From the NCBI RefSeq assembly GCF_037975215.1, contig NZ_CP150239.1:782001-846000 (forward strand): a stretch of 64,000 nucleotides of DNA. Reading direction: 5' to 3'. This stretch comes from Solibacillus sp. FSL R5-0449 (GTDB taxonomy: Bacteria > Bacillota > Bacilli > Bacillales_A > Planococcaceae). Made by a program: the position numbers and the translations under genes. The notes beneath the pieces were generated by a model that saw nothing but the letters and a program-made list of their open reading frames with translations, had not been told where the DNA came from and made no database searches. Position 1 is the stretch's first letter. Every line of letters starts with the position of its first letter. Of the stretch, positions 1 through 64,000 are shown piece after piece.

Positions 1-390
1 TGTTTAAAAGCTTTTGCAGTTGGCGGTGTAATTTGTTGTGTGGGACAAGCAATTTCCTTTTTTTATATGATGTTTTTTGATTTTACGGAAAAAACGGTAG
101 GTAACCCAACAGTGGCAACAATGGTGTTTATCGCCATGCTTCTTACAGGCTTTGGACAATATCGTAAACTAGGTCAATTTGCAGGAGCTGGAAGTGCAGT
201 TCCGGTAACGGGTTTTGGTAATGCTGTTGTGTCTTCCGCAATTGAAGGAAAAACGGAAGGACTTGTATTAGGTGTAGGGAGTAACATGTTCAAGCTTGCC
301 GGCTCTGTTATTTTATTTGGGGTCGTATCGGCCTTTTTTGTAACCTTGATTAAATTAATACTAGTATCGGTAGGTGTCGCGGCGTGGTAA
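1..390 (+). CDS. spoVAC: Stage V sporulation protein AC, C-terminal part (5' end outside window)
   Basis: The frame is open from base 1 and ends with TAA at 388-390, giving about 129 residues of a family usually about 150 long, so only the start is missing. It is a multi-pass membrane protein with glycine-rich helices and the segment FAGAGSAVPVTGFGNAVVSS, typical of SpoVAC/SpoVAE. SpoVAC belongs to the SpoVA channel in the spore inner membrane, which moves dipicolinic acid into the forespore and out at germination. It overlaps the next gene by 7 bases, as expected for a translationally coupled spoVA operon. Regulation, sigma-G in B. subtilis, would be upstream of this window. Confidence 0.93.
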   Translation, partial: CLKAFAVGGVICCVGQAISFFYMMFFDFTEKTVGNPTVATMVFIAMLLTGFGQYRKLGQFAGAGSAVPVTGFGNAVVSSAIEGKTEGLVLGVGSNMFKLAGSVILFGVVSAFFVTLIKLILVSVGVAAW

Positions 391-1379
391 TTGTCTTTCA
401 GTCAAAGCCATCCATTCTTTCCTCAGGTGTTGTAGTAGGGCCTTTGGAGAAGCGGAGTGTCTTTCAAACATATTTTGACAAAATATCAACCGATGAACGG
501 TTGCAAAAAGATTCGAATGAGAAAGGGAATGCCGTGCTGATTTCTGAAGCATGTCAGATCATTTTAAAAAAATCGAACTTAAAAAATTTGGATATTGATT
601 ATTTGCTAGGTGGCGATTTGGTCAATCAAATGACACCTACAAACTTTGCAGCGCGGGAACTGGCGGTTTCGTTTATCGGTCTTTTTTCTGCCTGTGCAAC
701 ATCTGTCTCTTCTATAGTTATTGCTTCATTATTGACAGAGCTGGGTGCCAGTGACTTTTCTATTGCAGGTGCATCAAGCCAGCATAACTCGGTAGAACGC
801 CAATTCCGCTACCCGGTTGATTATGGAGGTCAAAAGCCTGCAACTGCTCAGTGGACTGTAACGGCAGCAGGCTTTGTATTAGTTGGTAAGCATCAGCCGA
901 AGCTTCCGTATGTAGAAGCCGCAACAATTGGAAAGGTAATTGATTACGGAGCAACAGATCCATTTCATATGGGGGGGGCAATGGCACCGGCAGCATTTGA
1001 TACGATTCAGGCCCATTTGAAAAAGCGTTCACAAACAATAAAGGATTACGACGTCATTATGACCGGTGATTTAGGAAAAATCGGTTTGAAAATTTTAATT
1101 GCGATGTTTGCACAAAGCGGTGTGAAAAAAGAAGATTTATCAAGATTCCGTGATGCCGGTGCAGAATTTTACGGTGAAGATACTGCATTTTTGGCCGGGG
1201 CGAGTGGTGCAGGTTGTTCTGCTGCCGTCTACAGTGGCTATATGATGGAACAATTTAAAAGCGGGCGTTACAAGCGTGTATTACTAGTGGCAACAGGAGC
1301 GCTTTTATCACCGCTATCATTTCAACAAGGCGAATCAATTCCGTGTACAGCACATGCAATTGAAATCGGGATGGGGTGA
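384..1379 (+). CDS. spoVAD: Stage V sporulation protein AD
   Basis: 331 residues starting at a GTG that overlaps the end of spoVAC; the family is about 338 residues. It has the thiolase-like fold signature of SpoVAD: a FSACATS segment around residue 100, [16 protein letters not shown] near 140-155, the MGGAMAPAA motif and a C-terminal VATGALLSP. SpoVAD is the soluble subunit that binds dipicolinic acid next to the SpoVA membrane channel. The N-terminus is clearly diverged from the B. subtilis protein, but the core motifs are intact. It overlaps spoVAE by 4 bases (GTGA). Confidence 0.93.
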
Positions 1380-1750
1380 GTACAATCGGCTTTACATTTT
1401 TAGTGGCATTTGTCGTTGGTGGATTAATTTGTGTGATTGGTCAGTTATTAATGGATGTAGGAAAGCTGACACCTGGTCATACTTTATCCATTTTAGTAGT
1501 AGTAGGAGCAATTTTGGATGGACTTAATTTATATGAAGCCTTAATAAACTTCGCCGGTGCAGGTGCAACGATTCCAATCACTTCATTTGGCAACTCATTG
1601 ACACATGGGGCGATGGCTGAAGCTGAAAAGCACGGCTGGATTGGTCTTTTGACAGGTATGTTTGAGGTAACAAGTTCTGGAATTAGTGCTGCAATATTGT
1701 TTGGTTTTATCGCGGCATTAATATTTAAGCCTAAAGGAAAAGTAGATTAG
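1376..1750 (+). CDS. spoVAE: Stage V sporulation protein AE (SpoVAEb type)
   Basis: 124 residues with a GTG start in a GTGA overlap with spoVAD. It has four or so membrane helices and the segment [21 protein letters not shown], a paralogous match to the equivalent loop of SpoVAC. It is the third gene of the conserved spoVAC-D-E core that makes the dipicolinate channel of the spore inner membrane. No convincing hairpin terminator follows; only a short T-run is seen around 1762-1769. Confidence 0.92.
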
Positions 1751-1813
1751 ACGAATACCCTCCTTTTTTTTGAGTGTTTGCATACACTACAAAATAGAAA
1801 GGGGGGTATAAGT

Positions 1814-1966
1814 ATGTCTGGATATGGTTGGCAGCAACAAGGTTGGCAACATGGTGGTTGTGATTATGGCTGTTCCCCAGGCTATGGCGGTAATAACAGT
1901 ATGACATTCGTATTGATCGTTGTACTATTTATTTTACTTATTATCGTTGGTAGCGTATTTATTTAA
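1814..1966 (+). CDS. YjcZ-family small sporulation protein
   Basis: 50 residues. The start is the ATG at 1814, preceded by a strong GAAAGGGGGG ribosome site; an upstream in-frame ATG at 1778 has none. The N-terminal half is rich in Gly, Gln, Tyr and Trp (MSGYGWQQQGWQHGGCDYG), followed by one hydrophobic helix FVLIVVLFILLIIVGSVF. This is the layout of the YjcZ family of tiny spore proteins. In B. subtilis yjcZ also lies beside spoVIF and yjcFGH, so the local order is conserved. It is probably membrane-attached in the sporulating cell; the molecular role is unknown. Confidence 0.85.
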   Translation: MSGYGWQQQGWQHGGCDYGCSPGYGGNNSMTFVLIVVLFILLIIVGSVFI

Positions 1967-1984
1967 GGGAGGGAAGTAAACAGT

Positions 1985-2233
1985 ATGGATCGTTCGTTTT
2001 TTAAAAAAGTGGAGCGCAAAACCGGCGTTGATTTCGATGAAATTATGACGCTTGCAAATGCATTGACGTATGCAGATTTCTCGGATGAAAAGCAAGTTCG
2101 AAAAATCGTGAAAAAGGTTAGCCGTCTTGCAAATAAACCGATTACAAGTGAGCTTGAAGATAAAATTGTCCAATCAATCATTCAAGACGGTAAGTCTTTG
2201 GATTTTTCGAAAATCGAGAAAATGATGAGATAA
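1985..2233 (+). CDS. spoVIF: Stage VI sporulation protein F
   Basis: 82 residues, hydrophilic and charged, starting at ATG 1985 behind AGGGAGGGAAG. It matches SpoVIF (YjcC; about 87 residues), beginning MDRSFFKKVERKTGV and containing FSDEKQVRKIVKKVSRLA. In B. subtilis SpoVIF is needed for late coat assembly and spore resistance. It lies 18 bases after the YjcZ-like gene and is followed by a hairpin terminator, so the two form a short sporulation unit. Confidence 0.88.
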   Translation: MDRSFFKKVERKTGVDFDEIMTLANALTYADFSDEKQVRKIVKKVSRLANKPITSELEDKIVQSIIQDGKSLDFSKIEKMMR

Positions 2234-2264
2234 TTCGGAACTTAAAAAGTGGCGTAACAAAACG

Positions 2265-2305
2265 AAAAACATCCATTTTCTCCGAAGAGAAATGGATGTT
2301 TTTTA
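2265..2305. terminator. Bidirectional intrinsic terminator
   Basis: The arms AAAACATCCATT and AATGGATGTTTT pair, with T-runs in both directions. It lies between the convergent spoVIF and yjcF genes. Confidence 0.85.
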
Positions 2306-2326
2306 ACTTTTATGTGATTGAAAAGA

Positions 2327-2755
2327 TTAAATTTTCTTTTCCATAGCACGGTGCGGAATGCCGGCATCCATAAATTCCGGAGAAGTGACAGTATAGTCCA
2401 GTTTCTCATAGAAAGGAATCGCATAGCTTTGTGCATTCAACTTAAGCTTTTCAAATGATTCATCTTTTGCATATTGTTCAACAGCTTCCATAATTAATGC
2501 ACCAAGTCGTTTACCGCGGTAGTTGTTCAAAACGCAAACGCGTTCAACTTTTCCGACTTTCGGTTCGACTTCGCGAAGCCGTGCTGTAGCAATGGAATTT
2601 TCACCTTCATTTACTAAAAAATGAATGGCTGTCTCATCGTATTCATCTAATTCCAAACTTAATGGAACCCCTTGCTCTTTGACGAACACTTCTTTGCGTA
2701 GTGCAAATGCACGTTCGCGGTCTTCGTCGGTTGTAACTAATTTTACATCAAACAC
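2327..2755 (-). CDS. yjcF: GNAT-family N-acetyltransferase (YjcF)
   Basis: 142 residues, a complete GNAT domain. It contains the FALRKEVFVKEQGVP N-terminus common to ElaA/YjcF acetyltransferases and the acetyl-CoA binding loop VLNNYRGKRLGALIMEA near residues 75-95. The substrate is unknown. It begins 3 bases after the stop of the upstream yjcG gene, so the two are co-transcribed as in B. subtilis. Confidence 0.88.
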   Translation of the reverse strand: MFDVKLVTTDEDRERAFALRKEVFVKEQGVPLSLELDEYDETAIHFLVNEGENSIATARLREVEPKVGKVERVCVLNNYRGKRLGALIMEAVEQYAKDESFEKLKLNAQSYAIPFYEKLDYTVTSPEFMDAGIPHRAMEKKI

Positions 2756-2758
2756 GTA

Positions 2759-3280
2759 TTACTCAGCTCCAGTCAATTTGTAGGTTTCGTAAGTTGTCCA
2801 TGAGCCGTCTTCCAATTGGTAAAGCAAGTGGAAACGATCGATTGAATCTTTTTCATCTACTCCAACCATACGCAACTGACCGTAAATATCATCATGCTCG
2901 GAAGCGCTCATTTTTTGCGCGATAGTAATATGTGGCGCAAACACATGCTTTGGCGCACCAAAAGTGATTTTTTCCTGAATAGAATTATGAATATTTTCTA
3001 ATTGTGGTGTCGGTTCGATTCGGAAGTATATGGCATTCGTCGTCGGATAAAATGAACTGATTCGAGAGGCGTGAATTTGTAAAGGTGCAAACCTTGAAGC
3101 CACTTCCTGTAAGTGCTTGGAGATTTCTCCGATTTCAGCTTCATCCGCGTCAAACGCATCTTTTAATGTAACGTGAGGTGTGATTAATGCATAATGCGGG
3201 TCATAGCGTTTGCGATAAGTGTTCGCTAAATCTTGTAATTTTTTAGATGGAAAAGCAACAATACCGTATTTCAAATTCAT
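2759..3280 (-). CDS. yjcG: 2H-phosphoesterase / 2'-5' RNA ligase-like protein (YjcG)
   Basis: 173 residues. Two H-x-T motifs are present, HVT near residue 36 and HIT near residue 128, which define the two catalytic histidines of the 2H phosphoesterase superfamily. Family members hydrolyse cyclic phosphodiesters or ligate RNA; the substrate of the YjcG group is not known. It sits upstream of yjcF with a 3-base gap. Confidence 0.9.
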   Translation of the reverse strand: MNLKYGIVAFPSKKLQDLANTYRKRYDPHYALITPHVTLKDAFDADEAEIGEISKHLQEVASRFAPLQIHASRISSFYPTTNAIYFRIEPTPQLENIHNSIQEKITFGAPKHVFAPHITIAQKMSASEHDDIYGQLRMVGVDEKDSIDRFHLLYQLEDGSWTTYETYKLTGAE

Positions 3281-3464
3281 TACCCCCTAAAAATTTTATG
3301 AATAATTTCATATAGCACTGTTCTATATGAATGTGAGACGTCCTGTAAATGGCATAGATTTATACAACTATTCATGATTGATAATCTAGATACAGCCACA
3401 CCAAGGCGTAATTGTTTTCATTATAACAGAAAAATTTGTGAATAAACATTTACAACTCACTGTA

Positions 3465-4193
3465 TTATCCGAAAATTTCAATTAGTGCACGTTTTAAATC
3501 AGGTTTCCAGTAAGTCCATGTATGATTTCCATTGAATTCTTCATAGAATGTATCAATACCATGTTGGACGAACAATTGGTGCAGCTCACGGTTCGGTGTT
3601 AGCAGATCTTTGACAGTGCCATCCTTTAAGGCCACTTGATCTTCCTGAAGACCGATGATATGGTACAACGAAAGAATATTGATATTTTTCGCATCTTTAA
3701 CAGCCTGCAATACAAGCTCATCTACATAAGGTGATTGTAATACTGCTTTACCGAAAATATTAGGGTAATGGATGGCAGTCATTAATGAAATGGTTGCAGC
3801 CATAGAATCACCTATTAATGCACGCCCACCGCCAACTTGTGTAGTTGAAAATTCATCATCTAAATAAGGCACGAGCTCATGTGCCAAAAACCGCATATAC
3901 GCTTCAAATTGATCTCCTGCCGGTATATATTTTCTCTTTCGATCTTCATAATTTTTGTATGGCACACCAACAATGATGGTATTTTCAATTTCATAGCCAT
4001 CGATCAGTTCATCAGCGAGACGTGGAATTCCCCCTAATTGAAAGTAATCTTTACCATCGGATGCGATTAAAATGTTATATTCGTATAGTGGAGAATAATT
4101 TGCTGGAATATAAATTAGTAATTCTAACTCTTCGTTTAATGCATTGCTAAAAAAAGTAACATCTTTTACTGTGCCTCTCTCCAATGTTGTCAC
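3465..4193 (-). CDS. yjcH: Putative esterase, enterochelin-esterase-like fold (YjcH)
   Basis: 242 residues, alpha/beta-hydrolase of the esterase D/Fes type. The nucleophile elbow GDSMAA places Ser at about residue 130, and a C-terminal GNHTWTYW supplies the histidine. No signal peptide is present, so it is cytosolic. It lies upstream of yjcGF on the same strand, separated by about 180 bases that hold a small hairpin (CATATAG / CTATATG near 3310-3330). The substrate is unknown. In a ferric-siderophore context such proteins hydrolyse siderophore esters, but nothing here supports that specifically. Confidence 0.85.
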   Translation of the reverse strand: MTTLERGTVKDVTFFSNALNEELELLIYIPANYSPLYEYNILIASDGKDYFQLGGIPRLADELIDGYEIENTIIVGVPYKNYEDRKRKYIPAGDQFEAYMRFLAHELVPYLDDEFSTTQVGGGRALIGDSMAATISLMTAIHYPNIFGKAVLQSPYVDELVLQAVKDAKNINILSLYHIIGLQEDQVALKDGTVKDLLTPNRELHQLFVQHGIDTFYEEFNGNHTWTYWKPDLKRALIEIFG

Positions 4194-4362
4194 CCCTGTT
4201 TTTTGATGTATCTAAAATTGTATCATATAGTAAAATAAAGGTGTAATATATAAAAAAAGCTATAAATCTTGCCTCTGAAGCTGAACTTTCGAGGCGGAAT
4301 AATGACTATCCGTTAATGCGGAAAAAATGAGTGCCTAAAATAAACAGAAGTGAGGATTTCTT

Positions 4363-4944
4363 ATGCATAATAAAAATATTCGTGTACACTCAGACGAAGT
4401 AACAAAAGCTACATATGACGCGTTGGAACGCCGTCATGTGAAAATTGAGGATATTGCGGAAATCGTGTTTACGATGCAATCACCATATAATGAAGGTTTA
4501 ACTATTGAACACTGTATTCAATCGGTTGTTCGTGTATTAAATAAACGTGAAGTGCAGCATGCTGTACTAGTCGGAATTGAACTTGATGAACTGGCGGAAA
4601 AAAGATTGCTGTCAGCACCGCTTCAAGCAATTATCGAGGCAGATGAAGGGCTGTTTGGCGTTGACGAAACACTGGCATTAGGCTCAGTATTTACGTATGG
4701 TAGTATTGCCGTTACAACTTTCGGTCATTTGGATAAGCAAAAAATCGGGATTATCGAAAAGCTTGATACAAAAGCTGGCGAATCGGTAAATACATTTTTA
4801 GATGATTTAGTAGGAAGCATCGCAGCCTGTGCAGCTTCACGTCTGGCACACCGTATGCGAGATTTAGAAGAAGAGGGCGGTACATTTGCAGATATTCCAC
4901 CGGTAGACTTAGGACCAAATCCTAAGCCAAATACGGATATTTAG
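4363..4944 (+). CDS. Phosphatidylglycerophosphatase A family protein (YutG/YpjQ-like)
   Basis: 193 residues, starting at ATG 4363 behind AAGTGAGGA. The region YNEGLTIEHCIQSVVRVLNK and the C-terminal DDLVGSIAACAASRLAHR resemble the Bacillus YutG/YpjQ branch of the PgpA family. PgpA proteins dephosphorylate phosphatidylglycerophosphate to phosphatidylglycerol. This branch is soluble, lacking the membrane helices of E. coli PgpA, and the C-terminus is extended by a Pro/Asn tail. It is a single-gene unit with its own terminator. Confidence 0.72.
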   Translation: MHNKNIRVHSDEVTKATYDALERRHVKIEDIAEIVFTMQSPYNEGLTIEHCIQSVVRVLNKREVQHAVLVGIELDELAEKRLLSAPLQAIIEADEGLFGVDETLALGSVFTYGSIAVTTFGHLDKQKIGIIEKLDTKAGESVNTFLDDLVGSIAACAASRLAHRMRDLEEEGGTFADIPPVDLGPNPKPNTDI

Positions 4945-4996
4945 AAAATTTTAAAATGAGCTATCAAGATGGACCTGAAAAGAACCTTAAAGTATT

Positions 4997-5027
4997 ATCT
5001 TCGGTTTCAATACTGAAGATTTTTTTT
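4997..5027 (+). terminator. Intrinsic terminator after the PgpA-like gene
   Basis: The 9-bp stem ATCTTCGGT / ACTGAAGAT (one G-T pair) has a 6-base loop and seven T's after it. Confidence 0.8.
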
Positions 5028-5151
5028 GTGAAGATATTATTGATCCAGTTGAAAAAATAATACCAAAAAATCAAAATTATTGTGCTATCCGAGGATAGAT
5101 AATAGACTTAAATAAAATATGTTAAAGTAAGCTGGAAAAGAGGAGTATACA

Positions 5152-5232
5152 ATGAGTGACAAGGATATAAAAACATTAATCACTAGCGGAACAATTATTT
5201 TAGCAGTTGTTCTATATTTAATATTCAGTTAA
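5152..5232 (+). CDS. 26-residue single-pass membrane peptide
   Basis: A short gene MSDKDIKTLITSGTIILAVVLYLIFS. It has a good ribosome site (AAAGAGGAG, 8 bases upstream) and is followed immediately by an intrinsic terminator. Residues 9-26 form one hydrophobic helix after a polar N-terminus. The combination of ribosome site, stop and dedicated terminator makes translation plausible. No family is recognised; it could be a small membrane regulator. Confidence 0.6.
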   Translation: MSDKDIKTLITSGTIILAVVLYLIFS

Positions 5233-5238
5233 GACTTG

Positions 5239-5272
5239 AATCTTCAGTTAGGCAGTTTAACTGAGGATTTTT
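5239..5272 (+). terminator. Intrinsic terminator after the 26-aa peptide
   Basis: The 11-bp stem AATCTTCAGTT / AACTGAGGATT has a 9-base loop and ends in a T-run. Confidence 0.8.
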
Positions 5273-5330
5273 GAATTTATAGCTATTGTTATGAACGTAA
5301 AAAGTTGGGTAATTAAAGGCGGTTTTTTAA

Positions 5331-6140
5331 ATGAAAAGAATTTTATGGTTGTTCTTGCCGGTATTAATATTAAGTGCTTGTACGGAACAAACAGATTTCA
5401 ATACGGATGTTAATGACATCGAGAATATAAATAGTCTCGTTTCCAGCGTGAAGGAAAATGCGGATAAATATGATATAAGCAAGTTTGAAGAATATAAGCT
5501 GGACAGTGTAATAGACGGCGATACGATAAGAATTATTTATAACGGAAATTCTGAGAAAGTACGGTTTTTGCTGATCGACACTCCAGAAACAAACCATGAG
5601 ACTTTGGGAGAGCAACCATATGGGCCTGAAGCAAAAGAATTTACGAAGCAGCTATTGGCTGGACAAGACAAAGTGTATTTGGAATTCGATGTTTCTTATC
5701 GCGACAAATATCAAAGACTGCTAGCGTATATATATACCCAGGATGGGATTAGTGTACAAGAGCAGTTACTGGAAAACGGTTTGGCAAGAGTTGCCTATAT
5801 ATATGATCCGAATACGAAATATGTGGACCGGTTCAAATCGATACAAGAAACAGCACAGCAGTCAGCGATCGGAATATGGTCTGTTGAGGATTATGTAACA
5901 AACCGCGGTTATGATAAAGAAGCATTTAATGCTGCAGCAGGAATGCGCAATGCGGAACAACAAGAAGATAAAACGACAGCGGACGATAATAGTTGCGATA
6001 TTAAAGGCAATATTAATAGAAAAGGTAATAAAATTTATCATATGCCCGGCCAACTTGACTATGAAAATACAGTAGCCGAAGAGATGTTCTGTTCAGTGAA
6101 AGAGGCTGAAGAGGCAGGATTTATTCCGGCATCCAGATAA
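5331..6140 (+). CDS. Staphylococcal-nuclease-like lipoprotein with C-terminal Cys-rich module
   Basis: 269 residues. The N-terminus is a lipoprotein signal with lipobox LSAC (Cys17), so the protein is anchored outside the membrane. Residues 55-185 are a thermonuclease domain: DGDTIRI, RFLLIDTPET and YRDKYQRLLAYIY carry the calcium-binding and catalytic Asp, Arg and Glu residues of SNase, all intact. Residues about 220-265 form the small CDIKGN…KIYHMPGQ…FCSVKEAEEAGF module often fused to such nucleases. The likely role is degradation of extracellular DNA or RNA. It is monocistronic with its own terminator. Confidence 0.9.
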   Translation: MKRILWLFLPVLILSACTEQTDFNTDVNDIENINSLVSSVKENADKYDISKFEEYKLDSVIDGDTIRIIYNGNSEKVRFLLIDTPETNHETLGEQPYGPEAKEFTKQLLAGQDKVYLEFDVSYRDKYQRLLAYIYTQDGISVQEQLLENGLARVAYIYDPNTKYVDRFKSIQETAQQSAIGIWSVEDYVTNRGYDKEAFNAAAGMRNAEQQEDKTTADDNSCDIKGNINRKGNKIYHMPGQLDYENTVAEEMFCSVKEAEEAGFIPASR

Positions 6141-6178
6141 AGTGGACCGTTACCTATGTAAGGTCAAGTAAAGCAAAG

Positions 6179-6225
6179 GACCTCCAGACTAAATCTAAAT
6201 GATTCATGTCTGGAGGTCCTTTTTA
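6179..6225. terminator. Strong bidirectional terminator
   Basis: The perfect 12-bp stem GGACCTCCAGAC / GTCTGGAGGTCC is followed by TTTTT. It separates the convergent nuclease and chemoreceptor genes. Confidence 0.9.
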
Positions 6226-6241
6226 TATGCGTTCTTTAATT

Positions 6242-7081
6242 TTATAATTCGGAAGCATACTTGTTTAACTCTTTACTCATCGCTTCAATTTTCGTAATGA
6301 TCTCAGAAATTTCTTCAGTAGAAGATGCTTGTTCACGTCCTACAACTACAACCTCTTGGATCGTGGCTGTAATATCATTCACTGATTTTTGGATATTCGT
6401 TAATGTCTGTCTTATTTTTTCTGTGGAAGAAACTGTTTCAAAAGAAAGCTTTCTGATTTCATTAGCAACTACTGTGAAGCCAAGACCTTTATCTCCGGCC
6501 CTAGCTGCTTCAATCGCGGCATTTAACCCTAAAAGGTTTGTTTGATCAGCCACTCTCTTAATGAAATTTAATACTTCATCGGTATTTTTTACTTCTTCCA
6601 TAGCATGATTGGACTGTTCTAATAATTTATCACTTATTTTTGAAAGACCTTCCGAGCTATCTGTGATCGATATAACATTGTTATTAGCTTTTTCAAGTGA
6701 TTGTAAAATCTGATCTGAAATAGCTCTAAGTTGTTTTTCATTTTGTTTTTGTAGTTGGATGGCTAGTGCTCCAATTACCTGACCATTATCTAAAATTGGT
6801 GCAGCTATGCCGGTGAAAGGAAGTCCAAAGAACTCAGATGGAACTTCATCATTTATTATTACATTGTTTTTAATAACCTCTGCCAGAGGTTCCAGTGGAT
6901 TTATTTTAGTGCCCGCTCTTGCACCAATATCTATTTTTCGGCCCGGACGGTAAGTGAGCCATTCTTCTGTATCTGTTACCCCAAAAGCGATGTCAGGTAA
7001 CATCAAGTGGAATAAAGGTAAGACTTCTAAATAGTTTTGTAAGACCGGATGAATGGCTGTTTTTGAATATATTTTATTCAT
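6242..7081 (-). CDS. Soluble methyl-accepting chemoreceptor (YfmS-like)
   Basis: 279 residues without any membrane helix. Residues 1-120 form a small sensor domain (…[23 protein letters not shown]…). Residues 120-279 are an MCP signalling hairpin whose tip reads [20 protein letters not shown]. The length and layout match B. subtilis YfmS, a cytosolic receptor that signals to CheA/CheW. The ligand is unknown. It is a single gene, with the window's cheV at 39.5 kb as the nearest chemotaxis gene. Confidence 0.9.
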
Positions 7082-7451
7082 TTTTATTCCCCTTTTAGTA
7101 AATGCTTTCGAATAACCCGCTCATATGGATGATAAATATGGTATTTCTTTCAATAACATAGCATTGTTTTAAAATATATGCTACAACGTTTTTCCGATAG
7201 TTTAAAAAACCTCGCCGATCAATAGAAAAGGAAAAAGCCGGGACGTAACGGTCTTTCGTAAATTCATGAATTTTCAATTTTCGCTCGTAAAGACTGATAT
7301 TTCGTACAAGCTGAATAACGAGGTTGTCCTGTATTCAACAGTCTTGGTATGATGTAATGGCAAAGAGATTTAATCTTTAAAATATTCACCGGTAAGCAAA
7401 AATAATGGAATATGTAATCATTAGCTAAATACTAATTAAGGGGTAAGACGG
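7082..7451. other. Intergenic region between divergent chemoreceptor and aroQ genes
   Basis: 370 bases holding the upstream regions of both genes. A 60-codon frame on the minus strand (7095-7277) has no ribosome site and no recognisable product, so I do not call it. The aroQ ribosome site AAGGGGTAAG lies at about 7438-7447. I see no repeat or strong hairpin. Confidence 0.5.
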
Positions 7452-7892
7452 ATGACAAAAATTTTAATGTTACATGGTGTTAATCACAATATGTTCGGAA
7501 AACGTGATCCGGAACATTACGGTACGATTACTTTGGATCAGATTAACAGCAATATTCAAGAATTAGCCAAAGAATTAAATGTTGAAGTAGAAACTTTCCA
7601 GACGAACCACGAAGGTGAATTCGTAGAAAAAATTCATGAAGCGTTCCTATCAGGGGTAGACGCAATTGTTCTAAATGCAGGTGCGTGGACTCATTATAGC
7701 TATGCAATTCGGGACGCATTGGCTATTTTCACAGGACCAATTGTTGAAATGCATATGTCCAATATTCATGCACGTGAAAGTTTCCGTGAAAAATCGGTAT
7801 TCGCTGATATTGTAACAGGACAAATTTCCGGTTTTGGGGAAGAAAGTTACTTACTCGGAATCCGAGCTGCAGTCCAAGCGATTGGAAAATAA
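7452..7892 (+). CDS. aroQ: Type II 3-dehydroquinate dehydratase (divergent)
   Basis: 146 residues, a full-length type II dehydroquinase. The enzyme converts 3-dehydroquinate to 3-dehydroshikimate in the shikimate pathway as a dodecamer. The catalytic block is recognisable: FGKRDPEHYG carries the lid Arg and Tyr, LNAGAWTHYSYAIRDAL the substrate Asn, and MHMSNIHARESFREKS the catalytic His and the Arg. The first motif is unusual: the canonical NGPN-x-N reads HGVNHN. There is no shikimate gene nearby. It may be the main enzyme of the genome or a paralogue with altered use. Confidence 0.85.
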   Translation: MTKILMLHGVNHNMFGKRDPEHYGTITLDQINSNIQELAKELNVEVETFQTNHEGEFVEKIHEAFLSGVDAIVLNAGAWTHYSYAIRDALAIFTGPIVEMHMSNIHARESFREKSVFADIVTGQISGFGEESYLLGIRAAVQAIGK

Positions 7893-8023
7893 TGATTTAC
7901 ACATACATCAAAATTTGTTTGTAAATGCTAGATGGTTAAATAGAATAATTTATTGAGGCAGGGACATAAGTAGAATTATTGTTAAATAAGAGGAAAGCTT
8001 TTATTAAGAAAAGGATATATTGC

Positions 8024-8221
8024 AAAATTGATTGGAATGGAGGGCGAGTGTAGCTGACGGCTTACGCCTTTCGCTACAAGCAAAGCTTCCTGCGGGAAAA
8101 GCGTGACGCCTGAGACTAGGAACAAAAGCTAAGAACGCCACGTCCTGAGGCAACGCTTTTTTGACCAACATCCTGTTGGCCTCACGCCCGCGGAAAGCGT
8201 CCCGGAATGGAAATCAATTTT
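8024..8221. repeat. Structured intergenic repeat, about 200 bp, with 10-bp terminal inverted repeats
   Basis: The ends AAAATTGATT (8024-8033) and AATCAATTTT (8212-8221) are perfect inverted repeats. Inside are GC-rich blocks such as AAGCTTCCTGCGGG, GCGTGACGCC and CCCGCGGAAAGCGTCC. They resemble the large intergenic repeat family common in Bacillus and Geobacillus genomes, which carries CTTCCTGCGGG and CCGCGGAAAGCG. There is no open frame, so it looks like a non-coding mobile or structural element. A shortened relative lies at 31600-31692. Confidence 0.75.
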
Positions 8222-8233
8222 AACGCTCAGCAA

Positions 8234-8270
8234 AAAAACGCTATTTTTCTCAGAGAAAAATAGCGTTTTT
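8234..8270. terminator. Hairpin adjoining the repeat (bidirectional terminator-like)
   Basis: The perfect 16-bp stem AAAAACGCTATTTTTC / GAAAAATAGCGTTTTT has a 5-base loop. The same hairpin with slight changes follows the second repeat copy at 31634-31672, so it is part of the element. Confidence 0.8.
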
Positions 8271-8480
8271 GGGGTTATATCCCAGTCTCATTTTGAGTAG
8301 GGTAAGATTCATATTGATTTGCGACAAATATGTGAAGTTTACAAAGGAAGTGAAGAATAAGTGTTAAATGAGAATATCATCAATTGAGAAAATAGCCGAT
8401 TTATGGCATGCTATATAGTGGTATTGAGAAATATTCTCTGTTAGGAAATTATAATTATATAGATAAGGAGGAGAAATAGT

Positions 8481-9266
8481 GTGAGAAGAGGTTTCTTCAT
8501 ATTTTTTGCTGCTCTTTTTTTGGTAGCGTTTACTTTACCGAATAATTCCTCTGCAGCGATTGCTGATGGTACATATGATGTCAGTTATCAAGTTAATAAA
8601 CCCGGGAGCAATTCCGCATCCATGGCGAATGACTATTTTTTAAAGCCCGCCAAATTAATTGTCAACAATGGAAAAATGACAATGCAGCTTACGATTAAAA
8701 ACAGCAGCTGGGTTACACAGTTTAATCCTCCAGGCGGAGCGAAAGTAATCAGCTCAAATGAATCAGCAGACCAGCGTACAGTGCAGTTTACTGTTTCCAA
8801 TGCAAATTTAGTGACAATCCCGATGAAAATCGACATTGATGATATTGATTACCATCATAGCTATAGTGTTGATTTTGTATTTAACAGCGGGGGGTTACCT
8901 GAAGCAAAAGCCGAGGAACCTAAAGAAACGGTAAAGCAGGAACCTGCTAAAACAGCTCCGGCACCTAAGGAAAAGGAAACACCGAAAAAGTCGTCAGGAA
9001 GTAATACTTCTTCAAATACACCAGCATCATCAACAACTGAAAAGCAGAAACAAGAATCATCCGAACAGCAAGTGACAACAGAAACAACAAAGACAGATGA
9101 TTCAACAAAATCCGAAGAAGAAGTTGTGTCTGAAACAAAGCAGGCTGAGGATTCTGAAGTCGTAGAAAATCCGGAGACGAGCGATGAATTACCATTAATG
9201 GCGATTGTTTTATTTTTGATAGCAGCCGTTGTATTCATTCGCACTAAGAAAACAAAAACTACATAG
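8481..9266 (+). CDS. isdC: IsdC-like NEAT haem-relay protein with sortase B sorting signal
   Basis: 261 residues, GTG start behind AAGGAGGAG. A signal peptide covers residues 1-26 and a single NEAT domain residues 27-138. Both haem-binding elements are intact: the lip helix S47-x…Y52 (SMANDYF) and the Y124-x3-Y128 pair (YHHSY), where the first Tyr ligates haem iron. A Lys/Glu/Thr/Ser-rich spacer follows, then NPETS (230-234), a hydrophobic helix and an RTKKTK tail, a sortase-B-type signal. The cognate sortase is encoded at 14062. It probably passes haem across the wall to IsdE. It is the first gene of the haem operon. Confidence 0.92.
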   Translation: MRRGFFIFFAALFLVAFTLPNNSSAAIADGTYDVSYQVNKPGSNSASMANDYFLKPAKLIVNNGKMTMQLTIKNSSWVTQFNPPGGAKVISSNESADQRTVQFTVSNANLVTIPMKIDIDDIDYHHSYSVDFVFNSGGLPEAKAEEPKETVKQEPAKTAPAPKEKETPKKSSGSNTSSNTPASSTTEKQKQESSEQQVTTETTKTDDSTKSEEEVVSETKQAEDSEVVENPETSDELPLMAIVLFLIAAVVFIRTKKTKTT

Positions 9267-9287
9267 ACAGATAGGGGAAATAAAAAA

Positions 9288-11084
9288 ATGATAAACAAAT
9301 CAAAAGCAACTAAAGCGGTTTTAGCCTCATTATTAGCTACATCAGCAATCGTACCTGCAATGGCAGTATCTGCTGACACAACTACAGAAACGAAAGCAAC
9401 AGAAGCGGCAACACCAACAGCTTCAAAAACAATTGACTTCAAAGTTGAAGCGGATGATGCACTAAAACGTTTTATTCCAACTACAGGTACATTAGTTGAG
9501 CGTAATGGTCAGCAATTTATCAATATTGAATTATCAGATGCGGTATTAGCAATGGTAAACAGCGTAACAGTGGCAGGACAACCTGCAATGGCTGAATATA
9601 ACGGTAAAAAACATATCAACATTCCAGTAACTGCAGATTATGCTCCAGTTGAAGCTACTTTAAATATGACAATTACATTCGTCGGAAAAGATCCGGTTGA
9701 TTATAAAGTGACGTTAACACCTGATGCAAAATCAATCAAAGAAGTAACGGAAACGACAAAGCCAGTTGAAGAAGTGAAAGAAGAGAAGATTTATACACCT
9801 GGTAAAACGTTTGAGTCTGTGGCAGATGGTACATACGCTATCAAATGGGATGCTTATAAAGAAAAAGTAGGAAACTACACAGCAATTACGAATCATTTTT
9901 CTCCTGATGCAAAATTAATCGTGAAAGATGGTAAATATTCTGTAGAGTTAACAGTTACAGAAGCTTCAAAAGCAATGGTTCCGGATGTAACGATTGCTGG
10001 CAATAAAGTAGAGGCAAAAGACGGTAAGGTAACAATCGATATTCCATCAATCAGTGATCTGCATGAAGCATCAGTACATGTAGTAGTACCTGCTATGAAT
10101 ATGGACAAACAATATGACTTTAATTTCGCTATCGAAACAGCTGACCTGGAACTACCAAATGCTGAAACAAAACCTGCACCGGTTGAGTCTGTAAAAATGG
10201 ATGTTACAGCATTAAAGAACGGAACTCAGGAATTGTCTATTATGCACAATAAATATTTGGACGATGAAGTAACAGTGACAGCAACTGAAGGGGGCTATGA
10301 TGTAGAGTTAACATTCCCTGAAGGTCAACATTTATTAGGCTTCGATGTTGAAGGCGCAACAGTTGCATTAAAATCAGAAGAAAAAGTTGGCAATAACACA
10401 GTAAAAATCTATACGTTATCAGTCAAAGATTTAGAAAAAATCTATACTGCTACAGCAGATTTAAAAGTAGTTCTTAACGGCACTGTATTATATGAAACTG
10501 CACATGACTTCCAAATGAAGTTTACTGAAAAGAACACAACAACTGTTCCATTTAAAGATATCGCAAACAACGGAAATAAAGATGCAATCATTAACCTATA
10601 CAATAAAGGGATTTTCATTGCGGCAGAAAAATTCAATCCAGGCAACAACTTAAAGCGTTCTCAATTTGCATTAATGTTAAACCGTGCATTAAAACTGGAT
10701 GTACCGGCAAAAGCGAACTTCACTGACATCGTAAAATACGATGCTGAAACAAAAGCAGCAATCAATGCATTAAACGGTTACGGTATTATTAACGGTAAAA
10801 CTGCTACTACATTTGCACCTGGACAAGATGTAACGCGTAAACAAGCTGCTTTAATGATTTACCGTCTATTAGAGAAAAATGGCTATAAAGCATCTGGCGA
10901 AGTAGCAAAATTCTCTGATATGCCGAAAGAAGTGGAAGCTTCGAAAGCAATTTCTGAATTAAATAAATTAGGCATTATTTCTGGTTTTGAAGGGAAATTC
11001 AATCCGGAAAATAAATTAACACGCTCTCAAATGGCAAAAATCTTAAACAACACATTAACAGTTGTTGACGGTTTAAAGAAATAA
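9288..11084 (+). CDS. NEAT-domain haem/haemoprotein-binding protein anchored by SLH domains
   Basis: 598 residues. A signal peptide of about 29 residues is followed by three NEAT-like domains (about 46-146, 170-285 and 300-412) and three SLH motifs (about 421-590: FKDIANNGNKDAI, FTDIVKYDAETKAAI, FSDMPKEVEASKAI). The SLH part binds pyruvylated cell-wall polymer, placing the protein at the surface. Domains 1 and 2 lack the usual Y-x3-Y haem ligands. Domain 3 keeps the lip segment S317-I-M-H-N-K-Y323 and a Y402-x3-H406 pair. A combination of NEAT and SLH is known in B. anthracis BslK. The likely role is capturing haem or haemoprotein and passing haem to the IsdC-like partner. A hairpin separates it from isdE. 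Confidence 0.9.
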   Translation: MINKSKATKAVLASLLATSAIVPAMAVSADTTTETKATEAATPTASKTIDFKVEADDALKRFIPTTGTLVERNGQQFINIELSDAVLAMVNSVTVAGQPAMAEYNGKKHINIPVTADYAPVEATLNMTITFVGKDPVDYKVTLTPDAKSIKEVTETTKPVEEVKEEKIYTPGKTFESVADGTYAIKWDAYKEKVGNYTAITNHFSPDAKLIVKDGKYSVELTVTEASKAMVPDVTIAGNKVEAKDGKVTIDIPSISDLHEASVHVVVPAMNMDKQYDFNFAIETADLELPNAETKPAPVESVKMDVTALKNGTQELSIMHNKYLDDEVTVTATEGGYDVELTFPEGQHLLGFDVEGATVALKSEEKVGNNTVKIYTLSVKDLEKIYTATADLKVVLNGTVLYETAHDFQMKFTEKNTTTVPFKDIANNGNKDAIINLYNKGIFIAAEKFNPGNNLKRSQFALMLNRALKLDVPAKANFTDIVKYDAETKAAINALNGYGIINGKTATTFAPGQDVTRKQAALMIYRLLEKNGYKASGEVAKFSDMPKEVEASKAISELNKLGIISGFEGKFNPENKLTRSQMAKILNNTLTVVDGLKK

Positions 11085-11142
11085 TTCAATGAATCGTAAA
11101 TGGCGTATTACAAACAGCCATTGCTAATACTAGTTTAGGTAG

Positions 11143-11176
11143 GGTTGTGTTAAAAGCTGAGGCTTTTAATACAGCC
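11143..11176 (+). other. Long stem-loop between the NEAT/SLH gene and isdE
   Basis: The 15-bp stem GGTTGTGTTAAAAGC / GCTTTTAATACAGCC contains two G-T pairs and has a 4-base loop. No T-run follows directly, so it is more likely an mRNA-processing or stability element, or a weak attenuator, than a full terminator. It would allow higher levels of the two surface proteins than of the importer. Confidence 0.6.
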
Positions 11177-11291
11177 CCAATCCTATTTTTAAGGTAAGGA
11201 TAGTTAAGACGCTACGCTTAAATTGAACTAAACTTCCATCTAATACGGGATGAAATTTTACTTCAGTTTAAACAGCTAGGAGGAAAAGCAA

Positions 11292-12197
11292 ATGAAAAAG
11301 TGGTTAATCGGTCTCGCACTGAGCATGGCGGTACTTGCGGGATGCGGAAATAGTGAACAGCAAGCAGCGTCAACCAACACCGGTGAAGATAATACTGCAT
11401 CTGAACAGGCAGCGGCAGTTGAAGATGAGCACAGAATTATCGCCGGAACAGTTGTCATCGCACAAATATTGGACCGGTTGAATCTTGATGCGGTTGCTAT
11501 TCCGGATACGGTAAAGGGTTTGCCGGCACGATTCGATGATCTGCCGAATATCGGAAATGCGATGGATCCGGATGCGGAAATCATTAAATCGCTTAATCCT
11601 ACGGAGGTACTTTCCGTTTCCACATTGGAATACGACTTAAAGGATAAATTTGAGCAGTTGAAAATTCCGGTAGATTTTGTTGATTTAACAAGTATTGAAT
11701 CAATGATGGACGAAATTACAGCACTTGGAGAACGCTACAACCGCGTGGACGAAGCGAAAGCTTTGAATGATGAACTACAGGCGGAAATTGATGCGGTAGA
11801 GGTGGCAGCAAGTAATGAAGAGAAGCCGCGTGTACTCATTTTACTTGGAGTGCCTGGCAGTTACTTAGTAGCAACGGAAAATTCCTATGCGGGAGATCTT
11901 GTCCGTCTTGCTGGCGGTGAAAACGTCATGGCTGGCCAGGATGCAGAATACTTGCCATCGAATACAGAGTATTTATATTCATCAAATCCTGACATTATTT
12001 TACGATTATCGCACGGTATGCCGGATGAAGTGATTAAAATGTTTGACGAGGAATTTACCAAAAATGATGTATGGAAACATTTTAATGCTGTGAAAAACGG
12101 ACAAGTATATGATTTGGAAGAAGAGCTATTTGGTACAACAGCAGCATTGAATGTACCGGAAGCACTCAATGAGTTAGTAGAAATATTTTATCCATAA
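11292..12197 (+). CDS. isdE: Haem ABC transporter substrate-binding lipoprotein IsdE
   Basis: 301 residues with lipobox LAGC (Cys18), so it is a membrane-anchored lipoprotein. It has the two-lobed, helical-backbone fold of class III binding proteins. The IsdE haem ligands are conserved: Met in GNAMDPD (Met91) and His in RLSHGMPDE (His241), matching Met and His of Staphylococcus aureus IsdE. Its partners are IsdF and the ATPase encoded directly downstream. The ribosome site is AGGAGG. Confidence 0.93.
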   Translation: MKKWLIGLALSMAVLAGCGNSEQQAASTNTGEDNTASEQAAAVEDEHRIIAGTVVIAQILDRLNLDAVAIPDTVKGLPARFDDLPNIGNAMDPDAEIIKSLNPTEVLSVSTLEYDLKDKFEQLKIPVDFVDLTSIESMMDEITALGERYNRVDEAKALNDELQAEIDAVEVAASNEEKPRVLILLGVPGSYLVATENSYAGDLVRLAGGENVMAGQDAEYLPSNTEYLYSSNPDIILRLSHGMPDEVIKMFDEEFTKNDVWKHFNAVKNGQVYDLEEELFGTTAALNVPEALNELVEIFYP

Positions 12198-12198
12198 A

Positions 12199-12228
12199 AC
12201 CCCTGCCTCCCAGGTTTACGCAGGGGGG
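12199..12228 (+). other. GC-rich hairpin between isdE and isdF
   Basis: CCCCTGC and GCAGGGG pair around a loop of about 14 bases. No clear T-tract follows. A second hairpin (GAAAAAGCAAA / TTTTGCTTTTC, about 12271-12306) lies just before isdF. The pair may tune expression within the operon. Confidence 0.5.
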
Positions 12229-12327
12229 AGGATATGCGGGGTTCCCCGTTCACCTTATTAATAACAATGTTGAAAAAGCAAAGTCTTGAGCGAGGTTTTG
12301 CTTTTCATCATATAAAGGATGTTTTCT

Positions 12328-13281
12328 GTGACCAAAAAAATTTTCAGCTTTATCGCTGTCACGGTATTACTTGTACTAACGAGCATTTACGCAGCGACTA
12401 CTGGCAGTATACAGATGTCATTTACCGATTTTATAATGAATTTCTTTAATAGTGATAATGCGGATATGGCAGCGATTAAAGATTTGCGTTTTCCAAGAAT
12501 CATTGTAGCGATATTCGCCGGAGCAGCTTTATCGGTTGCCGGTGTATTATTGCAGGCAATAATGCGAAATCCATTAGCAGATGCCGGATTCATCGGGATA
12601 TCCGCGGGAGCAGCATTTACAAAATTATTTATCGTAAGCTTCGTACCGACATTATTTTTCTTCACCCCACTAGCAGCATTTATCGGAGGGGCACTTGCAT
12701 GTTTCTTCGTTTTCCTGCTTTCCTGGAAATCAGGGCTGAATCCTTTAAAGTTGATTTTAGTCGGGATTGCGATTAATGCTATGTTCTCTGGACTTACAGA
12801 AGCGATGATCAGTTTCGGTGCATCGGCAACCGGTTCGATTACGTCAAACCTTTCTTTGAAAACTTGGGAGGATGTGTCGTTAATTGTTACATATGGCTCG
12901 ATTGGTTTACTTCTTGCATTTATTTTATATGCTTCGTGCAATGTGCTCGTATTATCCGATAAAACGGCAAAAAGTGTCGGTTTTAATGTGACAGGTGCAC
13001 GTATATTCATAGCGACGGTTGCCGTGCTGCTAGCTGCTTCATCTGTAGTGGTGGCAGGGGTCATTTCATTTGTCGGAATTTTAGTGCCGCATATTGCACG
13101 CCGGCTTGTCGGTTATGATCATAAAGTGTTAATTCCGTTTACGGCACTGCTGGGCGCATTTATTATATTATTGGCCGATACACTTGGACGTACACTGTTC
13201 AGCCCGATGGAAGTACCGGCATCGACGATTATGGCGATAATCGGAGGACCATTCCTCATATTCCTACTTAGAAAAGAGTGA
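12328..13281 (+). CDS. isdF: Haem ABC transporter permease IsdF (FecCD family)
   Basis: 317 residues from the GTG at 12328, which has AAAGGATG about 7 bases upstream; an in-frame ATG at 12319 overlaps that ribosome site and is less likely. It is a polytopic membrane protein of the BtuC/FecCD family with LRFPRIIVAIFAGAALSVAG near the N-terminus and PHIARRLVGYDHK near residue 265. It forms the membrane channel for haem delivered by IsdE. Its stop overlaps the following ATPase gene. Confidence 0.92.
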   Translation: MTKKIFSFIAVTVLLVLTSIYAATTGSIQMSFTDFIMNFFNSDNADMAAIKDLRFPRIIVAIFAGAALSVAGVLLQAIMRNPLADAGFIGISAGAAFTKLFIVSFVPTLFFFTPLAAFIGGALACFFVFLLSWKSGLNPLKLILVGIAINAMFSGLTEAMISFGASATGSITSNLSLKTWEDVSLIVTYGSIGLLLAFILYASCNVLVLSDKTAKSVGFNVTGARIFIATVAVLLAASSVVVAGVISFVGILVPHIARRLVGYDHKVLIPFTALLGAFIILLADTLGRTLFSPMEVPASTIMAIIGGPFLIFLLRKE

Positions 13282-14060
13282 CAACCAATATGGAAATTAA
13301 ACAAGTAGTCGTTTCCCATGACGGAACGACCCGTCATTTAAATGCAGTATCGACCGCTATTCCAAAAGGGAAAGTGACGACAATTATAGGACCGAATGGC
13401 TGCGGGAAATCCACATTGCTAAGTGTCATGTCACGAAATAATAAACCGCTTGAAGGCCATGCAACGCTCGAAAACCGGGACTTGGTGGAATATAAGCCGA
13501 AAGAATTTGCCAAGAAACTGGCGATTGTTTATCAGCAAAACGACATTCCGGCAGATTTGACGGTGGAGAAGCTTGTGATGTATGGTCGGATGCCGCATAC
13601 TTCATTGTTCAAAAAGAGAGCGGAAGAGGATGAAGAGGCTGTTACATGGGCGCTTACTTGTACGAATCTGCTTGAAAAACGGCATAATGAACTATCGGCA
13701 CTATCCGGCGGGGAACGGCAGCGAGTTTGGATCGCCATGGCGCTTGCACAAAAGTCGGAAATACTGTGCCTGGACGAGCCGACAACATATTTGGATATAT
13801 ACTATCAGCTTGAGCTGCTGGAACTCGTAAAGCAGTTAAATGAACAGTACGGTTTGACGATTGTAATGGTGCTGCACGACATTAATCAGGCGATCCGTTA
13901 CAGTGACCATATTATTTTAATGAAAGCCGGTAAAATTATCGCTGAAGGTGAACCGCGCGATGTGATTACAAAAGAAGTAATTAAGGAAGTATACGGGGTC
14001 AATTCCGTGTTTCATGAAGATGAGCAGCTCGGATTATATATGATGCCGTTAAGTATTTAA
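13278..14060 (+). CDS. Haem/iron ABC transporter ATPase (FepC/FhuC family)
   Basis: 260 residues. Walker A is GPNGCGKST (near 39-47), the signature LSGGERQR (near 143) and Walker B ILCLDEP (near 161), followed by the H-loop VLHDINQA. This is the nucleotide-binding subunit paired with IsdF. The GTG start overlaps the isdF stop (GTGA). A second in-frame ATG at 13290 (MEIKQVVVSHDG) is possible and gives a more typical N-terminus. It is 1 base from srtB. Confidence 0.92.
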   Translation: MTTNMEIKQVVVSHDGTTRHLNAVSTAIPKGKVTTIIGPNGCGKSTLLSVMSRNNKPLEGHATLENRDLVEYKPKEFAKKLAIVYQQNDIPADLTVEKLVMYGRMPHTSLFKKRAEEDEEAVTWALTCTNLLEKRHNELSALSGGERQRVWIAMALAQKSEILCLDEPTTYLDIYYQLELLELVKQLNEQYGLTIVMVLHDINQAIRYSDHIILMKAGKIIAEGEPRDVITKEVIKEVYGVNSVFHEDEQLGLYMMPLSI

Positions 14061-14061
14061 T

Positions 14062-14751
14062 ATGCGTAGGATCTTTCGAATCGTCAGCGGCATCGTCATG
14101 ATAATTTGCGCCGGGATTATTATCCGTTATTTTTTCAGCTATGAGAAAGTGGAAAAAGAGCTTGAGAATGCCCGGCAAATTGTCGATCAAAGTGAGCTTG
14201 CCTCACTTCAACAGCAAAACGATCATATAATCGGCTGGCTCACACTGGAGAATACCCGTCTTAATAATCCGGTTTTACAAAGGGATGATAACGAGTATTA
14301 CTTAACGCATAATTATTTGGATGAGAAAAGTCGCGGAGGAAGCATATTTGCCGATTTTCGCAATGAAGTAATGGAAGACCGTCATACGATTTTTTACGGG
14401 CATGTTTTGCGCAATGGTACGATGTTCGGAGATTTGCCTAAATTTAGCGATCAGGCATATGCAGAAGCCCATCCCGTTTTCTACTATGAAACTAATGACA
14501 AACGGTATGCACTGCATGTGTTTGCCGCCTATGAAACAACGACCGACTTTTATTATATCGAAACACAATTTACAGACTATACCTATACGCAGTATTTAGC
14601 GGAAATTCATCGACGTTCCGATATAAAACTGCCGGTTCAAGTAACGCCTAACGATAAAATTGTGACATTGTCGACTTGCACGACATCACAAAATGACAAA
14701 GAGCGTTTCGTCGTTCATGCAAAAGTAGTCGAACTAGAAAATAAGAGGTGA
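14062..14751 (+). CDS. srtB: Class B sortase
   Basis: 229 residues. One N-terminal membrane helix (about 5-25) anchors the enzyme outside the cell. The catalytic triad is complete: His114 in FYGHVL, Cys206 in TLSTC and Arg215 in KERFVVHAK. SrtB enzymes link haem-relay proteins of the IsdC type to peptidoglycan through an NPxTx-like signal. Its operon position and the NPETS signal of the first gene (8481-9266) make that protein the likely substrate. Confidence 0.93.
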   Translation: MRRIFRIVSGIVMIICAGIIIRYFFSYEKVEKELENARQIVDQSELASLQQQNDHIIGWLTLENTRLNNPVLQRDDNEYYLTHNYLDEKSRGGSIFADFRNEVMEDRHTIFYGHVLRNGTMFGDLPKFSDQAYAEAHPVFYYETNDKRYALHVFAAYETTTDFYYIETQFTDYTYTQYLAEIHRRSDIKLPVQVTPNDKIVTLSTCTTSQNDKERFVVHAKVVELENKR

Positions 14752-14754
14752 ACT

Positions 14755-15582
14755 ATGATGAAAAAAAGTAAAAAGTTAATGACTGCTTTACTTGCTGTTT
14801 CTGTATTGGCAGCATGTGGGCAAAAAGAAGAAGAAAAAGTAGCAGAGCCTGTGGAACAGCAGGAAACATCGATAGATATCAGTGCAGAAGCAGAGCAGTT
14901 TAAATCGCTTTTAGCTGGGCAAATGGATAGCTTTGTAATTGATACCGAGCTTTTAGCGACTGCTATTAAAAAAGGGAAGCTGGAGGACGCACAGAAGCTG
15001 TATCCGCTAGTAACAATGTATTATGAAAGACTACAGCCGCTGACACCGAGTTTCCCGGAGCTTGACGAAAAGATAAACGGTAACCTTGTGAAAGGGGAAG
15101 AAACGGAAACGACTGGTTTTCAACGTATAGCCTACGGATTGTTCGATGAGAAGAAGACAGCAGGGTACGAAGAAATTGCCGAGGAACTTGTTGCCGATGT
15201 GAAGAAACTTCAAGCCAATTTTGCGACAATTGATGTGACAGAAAATAATGTGCTTGCTTCAGCTGTGACAATGTTTAAGGAAATGGCAAATCCCCGACTT
15301 ACTGAACCGAGCGTATCTGGAAATGAAGTATATGCAGTGAAAGCACAAACAGAAGCAGCCGAAGATTTAATGGAAGTGTTTGTACCACGTGTTTCTACTG
15401 AAAGTGCGGATACTGCAACAAAAGAAATTACAGCATTAAACGAAATTGTAGCGTACTACGAAGTGGGTAAAGAGGATTACGTAAACTATAATCTCTTTAC
15501 GGCAAAACAAGAACAGGAACTCATTACAGCGGTGACAAATGTCCAAAAGGCACTACAGCAAATGAATGATTCGATTAAATAA
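14755..15582 (+). CDS. EfeO/imelysin-like (M75) lipoprotein lacking the HxxE motif
   Basis: 275 residues, start ATG at 14755 (a second ATG follows directly) behind GAGGTG. Lipobox LAAC gives a lipidated Cys21. From about residue 40 it resembles the imelysin/EfeO domain: a helical bundle with the typical GFxRI…GLFDEKKTAGYEEIAEEL segment. In EfeO-type proteins this segment carries a metal-binding H-x-x-E; here it reads Q123-R-I-A126, so the site is lost. EfeO family proteins handle iron or haem outside the membrane. It is the last gene of the haem operon and may assist haem delivery or bind a partner. No isdG-type haem oxygenase gene is present nearby. Confidence 0.75.
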   Translation: MMKKSKKLMTALLAVSVLAACGQKEEEKVAEPVEQQETSIDISAEAEQFKSLLAGQMDSFVIDTELLATAIKKGKLEDAQKLYPLVTMYYERLQPLTPSFPELDEKINGNLVKGEETETTGFQRIAYGLFDEKKTAGYEEIAEELVADVKKLQANFATIDVTENNVLASAVTMFKEMANPRLTEPSVSGNEVYAVKAQTEAAEDLMEVFVPRVSTESADTATKEITALNEIVAYYEVGKEDYVNYNLFTAKQEQELITAVTNVQKALQQMNDSIK

Positions 15583-15604
15583 CGGAATAAACAGGCATAA
15601 AAAT

Positions 15605-15650
15605 AAAGCAGTTCAAATTTTACGATCCGTAATTTTTGAACTGCTTTTTA
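15605..15650 (+). terminator. Terminator ending the haem operon
   Basis: The 13-bp stem AAAGCAGTTCAAA / TTTGAACTGCTTT has a 17-base loop and a T-run. Confidence 0.87.
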
Positions 15651-15665
15651 TATTGGAAAGATATA

Positions 15666-16175
15666 TTAATCCAGATGTGCATGCTTTATATAGTGAGTGG
15701 ATGCCTGGGGAATGTCTTTATACGAAATTTCATCAAAAGCAACTAATGTCTCTTCATCAAATGTAATCGTTAGTATTTCTGTATTTTTGTTTTTTACAGG
15801 CATGAACCATTTTAACGTAATATTATTGATTGCTTCCACGTGCTGGATTTCATTTAGTAAGTTATAGCTGTCTTTCAGCAATGTAATTTCACTAAGAAAT
15901 TCTGATGCCCTTAGGGAGACGATGACATTTTGTTTATCGTCAACCTGTGTAATTTCGATATTCAGCATTATATTTTCAATAAACTGTTTCAGCACGATTT
16001 CACTCAACATCAGCATCGTGTGAGTCTTTAGTTGCTCCTGTGTCATCGATGCCTTTGCTTCTATGATGGTTTCTTCCTGATCGGAATTCTTCATTTTTAT
16101 AATATATTGAACTGAAACGGCGCAAACAAAAATAAGTAAGGCGATTAACATAGATTTCAGTAATTTATTTAAAAT
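15666..16175 (-). CDS. Membrane-anchored protein of unknown function, probable ATT start
   Basis: About 169 residues with one N-terminal membrane helix (MLIALLIFVCAVSVQYII) and a charged outer domain; no family is recognised. The first ATG (16151) has no ribosome site. A near-perfect AGGAGGT lies at 16183-16189, and 7 bases downstream, in frame, is ATT at 16173-16175. That adds the residues LNKLLKS, a normal positively charged N-flank. No ATG, GTG or TTG lies in frame near that site. Either a rare ATT start is used or the base call is wrong. The gene converges on the haem operon. Confidence 0.6.
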   Translation of the reverse strand: MLNKLLKSMLIALLIFVCAVSVQYIIKMKNSDQEETIIEAKASMTQEQLKTHTMLMLSEIVLKQFIENIMLNIEITQVDDKQNVIVSLRASEFLSEITLLKDSYNLLNEIQHVEAINNITLKWFMPVKNKNTEILTITFDEETLVAFDEISYKDIPQASTHYIKHAHLD

Positions 16176-16245
16176 AAGGATAACCTCCTATGAACTTAGC
16201 GTAATAATCACTATTATATAGTTATTATGCCACAAAAAAATACTA

Positions 16246-16275
16246 AAAAGGACTGTCAATTGTGACAGTCCTTTT
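16246..16275 (-). terminator. Intrinsic terminator
   Basis: The perfect 13-bp stem AAAAGGACTGTCA / TGACAGTCCTTTT has a 4-base loop. It can end the 50-residue gene at 16281-16433 on the minus strand. Confidence 0.85.
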
Positions 16276-16280
16276 AAAAG

Positions 16281-16433
16281 TTAAGTATTTTGTTCTTCAT
16301 TAGGAATAGTAGCAACAAATTCGTCAAAGTATAAAAATGATTCATCCTCAAGTTGTTTAACTTTCTGTTCGTTTAATCCAATAGATAATGGCCCGGAAAA
16401 AATCTCGCCCCACCAAGTTTCAGTAATAATCAT
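16281..16433 (-). CDS. 50-residue acidic hypothetical protein
   Basis: MIITETWWGEIFSGPLSIGLNEQK at the start and FDEFVATIPNEEQNT at the end. The AAGGAGG ribosome site lies about 8 bases upstream of the ATG, and a strong terminator directly follows, so this is a well-supported small gene. It is soluble and acidic with a double Trp. No family is recognised. Confidence 0.65.
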   Translation of the reverse strand: MIITETWWGEIFSGPLSIGLNEQKVKQLEDESFLYFDEFVATIPNEEQNT

Positions 16434-16753
16434 TTTATATAGCCTCCTTGTACGATTGTTTTACATTGCTTATTATGTTCGATTATTAATTTAGTTATGA
16501 AATTCCCATATGTCTTTATTTATAAACATTTCTTTAAAAATTAAGACAATTTAATCATGAAGCCTCCTTTTTTTTGCAGGATATTTTTAAAACTTTGTAG
16601 TAGTTATTACTATAGTTAATATGTGTGAACAGCTATAATTTATGCATACATTTATCTTCATTCAAAAAAATGATTATTTTCTATTAACAGTTGATGAATG
16701 AAGCCGGATCTCTGTATAAGTCACGGATATTAATTTTGGGAAGGATGAAAAAA
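16434..16753. other. Intergenic region between divergent small gene and aldehyde dehydrogenase
   Basis: About 320 AT-rich bases. A TATAAT at about 16635 could be a -10 for the dehydrogenase gene, but no good -35 lies at the right distance. A short palindrome, AGTAGTTATTACTAT, is near 16600. Nothing else stands out. Confidence 0.4.
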
Positions 16754-18142
16754 ATGAATTTTACTGCAAATGATGTTGAACAAATGATCGAAAATCAACG
16801 TGCTTTTTATTTTACGGGCGCTACAAAAGATGTAGAATTTCGTAAAGAACAGCTCGTAAAATTAAAGGAAACAATAAAAAAATATGAAGATCAAGTAATT
16901 GAAGCTTTAGCTCTCGATTTAAGAAAAAGCGAGTTTGAAGCATTCACAACTGAAATCGGTATTGTTTATGATAGTATTTCCTATTTTTTAAAAAATATAA
17001 ATAGCTGGATGGAACCGCAGCCTGTCAAAACACCGCTTCACTTCCAGCCTGCAAAAAGCTATGTTGTACGTGAACCATATGGAGTGACATTAATCATCGG
17101 GCCATTCAACTATCCATTCCAATTGATTATGGAGCCGTTGATCGGAGCGATTATCGGAGGAAATACGGCGATTGTTAAACCATCGGAATCTGCCGAAAAT
17201 ACAGCCTTTATTGTGAAAAAAATTCTGGAAGAAGTATTCCCTTCCGAATATGTACGTGTTGTAGAAGGGGAAAAGGATGAAGTAACGGCATTGATCCACG
17301 CATCTTTTGATTATATTTTCTTTACGGGAAGTGTAGCGGTAGGGAAGGTTGTGGCAAAAGCAGCTGCAGAACGCCTTACGCCGATTGCATTGGAATTGGG
17401 CGGAAAGAGTCCGGCAATTGTCGATCAGACGGCAAATCTGGATGTAGCGGCTAAACGGATTGTATGGGGGAAATTCAATAATACAGGACAAACATGTGTA
17501 GCGCCTGATTATGTTCTTGTCCATACAAGCGTTGCGAAAAAGTTTTCGCGTCTCGTAAAAAAAGCGATCAAAGAATTTTACGGTGATGATCCACAGCAAA
17601 GTAAGGACTACGGGCGTATTATTAATGAACGCCAATTCGACCGTCTGCAGACTATTTTAGATAGGGAACGAGATACGGTCGTATATGGTGGCCGTACAGA
17701 CCGAGAAGATTTATATATGGAACCGACCGTGCTCGAAAATATTACGTGGGATCGACCTTCGATGGAAGATGAATTGTTTGGACCAATTTTACCGGTGATG
17801 ACGTATGAAAATTTACCAAAAGCGATTCATGAAATTCGTCAATTGCCGAAACCGTTAAGTGCTTATTTGTTCTCGGAAAATGAAAAAGCGATCGATTACT
17901 TTTTAGAAGAGCTTCCGTTTGGCGGAGGCTGTATAAATGATGTCATTACGCATGTCGGCAATACGTATTTACCGTTTGGCGGAGTAGGGCCTTCAGGTGT
18001 GAAAGCATACCACGGAAAAGCAAGTTTTGAAAACTTCACACATCCGAAATCCATTTTGCACCGTTCTAATAAACTGGCAAATAGTCTGCTATATCCACCA
18101 TACAAGCAAAAAGTAAAGCTTGTCCGTACAATTATGAAATAA
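16754..18142 (+). CDS. ywdH: Aldehyde dehydrogenase (YwdH-like)
   Basis: 462 residues from ATG 16754, with GGGAAGG 9 bases upstream; an earlier ATG at 16745 abuts that site. It belongs to the class-3 aldehyde dehydrogenases that oxidise fatty or aromatic aldehydes with NAD(P). Key motifs are PFNYPFQL (cofactor region), FTGSVAVGK, the general base Glu in LELGGKSP and the catalytic Cys in NTGQTCVAPDY. The C-terminus is hydrophobic and basic, suggesting membrane association. It ends at a shared terminator. Confidence 0.9.
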   Translation: MNFTANDVEQMIENQRAFYFTGATKDVEFRKEQLVKLKETIKKYEDQVIEALALDLRKSEFEAFTTEIGIVYDSISYFLKNINSWMEPQPVKTPLHFQPAKSYVVREPYGVTLIIGPFNYPFQLIMEPLIGAIIGGNTAIVKPSESAENTAFIVKKILEEVFPSEYVRVVEGEKDEVTALIHASFDYIFFTGSVAVGKVVAKAAAERLTPIALELGGKSPAIVDQTANLDVAAKRIVWGKFNNTGQTCVAPDYVLVHTSVAKKFSRLVKKAIKEFYGDDPQQSKDYGRIINERQFDRLQTILDRERDTVVYGGRTDREDLYMEPTVLENITWDRPSMEDELFGPILPVMTYENLPKAIHEIRQLPKPLSAYLFSENEKAIDYFLEELPFGGGCINDVITHVGNTYLPFGGVGPSGVKAYHGKASFENFTHPKSILHRSNKLANSLLYPPYKQKVKLVRTIMK

Positions 18143-18148
18143 TGAAAA

Positions 18149-18186
18149 GAAGGCTTTCCCGTTAATTCCAGGAAAGCCTTCATCTA
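18149..18186. terminator. Bidirectional terminator
   Basis: The 11-bp stem GAAGGCTTTCC / GGAAAGCCTTC lies between convergent ywdH and the kinase gene; the T-tract is better for the minus strand. Confidence 0.8.
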
Positions 18187-19764
18187 TTATTCTGTCATAA
18201 TCGGAAACGTTAATAATATTTCAGTACCGACATGCTGCTTGCTTTTAATTTGGATGGACCCTTGATGATCTTGTACAATTTTATTGATAATCATCATGCC
18301 AAGCCCTGTTCCATTAGTTTTCGTCGTATAGAAAGGTTCGAACATCCGGTCCAGCACATGTTGTGGAATACCACATCCCGTATCAATAATTTGAATACGG
18401 ATCTCTTTTTCGTCTTTACTTTTGCATACTTGCAATGTAATGGAACCATCTTCATTGATCGCTTCGATCGCATTTTTGAATAAATTTATAAACACTTGCT
18501 TGAGTTGATTTTTATTTCCTAAAATTGTAATGTTCAAAAATTCATTAATAATTTTTAAAGAAATCGCTTTTGACTGGAACTCGTATTGAAGAAACTGGAC
18601 GACCTCGGATAAAGCTTCCGCCAAATTAATCGGCGCATACTGATTAGCCTGAGGTTTTGATAATACAAGGAACTCCGATAAAATTAATTCAATTCGCTCG
18701 GTTTCATTTTGAATGAGCTTTGTATACTCATAGTAAGGCGAATCCGGATCTTCGTTCATCATTTGAACATAGCCGGAAATTACCGTCATTGGATTGCGGA
18801 TTTCATGAGCAACACCCGCGGCAAGCTCTCCGACAAGCCGTAATTTTTCCGACTGCAAAATCAGATTTTCATTTTCTTTAATGTAGGAAATGTCCCGTGA
18901 AATGACAGATGATCCGATAATCTCACCATGCGGACTCAAAATAGGTGACAATGAAATTTGTGCATCAAAAAAAGTGCCGTCTTTTCTCATATCGGTCGTT
19001 TCGTGGAGCCGATACTTTTTTCCGAGCATCAAATCATCTTTCCTTTGCTTCGATTCTTCCTCATTTTCCGGGGGAATCAGCGGTAAAACACGCCCTAATG
19101 CCTCCTCCTTAGACCAGCCATACAATTTCTCGAATGCAGGATTGACCGCAATAACACGGTCTTCCAAATCAAATACAGCAATTGCATCATTAGCCTGTTC
19201 GAAAAACAAATGCAAATAGGCATGTTTGGAATTTAAATAATATTCACGGTCAATTGCATTTTTTTCTAGCTTTAACCAAATCTGTTTTATTAAAAAACTT
19301 TGTCCAATACTCATAATGCAAATCGCCATCAAAAAGCTGAAAAGTAAAAGTTGATCATCTGAGTTAAAACTATGGTAGGGAATCATCGATAACGTATTTA
19401 AAATATAGATTTCGATGAATACTAAAATAATGTTGATGAAAGAAATTATATAAGAACGGTAAATGGTTAAAGTCGCGATTACCCAGATAAAAGTATAAAA
19501 CGAAAGTATACTCACATTTTGATAGTTAAATAGGAAAACAGTGATATGCCATGTACATATCAAAATAATTTGCAGCACTTTGGGGGGCGTTTTTAAATAA
19601 TATAAAGCGATGAGCATAATGCAACTACCGATACTAATACCTAAAAACGAATAAGGATGCTTGAACAGCTGTGTAGCAATGACAGTAATAAAAATAAGCG
19701 TCGAGAAAAAATAAGTAATTACCATAAGCAGATTTCGCTTATTTAAAATCTCTTGTTGCTGCAT
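18187..19764 (-). CDS. Membrane PAS sensor histidine kinase (sporulation-kinase type)
   Basis: 525 residues from the ATG at 19762-19764 (MQQQEILN), which has GAGGTG 4 bases upstream. Residues 10-165 contain about six membrane helices. A PAS domain with PAC motif covers about 185-298, HisKA with His320 (AAGVAHEIRNPM) follows, then HATPase_c with N (FKNAIEA) and G boxes (DTGCGIP, GTGLGM). No response regulator is adjacent. Orphan kinases of this build feed the Spo0F/Spo0A phosphorelay (KinB/KinE/KinC class), so a role in the sporulation decision is likely but inferred. Confidence 0.85.
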   Translation of the reverse strand: MQQQEILNKRNLLMVITYFFSTLIFITVIATQLFKHPYSFLGISIGSCIMLIALYYLKTPPKVLQIILICTWHITVFLFNYQNVSILSFYTFIWVIATLTIYRSYIISFINIILVFIEIYILNTLSMIPYHSFNSDDQLLLFSFLMAICIMSIGQSFLIKQIWLKLEKNAIDREYYLNSKHAYLHLFFEQANDAIAVFDLEDRVIAVNPAFEKLYGWSKEEALGRVLPLIPPENEEESKQRKDDLMLGKKYRLHETTDMRKDGTFFDAQISLSPILSPHGEIIGSSVISRDISYIKENENLILQSEKLRLVGELAAGVAHEIRNPMTVISGYVQMMNEDPDSPYYEYTKLIQNETERIELILSEFLVLSKPQANQYAPINLAEALSEVVQFLQYEFQSKAISLKIINEFLNITILGNKNQLKQVFINLFKNAIEAINEDGSITLQVCKSKDEKEIRIQIIDTGCGIPQHVLDRMFEPFYTTKTNGTGLGMMIINKIVQDHQGSIQIKSKQHVGTEILLTFPIMTE

Positions 19765-20119
19765 AAAACACCTCGGATAAGTAATATTAACTATAATGAT
19801 ACAGTAATTCATGATGTCGATAAATGACGAATTTTGATATGATAGATATATCGTATAAATAAATTAAATAAGAACGAATTGGAGTTTTTAATTTTAAATA
19901 TAATTTTAGGTCCTAATTTCAGTATTTTGAGTCAATAATACGAAAATGAACTTATGTATTATATGTCCATAGTCCTTATATTGCAAACATGTTTATTTTA
20001 TACGGAAACATTACAGATGTTGAAAAGCGTGGAAATTTCAATCTATGCACAGTATGATGATTAGTACATAGAAGAAAATTATCATTCGCAATTATATTGC
20101 AATTGTGGGGGAAAGAATT
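19765..20119. other. Divergent intergenic region, kinase / murE
   Basis: About 355 AT-rich bases with the promoters of both genes. On the minus strand a TATAGT lies about 30 bases before the kinase start. I see no repeat, riboswitch or strong hairpin. Confidence 0.4.
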
Positions 20120-21589
20120 ATGTATGCAGAAGAACTTTTAAGTACACTGATGCAAAAGAAAGTTGTAGGTCAACTACCGAAACTGATTAAAGATATTGCA
20201 ATTGACTCGCGCAGTGTACAGCCAAACAGTTTATTTATATGTATAAAAGGTTTTACAGTGGACGGGCATGATTATGCTCAAAAGGCAGTTGATGCAGGTG
20301 CAACTGTAATTGTTACAGAACGTCTATTACAGTTGGATGGAGAAATTGCACAAGTAATCGTAAAAAATACGACACGTACACTTGGCATTTTAGCGGCAAA
20401 GTTTTTTGATTATCCATCGAAGGATATTATGATGATCGGAGTTACAGGTACAAATGGGAAAACTAGCGTATCTGGAATTATCCACAATATATTAATCGGA
20501 CTTGGCGAAAAATCGGCATTGTCAGGAACAATCGGTTTTAATTTAAATGGTGTACTGTACGAATCGGCAAACACGACAAGTGATTCATTAAATACACAAC
20601 AGATGATTTTTCGTGCAAAAAGTGAAGGCTGCCGTGCAATGGTGATGGAAGTTTCATCACACGGTTTAGCATTGGGCCGTTTAGCCGGTGTTGACTACGA
20701 TGTGGCGGTATTTACGAATTTAACGCATGATCATTTAGATTTCCACGGTACGATGGAAAACTACGGGAACACAAAAGGTTTGCTGTTTTCTCAGCTAGGA
20801 CAAGACTTGGAGAAGAACAAGCATGTCGTATTAAATGCTGATGATCCTTGGTCTGAGCGCTATGCGGAAATGACACCGTTCCCAATTTGGACGTACGGAT
20901 TGCATAATAATGCGATTTTCCGTGCAGTAAACTGCAATTATGAAAATGGAATGACGCGATTCGATATGGAAACACCGGAGGGTACATTCCCGGTATCAAT
21001 GCATTTACTGGGCGAGTTTAATATTTACAATGTCCTTGCAGCAACAGCCGTGTTCTATGCCCGCGGTTTCCCGATTGATGTTATTATTGAACAAATTGAA
21101 ATGCTGCCGCCAGTCAAAGGGCGTATGGAGAAAGTAGAATCGGATTTACCGATTCAAATGTTCATCGACTATGCTCATACACCGGATGCGATTGAAAAAG
21201 CGATCAATGCGGCAATGCCATATAAAAAACCGGAAAATAAATTAATTTTCCTTGTTGGCACTGGTGGCGGACGGGATAAAACAAAACGTCCGACAATGGC
21301 AGAAAAAGCATCGGTTGCAGATTATGTAGTCTTGACAACGGATGATCCACGCTATGAGGAATTTGACAGTATTACAGGTGATTTGGCAAAAGGTATGAAA
21401 CATAAAAATTATGCCTGTATCGGTGACCGTGCCGAAGCCGTTAGACATGCGGTAAGTGTTGCAAATCCTGGTGATATCATTATTTTCGCTGGTAAAGGTC
21501 ATGAGGATTACCAAATTATCGAAAATACAAAATATCCGCATAGTGATGCGAAAATTGCGATTGAAGCTGGAAAGTTAAAATTTGTATAG
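20120..21589 (+). CDS. murE: UDP-N-acetylmuramoyl-tripeptide synthetase MurE
   Basis: 489 residues from ATG 20120 behind GGGGGAAAG. MurE adds the third amino acid to UDP-MurNAc-L-Ala-D-Glu. The three Mur domains are present: N-terminal UDP-binding (IAIDSRSVQPNSLF), central ATPase with GVTGTNGKTS, and C-terminal KGRMEKV onwards. The amino-acid motif near residue 405 reads DDPR. Diaminopimelate-adding enzymes have DNPR and lysine-adding ones D(D/N)P(N/A), so this is intermediate. It stands outside any mur/dcw cluster, suggesting a dedicated ligase. It has its own terminator. Confidence 0.93.
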   Translation: MYAEELLSTLMQKKVVGQLPKLIKDIAIDSRSVQPNSLFICIKGFTVDGHDYAQKAVDAGATVIVTERLLQLDGEIAQVIVKNTTRTLGILAAKFFDYPSKDIMMIGVTGTNGKTSVSGIIHNILIGLGEKSALSGTIGFNLNGVLYESANTTSDSLNTQQMIFRAKSEGCRAMVMEVSSHGLALGRLAGVDYDVAVFTNLTHDHLDFHGTMENYGNTKGLLFSQLGQDLEKNKHVVLNADDPWSERYAEMTPFPIWTYGLHNNAIFRAVNCNYENGMTRFDMETPEGTFPVSMHLLGEFNIYNVLAATAVFYARGFPIDVIIEQIEMLPPVKGRMEKVESDLPIQMFIDYAHTPDAIEKAINAAMPYKKPENKLIFLVGTGGGRDKTKRPTMAEKASVADYVVLTTDDPRYEEFDSITGDLAKGMKHKNYACIGDRAEAVRHAVSVANPGDIIIFAGKGHEDYQIIENTKYPHSDAKIAIEAGKLKFV

Positions 21590-21608
21590 ATTATGCTATA
21601 ATTTTTTC

Positions 21609-21652
21609 AAATCCACCGTGTTAACGTAATAGCGTTAGCGGTGGATTTTTTT
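21609..21652 (+). terminator. Terminator after murE
   Basis: The 10-bp stem AAATCCACCG / CGGTGGATTT has an inner TAACG/CGTTA pairing and seven T's, which run into the ribosome site of the next gene. Confidence 0.88.
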
Positions 21653-21665
21653 GGAGGTGACAAAA

Positions 21666-22226
21666 ATGATCTATTCATTTTTACTTAGTATGATTGCGTA
21701 CTGCACTGTAAGCTTCCCGATTTATTGCATATTGCGCGTGTTTTATATGAAAAATAAAACTAGATACGCGTGGCGCGAATTGACAATGCTTTTATTTTTC
21801 TTTTACAGTGTCAGTATCTTTTCCCAAACGATTATTCCAGATTTCCAAATGTCGAATGGACAGATCATTTTTGATACTTCCACCGCATATGTGCGCAGCA
21901 ATTTTACCCCATTACAAACAATTATGCTGTATTATGACCAATTGAATGGACCATTGGCTAATATTGCATTTTATAATTTGGCAGGCAATATTGTCCTGTT
22001 TATACCTTTTGGTTTCTTTATTCCGCTATTATGGGGAAAATTCAGAGGATGGCGTATTATGCATGTCGTCGCGTTTACGATTCCGTTATTTATTGAAGGG
22101 ACTCAATATTTTATTGGTCGTAGTATAGATGTCGATGATGTATTATTAAATGCAATCGCCATTGTAATCGGTTTTATGCTTTTCAAAGTTTTGCGGAGAT
22201 TACGGAAAATGAGCCTAGCAAAGTAA
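21666..22226 (+). CDS. VanZ-family membrane protein
   Basis: 186 residues from ATG 21666 behind GGAGGTGA. Four to five membrane helices carry the VanZ motifs NLAGNIVLFIPFGFFIPLLW and a late EGTQYFIGRSIDVDDVLLN. VanZ proteins have been linked to low-level teicoplanin and lipoglycopeptide resistance, but their biochemistry is unresolved. The ribosome site directly abuts the murE terminator, so a promoter of its own is not obvious and readthrough from murE is likely. Confidence 0.88.
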   Translation: MIYSFLLSMIAYCTVSFPIYCILRVFYMKNKTRYAWRELTMLLFFFYSVSIFSQTIIPDFQMSNGQIIFDTSTAYVRSNFTPLQTIMLYYDQLNGPLANIAFYNLAGNIVLFIPFGFFIPLLWGKFRGWRIMHVVAFTIPLFIEGTQYFIGRSIDVDDVLLNAIAIVIGFMLFKVLRRLRKMSLAK

Positions 22227-22292
22227 AAAAGGTTGTAACAAATGACTGTTGTCTTTTAAAATAAGAAAGTATGAAAAAAGGAGACGAAATTA

Positions 22293-23864
22293 ATGACTTT
22301 AGAACAAGATATATTAGCGCGTCGTACATTCGCCATCATCAGTCACCCGGATGCTGGTAAAACGACGATTACAGAAAAACTACTATTATTCGGTGGTGCG
22401 ATTCGTGACGCAGGAACAGTAAAAGGAAAGAAGTCAGGTAAGTTTGCGACATCTGACTGGATGGAGATCGAGAAACAACGTGGGATCTCGGTTACTTCTT
22501 CTGTTATGCAGTTCGATTACTCAGGCTGCCGTGTAAACATTCTGGATACACCTGGACACCAAGACTTCTCGGAAGATACGTACCGTACGTTAATGGCTGT
22601 AGACTCGGCTGTCATGGTAGTCGATGCGGCTAAAGGGATCGAGGCCCAAACATTAAAGCTATTCAAAGTTTGTAAAATGCGCGGTATTCCGATTTTTACA
22701 TTTATCAATAAATTGGACCGTCAAGGGAAAGAGCCGTTGGAACTTATTGAAGAATTGGAAGAGGTTCTTGGTATTAACGCATACCCGATGAACTGGCCGA
22801 TTGGTATGGGGAAAGAGTTCCTGGGCATTTACGACCGTTACAACAAGCGTATCGAGCAGTTCCGAGTAGAAGAAGGTGACCGCTACTTGCCACTTGATGA
22901 AGAAGGACATTTAGCTGTTGATAACGATATGAAAAAAACATCGTATTATTCACAGGCAATCGACGATATCGAACTTCTGAATGAAGCTGGAAATGAATAT
23001 TCAGAAGATAAAATTGCTCGTGGTGAATTGACACCGGTATTTTTCGGATCGGCATTAACGAATTTCGGTGTACAGACATTCCTTGATACGTATTTAAAAT
23101 TTGCACCGATTCCTCAGCCTCGTATTACGGAAGATGAGCAATTTATCGATCCTGTTGATCATGGCGAATTTTCTGGATTCATTTTCAAAATTCAAGCGAA
23201 TATGAACCCGGCACACCGTGACCGTATTGCATTCGTGCGTATCGTATCAGGTAAATTTGAGCGCGGTATGAACATGACACTTTCACGTACAGGTAAATCG
23301 TTCAAAGTGACACAGTCAACACAGTTCCTTGCAGATGATCGTGAAACAGTAAATGAAGCTGTTGCTGGTGACATTATCGGTCTTTATGATACAGGTACGT
23401 ATCAAATTGGAGATACGGTAGTCGGCGGCAAGAAAACATTCAACTTTGAAAAATTACCTCAATTCACACCTGAAATTTTCATGAAAGTTTCGGCGAAAAA
23501 CGTAATGAAAGGGAAGCAATTCCAAAAAGGTGTGCTGCAATTAGTACAAGAAGGCGCAATTCAGTATTTCAAAACAATGCATACTGAAGAAGTAATTCTT
23601 GGTGCGGTTGGTCAATTACAGTTTGAAGTATTCCAGCACCGAATGATTAATGAATACAATGTAGAAGTAATTATGCAGCCGATTGGCAGCAAAATTGCAC
23701 GTTGGATTGAAAACGAAGAAGATGTGAAAGATTCAATGCATTCTCAGCGTTCAATGCTTGTGAAAGACCGTTTCGATAATAAAGTATTTTTATTTGAAAA
23801 CGAATTTGCGATGCGCTGGTTCTCTGAGAAAAACGAAAACATTCAATTATACAGCTTACTATAA
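22293..23864 (+). CDS. prfC: Peptide chain release factor 3 (RF3)
   Basis: 523 residues. It is a translational GTPase that recycles RF1/RF2 after termination. Motifs are G1 SHPDAGKTT, a switch II/G3 region DTPGHQD, G4 NKLDR, and the RF3-specific [10 protein letters not shown] start and [12 protein letters not shown]. The AAAGGAG ribosome site lies 9 bases upstream. It is monocistronic, followed by a strong terminator and then repeat array A. Confidence 0.96.
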
Positions 23865-23880
23865 TTGAATAATTAATAAG

Positions 23881-23921
23881 CCCCGGCAATTTTCTTTGTA
23901 AGAGAATTGCCGGGGTTTTTT
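23881..23921 (+). terminator. Terminator after prfC
   Basis: CCCCGGCAATT pairs with AATTGCCGGGG and is followed by TTTTTT. Confidence 0.92.
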
Positions 23922-23961
23922 GCATTTTGAGGGAATGAGGGTGTCGTGAGCAGGGCATTTA

Positions 23962-24235
23962 TTAGAAGTTTTAGACTGAAATATAGAAAAGAAAAAGCGA
24001 AAAGTAGAACTCCCCGGTGTCAAAGTAGAATGTTTTGACCGAAATGTGGAACGAAATAGAGAGAAGTGGAACCCGAAAATTTATTATAAGTTTACGAATT
24101 AAATGTAGAAAGTAAAGAGAGAAAAGTAGAATGTTTTTAGGGGAAATTGGAACTATTCATCCGGAAAGTAGAACAAAAGTGTGAAAAAAGAGAACCGGGT
24201 CCGGATATTAGAATAGTTACGATAGAAAGCAGAAC
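23962..24235 (+). repeat. 21-bp periodic GTAGAAC array (copy A, 14 units)
   Basis: A 7-base core, mostly GTAGAAC or TTAGAAC with single changes, starts at 23962, 23983, 24004, 24025, 24046, 24066, 24084 (weak), 24105, 24126, 24147, 24168, 24189, 24208 and 24229. Ten of the 13 steps are exactly 21 bases. The 12-14-base spacers differ but often end GAAA. A G-rich header (about 23930-23957) follows the prfC terminator. No continuous reading frame runs through the array. It fills the space between convergent prfC and the NRDE gene. Copies B and C are at 44352 and 60338. Confidence 0.88.
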
Positions 24236-24266
24236 TCCTTCCCGGTCTCCGTTATTTGCCAATCAC

Positions 24267-25031
24267 TTATTCTCCTGCATTAATACGGTAAGAACGGTCA
24301 AATTTAAATTTCCCGTTTTCATATGTCCGTTCTAGAAAATCAATCTCTCTATTATTTTTGAAAACAATAGCTGTGGAGCAGCGCGTACCGTAATTAGGAA
24401 GTTTTACAAATTGGGCGGATAAGGATCTTTCCAGATGGATACCTACACCAGTATTTGGCAATACTTCATCTTGTGCGATTTCAGCATTTGCCAAAAGCGA
24501 GATGAGTGTATTCATTTCGACTGCATCTTCTTCGACTGTATTTTCCAATACAGTTTTAGCAGCAGTTACTTTTGGCCATGGTGTATTGAAAGTAGCGTTA
24601 CTCACACCGTGAATTCCGCTTTCTATCATACTGTGTTCATCGTAAATATTATTGTAATGATGCATGTCTTCACCGTCATAAAGCAAAACATTGAAACCTC
24701 CGTACAAATCTCTTTTTGAACGCAGTGACTGGATAAAAGCGTCTGTCGATTCTGTAGCAGTTAGAAACAACCGTACAATTTCTCCACGTGACAATTGGCC
24801 GGTTTCAGGAAGGCGCGGATCACGGTAATTTGTAATGGCAGCAAAACGGCCATTTTTTGACAGCCCCATCCAGCTGCCCTGCTGACGTAAATCTCGTCCG
24901 GCTAATATTTCAGGTTCATCTTCCCAAAAATGGGCAGCTGCTGTCGGCCGGTCGTAAAATTCGTCACGGTTCGCAACGACGATGAGCGGATAAGATGGAT
25001 GAACTTTATAGGAAAATGCAATTAAACACAT
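24267..25031 (-). CDS. NRDE-family protein (TANGO2-like)
   Basis: 254 residues starting at the ATG 25029-25031 (MCLIAFSY). The defining ANRDEFYDRPT motif lies near residue 20, and WAG-like GRDLRQQGSWMGLSKNGRFAA follows. NRDE/TANGO2 proteins are widespread; eukaryotic members are tied to lipid and haem handling, and the bacterial role is unknown. The Cys2 behind the initiator Met is the conserved potential N-terminal nucleophile. It is a single gene. Confidence 0.88.
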   Translation of the reverse strand: MCLIAFSYKVHPSYPLIVVANRDEFYDRPTAAAHFWEDEPEILAGRDLRQQGSWMGLSKNGRFAAITNYRDPRLPETGQLSRGEIVRLFLTATESTDAFIQSLRSKRDLYGGFNVLLYDGEDMHHYNNIYDEHSMIESGIHGVSNATFNTPWPKVTAAKTVLENTVEEDAVEMNTLISLLANAEIAQDEVLPNTGVGIHLERSLSAQFVKLPNYGTRCSTAIVFKNNREIDFLERTYENGKFKFDRSYRINAGE

Positions 25032-25246
25032 AAATGGACCCCCGTAGCTTGTAGTGTAGGCAATGCATTCCAGCAAGGAATTCACTGGAGCTGAAAATCC
25101 AGACTAATAAAACCATGCCTACTTTGTATGATTTTTTGTAACATTTTGCTGTAAAAATGTAAGTTTTGTCGGATGATAAAAGGGAAAAAGATAGCTCTAC
25201 CCGAATTTTAATGAATATAAAGACAAATTGAAAGGACTTTCCACCG

Positions 25247-28200
25247 ATGAATATAAGCAAGTTTTCTATAAAACGCCCGGTATTTACAATTGTTTCAATG
25301 ATTTTCGTGCTAATACTCGGTGCCGTTTCATTATTTAAAATACCTGTTACGTTAATACCCGATTTAAATCCGCCGATAGGGGTTGTTGTAACAAACTATC
25401 CGGGTGCAAGTCCGATAGAAGTAAATGAAAAAGTGACAAAGCCGCTTGAAGCATCTCTGGCCACATTGCCGGGGATAAAACGAGTGCAGTCGACATCGCT
25501 GGAAAGCTCGAATCTCATAATTTTGGAGTTTGATTGGTCAACGAATATGGATGATGTTCAAATGGACATCTTGCAGCGTATTGACCTTGTTCCGCTTCCT
25601 GAAGATGCGGGAACACCAAACTTTTTAAAGTTTGATCCATCACAGTTTCCGATTATTCAATTGGCACTGTCAGCAGATAGGGAAGAAGTCGATATCCGGC
25701 AAATCGCCGAATCGCTTGAGCAGGAATTACAGCGGACTGAAGGGGTGGCCAGTGTAACCGTTTCCGGTGAAATTGTTGAAGAAGTTCAGATTGAGCTGGA
25801 TGCCGAAAAGCTTGAGCAAAATAATTTAACGCAAGATGATGTAATGCAAATTATCCAGGCGAGCAATATTTCCATGCCGGGTGCAGAGCTAAGTACAAAA
25901 GATAATCAGCTGTTAACTACAAGGGTGGTCAGCTTGTTTACAAGTCCGGAAGAAATAGCGAATGTTGTGCTTTCGGTCAATCCGTTAACAGGTGAGTCAA
26001 TTAAAGTTCAGGATATAGCAAACGTAGAACGAAAAGAACAGGAAACGAACACGATTACAAGGGCCAATGACCAGCAGGCTGTACTTATCTCGGTTTTGCA
26101 GGAGTCTGGAGCAAATACCGCAAATGTATCCGAAACTTTTCAAAAGGAGCTTGGCCAATTATTAGATGAGCCCCAATATGATGGCATTGAGGCGACTATT
26201 TTATTTGATCAGGGGGACTATGTACGATTGGCAATCAGCAATATCAGCTCTTCGCTTATTTTTGGCGGACTGTTTGCGATGCTTGTCCTTTTCTTCTTTT
26301 TGTCCGGAATAAAAAGTCCGCTTATTATCGGGATTGCGATTCCTTATTCGGTCATCGTAACGTTTGTACTTATGTTTTTTGCGGACTTCTCTTTAAATAT
26401 TATGACACTCGGTGCACTTGCACTTGGTATCGGGATGCTTGTGGATAATGCCATTGTTGTAATAGAAAATATTGAGCGTCATTTAGAGCTTGGAGAGAAT
26501 CCGAAAGAAGCAGCAGTGAATGGTACAAAGGAAGTGGCTTTAGCAATTACCGCGTCTACTGTCACGACGATTGCGGTATTTGTACCAGTTATTTTTATAA
26601 GTGGGTTAATTGGACAAATATTTGTCGAGTTTGCATTAACGATTTCTTTCAGTTTAATCGCTTCACTTTTTGTGGCATTAACAGTTGTTCCAATGTTGGC
26701 CAGCCGTCTCTTACGTACAAAACCTGCGACGATAATAAAGAAACGGGAGGAATCTTGGCTGTACCGGAATTATACGAAAGCGCTGAAATGGGGATTAAAG
26801 AGACGTGCCCTCATTTTAATTATCACAATTGTCTTGGTGGGTATCTCCGGTTTTACAATATATAAAACAGGTACAGAGTTTTTACCGCCTACAGATGAAG
26901 GATTTGTATCGCTGTCAGTCGAGCTTCCGAACAGTGCAACGGTTGAGAAAACAGAACAAATTGTATCGGAAATTGAAGAAATGGCGAAGGATTATGATGA
27001 AGTGGATGTAGTGGTCAGTCTAATTGGAGGTAATCAGCAATCTTTATCTCGAGGTACTAGTGAACAAAATGAAGGAGAGATTTCAGTCAAGCTCGTTGAA
27101 TTAGGGGAACGAGATCGTTCCATTTTCGAGTTTGTAGAACAGTTTGAAAAACAAGTACAGCAGGAAATCGGAGAGCGTGCTGAAGTGACGTTTTCATTGT
27201 CGTCTTCTTCCGGATCAACACCGAACTCCTTAACATTCCGTGTGACGGACAGCAATGAGCCTCAGCTGCAAAAAACGGTCGCTTCCATCCAGGAACGTGT
27301 AGCAAATATCGATTCGGTCATAGAAGTAACGACTGATTTGGATGAAGTGCAAGAGGAAATTCAAATTGAAGTAAACCGTGAAGATGCACTTCAATATGGG
27401 CTAATGCCTGCACAAATCGCACAAACCGTCAATATGATGACACGAGGTGCATTTACAACGCAGATTATTGCCGAAGATGGGGAAGTACTGGGAGTATACA
27501 CTGGTTTCGGAAAAGCGTACCGTGAGGATGTGGAAGCACTTAAAGCGATGAAGCTTCGAACAAATGCCGGGGTGTTTGTGGAGCTGCAGGAGCTTGCATC
27601 GGTTGAAATAAAAGAAACCCAAACGGCTATCCGGAGATCGGATCAGGCATCGGCCGTTGCTGTATTTGTAAAATACGATACGTCCGAATCGCTTAGCGGC
27701 ATTTCCCGAAAAGTGGATGATGCGATTGAAGAAGGTGGAATTCCCGCAACATCGAGAATTGTCTTTGGCGGGGACCGTGAATTATTTGACAGTGCAAAAC
27801 AAGATATGATTTTGGCTATTCTACTTGCGGTCATTCTTATTTATTTAGTAATGGGCGCTCAATTTGAATCATTTAAGCTGCCGTTTGTCATGATATTCAG
27901 TGTACCGCTAATGATCATCGGTGTCGCGATTTCATTGTTTGTAACAAATACATTGCTTGGTGTCACAGCCATTATCGGAATCCTTATATTAGTAGGGATT
28001 GTAGTGAACAATGGTATTGTGCTTATTGACTATATCAATCAAAAACGGCAGCTCGGATTAAATAAAACCGATGCGATTATTACCGGGGCGCAGGATCGGA
28101 TGAGACCGATATTAATGACGGCTCTAACGACGATTTTAGGGTTGGTTCCTTTAGCATTGGGTATTGGTGAAGGAACTGAAATCAATCAGCCAATGGCGGT

Positions 28201-28294
28201 TGTTGTTATTGGAGGACTCATCAGTTCAACAATTCTAACTTTATTTATCGTACCGATCATCTACAGCTTGATTGAAAAGGAAGCAAAACATTAG
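25247..28294 (+). CDS. RND-family efflux transporter (SwrC/AcrB-like)
   Basis: 1015 residues. N-terminal helix KRPVFTIVSMIFVLILGAV, two large extracytoplasmic porter regions (about 35-330 and 550-830), then helices 2-6 and 8-12. The proton-relay helix 4 reads GIGMLVDNAIVVIENIER. It exports amphiphilic compounds. B. subtilis SwrC/YerP of the same family confers surfactin self-resistance. No membrane-fusion protein gene is adjacent, which is usual for Gram-positive SwrC proteins. The ribosome site is weak (GAAAGGA). Confidence 0.92.
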   Translation: MNISKFSIKRPVFTIVSMIFVLILGAVSLFKIPVTLIPDLNPPIGVVVTNYPGASPIEVNEKVTKPLEASLATLPGIKRVQSTSLESSNLIILEFDWSTNMDDVQMDILQRIDLVPLPEDAGTPNFLKFDPSQFPIIQLALSADREEVDIRQIAESLEQELQRTEGVASVTVSGEIVEEVQIELDAEKLEQNNLTQDDVMQIIQASNISMPGAELSTKDNQLLTTRVVSLFTSPEEIANVVLSVNPLTGESIKVQDIANVERKEQETNTITRANDQQAVLISVLQESGANTANVSETFQKELGQLLDEPQYDGIEATILFDQGDYVRLAISNISSSLIFGGLFAMLVLFFFLSGIKSPLIIGIAIPYSVIVTFVLMFFADFSLNIMTLGALALGIGMLVDNAIVVIENIERHLELGENPKEAAVNGTKEVALAITASTVTTIAVFVPVIFISGLIGQIFVEFALTISFSLIASLFVALTVVPMLASRLLRTKPATIIKKREESWLYRNYTKALKWGLKRRALILIITIVLVGISGFTIYKTGTEFLPPTDEGFVSLSVELPNSATVEKTEQIVSEIEEMAKDYDEVDVVVSLIGGNQQSLSRGTSEQNEGEISVKLVELGERDRSIFEFVEQFEKQVQQEIGERAEVTFSLSSSSGSTPNSLTFRVTDSNEPQLQKTVASIQERVANIDSVIEVTTDLDEVQEEIQIEVNREDALQYGLMPAQIAQTVNMMTRGAFTTQIIAEDGEVLGVYTGFGKAYREDVEALKAMKLRTNAGVFVELQELASVEIKETQTAIRRSDQASAVAVFVKYDTSESLSGISRKVDDAIEEGGIPATSRIVFGGDRELFDSAKQDMILAILLAVILIYLVMGAQFESFKLPFVMIFSVPLMIIGVAISLFVTNTLLGVTAIIGILILVGIVVNNGIVLIDYINQKRQLGLNKTDAIITGAQDRMRPILMTALTTILGLVPLALGIGEGTEINQPMAVVVIGGLISSTILTLFIVPIIYSLIEKEAKH

Positions 28295-28422
28295 CTCAGA
28301 AAAAGTATGTGTAGACGGTTATTGTAAAATGTTGATGAAATATGAAAGAATCGTTTGATTTTTTCAGATGTTATCGGTAAAATAACAATATAATAATTGA
28401 ATTGAATATCCATTGACATTTG

Positions 28423-28575
28423 TCAAAGGGGAGTAGCTATAAGAAATTTAAATAGCAGCTTGTCTTTATAGATAAGCGCTATATTTAAATGTACTTACTT
28501 CACATTCGTCATTACATGGTTAGGAGCCATCGGGTGTGATAGCATTATGTGCTTAGCAAGACCTTTGCCTATATT
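28423..28575 (+). promoter_or_regulatory. yybP-ykoY manganese riboswitch
   Basis: The two conserved strands of the yybP-ykoY aptamer are present: CAAAGGGGAGTAGC (28424-28437) and TTAGCAAGACCTTTGCC (about 28553-28569), with paired arms between. The 3' strand is shared with a terminator hairpin just downstream, so Mn2+ binding should disrupt the terminator and allow TerC expression. The RNA precedes a TerC gene, the classical context (B. subtilis ykoY). A TTGATT…TAAAAT promoter candidate lies about 28350-28385. Confidence 0.87.
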
Positions 28576-28600
28576 ACATAGGCAGAGGTCTTTTCTTTTT
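28560..28600 (+). terminator. Riboswitch-controlled terminator
   Basis: GACCTTTGCCTAT pairs with ATAGGCAGAGGTC, followed by TTTTCTTTTTT. It overlaps the aptamer's 3' strand. Confidence 0.87.
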
Positions 28601-28684
28601 TGGCCAAAAAGGATATTTTTTCAAGTTTATATTATTAACGCCTAATTTATTGGGTACAAGTAAATAATAAGGAGGAGAAATTTC

Positions 28685-29449
28685 ATGGAAGCAATTTTAT
28701 TAGAATATGCATGGGTCTTACTTGTATTAGTATTCCTTGAAGGGCTATTAGCTGCAGATAATGCAGTTGTAATGGCAGTAATGGTTAAACATTTACCAAA
28801 AGAACAACAGAAAAAGGCATTATTTTATGGATTATTCGGTGCGTTCGTGTTTCGTTTCATCGCACTGTTCCTTATTACGTTCTTAGCGAAATACTGGGAA
28901 ATTCAAGCGCTTGGTGCGGCTTATCTATTATTCATATCCATAAAACATCTATACGATAATCACTTTAAAAAGCAGGATGAAGAGTCGGAAATTAAAGAAG
29001 GTAAAGGTTCTGGTTTCTGGATGACTGTATTAAAAGTAGAGCTTGCGGATATTGCGTTTGCAATTGACTCAATGCTTGCAGCAGTAGCGATTGCTATGAC
29101 GTTACCGCATATTAGTGACTACCATATTGGCGGAATTAATGCAGGTCCATTTGCTGTTATGTTCCTTGGTGGTTTTATCGGGCTTGTCATTATGCGTTTC
29201 GCGGCACAAATGTTTGTTAAGCTGTTGAACGATTATCCGACATTGGAAACTGCAGCCTTTTTAATTGTAGGCTGGGTAGGTGTCAAATTGGCTGTACTTG
29301 CTTTAGGACATGAGAACTTGGCTATTATTGATCCGCATTTCCCACATTCTACAACATGGAAAGCGATCTTCTGGGTCGTGCTGCTTGGACTTGCTGTGGG
29401 CGGCTATTTAGTAAGTGTGTACAAAAACAAAAAAGCAAAAGCAGAATAA
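28685..29449 (+). CDS. TerC-family metal transporter (YkoY-like)
   Basis: 254 residues with about seven membrane helices. TerC hallmarks are EGLLAADNAVVMAVMVKHLP near residue 20 and VELADIAFAIDSMLAAVA near 120, each with a membrane Asp. Members near yybP-ykoY riboswitches export manganese, including metallation of exported enzymes in B. subtilis. Strong AAGGAGGAG ribosome site. Expression is expected to rise with Mn2+. Confidence 0.92.
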   Translation: MEAILLEYAWVLLVLVFLEGLLAADNAVVMAVMVKHLPKEQQKKALFYGLFGAFVFRFIALFLITFLAKYWEIQALGAAYLLFISIKHLYDNHFKKQDEESEIKEGKGSGFWMTVLKVELADIAFAIDSMLAAVAIAMTLPHISDYHIGGINAGPFAVMFLGGFIGLVIMRFAAQMFVKLLNDYPTLETAAFLIVGWVGVKLAVLALGHENLAIIDPHFPHSTTWKAIFWVVLLGLAVGGYLVSVYKNKKAKAE

Positions 29450-29462
29450 TAAATAATTTAGG

Positions 29463-29495
29463 AGATACTTCTACTATTAGAAGTGTCTTCTTTTC
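29463..29495 (+). terminator. Terminator after the TerC gene
   Basis: GATACTTCTA pairs with TAGAAGTGTC and is followed by a T-rich stretch. Confidence 0.78.
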
Positions 29496-29553
29496 ATTTT
29501 TCACGTTATTCATTATACTAGAAAAAATGTAATAAAATATCGGAGGCCACCAT

Positions 29554-30903
29554 ATGCCTTTTAAAAAATTCGAAAAACGGAAAGTTACGCCTTTCCAAAT
29601 TTTAATCACTTATTATTCAGTAGCTATTTTAATTTCATTTTTTTTGCTGCGTCTCCCGGGAGTACATCTGGAAGGCGTCCACGTATCGTTTCTGGACAGT
29701 TTATTTACGGCGGTTAGTGCCGTTAGTGTAACGGGTTTAACGACTGTGACTGTTGCAGAGACCTACAGTAGCTTTGGGCTTGCAATGATTTTGCTCATTC
29801 TGCAATTTGGCGCGATCGGGATTATGTCCATCGGTACGTTTTTATGGCTGTTGTTTGGAAAGAAAATCGGTATGCGGGAACGGCAGCTGATTATGATTGA
29901 CCATAATCAGTATAATTTATCAGGTGTTGTAGCATTAATTCGTCAAATTGCCAAACTGCTGTTTATGATTGAATTTACCGGTGCCTTTATATTAACGGTT
30001 CACTTTAAGCGTTATTTTGCGACATGGGAAGAGTCGGCGATTAATGGGTTGTTTGCTGCCATTTCATCGACAACAAACGGAGGCTTTGATATTACGGGAA
30101 TGAGTCTGGAACCATTCCACCATGATTATTTCATCCAATTTGTCTGTATGATTTTAATTTTTCTAGGTGCAATCGGTTTTCCGGTATTAATTGAAGTGAA
30201 GGCTTATTTAACGAAAAAGGATCCGGCTTTTCGCTTTAGCTTATTTACAAAGGTTACGACCTTCACGTATGTCGGCTTATTTATTTTCGGTTCAGTTGTT
30301 ATTTTTATTATTGAATCTTTCCAGTCATTTAAAGGGATGCGATGGCATGAGGCGGTGTTTACGGCCATGTTCCAATCGGTTTCCACCAGGTCGGCCGGTT
30401 TGACGACCTTTGACGTAACATCTTTTAATGAGGCGACACAGCTCTTTATGAGTGCGCTCATGTTTATCGGGGCGTCACCAAGTTCTGTAGGAGGCGGGAT
30501 TCGCACAACGACATTTGCCATTGTTTTATTATTTTTAATCGCATTTTCCCGCGGGCAGTCGGAAATTCAAATCTTTAACCGGGAAATTCATGTAATCGAT
30601 GTATTCCGTTCATTTGCGGTGCTGATTTTTGCGATTATTATGGTGCTCGGTGCTGCGATGGTTTTGTTTATTACAGAATCACGTGCAACGATGATGGAAG
30701 TCATATTTGAAATTACTTCAGCATTCGGAACGTGCGGGATGTCGCTCGGTATAACAGAGAACTTGACGGCATTCGGAAAAATGGTCATTATGGTGCTCAT
30801 GTTTGTCGGGCGTGTAGGGCTCATTTCTTTCCTTTATTCAATCGGCGGGTCTGCCCAGAAGAAGAAGTATCATTACCCGAAGGAAAGAATTATTATTGGG
30901 TAA
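29554..30903 (+). CDS. Ktr potassium transporter membrane subunit (KtrB/KtrD)
   Basis: 449 residues, TrkH/KtrB family. The four pore-loop filters are visible: SVTGLT (about 59), STTNGG (about 172), STRSAGL (about 279) and FGTCGMSL (about 392). It forms a dimeric K+ channel gated by a cytosolic RCK ring. The matching regulator gene (ktrC) is at 56509, unlinked as in B. subtilis ktrC/ktrD. Na+-coupled uptake is usual for the family. Confidence 0.92.
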   Translation: MPFKKFEKRKVTPFQILITYYSVAILISFFLLRLPGVHLEGVHVSFLDSLFTAVSAVSVTGLTTVTVAETYSSFGLAMILLILQFGAIGIMSIGTFLWLLFGKKIGMRERQLIMIDHNQYNLSGVVALIRQIAKLLFMIEFTGAFILTVHFKRYFATWEESAINGLFAAISSTTNGGFDITGMSLEPFHHDYFIQFVCMILIFLGAIGFPVLIEVKAYLTKKDPAFRFSLFTKVTTFTYVGLFIFGSVVIFIIESFQSFKGMRWHEAVFTAMFQSVSTRSAGLTTFDVTSFNEATQLFMSALMFIGASPSSVGGGIRTTTFAIVLLFLIAFSRGQSEIQIFNREIHVIDVFRSFAVLIFAIIMVLGAAMVLFITESRATMMEVIFEITSAFGTCGMSLGITENLTAFGKMVIMVLMFVGRVGLISFLYSIGGSAQKKKYHYPKERIIIG

Positions 30904-30925
30904 ATAGTATGATAGAATGCGTAAA

Positions 30926-30963
30926 AACGTCCATTTCCTTTAAGGGAATGGGCGTTCTTTTTT
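30926..30963 (+). terminator. Terminator after ktrB/D
   Basis: AACGTCCATTTCC pairs with GGGAATGGGCGTT, followed by CTTTTTTT. Confidence 0.88.
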
Positions 30964-30971
30964 AAGGACAG

Positions 30972-31259
30972 TTATTTTTCCTGCAATGTGAGAATCATCA
31001 GCCTGTAAATAGTAAAGACTCCAATATATGCACCGGAAATCAAAAAGAGCTCATTTAAAAATAAGCCGTGAATTTTTGTCATAAATACTGCGTCATCAAT
31101 AATGATTTGATAAATCGAAGTGGATGCAATACTGCCGAAAATGATGACAAAAATAACAGCGAGTATATTGAAGACAAGTGCGGACTTGCTGATTTTCTTT
31201 CGTATAAGAACCATAATAAGCGGAACAACAATGCTAGAAATAACTAAAAATATTTTCAA
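30972..31259 (-). CDS. Small three-helix membrane protein, TTG start
   Basis: 95 residues from the TTG at 31257-31259, placed by an AAAGGAG site 8 bases upstream. Hydrophobic segments are FLVISSIVVPLIMVLI, ALVFNILAVIFVIIFGSI and LFLISGAYIGVFTIYRLMIL. No family is recognised. A longer reading upstream to 31346 is open but has no start signal. Confidence 0.62.
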   Translation of the reverse strand: MKIFLVISSIVVPLIMVLIRKKISKSALVFNILAVIFVIIFGSIASTSIYQIIIDDAVFMTKIHGLFLNELFLISGAYIGVFTIYRLMILTLQEK

Positions 31260-31401
31260 AAATAGCACTCCTTTCTTCTTATTTGAATTATGCCCTCTTT
31301 TTTGGGGTATAAAACGAGTAGGCTGATTGCAGCTCTGTTTAATCATATCGGCGGAATAGATAATAGCCGAATGGTTAATTTATTAAATGGAGGTGATATA
31401 T

Positions 31402-31566
31402 ATGGAGAAAAAGAAAGGGAATGACCGACAAAACATGAAAGAGGAAGTTGGACCAGAATTAAACCCTGATGATTTGGATCTTCGCGAAGACAATGATTTA
31501 ACGGAAGAACAATCGAAAAATAGCCCACAAAAAAAGCAAACGGATTCTCACTCGAATAAAAAGTAA
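31402..31566 (+). CDS. 54-residue hydrophilic hypothetical protein
   Basis: A short gene with a very strong GGAGGTGATATAT ribosome site before ATG 31402. The product is highly charged (MEKKKGNDRQ…SHSNKK), with an acidic middle (NPDDLDLREDNDL) and no hydrophobic segment; it is probably disordered. No family is recognised. The adjoining repeat supplies a downstream hairpin. Confidence 0.65.
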   Translation: MEKKKGNDRQNMKEEVGPELNPDDLDLREDNDLTEEQSKNSPQKKQTDSHSNKK

Positions 31567-31599
31567 GTTTATAGTTCATAAAAAGATGTAGGGACAACA

Positions 31600-31692
31600 A
31601 GCAAGCTTCCTGCGGGTCCATTATAACGTTCAGTAAAAAAGCTATTTTTCTCTGAGAGAAAAATAGCTTTTTGGGGTTAGATTCCAGCCACT
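31600..31692. repeat. Shortened copy of the 8-kb intergenic repeat
   Basis: AAGCTTCCTGCGGG (31603-31616) is fused directly to CATTATAACGTTCAG and a TATTTTTCTC hairpin. This matches the two ends of the 8024-8270 element with about 100 bases of its interior missing. The hairpin AAAAAGCTATTTTTCTC / GAGAAAAATAGCTTTTT (about 31636-31672) and the trailing GGGGTTAGATTCCAG correspond to 8234-8290. It serves as terminator between the 54-residue gene and the convergent radical-SAM gene. Confidence 0.75.
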
Positions 31693-31697
31693 TTTGA

Positions 31698-33431
31698 TTA
31701 ATTGAATGTGCTGAAGTAAGGCTGTTGTCCATTGCGGAAGTATGTGAATAAATAGCCCGTTTTCTTTTGTGGTGCACCGACTTCATAATTTTGTAAATCG
31801 ATGTGGAACGGAATAATTAAGGAATGCTTGAATAATTCGCGTTCCGTAATTTGCATTGCTTCAAATTCCTCACCTACAAGAGCAGGATTTTCTTTAATAC
31901 GTGCATAGGCATCTTTCATCTCAATTTCAGAAAGACGGTCATCCCACCAAAGTTTACGCGGCTGGAATTGCTGACCTTGAAGGAAGTCATATTTCATTAG
32001 GCTTGTAATGACTTCTAAGTCGGCATGCTCGACCGTTTGAAGGAACTCAAGTAAACGGCGGAATAAATCTTCTAGCTGATGTCCGATACGTGACCAGCCT
32101 TTTGTTTCCCAATATGTGCCGAAGCTTTGGAAGAAGTCGAAAGGCGTTTCAAATACTTCTGTTACTAAATATTCAATTGTATTGTCCATACGGTGTGCGT
32201 TCCAATACTTTTCCAGTACATCTTCCGCATGTTTAATACGGACAATATCATCAAATGTTAATACATTATTTGAGAAAATTTCATATGGCGAAATATCAAC
32301 ATATGTGTAGCCGTACTTTTCGGCTTCCAGGCGTAATCCTGTCCCGCGCAGCAGTTTCAAAAAGCCAAGCTGAAGCTCTTCCGGGCGCATCGCAAAGACA
32401 TCATTGAATGTTTTACGGAATGACGAATAATCCTCTTCCGGCAATCCGGCAATTAAATCAAGATGCTGGTCGATTTTGCCGCCTTCTTTTACCATCGTAA
32501 CAGTACGTGTAAGCTTTTCGAAGTTTTGTCGACGTTTTACAAGATCGTTCGTTAAGTCATTCGTTGACTGTACACCAATTTCAAAACGGAACAGCCCTTT
32601 CGGAGCATTGTCATTTAAAAATTGGATGACTTCAGGACGCATAATGTCTGCCGTAATCTCGAACTGGAATACGACACCTGGCTGATGTTCATCAATTAAA
32701 AACTGGAACATTTCCATCGCATAACTACGACTAATATTAAAGGTACGGTCAACGAATTTAATCGTTCTTGCCCCGTTATTCATTAAGTAGCGAATATCCT
32801 CTTTAATCTTCTCACGGTTGAAATAACGAACACCTACTTCAATGGAAGATAAGCAGAATTGACAGCTGAACGGACAGCCACGGCTTGTTTCAATATATTG
32901 AATTCGTTTACCCAGGTGAGGTAAATCTTCCTCAAATCGGAAAGGGGTAGCAATTTCCCGTAAATCGATTTTAGGTGGCTGTGCATGGATTTTTAATTTT
33001 CCTTCTTCTAAATAGCAGATACCCGGTACTTTTTCGAGAGGAATCTCACCATTGAAATGACGAAGCATTTCTTTAAATGAAACTTCCCCTTCGCCCATTA
33101 TAATGAAGTCGATTTCTTCATGTTTGCGAATCCATTCATGGACATCATAGGAAACTTCCGGACCACCTAATATAATTTTAACTTTCGGCAATACTGTTTT
33201 TAGCATGCGAATTACCGCAATCGTCTCATTAATATTCCAAATATAACAGCTGAATCCGACAACATCCGGTTTCTTTTGGAAAAGGTCGGATACGATGTTG
33301 AAAGCGGGGTCTTTAATTGTATATTCAGCAAGCTCACAGTCGAATTCAGGCTGTGCTGCTGCTTTTAAATAGCGAATCGCTAAATTAGTATGAATATATT
33401 TTGCGTTGAGTGTACTTAATATAATTTTCAT
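31698..33431 (-). CDS. B12-binding-domain radical SAM protein
   Basis: 577 residues from the ATG 33429-33431, behind GAGGAG. Residues 1-140 form a cobalamin-binding Rossmann-like domain (KIILGGPEVSYDV, FIIMGEGEVSF). The radical SAM domain follows with the iron-sulfur motif C186-x3-C190-x2-C193 (SRGCPFSCQFC), and a C-terminal DUF4080-type region completes it. It probably performs a SAM- and B12-dependent methylation or rearrangement; the substrate is unknown. It is a single gene. Confidence 0.88.
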   Translation of the reverse strand: MKIILSTLNAKYIHTNLAIRYLKAAAQPEFDCELAEYTIKDPAFNIVSDLFQKKPDVVGFSCYIWNINETIAVIRMLKTVLPKVKIILGGPEVSYDVHEWIRKHEEIDFIIMGEGEVSFKEMLRHFNGEIPLEKVPGICYLEEGKLKIHAQPPKIDLREIATPFRFEEDLPHLGKRIQYIETSRGCPFSCQFCLSSIEVGVRYFNREKIKEDIRYLMNNGARTIKFVDRTFNISRSYAMEMFQFLIDEHQPGVVFQFEITADIMRPEVIQFLNDNAPKGLFRFEIGVQSTNDLTNDLVKRRQNFEKLTRTVTMVKEGGKIDQHLDLIAGLPEEDYSSFRKTFNDVFAMRPEELQLGFLKLLRGTGLRLEAEKYGYTYVDISPYEIFSNNVLTFDDIVRIKHAEDVLEKYWNAHRMDNTIEYLVTEVFETPFDFFQSFGTYWETKGWSRIGHQLEDLFRRLLEFLQTVEHADLEVITSLMKYDFLQGQQFQPRKLWWDDRLSEIEMKDAYARIKENPALVGEEFEAMQITERELFKHSLIIPFHIDLQNYEVGAPQKKTGYLFTYFRNGQQPYFSTFN

Positions 33432-33571
33432 AATTTTATTCTCCTCTTCATAAAGTCTATTGTAGCAGTGTAAACAGATACAAACAACATGGGAGAATAT
33501 ACCCATTTTATTCCAAATAGTAATATGAAATAATATACGGTAAGTATACAATTCTGAAAATTCTATAATAT

Positions 33572-35056
33572 TTGAAATTGGGGGTAATAGGTGTAGTGGA
33601 AGGCCAATTGAATTATATGTTAGAAGAGCTTTTTCAGCAATCCAATGAACAAATCATTATATTGAACCGCCAAGGTAAAATTGAATTTATGAATAGTAAG
33701 GCAGAAGAAATATTGCAATCAGTCCACTTACCGAAGTGCTTTTGGGAAAGTGCGGATAAAATTAGTGGTGAGTGGGAGAGATTTACCGGTTCTGTAATTG
33801 AAAATTCAACATCTACTGCAACGTTTATATTAATAAATAAATATCACCAAAAAATACCGGTTCAAGTTTGGGGTCATTATCTGGAACATAAACAACTAAT
33901 CTTTACTAGGATTCAGGTAAACCCTTCCAATGTCATCTCATTTGAAGAAAAAAGTAAAACCGTGATGTTTCAGAATTTAATAGATGGAATGGCGCAAGGT
34001 GTAATATTAACAATGCTGAATGGAAAGATTATATCCGGCAATGCTATGGCATTACATTTACTTGATCGCAAAGCATCTCAAATAGAAAATAGAAGCTATG
34101 ATTATCTATTTGAAGACTGCCAATATGATTCCCAGGTCATCACTCAATATTATAAAAAGATTTCCAACAGGGAAATGGCCAGTATTTTTGTTATGAGAAA
34201 AACAGAAGATGGAAATACGGTCTATTTAAATTTTATTAGTAAAGTAGATGAAAATTTAGGGATCTTGGTCACAACAATTATTGATCAAACAGAAGAGATG
34301 ATGCTGTTGAAAAGAATCGAGCATCAGCAATCGTTATCATTTATTGGTCAAAATATTGCTTCGATTGCCCATGAGATACGAAATCCAATGACATCGATTC
34401 AAGGTTTTATCCAAATGATTAAGAGCAGTTTAAATGAGCAGGAATATCCTTACTTCAAAATTCTTGAATCGGAATTGAAGCGCATGGATGATTTACTTGG
34501 GGATCTTCTCAACATTTCAAAACCAAAGAAACAAGCATTCCAAATGCTTGATATGAAGGAAGTTGTAGACGAGGCAATTCAGCGTATGCAACCTCTTGCA
34601 ATGAAAACAAATGCTATGATTTTATTTGAATTTGACGAAAAAGTAGAATACAAAATTAATGGTGACTTTAATCGCCTGATGCAAATGATTATTAACTTGC
34701 TGAAAAATGCGATCGAAGCTATGGATACGAATAATTACATTGTCGTACGTTTAGTTTACCGAGGTAAAAATACGCTGCAGCTTTCAGTTGAGGATAGTGG
34801 TAAAGGGATGAATGCGGTTGATATAGAAAATGCATTAAATCCTTTTTATACAACAAAGGAAACAGGATCCGGGCTGGGATTAATGCTTGTACAATCTGTC
34901 GTTAAAGAACATAATGGGGCTCTTCACATTGAGAGTGAGCAAGGTGCAGGATCTAAGTTTTTAATTGATTTTGATTTACGAAATGAAATTGAATATTTAA
35001 ATTCTTCTCCTTCTTTTTCAATGAAAGTGGCTAGAATGGCGGCAATTTCGAAGTGA
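33572..35056 (+). CDS. Soluble two-PAS sensor histidine kinase (sporulation-kinase type)
   Basis: Up to 494 residues without a membrane helix. Two PAS-like domains (about 15-115 and 130-240) precede HisKA with His267 (IASIAHEIRNPMTSIQGF) and HATPase_c (LLKNAIEAM, EDSGKGM, GSGLGLML). The start is uncertain: TTG 33572 has no ribosome site, while the in-frame GTG 33596 lies about 11 bases after GGGGG. There is no adjacent response regulator. The layout resembles KinA/KinE, phosphorelay kinases controlling Spo0A. With the kinase at 18187 this gives two such orphans in the window. Confidence 0.85.
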   Translation: MKLGVIGVVEGQLNYMLEELFQQSNEQIIILNRQGKIEFMNSKAEEILQSVHLPKCFWESADKISGEWERFTGSVIENSTSTATFILINKYHQKIPVQVWGHYLEHKQLIFTRIQVNPSNVISFEEKSKTVMFQNLIDGMAQGVILTMLNGKIISGNAMALHLLDRKASQIENRSYDYLFEDCQYDSQVITQYYKKISNREMASIFVMRKTEDGNTVYLNFISKVDENLGILVTTIIDQTEEMMLLKRIEHQQSLSFIGQNIASIAHEIRNPMTSIQGFIQMIKSSLNEQEYPYFKILESELKRMDDLLGDLLNISKPKKQAFQMLDMKEVVDEAIQRMQPLAMKTNAMILFEFDEKVEYKINGDFNRLMQMIINLLKNAIEAMDTNNYIVVRLVYRGKNTLQLSVEDSGKGMNAVDIENALNPFYTTKETGSGLGLMLVQSVVKEHNGALHIESEQGAGSKFLIDFDLRNEIEYLNSSPSFSMKVARMAAISK

Positions 35057-35058
35057 TT

Positions 35059-35088
35059 TTGACAAAACTTCCAATCCATCGCTATAAT
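35059..35088 (+). promoter_or_regulatory. Sigma-A promoter with consensus boxes
   Basis: TTGACA at 35059-35064 and TATAAT at 35083-35088 match both consensus hexamers with an 18-base spacer. It starts 3 bases after the kinase stop. It would drive the MarR gene with a leader of about 270 bases. Confidence 0.82.
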
Positions 35089-35095
35089 ATGTACA

Positions 35096-35364
35096 TCTTC
35101 ATTAAGCAGTTTTAGTAAATACTAGCTGGAATCTGGAGAATTCAGTGTAAGAACATTGCTTCCACTCGGAAATGAAAGCGTATCAATTTCGTGGTGGACA
35201 AGCTTCTTGCAGGAATCACAGGTTATTGAAGGGAATTTAAAGAGTAAGTTAGCCTGAACGTCATATTACCGGCAACAGCTGACGGTCCCGGCAATGAGGG
35301 TCTCCTTAAATCCTGCGCAATTGCATACAGTGTAATTGATTATTTAAAATAGAGGATGGTTTTT
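35096..35364 (+). other. Long structured leader or small RNA upstream of the MarR gene
   Basis: About 270 bases between a consensus promoter and the MarR start. An imperfect stem TCCACTCGGAA…TTTCGTGGTGGA lies at about 35161-35203. A CCGGCAACAGCTGACGGTCCCGG segment is at about 35270, with CCGGCAA repeated. There is no open frame and no intrinsic terminator before the coding start. I cannot match it to T-box, SAM, lysine, purine or other riboswitch consensus. It is either a novel regulatory leader or a stable RNA. Confidence 0.5.
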
Positions 35365-35811
35365 ATGGCTTCAGAGGAAGTAAAGCAATCGTTAAAATTA
35401 TTTATCGTATTATCAAGAGCTCATAAAGCGATAAGTGAAGCTACGAATCAATTTATACAAGCAAATGGTTTGAATCCTACAGAATTCGCAGTTTTAGAAC
35501 TTTTATATCATAAAGGTCGCCAGCCCCTGCAGCAGATCGGGAATAAAATTTTATTGGCGAGCGGGTCGATTACTTACGTAGTGGACAAGCTGGAAAAACG
35601 CAATTTTTTAGCGCGTGTTTCGTGTCCAACCGATCGTCGTGTCACATACGCGGAAATTACCGATCTTGGTTCCGAGTTTATGGACAAACTGTTTCCTGAA
35701 CATGAACAGAATATTCATGAACTTTTAGGGGTATTAACAGCTGAAGAAAAACAGACAGCAATAGAGTTATTAAAAAAATTAGGATTATCTATTAAAGATT
35801 TATCCTATTAA
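35365..35811 (+). CDS. MarR-family transcriptional regulator (MhqR/YusO-like)
   Basis: 148 residues from ATG 35365 with AGAGGAT 9 bases upstream; an earlier ATG at 35356 overlaps that site. It has winged-helix MarR features: EFAVLELLYHKGRQPLQQIG, LASGSITYVVDKLEKRNFLARV and the wing PTDRRVTYAEIT. The single Cys preceding the wing (RVSCPTDRR) could sense electrophiles as in MhqR-type regulators, but that is speculative. No obvious target gene is adjacent. A terminator follows. Confidence 0.88.
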   Translation: MASEEVKQSLKLFIVLSRAHKAISEATNQFIQANGLNPTEFAVLELLYHKGRQPLQQIGNKILLASGSITYVVDKLEKRNFLARVSCPTDRRVTYAEITDLGSEFMDKLFPEHEQNIHELLGVLTAEEKQTAIELLKKLGLSIKDLSY

Positions 35812-35816
35812 GCAAT

Positions 35817-35850
35817 AAAAGGACACCCGGAATTTACGGGTGTCCTTTTT
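35817..35850. terminator. Bidirectional terminator
   Basis: AAAAGGACACCCG pairs with CGGGTGTCCTTTT. It separates the convergent MarR and lipoprotein genes. Confidence 0.9.
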
Positions 35851-35855
35851 AGTGG

Positions 35856-36587
35856 TTATTGAATTGTTAAGCCCATTTGTAAAAAGGCGTCTGTTAAGTC
35901 AGCTTGGACATTATCGTAAATTGTTAGTGTAACAAATAGGTTTTCACGTTCAATTACAACTTTTACAACCTTTTCATCCTCTAATAAAGCTTCATATCCA
36001 ACAATATTTGAAATTTCCTTACGTTCTTCCAAAGTAGATGCCAAATCCAGATCTTTTGTGCTATCAGGTGCAATGGCAGAAATAGTTTCTTTTGCAGATT
36101 CTTTTAACTGATCAAAAGTTACATCTTCTTTTTGTACAACTTCAATCTGCATTGAAGTAGCTTCATCAGCATTATTTAATAAACTGTCAACACCTGGTTC
36201 TTCTGAAGTAAGTGTATAGTTTTCAAAATGCTGAATCGTGTAATTCATTTCATCACTTGTAGAAGTTACTACTTTTTCTTCAAACGGCTGACCATTTGAA
36301 ATGTATGTCAATGTAGTATTATCGGCTTTATCTTCTTGTTCAGCTTTTGTTTCTTCTGATGATGTCTCAGTAGCTTCTTCTTGCTGGTCTGAAGAAGCGT
36401 CATCCGATTCGTCTGTCTCGTTCGTCTCGGTAGTTTCCGGCTGTTCTTCATTTTGCACTTCTTCTGTTTCGGCAGGTTCTTCATTTGCTGCATTTGATGT
36501 TGTAGGCTCGTCTGTATCCGTATTACATGCTGCCAAAAATGCAGATAAAATTACTACGGCACCGACTTGATAAATTGATTTCTTCAT
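35856..36587 (-). CDS. Lipoprotein with acidic spacer, unknown function
   Basis: 243 residues from the ATG 36585-36587 behind AAGGGGGAT. Lipobox LAAC anchors it to the membrane. Residues 23-95 are almost entirely Glu, Thr, Ser, Asp and Gln, a flexible wall-spanning spacer. Residues 100-243 form a compact domain (YISNGQPFEEKVV…YTIQHFENYTL…VGYEALLEDEKVVKVVIERENLFVTL). No family is recognised with confidence. Confidence 0.7.
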   Translation of the reverse strand: MKKSIYQVGAVVILSAFLAACNTDTDEPTTSNAANEEPAETEEVQNEEQPETTETNETDESDDASSDQQEEATETSSEETKAEQEDKADNTTLTYISNGQPFEEKVVTSTSDEMNYTIQHFENYTLTSEEPGVDSLLNNADEATSMQIEVVQKEDVTFDQLKESAKETISAIAPDSTKDLDLASTLEERKEISNIVGYEALLEDEKVVKVVIERENLFVTLTIYDNVQADLTDAFLQMGLTIQ

Positions 36588-36649
36588 ATGGATCCCCCTT
36601 TTACTTGTATAGACGGAAATTAGAAAGATAAGTTTCTGCTTTAATTGTA

Positions 36650-37261
36650 TCAGAATAATGGTAAAACTAAAAATAATAGTAAAACAAAGACAATATGGGT
36701 AACGATTATTAATGGTAAACTTTTTTTCCATTCATATAAAGCTCCCCAAAGTATACCGGCGATAATTGCTGCAAGAGCACCCGGCAGGAACCCGCTAATG
36801 GCTAGAGACAGCGAAAATAGTAAAGATGTGATCAAGACAGCCCAGAAAGGCGTTGTGAATTGTTTTAACTGCTGCTGAACATAGCCCCGCCAAAATATTT
36901 CTTCTCCCACTGCTACAATAAAAATGAGCATTAAGTAATGGAAAATATTTTGAGGACCATATACATCCAAAAATTTCGTAATATCTTTTGCTGCATTTTT
37001 ATCGAGATAAGGCATTATCTTGTAACCGAGTTTTACAATACCATACGTAATTGTCCCGTATCCAATACCGTAAATCAAATACTGCCAAGTTGGAATGCGA
37101 TCTTCAAATTTACCTGCCATTAAGCTGATTGCAATTCCAACTAGTAATGTAAAGGCATATAAATACCAGAAAATCGTTTTTTCATAAAATGTAAAAAACA
37201 TCATGCTGAAAATAAAAACTAATGCCAGAAGGAGTGTAATGATTTGTTTTCTGTTTTTCAA
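36650..37261 (-). CDS. CPBP-family intramembrane metalloprotease
   Basis: 203 residues, about six membrane helices. Motif 1 E-E-x3-R is intact in VGEEIFWRGYVQQ (about 117-129), and the late His is present in IIVTHIVFVL. The second-motif His (F-x3-H) seems absent (LLFSLSLAI), so activity is uncertain. CAAX/CPBP proteases cut membrane proteins and can serve in bacteriocin self-immunity. It follows the YkvS gene on the same strand with a terminator between. Confidence 0.82.
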   Translation of the reverse strand: MKNRKQIITLLLALVFIFSMMFFTFYEKTIFWYLYAFTLLVGIAISLMAGKFEDRIPTWQYLIYGIGYGTITYGIVKLGYKIMPYLDKNAAKDITKFLDVYGPQNIFHYLMLIFIVAVGEEIFWRGYVQQQLKQFTTPFWAVLITSLLFSLSLAISGFLPGALAAIIAGILWGALYEWKKSLPLIIVTHIVFVLLLFLVLPLF

Positions 37262-37291
37262 TAGCTTAACCTCCCCTTACGTATCGTAACA

Positions 37292-37337
37292 AAAATTACC
37301 CTTTTTATCATCATATCAATGTTAAAAAGGGTAATTT
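37292..37337 (-). terminator. Terminator after ykvS
   Basis: AAATTACCCTTTTT pairs with AAAAAGGGTAATTT; read on the minus strand it ends in T's. Confidence 0.75.
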
Positions 37338-37345
37338 GCATTAAA

Positions 37346-37531
37346 TTATTCGTTATTAGCTAATATTTTATACCGTTTATGATTAACAACTGTTTTCTCT
37401 TCCATTTCTAAATCATGGAAATTATCCATAATCGTTATATCAACGATAACGGAATTCTCATTCACTTTTTCAACGACTCCTTTTAAGCCGTCTTTAAACT
37501 CGATTATATTTCCAACTTCCGCAATTTTCAT
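37346..37531 (-). CDS. ykvS: YkvS-family protein (DUF2187)
   Basis: 61 residues, MKIAEVGNIIEFKDGLKGVV at the start and VVNHKRYKIL at the end, matching the whole length of YkvS. It is a small beta-barrel of KOW/SH3 type; the function is unknown. It has its own terminator. Confidence 0.88.
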   Translation of the reverse strand: MKIAEVGNIIEFKDGLKGVVEKVNENSVIVDITIMDNFHDLEMEEKTVVNHKRYKILANNE

Positions 37532-37705
37532 ACACAGTCAGTCCCTTCATCGACTACTAATTAACAGTTTGCTTGAAATTATACTACAAAATTCAATTAG
37601 TTTGAATAATTTTATTAATTTACTAGGGTTTATTTGAAATATATTTTCGATTAAGAGTTTGATATATTGGATTTATGCACATAAAAAATGGAAAGAGAGA
37701 TCCAG

Positions 37706-37894
37706 ATGACAGACTATAAAAATATTCTCGATCAGTTGCGTAACGGTGAATTGCAATCTGTGATTATAAAAAAAGAAGAATTTTTACAGTTCCGGGAATA
37801 CCTTGTGAAAGATGAACAATTTAAAAACTTCCGTGGTGAAGCAAAACAAGGCGGGGATGTTGTTTATACATTTTCGGAAAACTCAAGGGCATAA
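37706..37894 (+). CDS. 62-residue hypothetical protein
   Basis: Starts at ATG 37706, about 7 bases after AAAGAGAG; an in-frame ATG at 37688 lies before that site. It is soluble: MTDYKNILDQLRNGELQSVI at the start, then KKEEFLQFREYLVKDEQFKN and an RGEAKQGGDVVYTF tail. I recognise no characterised family, though the compact length and a conserved-looking end suggest a genuine gene. It stands between ykvS and the Spo0E-like gene. Confidence 0.65.
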   Translation: MTDYKNILDQLRNGELQSVIIKKEEFLQFREYLVKDEQFKNFRGEAKQGGDVVYTFSENSRA

Positions 37895-37923
37895 TAATTG
37901 TCGAATTTTGAATAATGATTCTT

Positions 37924-37952
37924 TTGTAAGAAGATTACAAAATGGGTATAAT
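37924..37952 (+). promoter_or_regulatory. Sigma-A promoter for the Spo0E-like gene
   Basis: TTGTAA (37924) and TATAAT (37947) are 17 bases apart. The AAAGGAGG ribosome site of the next gene lies about 18 bases downstream. Confidence 0.65.
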
Positions 37953-37984
37953 AATGGTAATTGACTAAAAAAGGAGGAAATAAA

Positions 37985-38173
37985 TTGGGTAGACCTATCT
38001 CGAATGAGGCACTACTACTGGAAATTGAAAAAAAGCGCGAACAAATGATTCAATCGGGTCTGGAAAATGGTTTACGTAGTCACAAAACACTTGAGCTAAG
38101 TATCCAAGTAGACAATCTGATGAATGCTTTTAATCAATCAAGAAGTGCACATCTGTTTTTAAACATTAAATAA
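37985..38173 (+). CDS. Spo0E-like aspartyl-phosphate phosphatase
   Basis: 62 residues from the TTG at 37985, with AAAGGAGG 8 bases upstream. It is a two-helix hairpin of the Spo0E family: LEIEKKREQMIQSGLENGL, then LELSIQVDNLMNAFNQS. The signature S-Q-E-L-D is modified to SIQVD, but the essential Asp is kept. Spo0E-like proteins dephosphorylate Spo0A~P or related regulators, delaying sporulation. Together with two orphan kinases it suggests phosphorelay input genes in this stretch. Confidence 0.78.
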   Translation: MGRPISNEALLLEIEKKREQMIQSGLENGLRSHKTLELSIQVDNLMNAFNQSRSAHLFLNIK

Positions 38174-38498
38174 TAAAAAAAATTATAAATTTTATGTTTA
38201 AAACAGTACTGAGAAGGGAAGAGTAATTTTGAACACAGCAACATTCTCATTTCCCCCTTTAGAGTAGAAGCGGACCAACGCTACTGCTCTCTTTTTTTAT
38301 ATATGCTCGAAATTTCAATTTATTCATCCAATTCCTCTAAAGAACCCTAACAAAATTTTCCGATTTAAAAGTAATATGGTATAGAAATTTATCTTATAGT
38401 GAAGCGGTGCTATTTTATTTTGAATTATTAAAATACACTGACATTGAAGTTCTGGCTGGTTTTGTTAAAATAAAAGAAAATACTAAAGGGGCATACAT
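38174..38498 (+). other. Intergenic region with terminator and ykwC promoter candidate
   Basis: It holds the terminator at 38261-38298 and, further on, TTGAAG (38444) and TAAAAT (38466) with a 16-base spacer as a possible ykwC promoter. The rest is AT-rich without visible structure. Confidence 0.45.
38261..38298 (+). terminator. Terminator after the Spo0E-like gene
   Basis: AGAGTAGAAGCG pairs imperfectly with CGCTACTGCTCT, followed by CTTTTTTT. Confidence 0.75.
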
Positions 38499-39365
38499 AT
38501 GGAATCCAAAAAAATAGGTTTTATCGGCACAGGCGTTATGGGGGCAAGCATTGTTGTGCATTTGCTGAATGCCGGGCATGATGTAACAATTTATACAAGA
38601 ACAAAAAGCAAAGCGGAAGATCTTATTACAGCAGGCGCAAAATGGGCAGAAACACCGGCACAAGCAAGTAAAGAACAGGATATTGTCTTTACGATGGTCG
38701 GTTATCCAAAAGATGTCGAGGAAGTTTATACTGGAGAGAACGGTATTTTCTCTGCAGCGAAACAAGGAGCGATTATTGTTGATATGACGACATCCGAACC
38801 GACTCTTGCGAAAAAACTTTATCAAGAGGCAAGTGAACGCGGATTACATAGCCTTGACGCACCCGTATCAGGTGGAGATATCGGTGCCAAAAATGGAACG
38901 TTATCGCTTATGGTTGGCGGCGACAAAGATATATTCGAAAAAATGCAGCCGATTTTCGAACTGTTTGGACAAAATATTATTTACCAAGGTGTTGCAGGCA
39001 GCGGGCAGCATACGAAAATGTGCAATCAGATTGCGATTGCTTCCGGCATGATTGGTGTTTGTGAATCGATGGCTTACGGTTTAAAAGCGGGACTCACAAT
39101 GGAAGAAGTTCTTCGTTCGATTACAGCAGGGGCAGCAGGGTCATGGTCGCTTTCCAATCTTGCCCCACGTATGTTGAAGGGGAATATGGAACCAGGCTTT
39201 TATATTAAACATATCATTAAAGATATGAAGATAGCGCTTGATGAAGCGGAACGCATGAATCTCCAATTACCAGGCTTAACTTTAGCGAAATTTATGTACG
39301 ATCAGTTACTTGCAGAAGGTTATGGTGACAATGGGACACAAGCATTAATCAAGTATTATGAGTGA
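38499..39365 (+). CDS. ykwC: 3-hydroxyisobutyrate-dehydrogenase-family oxidoreductase (YkwC)
   Basis: 288 residues. Rossmann motif GFIGTGVMG at residue 7, the DAPVSGGDIGA substrate loop near 124 and the catalytic Lys in SGQHTKMCNQ near 171 define a beta-hydroxyacid dehydrogenase. It oxidises a short 3-hydroxy acid such as 3-hydroxyisobutyrate or tartronate semialdehyde; the exact substrate cannot be read from sequence. It is a single gene with an AAAGGGG ribosome site. Confidence 0.88.
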   Translation: MESKKIGFIGTGVMGASIVVHLLNAGHDVTIYTRTKSKAEDLITAGAKWAETPAQASKEQDIVFTMVGYPKDVEEVYTGENGIFSAAKQGAIIVDMTTSEPTLAKKLYQEASERGLHSLDAPVSGGDIGAKNGTLSLMVGGDKDIFEKMQPIFELFGQNIIYQGVAGSGQHTKMCNQIAIASGMIGVCESMAYGLKAGLTMEEVLRSITAGAAGSWSLSNLAPRMLKGNMEPGFYIKHIIKDMKIALDEAERMNLQLPGLTLAKFMYDQLLAEGYGDNGTQALIKYYE

Positions 39366-39458
39366 GTACAAAGGGCATAATAATATATAGTAGTTAAATA
39401 GTTCTTATGATACAATAGGATTATTGTAAGCGTGGCAGTTTGGAAGGAGAGACATGTA

Positions 39459-40364
39459 GTGGAAAATCAGAAAGGGATTTTACTAGAAAGTGGAACAAAT
39501 GAGCTTGAGATCGTTGAATTTGAGGTGGCGAACAATAAGTTCGGTATAAATGTCATTAAAGTAAAAGAGATTATTCAGCCTATACCAGTGACATTTATTC
39601 CGCATGTGCATCCACATGTTGAAGGCATTATTCAATTGCGTGGGGAAGTATTGCCGGTTGTAGATATGTTGAAAGTATTAGGCATACCGACAGAAAACCG
39701 AAACCCACAGCAAAAATATATTGTGGCGGAATTTAATAAGCAGCGTGTTGTATTCCATGTGGACAATGTTACACAAATTCACCGTATTTCTTGGGATCAG
39801 ATTGAAAAACCTTCGGACATGTACCAAGGTGGGGCATCTCAAGTGATTGGCGTTATCAAGTCTCAAGAAGAAATGATTTTGCTACTGGACTTTGAACGAA
39901 TCATGGTTGACATTAATCCTGAATCTAGCATAAGTGTAGATGCTGTGAAAAAGCTCGGCAAGCGTGAACGTACTGAAAAGAAAGTTATTATCGCGGAAGA
40001 TTCACCGTTACTGCGTAAACTGCTGTTTGATACGATGAATGAAGCAGGTTATGTGAACACGGAGTTTTTTGAAAACGGTCGTGATGCATATGAATATCTG
40101 GAAGCGATGGCGAAAGCAGATAAACAAATCGAAAAGCATGTACAGCTAGTTGTTACAGATATTGAAATGCCTCAAATGGATGGACATCATTTAACAAAGA
40201 AAATTAAGTCACATCCGGATCTTAAAAAGCTTCCAGTCATTATTTTCTCAAGTCTGATTACCGATGATTTGCGTCATAAAGGTGAACAGGTAGGAGCGGA
40301 AGAACAAATTTCAAAACCTGAAATTGCAGAACTGATTTTACGTATGGATAAGTTAATTCTATAA
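39459..40364 (+). CDS. cheV: Chemotaxis coupling protein CheV
   Basis: 301 residues from the GTG at 39459, 7 bases after AAGGAGAG; B. subtilis CheV is 303. The CheW-like domain (residues 10-155) is followed by a receiver domain (about 170-300) with the phosphorylated Asp in VVTDIEMPQMDG and Lys in SKPEIAE. CheV couples receptors to CheA and mediates adaptation. It could serve the soluble receptor encoded at 6242. Confidence 0.94.
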   Translation: MENQKGILLESGTNELEIVEFEVANNKFGINVIKVKEIIQPIPVTFIPHVHPHVEGIIQLRGEVLPVVDMLKVLGIPTENRNPQQKYIVAEFNKQRVVFHVDNVTQIHRISWDQIEKPSDMYQGGASQVIGVIKSQEEMILLLDFERIMVDINPESSISVDAVKKLGKRERTEKKVIIAEDSPLLRKLLFDTMNEAGYVNTEFFENGRDAYEYLEAMAKADKQIEKHVQLVVTDIEMPQMDGHHLTKKIKSHPDLKKLPVIIFSSLITDDLRHKGEQVGAEEQISKPEIAELILRMDKLIL

Positions 40365-40415
40365 AAGACTAGCCTAATAATTGAAGCATTGTTTTAAAAT
40401 GTATAAAATAATGAG

Positions 40416-40454
40416 AAAGCCGGATACCTTGAAAAAGTTATTCCGGCTTTTTTG
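40416..40454 (+). terminator. Terminator after cheV
   Basis: AAAGCCGGA pairs with TCCGGCTTT, ending in T's. Confidence 0.85.
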
Positions 40455-40563
40455 TACAAAAAAAGAAGAGACTTAAAGAATATTGAACTAATGCAGCAAC
40501 TTTTCTTGAAGGGCAATAAAGAGGGCAAAAGAATACAAAGGTATTTAGAAGGAAGTGAAGCGG

Positions 40564-42108
40564 ATGATGAAAAAAAATAAGACAGCCATCATTGATATTG
40601 GTTCTAACACGATTCGACTTGTACTATACTCCTATAATAAAAACGAAGGGTTAAAAGAATTCGGTAATATTAAAACCGTTGCCCGACTGCGCACATATTT
40701 ATTGCCAAATGGTGAAATGTCCGAAGAAGGTATTCAGCTATTGGCTGAGACGTTAAAATCATTCCGCTTAATATTGGCGGATTACGATGTAACGGACGTA
40801 AAAGCGGCTGCAACTGCCGCAGTACGTCAAGCGATCAATAACGATCAGATAATTACCCGTATGAAAGACGAAACAGGCATTCTGATTGATATATTAACCG
40901 AGGAAGAAGAAGCATATTACGGATTTATTGCAGTAGCCCATTCGATGGATACCCCGTCTGCAGTGACAATCGATATCGGGGGCGGTTCAACTGAGATTAC
41001 ATTATTCATCAATAAAAAGCTCCAAAAAACGATCAGTTTTCCATTCGGTACTGTTTCCTTAAAACAAAAATTTGTAAGCGGAACGGTTATAAATAAAAGC
41101 GAGCGTGAGAAGCTGCGTTCATTTGTGAAAGAACAATTTGCTTCGTTGAAATGGATCGTCGATGTAGGATTACCGGTGATTGCGATTGGGGGAAGTGCAC
41201 GAAATATCGCCCAAGTTCACCAGCAAAAAATTGGCTACCCACTATCTGGTGTTCATCAATATGAAATGACGTTGAGTGATTTACAACAACTGCGCGACTA
41301 TTTGACAGAATTTTCGTACGATAATTTGAGGCAACTGGATGGTCTTTCATCAGACCGGGCAGATATTATCGTTCCGGCAATGGAAGTCTTTATGGCGCTC
41401 CTGTCTACTGTAAAATCGAATTCTTTCCTTATCAGTAAAAAGGGATTGCGGGAAGGGCTCATTATTAGCCGTGTTTTACAAGATAATCCACATGCCTATG
41501 ATAAGTACAATGTTTTTGAAGAAAGCGGTCGGCAGCTTGCATTAGCCTATGGACGTACGGAAGAGGAAGTACGTACACTGGAATCGCTGACAGAGCAATT
41601 ATATAAGGGCTGTATTAATTTAAAGCTATTTGAATATAGTGAAGTAGATCTAGAACTATTAAAGAAAGCAGCAAAAGTGTATGGAATCGGAGAATATATC
41701 GAGCTGGATTCCTCCAGTCAGCACACTTTTTATTTGATTTCCAACCAGTCCATACCAGGCTTGTCCCATCTCAACCGGATTAAACTGGCATTGCTGGCAT
41801 CATATAAAAACCGTGATTACTTTTTGCGTTTTGCACGTCCGTTCGATTCCTGGATTTCAAAAGAGGAATTTAAAAAGCTGCGCGACTTTGGGGCGATATT
41901 AAAATTTGTTTATGCCTTGAATATGACGAAGCGCAATGTCGTCAAAAATATTGCAATCGAAAAAGTAAACAACCAATTTCACATAGAAGTACACGCTTCT
42001 GAACGGGCAATAGCTGAAATGGCCCAGGCAGAAAAACAGAAAAAGCATATCGAGCGTGTTTTCAAAGGTGAGGTAAAACTTAAGTTCAAGGAAGAAAGGC
42101 AGGGTTGA
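40564..42108 (+). CDS. ppx: Exopolyphosphatase Ppx/GppA family
   Basis: 514 residues from ATG 40564, 8 bases after AAGGAAG. The actin-like ATPase fold has phosphate 1 motif IIDIGSNTIRLVLY (residue 8) and phosphate 2 TIDIGGGSTEI (residue 138), plus GGSAR. It hydrolyses terminal phosphates of polyphosphate or pppGpp. The C-terminal helical region is of HD type. It is 1 base upstream of ppk, so synthesis and degradation of polyphosphate are co-expressed. Confidence 0.9.
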   Translation: MMKKNKTAIIDIGSNTIRLVLYSYNKNEGLKEFGNIKTVARLRTYLLPNGEMSEEGIQLLAETLKSFRLILADYDVTDVKAAATAAVRQAINNDQIITRMKDETGILIDILTEEEEAYYGFIAVAHSMDTPSAVTIDIGGGSTEITLFINKKLQKTISFPFGTVSLKQKFVSGTVINKSEREKLRSFVKEQFASLKWIVDVGLPVIAIGGSARNIAQVHQQKIGYPLSGVHQYEMTLSDLQQLRDYLTEFSYDNLRQLDGLSSDRADIIVPAMEVFMALLSTVKSNSFLISKKGLREGLIISRVLQDNPHAYDKYNVFEESGRQLALAYGRTEEEVRTLESLTEQLYKGCINLKLFEYSEVDLELLKKAAKVYGIGEYIELDSSSQHTFYLISNQSIPGLSHLNRIKLALLASYKNRDYFLRFARPFDSWISKEEFKKLRDFGAILKFVYALNMTKRNVVKNIAIEKVNNQFHIEVHASERAIAEMAQAEKQKKHIERVFKGEVKLKFKEERQG

Positions 42109-42109
42109 T

Positions 42110-44284
42110 ATGACAATGAATATGGAAAAGGATCCGATTTTTGATCCGGAGCATGTGGACATTGAAAATAATCCTGATTTTTGCAACGAGCTGCTTGTGG
42201 AAATTGCGAAACCCCAGTATTACAATAACCGTGAACTAAGCTGGCTCGCATTTAATGAACGAGTATTGGAAGAAGCGGAAGATACAAACAACCCGTTGTT
42301 GGAACGGATGAAGTTTTTGGCAATATTCAGTTCCAATCTGGATGAATTTTTCATGGTACGGGTTGCGGGTTTACAGGACCAAATTCGTGCAGGCTATCAT
42401 AAGCCGGAAAATAAATCAGGTTTAACTCCAAAAGAACAGCTGGCGAAAATCGCCGAGCGTACACAGGCATTGGTCAGACGCCAAACAGAAGTTTACCGCC
42501 ATTTAGTGCATGAACTGCTACCGAAAGAACATGTGCATATCGTTGATTTGAAAATGCTGAATGAGCAAGAAAAAAGTTATATCAATGAATTGTTTGAAGA
42601 AACAATCTTTCCTGTACTTACACCAGTTGCGGTAGATGCCTACCGTCCGTTTCCTACATTATTGGGACGTACACTCAACTTGTTTGTCATGCTGGAAAAC
42701 AACTGTGAGGACACGGAAAATTGTATGGATAAAGTAGCGATTGTTCAAGTACCGTCCGTATTGAACCGCTTTATTAAAATACCGTCAAAAGACAAAAAGA
42801 CGTTATTTGTATTGCTGGAGGATGTCATTTCAAGTAATATTGACCGTTTATTTTTAGGCTATAAAGTAAAATCGACACAAGCATTCCGGTTAACGCGAAA
42901 TGCGGATTTGACCATCCATGAGGAAGGCGCACAAGACCTGTTAGTGGAAATCGAAAAAGAACTGAAAAAACGTAAATGGGGTGCGGGTTCACGCCTGGAA
43001 GTACGTGACGGCGAGATGAATGATGATGTACTGGATTATTTACTGGACGAATTTGAACTTGGGGAGTCCGATGTTTTCAAAATTGACGGCCCGCTCGACT
43101 TAACGGCAATGTTCAGTTTTGTAAAAGAGATTTCAGTAGGACGGGAACATCTGGAGTATGAAAGTTTTATACCGCAGCCTCCCCAAGATTTACAATCGAA
43201 CGAAAATATTTTTGAAAAAGCATTAATCCAGGATATATTTTTCCATCATCCGTACGAATCATTCGGACCGATTGTCGATTTTATCGCAGAAGCAGCAGAA
43301 GATCCAAGTGTATTGGCGATTAAGCAAACGCTATACCGGGTAAGCGGAAATTCGCCGATTATCCAGGCGTTGAAGCAGGCGGCAGAAAACGGTAAACAGG
43401 TGACGGTTTTAGTGGAGTTGAAAGCGCGTTTTGACGAGGAAAATAATGTGCATTGGGCAAAAGAGCTTGAACAAGCAGGGTGCCTTGTCATTTATGGCAT
43501 GAATAATTTAAAAACGCACTCAAAGATTACACTTGTTGTCCGTCGACGGAATGGAAAAATTGAACGCTTTGTACATTTAGGGACCGGCAACTACAATGAT
43601 GCTACCGCAAAAATCTATACGGATATGGGGATTATTACATCGCATAAGGAGTTTGGTATAGATGCGACAAACTTCTTTAATTATTTAAGCGGTTATACTG
43701 ACAAACCTGAATTCCATCATATTGTCGTCGCGCCTTTTGATATTCGGGATGAATTCCTCGAGTTAATCGATAAGGAAATAGCGCTACATAAAAAATATGG
43801 AAACGGGTTTATCCGGGCAAAAATGAATTCCTTAACCGACAAGGATTTGATGATGAAACTTTATGAGGCGTCGATTGCCGGCGTAAAAATCGAGCTGATT
43901 ATTCGTGGGATTTGCTGTCTGCGTCCCGGCATCCCGGGAATCTCCGAAAATATAACCGTTTTGAGCATTGTGGGCCGTTTCCTGGAACACTCGCGGATTT
44001 TCTGGTTCCATCATAACGGTGAGGATAATCTCTACTTATCTTCTGCAGATATGATGACACGAAATATGATTAAACGTGTGGAAATACTGTTTCCGATTTA
44101 TTCCCCGGAAATAAAATACCGGATCCAGCGTATTATGCTGCTTCAAATTAAAGATAATCAAAAAGTACGTATCCAGGACTCCAATGGGAAATACCACTAT
44201 AAAGAAGGCTCCCACCATGATGAACGGATTAACAGCCAGGAGATTTTTTTGGCCGAATCACTCGGCCCGATTATCGAAGAATAG
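42110..44284 (+). CDS. ppk: Polyphosphate kinase 1
   Basis: 724 residues, full length for PPK1. It has N-terminal YYNNRELSWLAFNERVLEEA, and a phospholipase-D-like catalytic core with the autophosphorylated His in NLKTHSKITLVV (about residue 465) and FVHLGTGNYND. It polymerises ATP gamma-phosphate into polyphosphate. It is translationally linked to ppx. A hairpin terminator and then repeat array B follow. Confidence 0.94.
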   Translation: MTMNMEKDPIFDPEHVDIENNPDFCNELLVEIAKPQYYNNRELSWLAFNERVLEEAEDTNNPLLERMKFLAIFSSNLDEFFMVRVAGLQDQIRAGYHKPENKSGLTPKEQLAKIAERTQALVRRQTEVYRHLVHELLPKEHVHIVDLKMLNEQEKSYINELFEETIFPVLTPVAVDAYRPFPTLLGRTLNLFVMLENNCEDTENCMDKVAIVQVPSVLNRFIKIPSKDKKTLFVLLEDVISSNIDRLFLGYKVKSTQAFRLTRNADLTIHEEGAQDLLVEIEKELKKRKWGAGSRLEVRDGEMNDDVLDYLLDEFELGESDVFKIDGPLDLTAMFSFVKEISVGREHLEYESFIPQPPQDLQSNENIFEKALIQDIFFHHPYESFGPIVDFIAEAAEDPSVLAIKQTLYRVSGNSPIIQALKQAAENGKQVTVLVELKARFDEENNVHWAKELEQAGCLVIYGMNNLKTHSKITLVVRRRNGKIERFVHLGTGNYNDATAKIYTDMGIITSHKEFGIDATNFFNYLSGYTDKPEFHHIVVAPFDIRDEFLELIDKEIALHKKYGNGFIRAKMNSLTDKDLMMKLYEASIAGVKIELIIRGICCLRPGIPGISENITVLSIVGRFLEHSRIFWFHHNGEDNLYLSSADMMTRNMIKRVEILFPIYSPEIKYRIQRIMLLQIKDNQKVRIQDSNGKYHYKEGSHHDERINSQEIFLAESLGPIIEE

Positions 44285-44292
44285 TGATTTAG

Positions 44293-44325
44293 AAAGCTAT
44301 GGACAAAATGTTCGTAGCTTTTTTT
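44293..44325 (+). terminator. Terminator after ppk
   Basis: AAAGCTA pairs with TAGCTTT, followed by a run of T's. Confidence 0.78.
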
Positions 44326-44351
44326 AGTGGTGTGGCGGGGGAGGAGATTTA

Positions 44352-44522
44352 TTAGAACAATTCAGCAGGATATTAGAACAAAGGAGAGGGTTTTTAGAAA
44401 ATATGAAGCTGATATTAGAACAAAGTACCAACATTTTAGCACATGTTAAAGATATATTAGAACATCGCAATTTTATTAGAACAAATAAATTTATATTAGA
44501 TAATTTTTCGTTTTATTAGAAA
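44352..44522 (+). repeat. 21-bp periodic TTAGAAC array (copy B, 9 units)
   Basis: Cores start at 44352, 44373, 44394, 44415, 44436, 44457, 44476, 44496 and 44516: TTAGAAC with TTAGAAA, TTAGCAC and TTAGATA variants. The steps are 21, 21, 21, 21, 21, 19, 20 and 20. A G-rich header (GGTGTGGCGGGGGAGGAG) lies between the ppk terminator and the first unit. No open frame crosses it. The layout is the same as copy C at 60338. Confidence 0.9.
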
Positions 44523-44645
44523 ATCTGAACTGACCGCTCCACTGAAAGTAAGGAAATGCGATATTAATAAAAGAAATATCCGTATAAAACAGAAAAAATA
44601 ATATATTAGTATTTATTTCACCTCTATTATAGTAAACTCTATTTA

Positions 44646-44663
44646 TGAATGACTGTTCATTTT
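44646..44663 (+). promoter_or_regulatory. FadR operator upstream of fadH
   Basis: TGAATGACTGTTCATTTT matches the Bacillus FadR box (TGAATGAnTAnTCATTCA) at most positions. It lies just after a TATTAT -10-like box and 23 bases before the fadH start, an ideal site for repression relieved by long-chain acyl-CoA. Confidence 0.78.
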
Positions 44664-44685
44664 ATAGACAAAGGGGATGAATAAA

Positions 44686-45453
44686 ATGTTACAAGGCAAA
44701 ACGATTATCATTACAGGTGGCTCTAGCGGGATGGGGCTCGGTATGGCTAAGCAGTTCGTGAAAGAAGGGGCAAATGTTGTAATCACAGGACGTGATTTGG
44801 AACGTTTAGCTGGTGCAAAGAAGGAAATAGAGGTGTTCGGCTCATCAATTGAAACATTTCAGATGGATGTTCGGGAACCGGAACATGCAGAAGCAATGGT
44901 GGCATTTGCGGCAGAAAAGTTTGGTCAAGTAGACGGCTTAGTGAACAATGCTGCAGGGAATTTTTTAGTGCATGCAGAAAAGCTTTCGCCGAATGGATGG
45001 AAAGCTGTTATTGATATTGTGTTGAACGGTACATTTTATTGTACTTCTGCCATTGGTCGTTATTGGATTGAAAATGGTATGAAAGGTTCGATTATTAACA
45101 TGGTTGCTACATATGCCTGGGGTGCAGGAGCTGGCGTGATTCATTCAGCTGCCGCAAAAGCCGGGGTGCTCTCGCTGACACGTTCGCTTGCGGTTGAATG
45201 GGGAGGCCAATATGGAATCCGTGTAAATGCCATAGCACCGGGTCCGATTGAGCGCACAGGCGGGGCAGACAAACTGTGGGAATCTGAAGAGCAAGCGAAG
45301 CGTACATTGGATTCTGTACCGTTAAAACGTCTTGGCACACCTGAGGAAATAGCAGATCTAGCGGTATTTATGTTATCGGATAAAGCAAATTATTTAAACG
45401 GGGAATGCATTACTTTAGATGGCGGACAATGGCTGAATCAGCACCCGTTTTAA
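44686..45453 (+). CDS. fadH: 2,4-dienoyl-CoA reductase (FadH/YkuF, SDR family)
   Basis: 255 residues from ATG 44686; GGGG lies 8 bases upstream, whereas ATG 44677 abuts it. SDR motifs TGGSSGMGLG (residue 12), NNAAGNF and a late HSAAAKAG active-site region are typical of dienoyl-CoA reductases, which lack the standard YxxxK spacing. It reduces double bonds of polyunsaturated acyl-CoAs during beta-oxidation. The upstream FadR operator supports this. Confidence 0.9.
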   Translation: MLQGKTIIITGGSSGMGLGMAKQFVKEGANVVITGRDLERLAGAKKEIEVFGSSIETFQMDVREPEHAEAMVAFAAEKFGQVDGLVNNAAGNFLVHAEKLSPNGWKAVIDIVLNGTFYCTSAIGRYWIENGMKGSIINMVATYAWGAGAGVIHSAAAKAGVLSLTRSLAVEWGGQYGIRVNAIAPGPIERTGGADKLWESEEQAKRTLDSVPLKRLGTPEEIADLAVFMLSDKANYLNGECITLDGGQWLNQHPF

Positions 45454-45535
45454 CTTTTTTAAATGATATCATAAAAGAATAAATTCCAGATGATTGCTGC
45501 ATACTATCGCTAACTGTAAAAAGGAGGCGATCACA

Positions 45536-45772
45536 ATCGGAATATGGCTATATCCAACAATTTTCGTTGTCATCCTATTAAGTTTTATAGGCTATTATTT
45601 GACGGTACGTGTCGGACATAATATTGAAGGCAGCGGTCAGGAACGTGATTCGGAAGTGCCTGAAGAAATTCAGGAGCATCCATTCCTGCTCAACCCGATT
45701 ATTTTATCGTATGTGGTTTTTGGCACATTTACAGGTATCATTATTTTCTATTACTGGGCAAGGGGTTACTGA
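45536..45772 (+). CDS. Two-helix membrane protein, probable ATC start
   Basis: 78 residues if started at ATC 45536, which lies 8 bases after the near-perfect AAGGAGG at 45521-45527. In-frame TTG 45494 has no ribosome site, and no ATG, GTG or TTG lies in frame near the good one. Helices are WLYPTIFVVILLSFIGYYL and LSYVVFGTFTGIIIFYYW, flanking an acidic loop (SEVPEEIQEHP). No family is recognised. Either a rare ATC start is used or there is a base error. Confidence 0.6.
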   Translation: MGIWLYPTIFVVILLSFIGYYLTVRVGHNIEGSGQERDSEVPEEIQEHPFLLNPIILSYVVFGTFTGIIIFYYWARGY

Positions 45773-45988
45773 AATTAATGCATAATGGGACGAATCTTCT
45801 CGTCTTATTATGCTTTTTCTTTTGCAATCATAGGCGCCTTTCATAGTCATAAAAATGAACGATATGGTATGATAGAGATTAGAGAAACTGTTTTGTCGAA
45901 AGACAGGGCAAAGAATAACGGCAGTAAGTTTTCAGTTTATCCTAGTATGGTGCTGCCCGTTATTAGCGGGATAAAGGAGTAGAATGTC

Positions 45989-46432
45989 ATGATTTCAACG
46001 AACAACAGAGCTTTACTAGATATGCCGATAAAGGATTTTATTATTTCATCTGAGAAGGTTGCCCATGTACAAAGTGGCAATAACGCTGAACATGCATTAT
46101 TAGTTTTAACAAAAACGGGGTATTCTTCTATTCCGGTTCTGGATGTAAAGTATCGGTTAAAAGGTTTGTTAAGTACCAAAATGATAACGGAGTCTATTTT
46201 AGGCTTAGAGCGAATTGAATATGATAGATTAGCAGACATTCGTGTGGATGAGGTCATGAATCAGGAAGTTGTGTATTTAAAAATTACGGATACATTCCAA
46301 CGTGCACTCGATCTAGTAATTAACCACGCCTTTTTATGTGTAGTCGATGAAGAAGGTACATTTGTCGGTATTATGACGCGAAGAATTATTTTAAAACAAT
46401 TAAAGAAATATATTTACCAGCACAACGCTTAA
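45989..46432 (+). CDS. darB: CBS-domain c-di-AMP-binding protein DarB/CbpB (YkuL)
   Basis: 147 residues made of two CBS domains, with AAAGGAG 9 bases upstream. It matches YkuL/DarB by length, sequence and position before ccpC. DarB binds cyclic di-AMP and, when free, stimulates the (p)ppGpp synthetase Rel and pyruvate carboxylase in B. subtilis, linking potassium and stringent signalling. The KtrC/KtrB genes of this window belong to the same c-di-AMP network. Confidence 0.88.
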   Translation: MISTNNRALLDMPIKDFIISSEKVAHVQSGNNAEHALLVLTKTGYSSIPVLDVKYRLKGLLSTKMITESILGLERIEYDRLADIRVDEVMNQEVVYLKITDTFQRALDLVINHAFLCVVDEEGTFVGIMTRRIILKQLKKYIYQHNA

Positions 46433-46439
46433 AATATAT

Positions 46440-46473
46440 CGACAAAGTCCTAATGGGATTTTGTCGTTTTTTT
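46440..46473 (+). terminator. Terminator abutting the ccpC ribosome site
   Basis: CGACAAAGTCC pairs with GGGATTTTGTCG (one mismatch), followed by seven T's. Only about 15 bases remain before the ccpC Shine-Dalgarno sequence. Confidence 0.82.
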
Positions 46474-46503
46474 AACCGTTTGTTCGGAAAGGAAGGGTTG
46501 TCA

Positions 46504-47403
46504 GTGACAGCAACAGAAGCAGAGATTATTAAAGTGTTGGCAGAAGAGAGAAATATGCGAAAAGCGGCAGAGCGCCTTTTTTTAACACAGCCAGCACTGT
46601 CACAGCGACTTCAATCAATTGAAAAAGAATGGGGCGTACAATTATTTATTCGTTCCCAAAAAGGGTTAACACCAACGCCCGCGGGAGAGCTGGTTATTCA
46701 ATACTCGAATGATCTGATCGTTAAGCGGGAAGAAATTTTTGAAACGATTCACTCGTTGAATACAAAAGTGCACGGTACTTTAAAAATTGCCTGTGCATCG
46801 ATTGTCGGACAAAATTGGCTGCCGAAAGTGTTAAAAGACTATGTAACGAAATATCCGGATACGAAAATTTCGTTAATTACTGGATGGAGCTCAGAAATCA
46901 TAAAAGCGCTTTATGACGGGGAAGCACACATCGGCATTGTTCGTGGACAGGCAGAATGGAAAGGGAAAAAAATTCATTTGTTCCGAGATACGATGTATTT
47001 AGTAGATAAAGAAATCCAGGATATGGAAGATATCTTGACATCCGACCGCCCGTTTATCCAATTTAAAAGCGATTCGAATTATTATCAGGAGATTCAGCAA
47101 TGGTGGCAACGTCATTTCAACTACAATCCGAAACATCAGATCATCGTAGATCAGATTGAAACATGCAAGCAAATGGCTGTAAATGGAATCGGCTATGCTA
47201 TTTTACCTTCAATTACGTTGAACGGCGAAGAAAATGTTCATAAAATTCCTTTGGCCAACAATGAAAATGATGACGGGTTAACACGGGATACTTGGCTGAT
47301 CGGCTATGAATCGACATTCGAATTACGCCAAGTGGAGGCTTTTGTCGATTTAGTGCAAGATCATGCACGCTGTCTGTATGATTATTCAAGTGAAACCAAC
47401 TAA
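46504..47403 (+). CDS. ccpC: LysR-type regulator CcpC
   Basis: 299 residues from GTG 46504, with AAAGGAAGG 7 bases upstream. The N-terminal winged helix-turn-helix (MRKAAERLFLTQPALSQRLQSIEKEWG) precedes a periplasmic-binding-like effector domain. CcpC represses citrate synthase and aconitase genes and responds to citrate. In B. subtilis it also follows ykuL, supporting the assignment. Confidence 0.9.
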   Translation: MTATEAEIIKVLAEERNMRKAAERLFLTQPALSQRLQSIEKEWGVQLFIRSQKGLTPTPAGELVIQYSNDLIVKREEIFETIHSLNTKVHGTLKIACASIVGQNWLPKVLKDYVTKYPDTKISLITGWSSEIIKALYDGEAHIGIVRGQAEWKGKKIHLFRDTMYLVDKEIQDMEDILTSDRPFIQFKSDSNYYQEIQQWWQRHFNYNPKHQIIVDQIETCKQMAVNGIGYAILPSITLNGEENVHKIPLANNENDDGLTRDTWLIGYESTFELRQVEAFVDLVQDHARCLYDYSSETN

Positions 47404-47479
47404 AAAAATAGTTTTAATATTACTGAAAATTTAGTACAATTATTCCTGTTAAAAAATCTAACACGCAGCGAGGTGTCAT

Positions 47480-48193
47480 ATGGAAAAATTAAATGCACAA
47501 CAAATCATTGATTTTATTTCAGAAGCAAAAAAGGTAACACCAGTAAAAGTTTATGTAAAAGGAATTGGTGTTGCGGATTTATCATTTGGTGCCGAAAGCA
47601 AAGTGTTTGGTGAAGGTAATCATGCTGTAGTATTTGGTGAATGGACTGAAATTGAAGCATCATTAAAAAAATACGAAGATCTTATTGAAGACTATGTAGT
47701 AGAAAGTGATCGTCGTAATTCAGGCGTACCGCTTTTAGATATGAAAAAAATCAATGCACGAATTGAGCCGGGCGCAATTATCCGTGATCAAGTTACAATC
47801 GGCGACAATGCAGTCATTATGATGGGTGCCATTATTAATATTGGTGCAGAAATCGGCGCAAAAACAATGATTGATATGGGCGCGGTATTAGGTGGTCGTG
47901 CAACAGTAGGGGATAACTGCCATATTGGTGCAGGAACTGTTCTTGCAGGGGTAGTAGAACCACCGAGTGCATTACCGGTTGTAGTAGAAGATGATGTAGT
48001 TATTGGTGCAAATGCGGTTGTACTGGAAGGTGTTCGCATCGGTAAAGGTGCAGTAGTAGCAGCCGGAGCGATCGTTATTAAAGACGTTGAGCCATACACA
48101 GTCGTTGCAGGTGTACCAGCTCGTCAAATCAAAGTATTGGATGAAAAAACAAAATCGAAAACAGAAATTATCGATTCACTGCGTAATTTATAA
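47480..48193 (+). CDS. dapH: Tetrahydrodipicolinate N-acetyltransferase
   Basis: 237 residues. The N-terminal mixed domain is followed by left-handed beta-helix hexapeptide repeats ([20 protein letters not shown]… to VVAAGAIVI). DapH acetylates tetrahydrodipicolinate, the first step of the acetylase branch to meso-diaminopimelate and lysine. It is co-transcribed with dapL, 15 bases downstream. Confidence 0.95.
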
Positions 48194-48208
48194 AAAGGCG
48201 GGAACGAC

Positions 48209-49330
48209 ATGAGGCATCTTATTGAAGTAAGACGAGACCTACATAAGATTCCTGAAGTAGGCTTTAATGAATTTAAAACACAGAGCTATTTACTCCAATT
48301 TATTTCAAATCTCGATCAGCAGCATTTGCAAATAACAACTTGGAAAACAGGAATTGTTGTATTTATAAAAGGTACGAACCCGTCCAAGCTGATTGGCTGG
48401 CGTGCTGATATAGATGCACTTCCTGTACAAGAAGAGACGGGATTGCCGTTCGAATCGGAGTATGCCGGTTTTATGCATGCTTGCGGTCATGATTGCCATA
48501 TGTCGATTGCACTTGGACTTGTCGAGGCATTTTCCATCCAGCCGCCAGTTCAAAATGTCGTTGTTTATTTCCAGCCTGCTGAGGAAGGTCCAGGCGGGGC
48601 AGAGCCAATGCTCGAATGGTTAAAAGCAGAGCAGCCACATCTTGTTGCAGATGAACTCTATGCATTACACATCGCGCCGGAATATCCGGTTGGTACGATT
48701 GCAACAAGACCAGGGCTTCTGTTTGCCAATACTTCCGAGCTGTTTATTGATTTGAAAGGAATTGGCGGTCATGCAGCCTATCCGCACAAAACAAGGGATA
48801 TGACAGTTGCTGCGGCCAATCTAGTGATGCAGCTGCAAACTATTATTAGCCGTAATGTCGATCCAATGGATAGTGCTGTTATTACAATCGGGAAAATGAC
48901 TTCTGGTACAGTTCAAAATGTCATCGCGGAAAATGCGCGACTTGAAGGAACGATTCGTACGTTGAATGCAGAGGCGATGGCTGAAGTAAAACGTCGTATC
49001 GAAGCAATATGCAAAGGAATTGAAGCCTCATTCGAATGCGCCATCGCTATTGATTACGGCTCAATGTATTATGAGGTTAATAATGATGCGGATTGTGCGA
49101 ATGCGCTTCTGGAGTATGCCGAACAGTTCGAAGGGACAACCGCTTATGAATGTCCTGCTGCAATGACAGGTGAAGACTTCGGTTATTTCATCAAGGATTT
49201 GCCAGGGGCGATGTTCTGGACGGGAGCCAATTCAGATTACGGACTCCACCATGCTAAAATGGCACCGGACGAGTCGCTCATTCCTCTAAATTGCCGCTTC
49301 GTCGAACAATTTATCCGTCAGCTTGTCTAA
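48209..49330 (+). CDS. dapL: N-acetyldiaminopimelate deacetylase
   Basis: 373 residues, M20 metallopeptidase family. The metal ligands are visible: [10 protein letters not shown] (about 90), [11 protein letters not shown] (about 127) and a late TGEDFGYF and LHHAKM. It removes the acetyl group to yield LL-diaminopimelate. Named ykuR in B. subtilis, where it likewise follows dapH. A terminator closes the operon. Confidence 0.92.
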
Positions 49331-49336
49331 ACATAC

Positions 49337-49374
49337 AAAAAGCTATCCAATTTTAATTTTGGATAGCTTTTTTG
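49337..49374. terminator. Bidirectional terminator
   Basis: AAAAGCTATCCAA pairs with TTGGATAGCTTTT, with further T's. It separates dapL and the MFS gene. Confidence 0.9.
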
Positions 49375-49376
49375 AT

Positions 49377-50564
49377 TTATGAAGTGGCTTTCATTAAATG
49401 AGGTGCTTTTTTGACTGTCCATAAATACGCAAGCGTGAAACAGCTGACGAGGACACATGTACCTAAAATATAAGGAGAGTTCGGATTCCAGTCGAATAGG
49501 ACACCCGCAAGTGCAGGACCGAACATATTACCAAGACTCATATAAGCATTGTTCATACCGGCAGCGAACCCTTGTTCATTGCCAGCAAGCTTTGAAATAA
49601 GTGTATTTACCGCTGGACGAATAAATGTTGTGGCAATCGAGAACAGTGTAGCGACAACTAAAATGATGAAGAAGCCACTAATGTAAATAACGAGCAGCAT
49701 CATAGCAGCCGCCAATAATAAGTTCACTAAAATAACCTTCATTTCCCCGAAACGTTTAAACAATTTATTCACGACAAACATTTGCAGCACTACCCCCGCA
49801 AACCCGCCGACTGTTAAAATAATGGCAATTTCTGATGGGGTATAGCCAAATTTATGATCCAAATAAAGTGTTAAAGTTGCCTGGAAATTGGCAATACCAA
49901 AACTGAATGTGAAGACGATGATTAAAAAGATAAAATAGGAGGTCTTCACAGATTTGACCATTTGCCTGAACAGTTTTTCACGCGGTGCAATTGTTTCCCG
50001 AATGTTTTTAATATTAGGTAAATAAATAGCGGACAGAATTGCGGCCATATATGCTACAGCTCCAGCTAAAAAGAAAGGGAATGTCAAATTTACTTCAGAT
50101 AAGAATCCGCCAACACCCGGTCCAATCATAAAGCCTAATGACATTGCTGCACCGATCATGCCCATTCCTTTGCCGCGCTCTTCATACGTTGTAATATCGG
50201 CTACAAAAGCCATAATTGGTGCCATAATAAATGCAGCGCCTGTTCCGCTTAAAAAACGTGCTAAAAATAATACCCATACTTCCGTAGCGAGACCGAATAA
50301 AATTTGGGAAGATCCATACACGATCAGCCCGCCGATAATGAACATTTTCCGGCCATGGCGGTCCGACAAATCACCGGCAACCGGAGAGAACAGAAACTGT
50401 GCGAGTGCGAAGCCGGCAATTAAAAAACCGAGGACTTGTCCACCGACACCAAATACTTGCAAATAGGCAGGCATAACAGGAACAATAATCCCGATACCGC
50501 CCATTGTAATGAACATGTTAAACATTAATAAATAAAGCGCTAACTTATTGGATTTTTCTGTCAT
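49377..50564 (-). CDS. MFS multidrug/drug:H+ antiporter (12 helices)
   Basis: 395 residues. Motif A reads GDLSDRHGRKMFIIGG after helix 2, and the drug-antiporter motif C is GAAMSLGFMIGPGVGG in helix 5. It belongs to the Bmr/NorA/YkuC-like group; the substrates cannot be read from sequence. It is a single gene in a region otherwise syntenic with the yku block. Confidence 0.87.
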   Translation of the reverse strand: MTEKSNKLALYLLMFNMFITMGGIGIIVPVMPAYLQVFGVGGQVLGFLIAGFALAQFLFSPVAGDLSDRHGRKMFIIGGLIVYGSSQILFGLATEVWVLFLARFLSGTGAAFIMAPIMAFVADITTYEERGKGMGMIGAAMSLGFMIGPGVGGFLSEVNLTFPFFLAGAVAYMAAILSAIYLPNIKNIRETIAPREKLFRQMVKSVKTSYFIFLIIVFTFSFGIANFQATLTLYLDHKFGYTPSEIAIILTVGGFAGVVLQMFVVNKLFKRFGEMKVILVNLLLAAAMMLLVIYISGFFIILVVATLFSIATTFIRPAVNTLISKLAGNEQGFAAGMNNAYMSLGNMFGPALAGVLFDWNPNSPYILGTCVLVSCFTLAYLWTVKKAPHLMKATS

Positions 50565-50779
50565 ACAATGCCAGCCTTCCTGTTTAGATATTTCGACAAT
50601 AGAAATATAAATTTATATTAAATATCATACTCTAAAAATTTTAAAATTGCATTTATTCATGTCAAATCTTAGTAAAGAATTTATTAGTCCGGAGCATTTC
50701 TATGCGATAATTGAATTGTTAAATATGCTTATATAGAGAATCCAGTAAACTGTAGCTTTTGGTGAAAGGGGAGATAAGG

Positions 50780-51241
50780 ATGAATTATAAGTTTTGGACT
50801 GTCGTCATGATACAAAAAGAGGATAAAGTATTATTGCTCAACCGGCAGCATGATCATTTCAAAGGATATATTCCGCCGGGTGGCAAAGTGGATTTTCCCG
50901 AAGGCTTTGCTGAAGGTGCAATAAGGGAAGTAAAAGAAGAGACAGGGCTGGAAATACAGTCTTTAGTGTTTAAGGGAATTTCCCATTACACGAACCCGGA
51001 ACGGCTCGATCACTTTATTATTTATAATTATTGGACGGATGATTTTACGGGGGAAGTTTTAGACTCCTGTACAGAAGGGGAGCTGGAATGGGTGAAAATA
51101 AGCGAGACCAAATATTACCCGATGCAGGAGGACATTCAAGTACGTTTTGATTTATTCTTCGAGCCGGGGACATTTGAAATCCATACAATGTGGGATGAAC
51201 AAAATAATAAAATCGACAAGCGTATTATACATAAGCTATAA
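50780..51241 (+). CDS. NUDIX hydrolase (MutT/8-oxo-dGTPase-like)
   Basis: 153 residues from ATG 50780 behind GGGGAGATAAGG. The Nudix box G-x5-E-x7-REVxEExGL is complete, spanning GKVDFPEGFAEGAI and REVKEETGLEI (about residues 40-64). It removes a nucleoside or pyrophosphate unit from a nucleotide derivative, probably as a house-cleaning enzyme. It is monocistronic. Confidence 0.9.
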   Translation: MNYKFWTVVMIQKEDKVLLLNRQHDHFKGYIPPGGKVDFPEGFAEGAIREVKEETGLEIQSLVFKGISHYTNPERLDHFIIYNYWTDDFTGEVLDSCTEGELEWVKISETKYYPMQEDIQVRFDLFFEPGTFEIHTMWDEQNNKIDKRIIHKL

Positions 51242-51243
51242 AA

Positions 51244-51275
51244 AAAGCGTGACCAAATTTGTTGGCCACGCTTTC
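51244..51275 (+). terminator. Terminator after the NUDIX gene
   Basis: AAAGCGTG pairs with CACGCTTT (inner ACC/GGC mismatch); a modest T content follows. Confidence 0.7.
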
Positions 51276-51340
51276 GTAAAGTTAAGGAAATTATAGATTC
51301 TGGCATTATGGATAGCTTTTAAATAAAATGTTATTTGCGT

Positions 51341-51455
51341 CCAGGCTAAAGCGCCAGCCCCTCGGTCATTTCAATCCCGCCGTCGAAAGTGGTGAAACGT
51401 TTACTTTCTAGTCGGGCTTTCCAATGCCTGTCGGGGCTGAACGGGCGCTTTAGCA
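51341..51455. repeat. Bacillus-type GC-rich nested-hairpin repeat
   Basis: About 115 bases: GCTAAAGCGCC (51345) pairs with GGCGCTTTAGC (51444-51454), AGCCCC (51356) with GGGGCT (51433), and GAAAGT with ACTTTC in the middle. The sequence (GCCAGCCCCTCGGTCA…, CCTGTCGGGGCTGA) matches, from memory, a repeat scattered in many Bacillus-group genomes. It is non-coding and lies between the NUDIX gene and the 3' end of potD. Confidence 0.75.
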
Positions 51456-51464
51456 CTTTTGTTC

Positions 51465-52541
51465 TTATTTCAAGCTCATTTTAAATTCAAGGAAGTATTC
51501 GTTGTATTTGCCCAGCCATTCAAGGCCAAGGTTTTCGTAAACTTCCAATTTTTCACGCTGGTCATGTGGCGGGTAGAAACGCTCATCGTTAATAACTTCC
51601 TCGTCCATCAGTTCCCAAGCCGCTTCATTTGGTGTTGAATAGCCGACATAGTCAGCATTTTGCGCAGCATTTTCAGGATCAAGCATGAAGTTGATAAATT
51701 TATGGGCACCTTCGATATTTTGTGAAGTTTTTGGAATAACCATATTATCGAACCATAAGTTAGAGCCTTCTTGCGGTACGGCAAATTCCAGTTCTTCATT
51801 TTCCCACATCATATCTGCGGCCTGACCGGAGAACGTTAATGCTACTGATGCTTCATTATTAATCATAAGCGGTGTAATTTCATCACCGATAATCGCTTTA
51901 ATATTTGGTGAAAGTTCAATTAAGTGATCTGTCGCTTTACGCAATAAGTCCTCATTTTTCACATTAAGTGACTCGCCGATAGAGTTCAGCCCCATTCCTA
52001 CTACTTCACGGGAGCCATCGACTAGAAATACTTTTCGTTTCAATGAAGGATCCCATAAGTCATCCCAAGATTCAAACGTTAGATGGTCATCGATTAAATT
52101 CGGATTATAGACAATGCCAACTGTTCCCCAGAAATAAGGGATTGAGTATTCATTGTCAGGATCGAACGGTAAATCCAAAAAGTCTTCATTAATATTTTGC
52201 AGATTTGGCACTAAGTTATGATCGATCGGAATAAGCAGATTATCATCTTTCATTGATTCAATCGTGTATTCGGAAGGGACCGCAATATCATAGGCAGAGC
52301 CACCTTGCTGTACTTTCGTCAACATCGCTTCATTTGAATCGAATGTTTCATACGTTACTTTAATTCCTGTTTCTTCTTCGAACTTATCGATTAATTCCGG
52401 GTCGATATATTCACCCCAGTTATAAACCGTTAATGTATCTTTACTTCCTGCAGAGCCGGCTGATTGCATACGGTCAACTGTAAAAAACAACAGGGCACAT
52501 ACAATGACAATGGCAGCCGTTGCTTGAACTAATTCTCTCAT
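51465..52541 (-). CDS. potD: Spermidine/putrescine ABC transporter substrate-binding protein
   Basis: 358 residues, PotD family: VYNWGEYIDPELIDKFEEETG near residue 40 and polyamine-pocket Trp/Asp/Glu residues such as FWGTVGIVYNP and FDNMVIPK. The N-terminus has one hydrophobic helix (about 8-22) but no lipobox Cys, so it seems to be a membrane-tethered protein rather than a lipoprotein. It overlaps potC by 4 bases and is the last gene of the operon. Confidence 0.92.
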   Translation of the reverse strand: MRELVQATAAIVIVCALLFFTVDRMQSAGSAGSKDTLTVYNWGEYIDPELIDKFEEETGIKVTYETFDSNEAMLTKVQQGGSAYDIAVPSEYTIESMKDDNLLIPIDHNLVPNLQNINEDFLDLPFDPDNEYSIPYFWGTVGIVYNPNLIDDHLTFESWDDLWDPSLKRKVFLVDGSREVVGMGLNSIGESLNVKNEDLLRKATDHLIELSPNIKAIIGDEITPLMINNEASVALTFSGQAADMMWENEELEFAVPQEGSNLWFDNMVIPKTSQNIEGAHKFINFMLDPENAAQNADYVGYSTPNEAAWELMDEEVINDERFYPPHDQREKLEVYENLGLEWLGKYNEYFLEFKMSLK

Positions 52542-53338
52542 CGTTGTCCCCCCGTTGCTACTGATTTTGAACGTTTGTTAATAAAGTAGTATCCGATAAC
52601 GATTAATACCGTTACAGCAAATACTAATCCTGAAATAGCATTGATTGTTAATGAAATACCGGCACGGGCCATTGAGTAAATTTCTACGGATAGTGTACTG
52701 AAACCATTTCCGGTTACGAAAAATGTAACTGCAAAGTCATCCAGTGAATACGTCAATGCCATAAAGAAACCGGCGAAAATCCCTGGTGAAATGTACGGTA
52801 AAATAACACGTGTCAAAACATCGCGTTTCGTTGCACCTAAGTCTCGTGCAGCATCGATCAGAGAAGTATTCATTTCAAGCAATTTTGGTAAAACCATAAG
52901 CACAACGATCGGTACACTGAACGCAACATGCGATACAAGTACTGAAGCAAATCCCAGCTTTACACCAATCATTGTGAATAAAATCAAAAAGCTTGCACCG
53001 ATTACGACATCTGGAGAAACAATCAAAACATTATTTAACGAAAGCAATGTATTGCGCATCTTTTTATCTTTCAATGAAACAATACCGATAGCCCCAAGCG
53101 TTCCGATAATCGTTGCGATTAAACCTGATAATAGGGCAACGAGTACGGTATTCAGCAAAATGATAATTAATCTTGAATCTTCAAATACAGCCGCATAGTG
53201 CTCAAGTGTGAATGACTCGAAATTATTCATGCTGCCGCCACTGTTAAAGGAGTAGAAAATTAAATAAAATATTGGTGCGTAAAGGATCGCGAATACGAAA
53301 AGTAAATATACTTTCGACATAGCGGACAACTTTTTCAT
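52538..53338 (-). CDS. potC: Spermidine/putrescine ABC transporter permease
   Basis: 266 residues with six membrane helices and the permease EAA loop DAARDLGATKRDVLTRVILP (about 160-180). It pairs with PotB as the polyamine channel. The start codon directly adjoins the potB stop. Confidence 0.93.
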   Translation of the reverse strand: MKKLSAMSKVYLLFVFAILYAPIFYLIFYSFNSGGSMNNFESFTLEHYAAVFEDSRLIIILLNTVLVALLSGLIATIIGTLGAIGIVSLKDKKMRNTLLSLNNVLIVSPDVVIGASFLILFTMIGVKLGFASVLVSHVAFSVPIVVLMVLPKLLEMNTSLIDAARDLGATKRDVLTRVILPYISPGIFAGFFMALTYSLDDFAVTFFVTGNGFSTLSVEIYSMARAGISLTINAISGLVFAVTVLIVIGYYFINKRSKSVATGGQR

Positions 53339-54141
53339 CAGACACGTCCTCCTTTAGATTTTTGTCTCGTGAACAGCATTGTGAGCACCATGAATAAAAT
53401 TAAGAACACGGCAATTGTCGAACCCATACCCCAGTTTTGCGAAACAAGGAATTGCTGCTCGATCGCCGTACCTAAAGTAATGACCTGGTTTCCGGCGATT
53501 AAACGTGTGATCATAAACAATGATAATGCCGGAATGAACGTTACTTGAATACCTGCTTTTACGCCGTCGATTGTCAGCGGGAAAATAACACGGCGGAAAG
53601 TTGTCCATGCATTTGCCCCTAAATCGCGAGATGCGTAAATAAGTGAAGGATTCATTTTGTCCAATGAGTTGAAAATCGGAATAATCATAAACGGAATGAA
53701 AATATAAACCGATACAAATACGAAACTAAAGTCTGTAAATAAAATTTGTTTTGGATCAAAACCGAATACTTCAATCATTGCATTGATCGGGCCGTACAAA
53801 CCGAAAATACCAATGAATGCATATGTTTTTAGCAGCAGGTTAATCCAAGAAGGAATAATGATCAGCATAAGCCATAACTGTTTATGCTTCGTTTTAGTCA
53901 GTAAGTAAGCAGTAGGGTAGGCAAATATTAAAGTAAATAATGTAATTAAAAATGCATACCAGAAACTGCTCAACGTCATTTTCAAATAAACCGGTGTAAA
54001 GAACTTCGCATAGTTGGCCAATGTAAAGTTCCCGTTTAGATCAAGAACTGAATAATAGACGATTAACGCAATTGGTGCGATAACGAATAAGATTATCCAA
54101 AAAACGTAGGGGATTAACGGTCCTTTAGCTGTTTTATTCAT
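53338..54141 (-). CDS. potB: Spermidine/putrescine ABC transporter permease
   Basis: 267 residues from the ATG 54139-54141, in an 8-base overlap with the end of potA and preceded by GGGGATGAAG. An alternative start lies 15 bases further upstream. It has six helices and the EAA loop [20 protein letters not shown]. It is the second permease of the importer. Confidence 0.93.
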
Positions 54142-55234
54142 GCTCTTCATCCCCATACGCTTCTAAACGTTTATCGAAATCTTCTTCCGTTTCGTTTAAA
54201 CGCATTACGTGAATTGCTTCCGGATCAAAGTCCAATCCGATTTCAGCGCCAACTTCCGCTTTCTTCAATGAGTGGACAAGCCATTCATTGCCGTCTTTAT
54301 CATATGTCGATAGTTCGTAGTGCACACCGCGGAACAGCTGTGTATCGACTGTTACGATCAGTTTGCCTTTTTCAGGTGTTGTAATTTCCAGGTCTTCCGG
54401 ACGAATGACAATATCAATTTTTTCGTTTCGCTTCATTCCGGCATCGACACATTCAAACTCTTTTCCTGCAAATTTTACACGGTAGTCTTCAATCATAATA
54501 CCGTCCACAATATTCGATTCACCGATAAAGTCTGCAACAAAACGGTTAATCGGCTCATCGTAAATATCAACAGGTGTACCCGATTGCTTAATTTCACCTT
54601 GGGAAAGGACAAAGATTTCATCACTCATTGCAAGTGCTTCTTCCTGGTCATGAGTAACAAATATAAATGTTTTACCAAGACGCTGCTGCAGTTCCCGAAG
54701 TTCGTACTGCATTTCTGTACGTAATTTTAAATCAAGCGCAGATAAAGGCTCATCAAGTAAAATCACGTCCGGATCATTGACTATGGCACGGGCAATCGCA
54801 ACACGCTGACGCTGACCACCAGACATTTCCGAAATTTCCCGGCTGCCGTAGCCTGCCAAGTTAACGAACTTCAATGCTTCCTGTACACGTTCTTTTACTT
54901 CTGCTTCTTTTACTTTTTTGATTCGTAAGCCGAATGCCACGTTTTCAAAAACATTCAAGTGAGGGAAGAGTGCATAATCCTGGAATACTGTATTTACTTG
55001 ACGTTCATTTGCAGGAACATCGTTAATTCGTTTTCCGTTGAAGAAAACATCTCCTGTAGAGGCGTCGGTAAACCCGGCGATTATACGTAAAATCGTTGTT
55101 TTCCCGCATCCGGATGGTCCGAGTAATGTGTAGAATTTCCCTCGTTCCAATTCAAAGTTAATATTTTTTAAAACTACTGTTCCGTCATCATATGATTTTG
55201 TGACATTCTCAAAGCGAATAATCGTGTTATCCAT
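54134..55234 (-). CDS. potA: Spermidine/putrescine ABC transporter ATPase
   Basis: 366 residues from the ATG 55232-55234, 7 bases after AGGAGG. Walker [10 protein letters not shown], signature MSGGQRQR and Walker [13 protein letters not shown] are followed by a C-terminal TOBE domain (about 280-366) typical of PotA regulation. It powers polyamine uptake. It is the first transporter gene, 16 bases after the regulator. Confidence 0.95.
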
Positions 55235-55250
55235 TATGCATCCTCCTAAT

Positions 55251-55793
55251 TTATAAATATGATTGTGTCGCGACAAGGAGCAATTTTGTTATGCCACTGT
55301 GCGCATTGAAAATTTGATGGTTGGAAGATGCTTCGTAATATACGGCATCACCTTCACTGGCGATATATTCTTCATTGCCAAGAACGACACGGATTCGTCC
55401 GTTTTGAACATAGATGAACGTTTCTGCCAGGGATGGCTCAAATGCTTTAAATTCTGCATCTTTTTGCAATGTAATGAAAACCGGCTCCATTTCCTTTTCA
55501 TTTGAGGTAGGAATAAGCCATTCGATTTCATATTTTTTATCCTGATCAATAAAACATGTTTGTTCATTTTTCGTGAAGACAATTTTTTCGTTCTGTTGCG
55601 TGTCATCAAAAAAATCTCGTGGCGTACACCCGAGAACTTCCAGCAAGTTAAACAATGTTTCTATGGAAGGGGAATTTAAGTCGCGTTCTAATTGGGAAAT
55701 ATAGCCTTTCGTTAAATCGGTACGTTCCCCGAGCTCTTCCTGGGTAAGCCCTTTTTTTATGCGAAGGGCTTTAATTTTTGAACCAATTTGCAT
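55251..55793 (-). CDS. XRE-cupin transcriptional regulator of the polyamine operon (PuuR-like)
   Basis: 180 residues from the ATG 55791-55793 behind AAGGGGTG. An HTH_3 domain ([31 protein letters not shown], split here only for naming) covers about 5-60. A cupin domain covers about 105-178 ([12 protein letters not shown]…[17 protein letters not shown]). This architecture controls polyamine and amino-acid genes. Its location as first gene of the pot operon suggests autoregulation in response to polyamines. Three AGTTTAC repeats lie upstream. Confidence 0.88.
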
Positions 55794-55824
55794 ATAGTCA
55801 CACCCCTTATATTTTTCGCTCAAT

Positions 55825-55883
55825 AGTTTACTGTTTATAAACCTTGAGTAAGGAAGTTTACTTTTACATTACTTTAAGTTTAC
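55825..55883 (-). promoter_or_regulatory. Three AGTTTAC repeats, probable operator of the pot operon
   Basis: AGTTTAC occurs at 55825-55831, 55855-55861 and 55877-55883, and the first is followed by a GTTTATAAAC palindrome. They lie 30-90 bases upstream of the regulator start, in the promoter region, so they are good candidates for binding by the XRE protein. Confidence 0.5.
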
Positions 55884-56019
55884 GAAAGCACTAATAATTA
55901 TACATAATTCATATGTATTTTCAAGGGTCTTGTCCAAATATATATTGATATATGTCTTGGGGCATTTGAATGGTACCGAAAAAACCGTCATTACATATGT
56001 TACAACGAGGTGAATATAA

Positions 56020-56448
56020 ATGAGGATTCGAACAATGATGCCATCGTTGAGTGGCGCGACGAAAATATTGAATCGGGAGAATACTTACGAAGAAAATGCG
56101 AAAGCAACATTGGTTTATTTCTGGTCAATGAGCTGTTCGGAATGTGCCCATTCCATCAAAAATCTGAAGGAACTGGAACGTATATTTGGGGATCGGTTAA
56201 CGGTTCATGCGATTCATATGCCAAGAGAAGAATCGGATTATTCAGAAGAACTTGTGAAAGAGAAAATAAAGCAACTCGGTTTAATATACCCTGTTTACCT
56301 TGATAACGAACTAAAAATAAGCGACAGGTTTGGAAACAAGTTCGTACCTGCTTACTATATATTTGATCAACAGCAGCAATTGCGCTTTTTTAAAGCGGGC
56401 TATTTTGCATTGAAATTACTGCAGCAGAAAATAGAACGCATAATTTAA
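56020..56448 (+). CDS. Thioredoxin-like (TlpA/ResA-type) protein
   Basis: 142 residues, start ATG 56020 behind CGAGGTG. A thioredoxin fold has the redox motif CSEC (FWSMSCSECAHSI, about 36-43) and the cis-Pro region NKFVPAYYIF. No signal peptide or membrane helix is evident, so it is probably cytosolic. It may act as a thiol-disulfide oxidoreductase; the partner is unknown. Confidence 0.82.
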   Translation: MRIRTMMPSLSGATKILNRENTYEENAKATLVYFWSMSCSECAHSIKNLKELERIFGDRLTVHAIHMPREESDYSEELVKEKIKQLGLIYPVYLDNELKISDRFGNKFVPAYYIFDQQQQLRFFKAGYFALKLLQQKIERII

Positions 56449-56508
56449 TGACAATAGCTGTTTTGATACGGTAAACTAGTGGCAACTGGATGTTCGGAGG
56501 AGAAAAGA

Positions 56509-57171
56509 ATGAAAAAAGAATTCGTAGTAATAGGGCTGGGACGTTTTGGAGGAAGTATCGTACGTGAACTCGTTAAACAAGGGGCCAATGTAATGGCAAT
56601 CGATACAGACAGTGAACGTGTCGATGAATTTGCCCGTATTGCAACACAGGCTGTAGTAGCGGATACGACAGAAGAGGAAACAATCAAATCACTCGGATTG
56701 TGGAATTTCGAACATGTCATTGTAGCGATTGGTGAAGATATCCAGTCGAGTATTTTAACGACGCTTATTTTGAAAGAGCTTGGTGTTCCGCAAATTACAG
56801 TGAAAGCGCAGAATGACTACCACGAAAAAGTATTGCTGAAAATCGGTGCGGATTTTGTTGTGCATCCTGAACGTGATATGGGGATCCGGATTGCCAATAA
56901 TATGATGTCAAACAGTGTTCTTGATTATTTGGAAATTTCCAATGAGCATTCCATTATGGAAGTTAAAGCGAACGAAAGTATTGCCGGTCAGTCATTAATC
57001 GAGCTGGATGTACGTGCTAAATACGGATTGAACATCGTCGGCATTACTCGCGGTGATGAGATCATGATTTCCCCGAATGCAACAGAGCGTATTCAAGTGG
57101 GGGACGTGTTACTCATTATCGGTGCGGATGTCGATATTAACCGATTTGTAAAGAAGGTTATTCAGCGGTAG
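56509..57171 (+). CDS. ktrC: Ktr potassium uptake regulatory subunit KtrC (RCK)
   Basis: 220 residues from ATG 56509 behind GGAGGAG. An N-terminal Rossmann nucleotide-binding domain starts VVIGLGRFGG, and a C-terminal RCK_C domain (about 135-220) is present, where c-di-AMP binds in KtrA/KtrC proteins. It gates the KtrB/D pore encoded at 29554. It lies beside rnjA as in B. subtilis (ykqB–ykqC). Confidence 0.94.
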   Translation: MKKEFVVIGLGRFGGSIVRELVKQGANVMAIDTDSERVDEFARIATQAVVADTTEEETIKSLGLWNFEHVIVAIGEDIQSSILTTLILKELGVPQITVKAQNDYHEKVLLKIGADFVVHPERDMGIRIANNMMSNSVLDYLEISNEHSIMEVKANESIAGQSLIELDVRAKYGLNIVGITRGDEIMISPNATERIQVGDVLLIIGADVDINRFVKKVIQR

Positions 57172-57206
57172 GTTAGCGCTGTTTTGACTAAACTTCGGAC
57201 ATAAAT

Positions 57207-57248
57207 AAAAATCCATCATTTCGCGAAAGCAAAATGATGGATTTTTTA
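57207..57248. terminator. Bidirectional terminator
   Basis: AAAATCCATCATTT pairs with AAATGATGGATTTT around a CGCGAAAGC-containing loop. Confidence 0.88.
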
Positions 57249-57267
57249 TATTGGGAACTAGTCCCTT

Positions 57268-58935
57268 TTATACTTCCATAATGATCGGTAAAATCATTGG
57301 GCGACGTTTTGTCTTTTCATATAAATATGGACCTAATACATCAGTAATTTCATTTTTCAAATCATTCCATTGTGTATCTTTTTCCTGAATCGTGCTGTTT
57401 AAATGATGGTTCAGCATTTTTTGTGCTTCATTAATCATCATGCCAGATTCACGCATATATACAAATCCGCGAGAAATAATATCCGGACCGGAAACAATTT
57501 TGTTTTTGGCCATATCGACACTTACGACAACGATGACCAAACCTTCTTCTGAAAGAATTCGGCGGTCGCGTAATACGATATTGCCGATATCCCCGATTCC
57601 ATTCCCATCGATATACACATCGCCTGAAGGAATACGTCCTGCAACATGTGCTTCATTTGCACTTAATGCAAGTACATCACCATTTTCCATAACGAACGAG
57701 TTTTCCAATGGAACTTCACAAGCTTCAGCTAATTCAGTATGAATTTTCAACATGCGGTATTCACCATGAATCGGCATAAAGAATTTCGGTTTCATTAAAC
57801 GCAGCATCAGCTTTTGTTCTTGCTGAGAACCGTGACCTGAAGTATGGATATTATTTAATGCGCCATGGATAACTTCTGCACCGGCACGGAATAATAAGTT
57901 GATAATTTTGTTTACACTCATCGTGTTACCAGGAACCGGAGAAGATGAGAATACAACTGTATCACCAGGCTGGATTTGAATTTGACGGTGTGTGCCGTTT
58001 GCAATTCGTGATAATGCAGCCATCGGTTCCCCTTGAGAACCGGTACATAAAATCATCACTTCATTTGCAGGTAAACGGTTTAAACTTTGTATATCGACAA
58101 ATGTTTCTTTAGGTGCTGTAATATAGCCTAATTCACGGCCGATTGTAATCGCATTATCCATTGATCGACCGAACACAGCCACTTTACGGCCGTATTTCAC
58201 AGCTGCATCTGTTGCCTGTTGTAAACGGTGGATATTTGAAGCGAATGTTGCGAAAATAATACGTCCGTCAACTTTACGGAAAATTTCGTCAATGCTTTTC
58301 CCGACTGTACGCTCAGACATTGTAAAATCAGGCTTTTCAGCGTTTGTACTATCTGATAGTAAACAAAGAACGCCATCACGGCCGATTTCCGCCATTTTCG
58401 TCAAGTTAGCAGGCTCGCCTACTGGAGTAAAGTCAAACTTAAAGTCACCAGTATGCACAATATTACCCGGTGGTGTCTTGATGACAATACCATATGCATC
58501 TGGAATACTATGTGTTGTACGGAAGAAGCTAACAGCTGTTTTACGGAATTTAATGACATCATTCTCTTTAAATTCAATCAGTTTTGTTGTACGTAATAAA
58601 CCGTGCTCTTCTAATTTGTTGCGAAGTAGACCTAGTGCAAGTTTTCCGCCATATACAGGAATATTAACTTGACGTAATAAATAAGGAATACCACCGATAT
58701 GATCTTCGTGACCATGTGTTATAAATAAGCCTTTAATTTTGTCTACGTTTCGAACTAAATACGTATAGTCTGGAATTACATAGTCAATGCCAAGCAAATC
58801 GTCTTCAGGGAATTTAATACCTGCATCTATTAGGATGATTTCATCTTGGAATTGTACTGCATATGTGTTTTTGCCGATTTCGCCCAGTCCGCCGAGTGCG
58901 AATACAGCCGCTTGATCATTCTTAACGAATTTCAT
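57268..58935 (-). CDS. rnjA: Ribonuclease J1
   Basis: 555 residues, metallo-beta-lactamase/beta-CASP family. Zinc motif [10 protein letters not shown] near residue 75 and the beta-CASP motifs [15 protein letters not shown] and [11 protein letters not shown] are intact. It is an essential 5'-3' exo- and endoribonuclease for mRNA turnover and rRNA maturation. It lies 5 bases after rpoY, so they are co-transcribed. Confidence 0.97.
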
Positions 58936-58940
58936 AACAA

Positions 58941-59150
58941 TTAAGCGTTCTCCAGACGGAAATTCGGGCTGTTTTGTTCATATTCTAAATAGTTGCCTTC
59001 TAGAAGTTGAACAAGTTCGATATTGTAGTTACGGTCTTTTAAATAGTGACGTACTTCACGTTCAGATGACGCCTCTAAATAAAGTGTTTTTGTGTTTTCG
59101 CGAACTGGAATCTCAGAAATGTTTTCTTGATAATAGACTTTGTAAATCAT
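58941..59150 (-). CDS. rpoY: RNA polymerase epsilon subunit
   Basis: 69 residues matching YkzG over its whole length ([19 protein letters not shown] at the start). It binds RNA polymerase near the secondary channel and is almost always upstream of rnjA in Bacillales, as here. The ribosome site is AAGGAGAG. Confidence 0.95.
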
Positions 59151-59291
59151 AGTTACTCTCCTTTAAGTACGAACATTATTACTGCACTTCTAATTTGTAG
59201 AAAAATGCATTTCCTTTATATTATCACGGGACTCCTTTAAAATAAAGAAAAGCCCTTCAAATTTCGTGAACATCAAAGTGGTCACGAATGA

Positions 59292-59325
59292 AAAAAATGG
59301 CACGTCCTGTAATCGGGCGTGCCAC
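59292..59325 (-). terminator. Terminator of the 23-aa peptide gene
   Basis: TGGCACG pairs with CGTGCCA; on the minus strand the hairpin ends in seven T's. Confidence 0.88.
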
Positions 59326-59338
59326 TCTAAATGAAGTG

Positions 59339-59410
59339 TTAGGCAATTAATTTTTTTCCGAGGATGCCATTTAATCGTTTTCGCCATTTCTTTTTGAGAC
59401 GTTTTAACAT
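59339..59410 (-). CDS. 23-residue cationic amphipathic peptide
   Basis: The coding frame starts MLKRLKKKWRKRL and ends NGILGKKLIA. It has 10 Lys/Arg and no acidic residue. It is a complete unit: sigma-A promoter (TTTACA-17-TATAAT), GAGGAG ribosome site 9 bases before ATG 59410, and an intrinsic terminator 14 bases after the stop. The predicted product is a basic helix, resembling membrane-active or nucleic-acid-binding peptides. No family is recognised. Confidence 0.65.
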   Translation of the reverse strand: MLKRLKKKWRKRLNGILGKKLIA

Positions 59411-59431
59411 AGGTCATCACTCCTCACACTC

Positions 59432-59460
59432 ATTATACTAAATATTCAGACTTTTGTAAA
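59432..59460 (-). promoter_or_regulatory. Sigma-A promoter of the 23-aa peptide gene
   Basis: On the minus strand TTTACA (59460-59455) and TATAAT (59437-59432) are 17 bases apart, so the leader is very short. Confidence 0.78.
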
Positions 59461-59491
59461 GGGTCTATTAAAATTAAAGGAGCGTTATAAA

Positions 59492-60262
59492 TTGAAGAAA
59501 ATATTATTTTTTGATGTAGACGGCACTTTATACAATTCAGATAAAAAATTGCCTGCTTCTGCAAAGGAAGCGATATTCAAGGCACGTGAAAACGGTCATG
59601 AAATTGCGATTGCAACAGGACGTGCACCATTTATGATAAAAGATATACTGGAAGAGCTTGAAATCGATACATATGTGACATTTAACGGGCAATATGTTGT
59701 CTATCAGGGGAAAGTCGTGTATACCGATCAGATTGACAATGAAACTTTAACGGAAATCCTGGAATTTGGTGCACAGCGCAATCATCCGTTAGTATTCCTG
59801 AATGAAAAGGAAATGATCGCGACTGAAAGCGATTATGAAAGTGTGGAAAGCAGTTTAGCAACACTTCAATATCCATATCCGCAAATCGATCCGCAATACT
59901 ATTTGCACACACCGGTGTATCAAACACTTGTATTTATAGAAGAAGAGGAACAGCCAATTTATGAACAGCAGTTCCCGCAAGTTCAATTTATCCGTTGGCA
60001 TCCTTTCTCATGTGATGTACTGCCAGCCGGTGGTTCAAAAGCAAACGGCATCCGAAAACTGCTGGAAAAAATTAATTTCCCGGTTGAAGATGTTATTACA
60101 TTTGGCGATGGATTGAATGACATTGAAATGCTGTCAGAGTTTGGGTATAGTGTCGCGATGGAAAATGGTCATGAGAGGGCAAAGGAAGCAGCTTCAATGA
60201 TTACAGGACATGTGGACAATGGCGGCTTGGCTGACGCGATGAAGAAATTAAAGTTAATATAG
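59492..60262 (+). CDS. ykrA: HAD-family Cof-type phosphatase (YkrA)
   Basis: 256 residues, TTG start 7 bases after AAAGGAGCG. Motif I FFDVDGTLYN (residue 6), motif II ATGRA and motif IV GDGLNDIEML (about 206) are intact, with a C2B cap of Cof type. It dephosphorylates small phosphometabolites, perhaps flavin or sugar phosphates. It lies between rpoY and def as in B. subtilis ykrA. Repeat array C follows its terminator. Confidence 0.9.
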   Translation: MKKILFFDVDGTLYNSDKKLPASAKEAIFKARENGHEIAIATGRAPFMIKDILEELEIDTYVTFNGQYVVYQGKVVYTDQIDNETLTEILEFGAQRNHPLVFLNEKEMIATESDYESVESSLATLQYPYPQIDPQYYLHTPVYQTLVFIEEEEQPIYEQQFPQVQFIRWHPFSCDVLPAGGSKANGIRKLLEKINFPVEDVITFGDGLNDIEMLSEFGYSVAMENGHERAKEAASMITGHVDNGGLADAMKKLKLI

Positions 60263-60277
60263 TAGAACAATAGAAGA

Positions 60278-60309
60278 AACGTTGTGGAAAATTTTACACA
60301 GCGTTTTTT
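60278..60309 (+). terminator. Terminator after ykrA
   Basis: AACGTTGTG pairs with CACAGCGTT (one G-T pair), followed by seven T's. Confidence 0.82.
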
Positions 60310-60337
60310 TGTTGTGGGAGTAGGGCGCAAGGTTTTA

Positions 60338-60508
60338 TTAGAACAATGTAAGCGGTTATTTGATAATCGGTTAACGATATTAGAAAGAATGGAAAGGATT
60401 TTAGAACATCGGACTGACATTTTAGAACAATTGAAAATTATATTAGAAGATCTCATTTTTATTAGAACATTTACACGGATATTGGAACATTTTCAATTTT
60501 ATTAGAAG
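60338..60508 (+). repeat. 21-bp periodic TTAGAAC array (copy C, 9 units)
   Basis: Cores start at 60338, 60359 (TTTGATA), 60380, 60401, 60422, 60443, 60462, 60482 and 60502, giving steps of 21×5, 19, 20, 20, identical to copy B. Most cores are TTAGAAC or differ from it by one base. The G-rich header GTTGTGGGAGTAGGGCGC follows the ykrA terminator. The array ends before the terminator of convergent def. No open frame crosses it. Confidence 0.9.
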
Positions 60509-60546
60509 TTTCAAAATTAAAACGACTTTCTTCTATAGTAACTTAT

Positions 60547-60587
60547 CAAAAAAGAACCCATTCTCGCTTCTAACGAAAATGGGTTCT
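60547..60587 (-). terminator. Terminator after def
   Basis: AGAACCCATT pairs with AATGGGTTCT; on the minus strand it ends in six T's. Confidence 0.87.
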
Positions 60588-60593
60588 ATAGAT

Positions 60594-61151
60594 TTAGTCT
60601 CTTCCGAATGGAATGCTGTTTTCTAACTGGATGAACGGGTCTTTTTCATCGATGCGATCATAGAACATAACGCCGTTTAAATGATCAAGTTCATGTTGGA
60701 ACGCGATTGCAGGAAGTCCTGATAAACGCATCTTCTTTTCTTCGCCGTCCACTGCCATAAACTTCACAGTGATGCGTGCATAACGATAGACATAACCGGG
60801 AACGGCACGGTCTACTGACAGGCAGCCTTCACCACTTGTTATATAAGTCTGTTCGACAGAATGGCTGACAATTTTAGGGTTAACTGCGACAAAGCTGAGC
60901 AGTTCGCCGTTTTCGTCTTCCAAATGCAGTGCAAACATACGTTTTAAACTGTTTACCTGGTTTGCAGCTAAGCCGATACCGCCACGTAAATTATATTTTT
61001 CAGCAATTTCAGGATCTTGGCTATTAATTAAATATTGCAGCATATCATCTGCGAGTTGTCGATCTTCTGCAGATAACGGAAAAGTAACTTCCTCCGCGCG
61101 GGTGCGTAATGTAGGGTGTCCTTCACGGATAATATGTTCCATTAAAATCAT
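60594..61151 (-). CDS. def: Peptide deformylase
   Basis: 185 residues. The three deformylase motifs are complete: GIGLAANQ (motif 1, about 60), GEGCLS (motif 2, Cys metal ligand, about 110) and QHELDHLNG (motif 3, metal-binding His pair and catalytic Glu, about 153). It removes the formyl group from nascent proteins. This is the DefB/YkrB type, next to pdh as in B. subtilis. Ribosome site AAAGGAAG. Confidence 0.95.
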   Translation of the reverse strand: MILMEHIIREGHPTLRTRAEEVTFPLSAEDRQLADDMLQYLINSQDPEIAEKYNLRGGIGLAANQVNSLKRMFALHLEDENGELLSFVAVNPKIVSHSVEQTYITSGEGCLSVDRAVPGYVYRYARITVKFMAVDGEEKKMRLSGLPAIAFQHELDHLNGVMFYDRIDEKDPFIQLENSIPFGRD

Positions 61152-61363
61152 GTGAAACTTCCTTTCAGTTCAAACTTATATGTGTAAGTATACACGACTC
61201 TCCGGAATCGAAGTAAGAAAAAACATTCTCCAAAAGAAAAATATCATAATTTCAGATTTAACAATTCAATATAAGGGAATGAATAAATGGTGTGGTGTTA
61301 TTAATTAAATAATAAAATTTATTGGGTGTTTTTTCTATTATAGTACAGAGGTGATTAATATAT

Positions 61364-61386
61364 GATACAGGTAATGTAACTGTATC
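61364..61386. promoter_or_regulatory. Inverted repeat upstream of pdhA, possible operator
   Basis: The perfect 7-bp inverted repeat GATACAG-N9-CTGTATC lies about 50 bases before the pdhA -35 box. The half-site spacing suits a dimeric regulator. The regulator is unknown. Confidence 0.45.
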
Positions 61387-61436
61387 AGTTTCGGTAAATG
61401 CGAGGAAAAATCTTTAATTAAGATGATAAACAATGA

Positions 61437-61465
61437 TTGACCGATAGAATTTTATTCTTTATACT
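61437..61465 (+). promoter_or_regulatory. Sigma-A promoter of the pdh operon
   Basis: TTGACC and TATACT are separated by 17 bases. The mRNA would start about 60 bases before pdhA, whose ribosome site is AAAGGGGATG. Confidence 0.75.
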
Positions 61466-61531
61466 CGGGTTATAGAAACGTTGTACTAGTAAAAAACGAA
61501 ATTTTTTTAATACAGTTCAAAGGGGATGTAA

Positions 61532-62650
<1,119 letters not shown>

Positions 62651-62653
62651 GCC

Positions 62654-63631
62654 ATGGCACAAATGACAATGATTCAAGCAATTACAGATGCATTACGCTG
62701 CGAATTAAAAAATGACGAGAACGTTTTAGTATTCGGTGAAGACGTTGGTGTAAACGGCGGGGTATTCCGTGCAACAGAAGGTCTTCAAAAAGAATTCGGC
62801 GTTGACCGTGTATTTGATACGCCTCTTGCAGAATCAGGAATCGGTGGTTTAGCAGTTGGTTTAGGGTTAACTGGATACCGTCCAGTACCTGAAATTCAAT
62901 TTTTCGGCTTCGTATTCGAGGTAATGGATTCGATCAGCGGACAATTGGCTCGTATGAGATACCGTTCAGGCGGTACGTATAATGCACCTGTAACAATCCG
63001 TTCTCCATTCGGCGGTGGTGTTCATACGCCTGAAATGCACTCGGATTCATTAGAAGGATTGATGGCTCAATCACCAGGATTGAAAGTAGTTATTCCATCA
63101 ACACCATATGATGCAAAAGGTTTACTAATTGCTTCGATCCGTGATGATAATCCGGTTATTTTCCTAGAGCATTTAAAACTATACCGTTCATTCCGTGAAG
63201 AAGTTCCGGAAGAGTCATATACAATAGAATTGGGTAAAGCAGATGTGAAACGTGAAGGGAAGGACCTTTCGATCATTGCTTACGGCTTAATGGTTCACGA
63301 AAGTCTAAAAGCGGCAGAAGAATTGGAAAAAGAAGGCTACTCAGTAGAAGTAATCGATTTGCGTACAATTCAGCCGTTAGATATCGAAACGATTATTGCA
63401 TCTGTTGAAAAAACAGGTCGCGCAATTGTTGTTCAGGAAGCGCAAAAGCAAGCAGGTATTGCGGCAAATGTAGTCGCAGAAATTACAGAGCGTGCGATTC
63501 TATCATTAGAAGCACCAGTATTACGTGTAGCAGCACCGGATACAATCTATTCATTCCCACAAGCGGAAGGTGTATGGTTACCTACGTATAAAGATGTAAT
63601 GGAAACTGCAAAGAAAGTCTTAACATTCTAA
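62654..63631 (+). CDS. pdhB: Pyruvate dehydrogenase E1 component beta subunit
   Basis: 325 residues, complete. Transketolase pyrimidine domain ([19 protein letters not shown]) and C-terminal transketolase domain ([10 protein letters not shown]) are typical. It forms the alpha2-beta2 E1 heterotetramer with PdhA. It begins 3 bases after pdhA. Confidence 0.97.
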
Positions 63632-63649
63632 GAATTGAGGGTGAGATAA

Positions 63650-64000
63650 ATGGCATTTACGTTTCGTTTACCAGATATCGGAGAAGGTATTCATGAAGGT
63701 GAAATCGTCAAATGGTTCGTTAAACCTGGCGATCAAGTAAAAGAAGACGATATTTTAGCAGAAGTTCAAAATGATAAAGCAGTCGTTGAAATTCCGTCAC
63801 CAGTTGATGGTACAGTAGAAGAAATCTTTGTAGAAGAAGGAACGGTTGCGATTGTCGGGGATGCCTTAATCCGCTTTGATGCACCAGGCTATGAAGATTT
63901 AAAACTAAAAGGTGATGACCACCACGAATCAAATGAATCAAACAAAACAGAAGCACAAGTACAGTCTACTGCTGAGGCTGGCCAAGATGTGAAAAAAGAA
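63650..64000 (+). CDS. pdhC: Pyruvate dehydrogenase E2 (dihydrolipoyl acetyltransferase), N-terminal part
   Basis: 117 codons from ATG 63650 (GAGGGTGAG ribosome site); the rest lies outside the window. Residues 1-80 are one lipoyl domain with the lipoylated Lys in [12 protein letters not shown] (about residue 43). The flexible Glu/Asn-rich linker follows at the window edge. E2 forms the core of the complex. Confidence 0.95.

Follow-up and report, generated by a model that had tools for sequence, protein, structure and literature searches.

The architectural proteins Noc and MatP each act at dozens of dispersed sites (NBS and matS, respectively), which are single palindromic sites. Iteron and centromere arrays of plasmids occupy one or a few loci together with their own par or rep gene, and some plasmid iteron arrays have a spacing near two helical turns. 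In the accessible part of one published account, plasmid centromeres consist of tandem iterons around which a protein-DNA helix is built, pSM19035 having sites of 9, 7 and 10 iterons, and the parC of R1 is split in two with its middle looped out (PMC5016525). As far as the accessible text of the sources goes, the BIME-2 of Enterobacteria are gyrase-binding and might play a part in organising the genome (PMC6379681), and REPs are palindromes in alternating orientation (PMC2817692). The BOX, RUP and SPRITE repeats of Streptococcus pneumoniae were judged parasitic, with extensive secondary structure, in the portion of the source available (PMC3049150). Among the papers listed by our literature searches, none describes the arrays analyzed here. 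Two of them, B and C, lie in a window of 64,000 nucleotides, the whole stretch of DNA covered by the initial annotation, which belongs to the 3.58-Mb genome (labelled G000) of a soil bacterium, probably a Solibacillus.

Arrays B and C and the family they belong to

The two arrays, their units and their neighbours are the following.

42110..44284, + strand: polyphosphate kinase gene (Pfam PP_kinase domains), upstream of array B
44295..44325, + strand: intrinsic terminator 3' of the polyphosphate kinase gene, aimed into array B (by eye and by terminator scans)
44326..44348, + strand: G-rich stretch from the terminator to the first unit of array B
44349..44525, + strand: array B, nine units; site occupied in 6 of 16 genus genomes
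44352, 44373, 44394, 44415, 44436, 44457, 44476, 44496, 44516: unit starts of array B
44677..45453, + strand: short-chain dehydrogenase/reductase gene, downstream of array B
59492..60262, + strand: HAD-family hydrolase gene, upstream of array C
60278..60310, + strand: intrinsic terminator 3' of the HAD hydrolase gene, aimed into array C (by eye and by scans)
60335..60511, + strand: array C, nine units; site occupied in 6 of 16 genus genomes
60338, 60359, 60380, 60401, 60422, 60443, 60462, 60482, 60502: unit starts of array C
60594..61151, - strand: peptide deformylase gene, convergent, downstream of array C

Exactly as the initial annotation had it, B (from 44352) and C (from 60338) each comprise nine units with steps of 21, 21, 21, 21, 21, 19, 20 and 20 bp. 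Their profile-scan scores are 131 and 121, respectively, against a peak of 17.6 among 40 shuffled strands of the window. The terminator before array B reads by eye as a hairpin AGCTA...TAGCT followed by a T-run, and the polyphosphate kinase gene is present in all 15 genus genomes searched. The heptamer TTAGAAC, annotated as a largely kept core, is intact in five of nine units of B and four of nine of C; the conserved core is better described as A or T, then TATTAGAA, then C, G or A. By itself TTAGAAC is mildly enriched in the window (16 occurrences versus 9.35 expected, with 3 of 100 shuffles equally high), and the non-random feature is the ordering of the units.

A tail signature made of three units at steps of 19 and 20 bp, with up to three mismatches allowed, gave 53 matches in the G000 genome, 32 forward and 21 reverse, and the reversed tail pattern gave zero. 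Profile chaining of the fetched loci yielded 87 blocks with 629 units, of which 53 are arrays with the 19-bp step; the reversed (not complemented) sequence of all examined loci yielded zero arrays. Neighbouring arrays were grouped into elements, whose total is, coincidentally, also 53. An extra upstream block (block 1), mostly of four and sometimes of three or five units, occurs in 29 of the 53 elements, namely 28 multi-block elements and one that was chained through (327423). B and C consist of block 2 only.

Random unit counts and spacing in other copies had been named in the annotation as evidence against its proposal. Instead, 48 of the 53 arrays share the inner steps 21, 21, 21, 21, 19, 20 and fall into four patterns, in which the first and last step alone vary between 20 and 21: 21 are identical to B and C, 13 end in 21 rather than 20, 11 combine an initial 20 with a final 21, and 3 start with 20. 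The remaining 5 are single variants, and one of the 53 arrays has two 19-bp steps. The identical irregular tail of B and C had been taken to mean that they derive from one ancestor. Common descent of the copies is indeed supported by a spacer identity between paralogs of 42%, versus 26% expected from composition, but the tail belongs to the whole family. A similar correction applies to the spacers of units 6 and 8, which are alike between B and C as noted (70% and 55%), yet this likeness is nothing special to the pair, since unit 6 spacers are alike family-wide (all-pairs mean identity of 54% for unit 6 and 43% for unit 8). Over all spacers, B and C are 54.7% identical, which ranks at the 93rd percentile among 1378 pairs; C has its closest relative in B, and B itself has closer kin elsewhere.

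Array sites range over 0.13-3.40 Mb of G000. One region of 0.75 Mb (1.87-2.61 Mb) contains just one array, the others being spread over the remainder, and GC skew, sampled at the loci, flips sign between 1.57 and 1.71 Mb, before this array-poor region. Seven elements, six of them in + orientation, form a dense cluster within 43 kb (2688898-2731012), which surrounds genes for chemotaxis receptors and very large ORFs resembling, by eye, a peptide-synthetase cluster. No ORF of this cluster (2.69-2.73 Mb, 2.723-2.727 Mb excluded; three proteins profile-scanned) resembles a binding protein by eye. Local tandem duplications of elements were also observed in G000 (313525-314315, 1078191-1078843 and 1155184-1155829) and in the genome G101 (2538984-2539764), with periods of 235-236, 345, 338 and 367 bp.

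Core conservation, helical phase and descent

Equal divergence of core and spacer was the other observation named beforehand as evidence against selection on the core. Orthologous arrays of genomes G126 and G101 were compared with G000 in 45 pairs, which are not all independent because they involve 27 distinct G000 arrays; L257 and L282, with no usable counterpart, and four registers with no partner above ~60% identity were excluded. Mean identity over 160 positions is 0.88. Divergence is 4.1% in cores (132/3240 positions) versus 19.2% in spacers (760/3960), a contrast mildly biased by an array-finding profile that prefers conserved cores, and the core is the less diverged part in all 45 pairs. 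By unit, core divergence is lowest in unit 6 (0.5%) and in units 5 and 7 (1.5% each), and is 3-8% elsewhere. The same contrast is seen over six genomes for array B (core 7.4%, spacer 19.6%) and array C (core 8.3%, spacer 31.1%), the flanks of both diverging by 18-35%. Judged by these alignments, purifying selection acts on the cores at orthologous sites, and constraint is strongest in units 5-7, which surround the 19-bp step. Step patterns are the same in 38 of 48 ortholog comparisons and differ in 10; genome G132 has deletions of 42 bp in B and of 3 bp in C.

Selection on helical phase, also proposed in the annotation, is supported by the quantised lengths of the linkers between blocks. The 34 linkers measure 50 (2), 60 (1), 71 (5), 72 (3), 81 (17) or 82 (6) bp, clusters spaced by roughly one helical turn. 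Some of the linkers stem from tandem duplicates and do not count as independent. The phase concentration of the six values has p ~5e-5 against six random values from 50-82. Over all units, phase coherence is maximal at 10.3 bp per turn (0.875). The tail steps 19, 20, 20 depart from a strict 21-bp phase and fit only the mean of ~10.3 bp per turn, and whole-element tandem copies 345 or 367 bp apart are not separated by whole turns at 10.3.

A base shift within the core sets two genomes, G048 and G013, apart from the others. Core position +4, the first A of GAA, is C in 27 of 85 units of G048 and 17 of 62 of G013, versus 23/615 in G000, 8/312 in G126 and 11/337 in G101; units within an array are not independent, and part of the G048 and G013 arrays was covered. 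Arrays with at least one such C make up 8/10 and 6/6 in G048 and G013, versus 17/82, 6/44 and 10/43 in G000, G126 and G101. TTAGCA thereby replaces TTAGAA in ~30% of units versus 3% (L168-L175, L048, L049, L054, L055, L059). By the HAD protein (80 and 79% versus at most 74%), G048 and G013 form the nearest outside group, and PPK does not separate them; they are probably close kin, and the shift may be one event. Because it is spread over many dispersed loci, the shift suggests a changed trans-acting recognition protein, for which such a pattern would be expected.

Among the genomes searched, the tailed arrays were found in one genus. The annotation had suggested searching other Bacillales. A search of the order, which covered 261 genomes, all listed under one family, found the tail pattern (up to two mismatches) in 8 of 16 genus genomes versus 0 of 245 family genomes outside the genus; the reversed tail control over the 261 genomes gave one match, in G114. 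The six genomes with B and C at the same sites are all six of the clade, and in the other ten genus genomes neither B nor C was seen in the stretch of 420 or 340 nt that follows the same gene. Simple arrays, with six or seven units spaced at 21 bp and lacking the 19-20-20 tail, occur in S. palustris, G114 and G120, of which G114 or G120 may be the same organism as S. palustris.

L100:4040-4200: simple array without tail, S. palustris and relatives
L046:1438-1565: simple array without tail, S. palustris and relatives

One of these two lies behind an enolase terminator, the other between a gene that looks ArsR-like by eye and another gene; G000, too, has an array at that place behind enolase. 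The simple array may predate the tailed form, which would then have spread in one lineage.

Most fetched loci correspond between species. We selected 40 stretches from the 51 (G126) and 58 (G101) tail matches, and 38 of them match a G000 array locus in their flanks, one weakly (70 bits). Eight loci were picked from the 39 tail matches of G048 and G013 (18 and 21), and seven of these match G000 array loci on the array-adjoining side or sides, two pairs hitting the same G000 locus. Seven further loci came from the same species, some of the loci being the same places sampled through two collections: two (L059, L102) match G000 array loci beside the array, L060 matches only ~6 kb away, L055 matches over 101 bases, and L048, L049 and L054 are without a match.

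Likeness between dispersed copies extends in several cases beyond what the family average would give, the all-pairs mean identity being 61% in the array and 29% in the preceding stretch. Between the arrays at 1529152 and 2660944 identity reaches 90%, with 80% in the preceding 70 nt, and together with those at 2878453 and 2880766 they form a group (85% in the array, 57-61% in the preceding 70 nt). The copies at 281669 and 500722 are 87% identical in the array and 56% in the preceding stretch, the likeness of 367794 to the 1078 kb copies (84-85%) is limited to the array, and, besides the pair 1529152/2660944, seven dispersed array pairs are 84-87% alike. That pair is about as similar in G126 and G101, with one exception, the stretch ahead of block 2 in the second copy of G101; this places the copying before the species split. 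To go by these identities, whole elements did disperse in the past, through mobility or ectopic copying. The ortholog is less similar than some distant paralog in 3 of 45 pairs, and no distant paralog is closer in the other 42, on which ground gene conversion between dispersed copies was rejected as a general cause.

We also rejected a viral, plasmid or phage origin. The tail pattern had no match in viral contigs, a looser pattern hit 78 stretches, none with an array on rescan at score 45, and blastn of one element against plasmids and phages found nothing.

Surroundings and a second array type

Most elements have a terminator beside them. A terminator-like hairpin with a T-run on the left is aimed into the element in 31 of 53 cases versus 22 of 265 letter-shuffled flanks, and one on the right in 21 of 53 versus 12 of 265; at least one terminator is aimed into 45 of the 53 elements, and none was detected at 8. 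The first unit stands a median of 23 nt from the left T-run. Orientation towards the neighbouring genes is not strict. By mechanical calling, which yields some spurious ORFs, 40 of the 53 elements have the end of a co-directional ORF (80 aa or longer) 5-260 nt upstream (median 75 nt), the nearest upstream ORF is co-directional in 42 and opposed in 11, and an ORF ends towards the array from the opposite side in 29. The neighbouring genes bear no functional relation to one another (enolase, RecA, ribosomal S1, PPK, thiolase, transporters and chemotaxis receptors), and no common functional class is apparent among the scanned proteins. No par- or rep-type protein was found among the 39 scanned, mostly upstream neighbours; 5 of 30 in one subset had no profile match at the thresholds applied.

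Base composition at the edges is skewed. The 20 nt before the first unit contain 34-40% G and 9-14% C over the 53 elements, and on the array strand G and C stand at 0.40 and 0.09 in the 10 nt before the array and C and G at 0.40 and 0.14 in the 10 nt after it; the 10-20 nt after the last unit are C-rich on that strand. At the 53 G000 elements a G-rich strand thus enters the array from both sides.

The window also contains an array of a second type.

22293-23864: peptide chain release factor 3 gene, followed by a terminator-like hairpin and then the array
23957..24240, + strand: second-type array, unit AAAGTAGAA at 21 bp, with modules opened by a TTATTAGAAG-like unit

In G000, AAAGTAGAA at 21 bp gives 108 triple matches, against zero in the control, at 15 loci or more, including the one in the window. 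Modules repeat by eye at ~124 bp (122 in the window), and ~124 bp is also what separates units 1 and 7 of block 2. In a set of 200 family genomes, the second type has 26-85 matches in G000, G048, G083, G101, G132 and G138, all of which carry the first type too; G126 has one match and G013 none. The second family is thus abundant only in genomes that also carry the first. Eight genomes of other genera have 1-4 matches, which look like coding repeats, and the reversed control gives 1-4 in a similar number. On a Chitinophagaceae contig (L116:6769-6960), ten profile-matching units stand at 21 bp, perhaps again as a coding repeat.

Proposed role and comparison with known systems

Very probably the arrays act as sets of sites in DNA. 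From their sequences we infer that a protein binds them and does so cooperatively, and on balance, at slightly better than even chances, we read them as phase-locked binding-site arrays for a putative DNA-binding protein, probably architectural or boundary sites. Each unit would span about two helical turns, one taken by the specific core TATTAGAA and one by a mostly free, rather G+C-rich spacer. The nine units of block 2, with or without upstream units across a linker of nearly whole turns, would present their cores in register at ~10.3 bp per turn. Since the sites number a fixed 9 (or 4 + 9) and the linkers are close to whole turns, the bound protein would form a single cooperative nucleoprotein complex of fixed geometry. 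The position of most elements directly behind intrinsic terminators would offer a berth with little transcription, from which the complex would not be swept off, and there it would insulate the adjoining transcription units and/or anchor or constrain the DNA. Taken by itself, the boundary or architectural role is the least certain part and is advanced tentatively; counting against it, the place behind a terminator is also a safe spot for any intergenic element. As to role, we think that a boundary or architectural one is the most likely and a centromere- or anchor-like one the next.

Sites of the latter kind would give a protein of segregation or membrane anchoring its hold on the chromosome, much as the sites of ParR/parC, omega/parS or Noc do. 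Known centromeres usually comprise one or a few loci, whereas these arrays are spread over 0.13-3.40 Mb; the 39 scanned proteins, a subset of the neighbours, include no par-type protein, and adjacency to terminators is left without explanation. We hold this reading to be unlikely, even though it accommodates iteron-like direct repeats of fixed number and phase and the many dispersed sites, and finds a precedent in plasmid centromeres of tandem iterons with their protein-DNA helix, as the accessible part of the source describes them (PMC5016525). Mobile or MITE-like copies, inserted behind terminators in an ancestor and now mainly drifting, would account for the common ancestry of the copies, for the likeness of dispersed copies even in the preceding 70 nt (80%, and 57-61% within the group), for amplification limited to the clade, for the location behind terminators and for the empty B and C sites in ten genomes. 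Drift is contradicted by the contrast between core and spacer, cores staying conserved at each site while spacers diverge. Most fetched sites are moreover common to the species, 42 of 45 pairs have no closer distant paralog, and neither a terminal inverted repeat nor a transposase was noticed on casual inspection. Copying may explain the origin of the elements, not their upkeep, and as a full account such drifting copies seem improbable.

That the array acts as RNA, as an attenuator, a sponge or a structured 3' UTR, is brought to mind by the 40 of 53 elements in which it follows a gene in sense direction. The array is mostly behind the terminator, however, B and C fold no better than shuffles (z +0.49 and +1.71), and the linker lengths are quantised by the DNA helix. 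No clear covarying stem emerged in 47 non-redundant arrays, the top scorer lying in the last unit, where steps of 20 or 21 bp spoil the register, and there was no Rfam match at gathering score in window positions 23500-62000. We regard an RNA role as very improbable, and give still less credence to a short heptad-repeat protein with ILEQxxx repeats in the TTA-GAA frame. By eye, that frame is open for ~50 codons in B and C; it is open over units 2-5 in 32 of the 53 arrays, and block 2 has 25 stops versus 32.9 +- 4.9 expected. Block 1 has 23 versus 19.2 +- 3.6, both counts being close to chance, and by eye some B orthologs carry in-frame stops and no start codon precedes B. Coding is rejected because of these in-frame stops and because the steps 19, 20, 20 and the linkers of 50-82 bp break the frame.

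Returning to phase-locked sites for a DNA-binding protein, a wider system is conceivable, which we offer as a speculation with rather less than even chances. The chromosome of one Solibacillus lineage would be divided into domains by a clade-specific organising system, in which a dedicated DNA-binding protein of co-evolving specificity would assemble complexes of fixed geometry on phase-locked arrays of 9 or 13 sites at ~50 terminator-shadowed positions, alongside a second array type with a sister specificity. We know of no system with such a layout. If true, this would be a bacterial interspersed repeat in which selection is seen to act on geometry and not on sequence alone, and in whose linker lengths the DNA helix itself can be measured. 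It would also provide a testable case of a sequence-specific architectural protein and dozens of dispersed multi-site targets arising and co-evolving within one genus, and a test of whether dedicated boundary elements behind terminators are in use among bacteria.

Among known repeats, the REP/BIME of Enterobacteria likewise form dispersed intergenic arrays. In contrast to these, the cores here are short, asymmetric and all direct, in fixed number and helical spacing, and the core TATTAGAA is non-palindromic. With the BOX, RUP and SPRITE repeats of Streptococcus pneumoniae, the arrays share the nature of clade-restricted small interspersed repeats in a Firmicute; unlike them, no RNA structure was found here and the cores are constrained site by site. 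As for mobility, past dispersed copying is visible, yet 38 of the 40 fetched loci are common to the species. Noc/NBS and matS/MatP resemble the present case in having dozens of dispersed sites, here for one putative protein, and differ in that the arrays described here are phased and contain 9-13 units. With plasmid centromere and iteron arrays (parC-ParR, parS-omega and replication iterons), in which protein and DNA wrap according to the accessible part of the source (PMC5016525), they share direct repeats and many units. They also share direct repeats in helical register, with steps of 21 (five times), 19, 20 and 20 bp and quantised linkers; unlike plasmid iterons, they are 53 dispersed chromosomal arrays beside unrelated genes.
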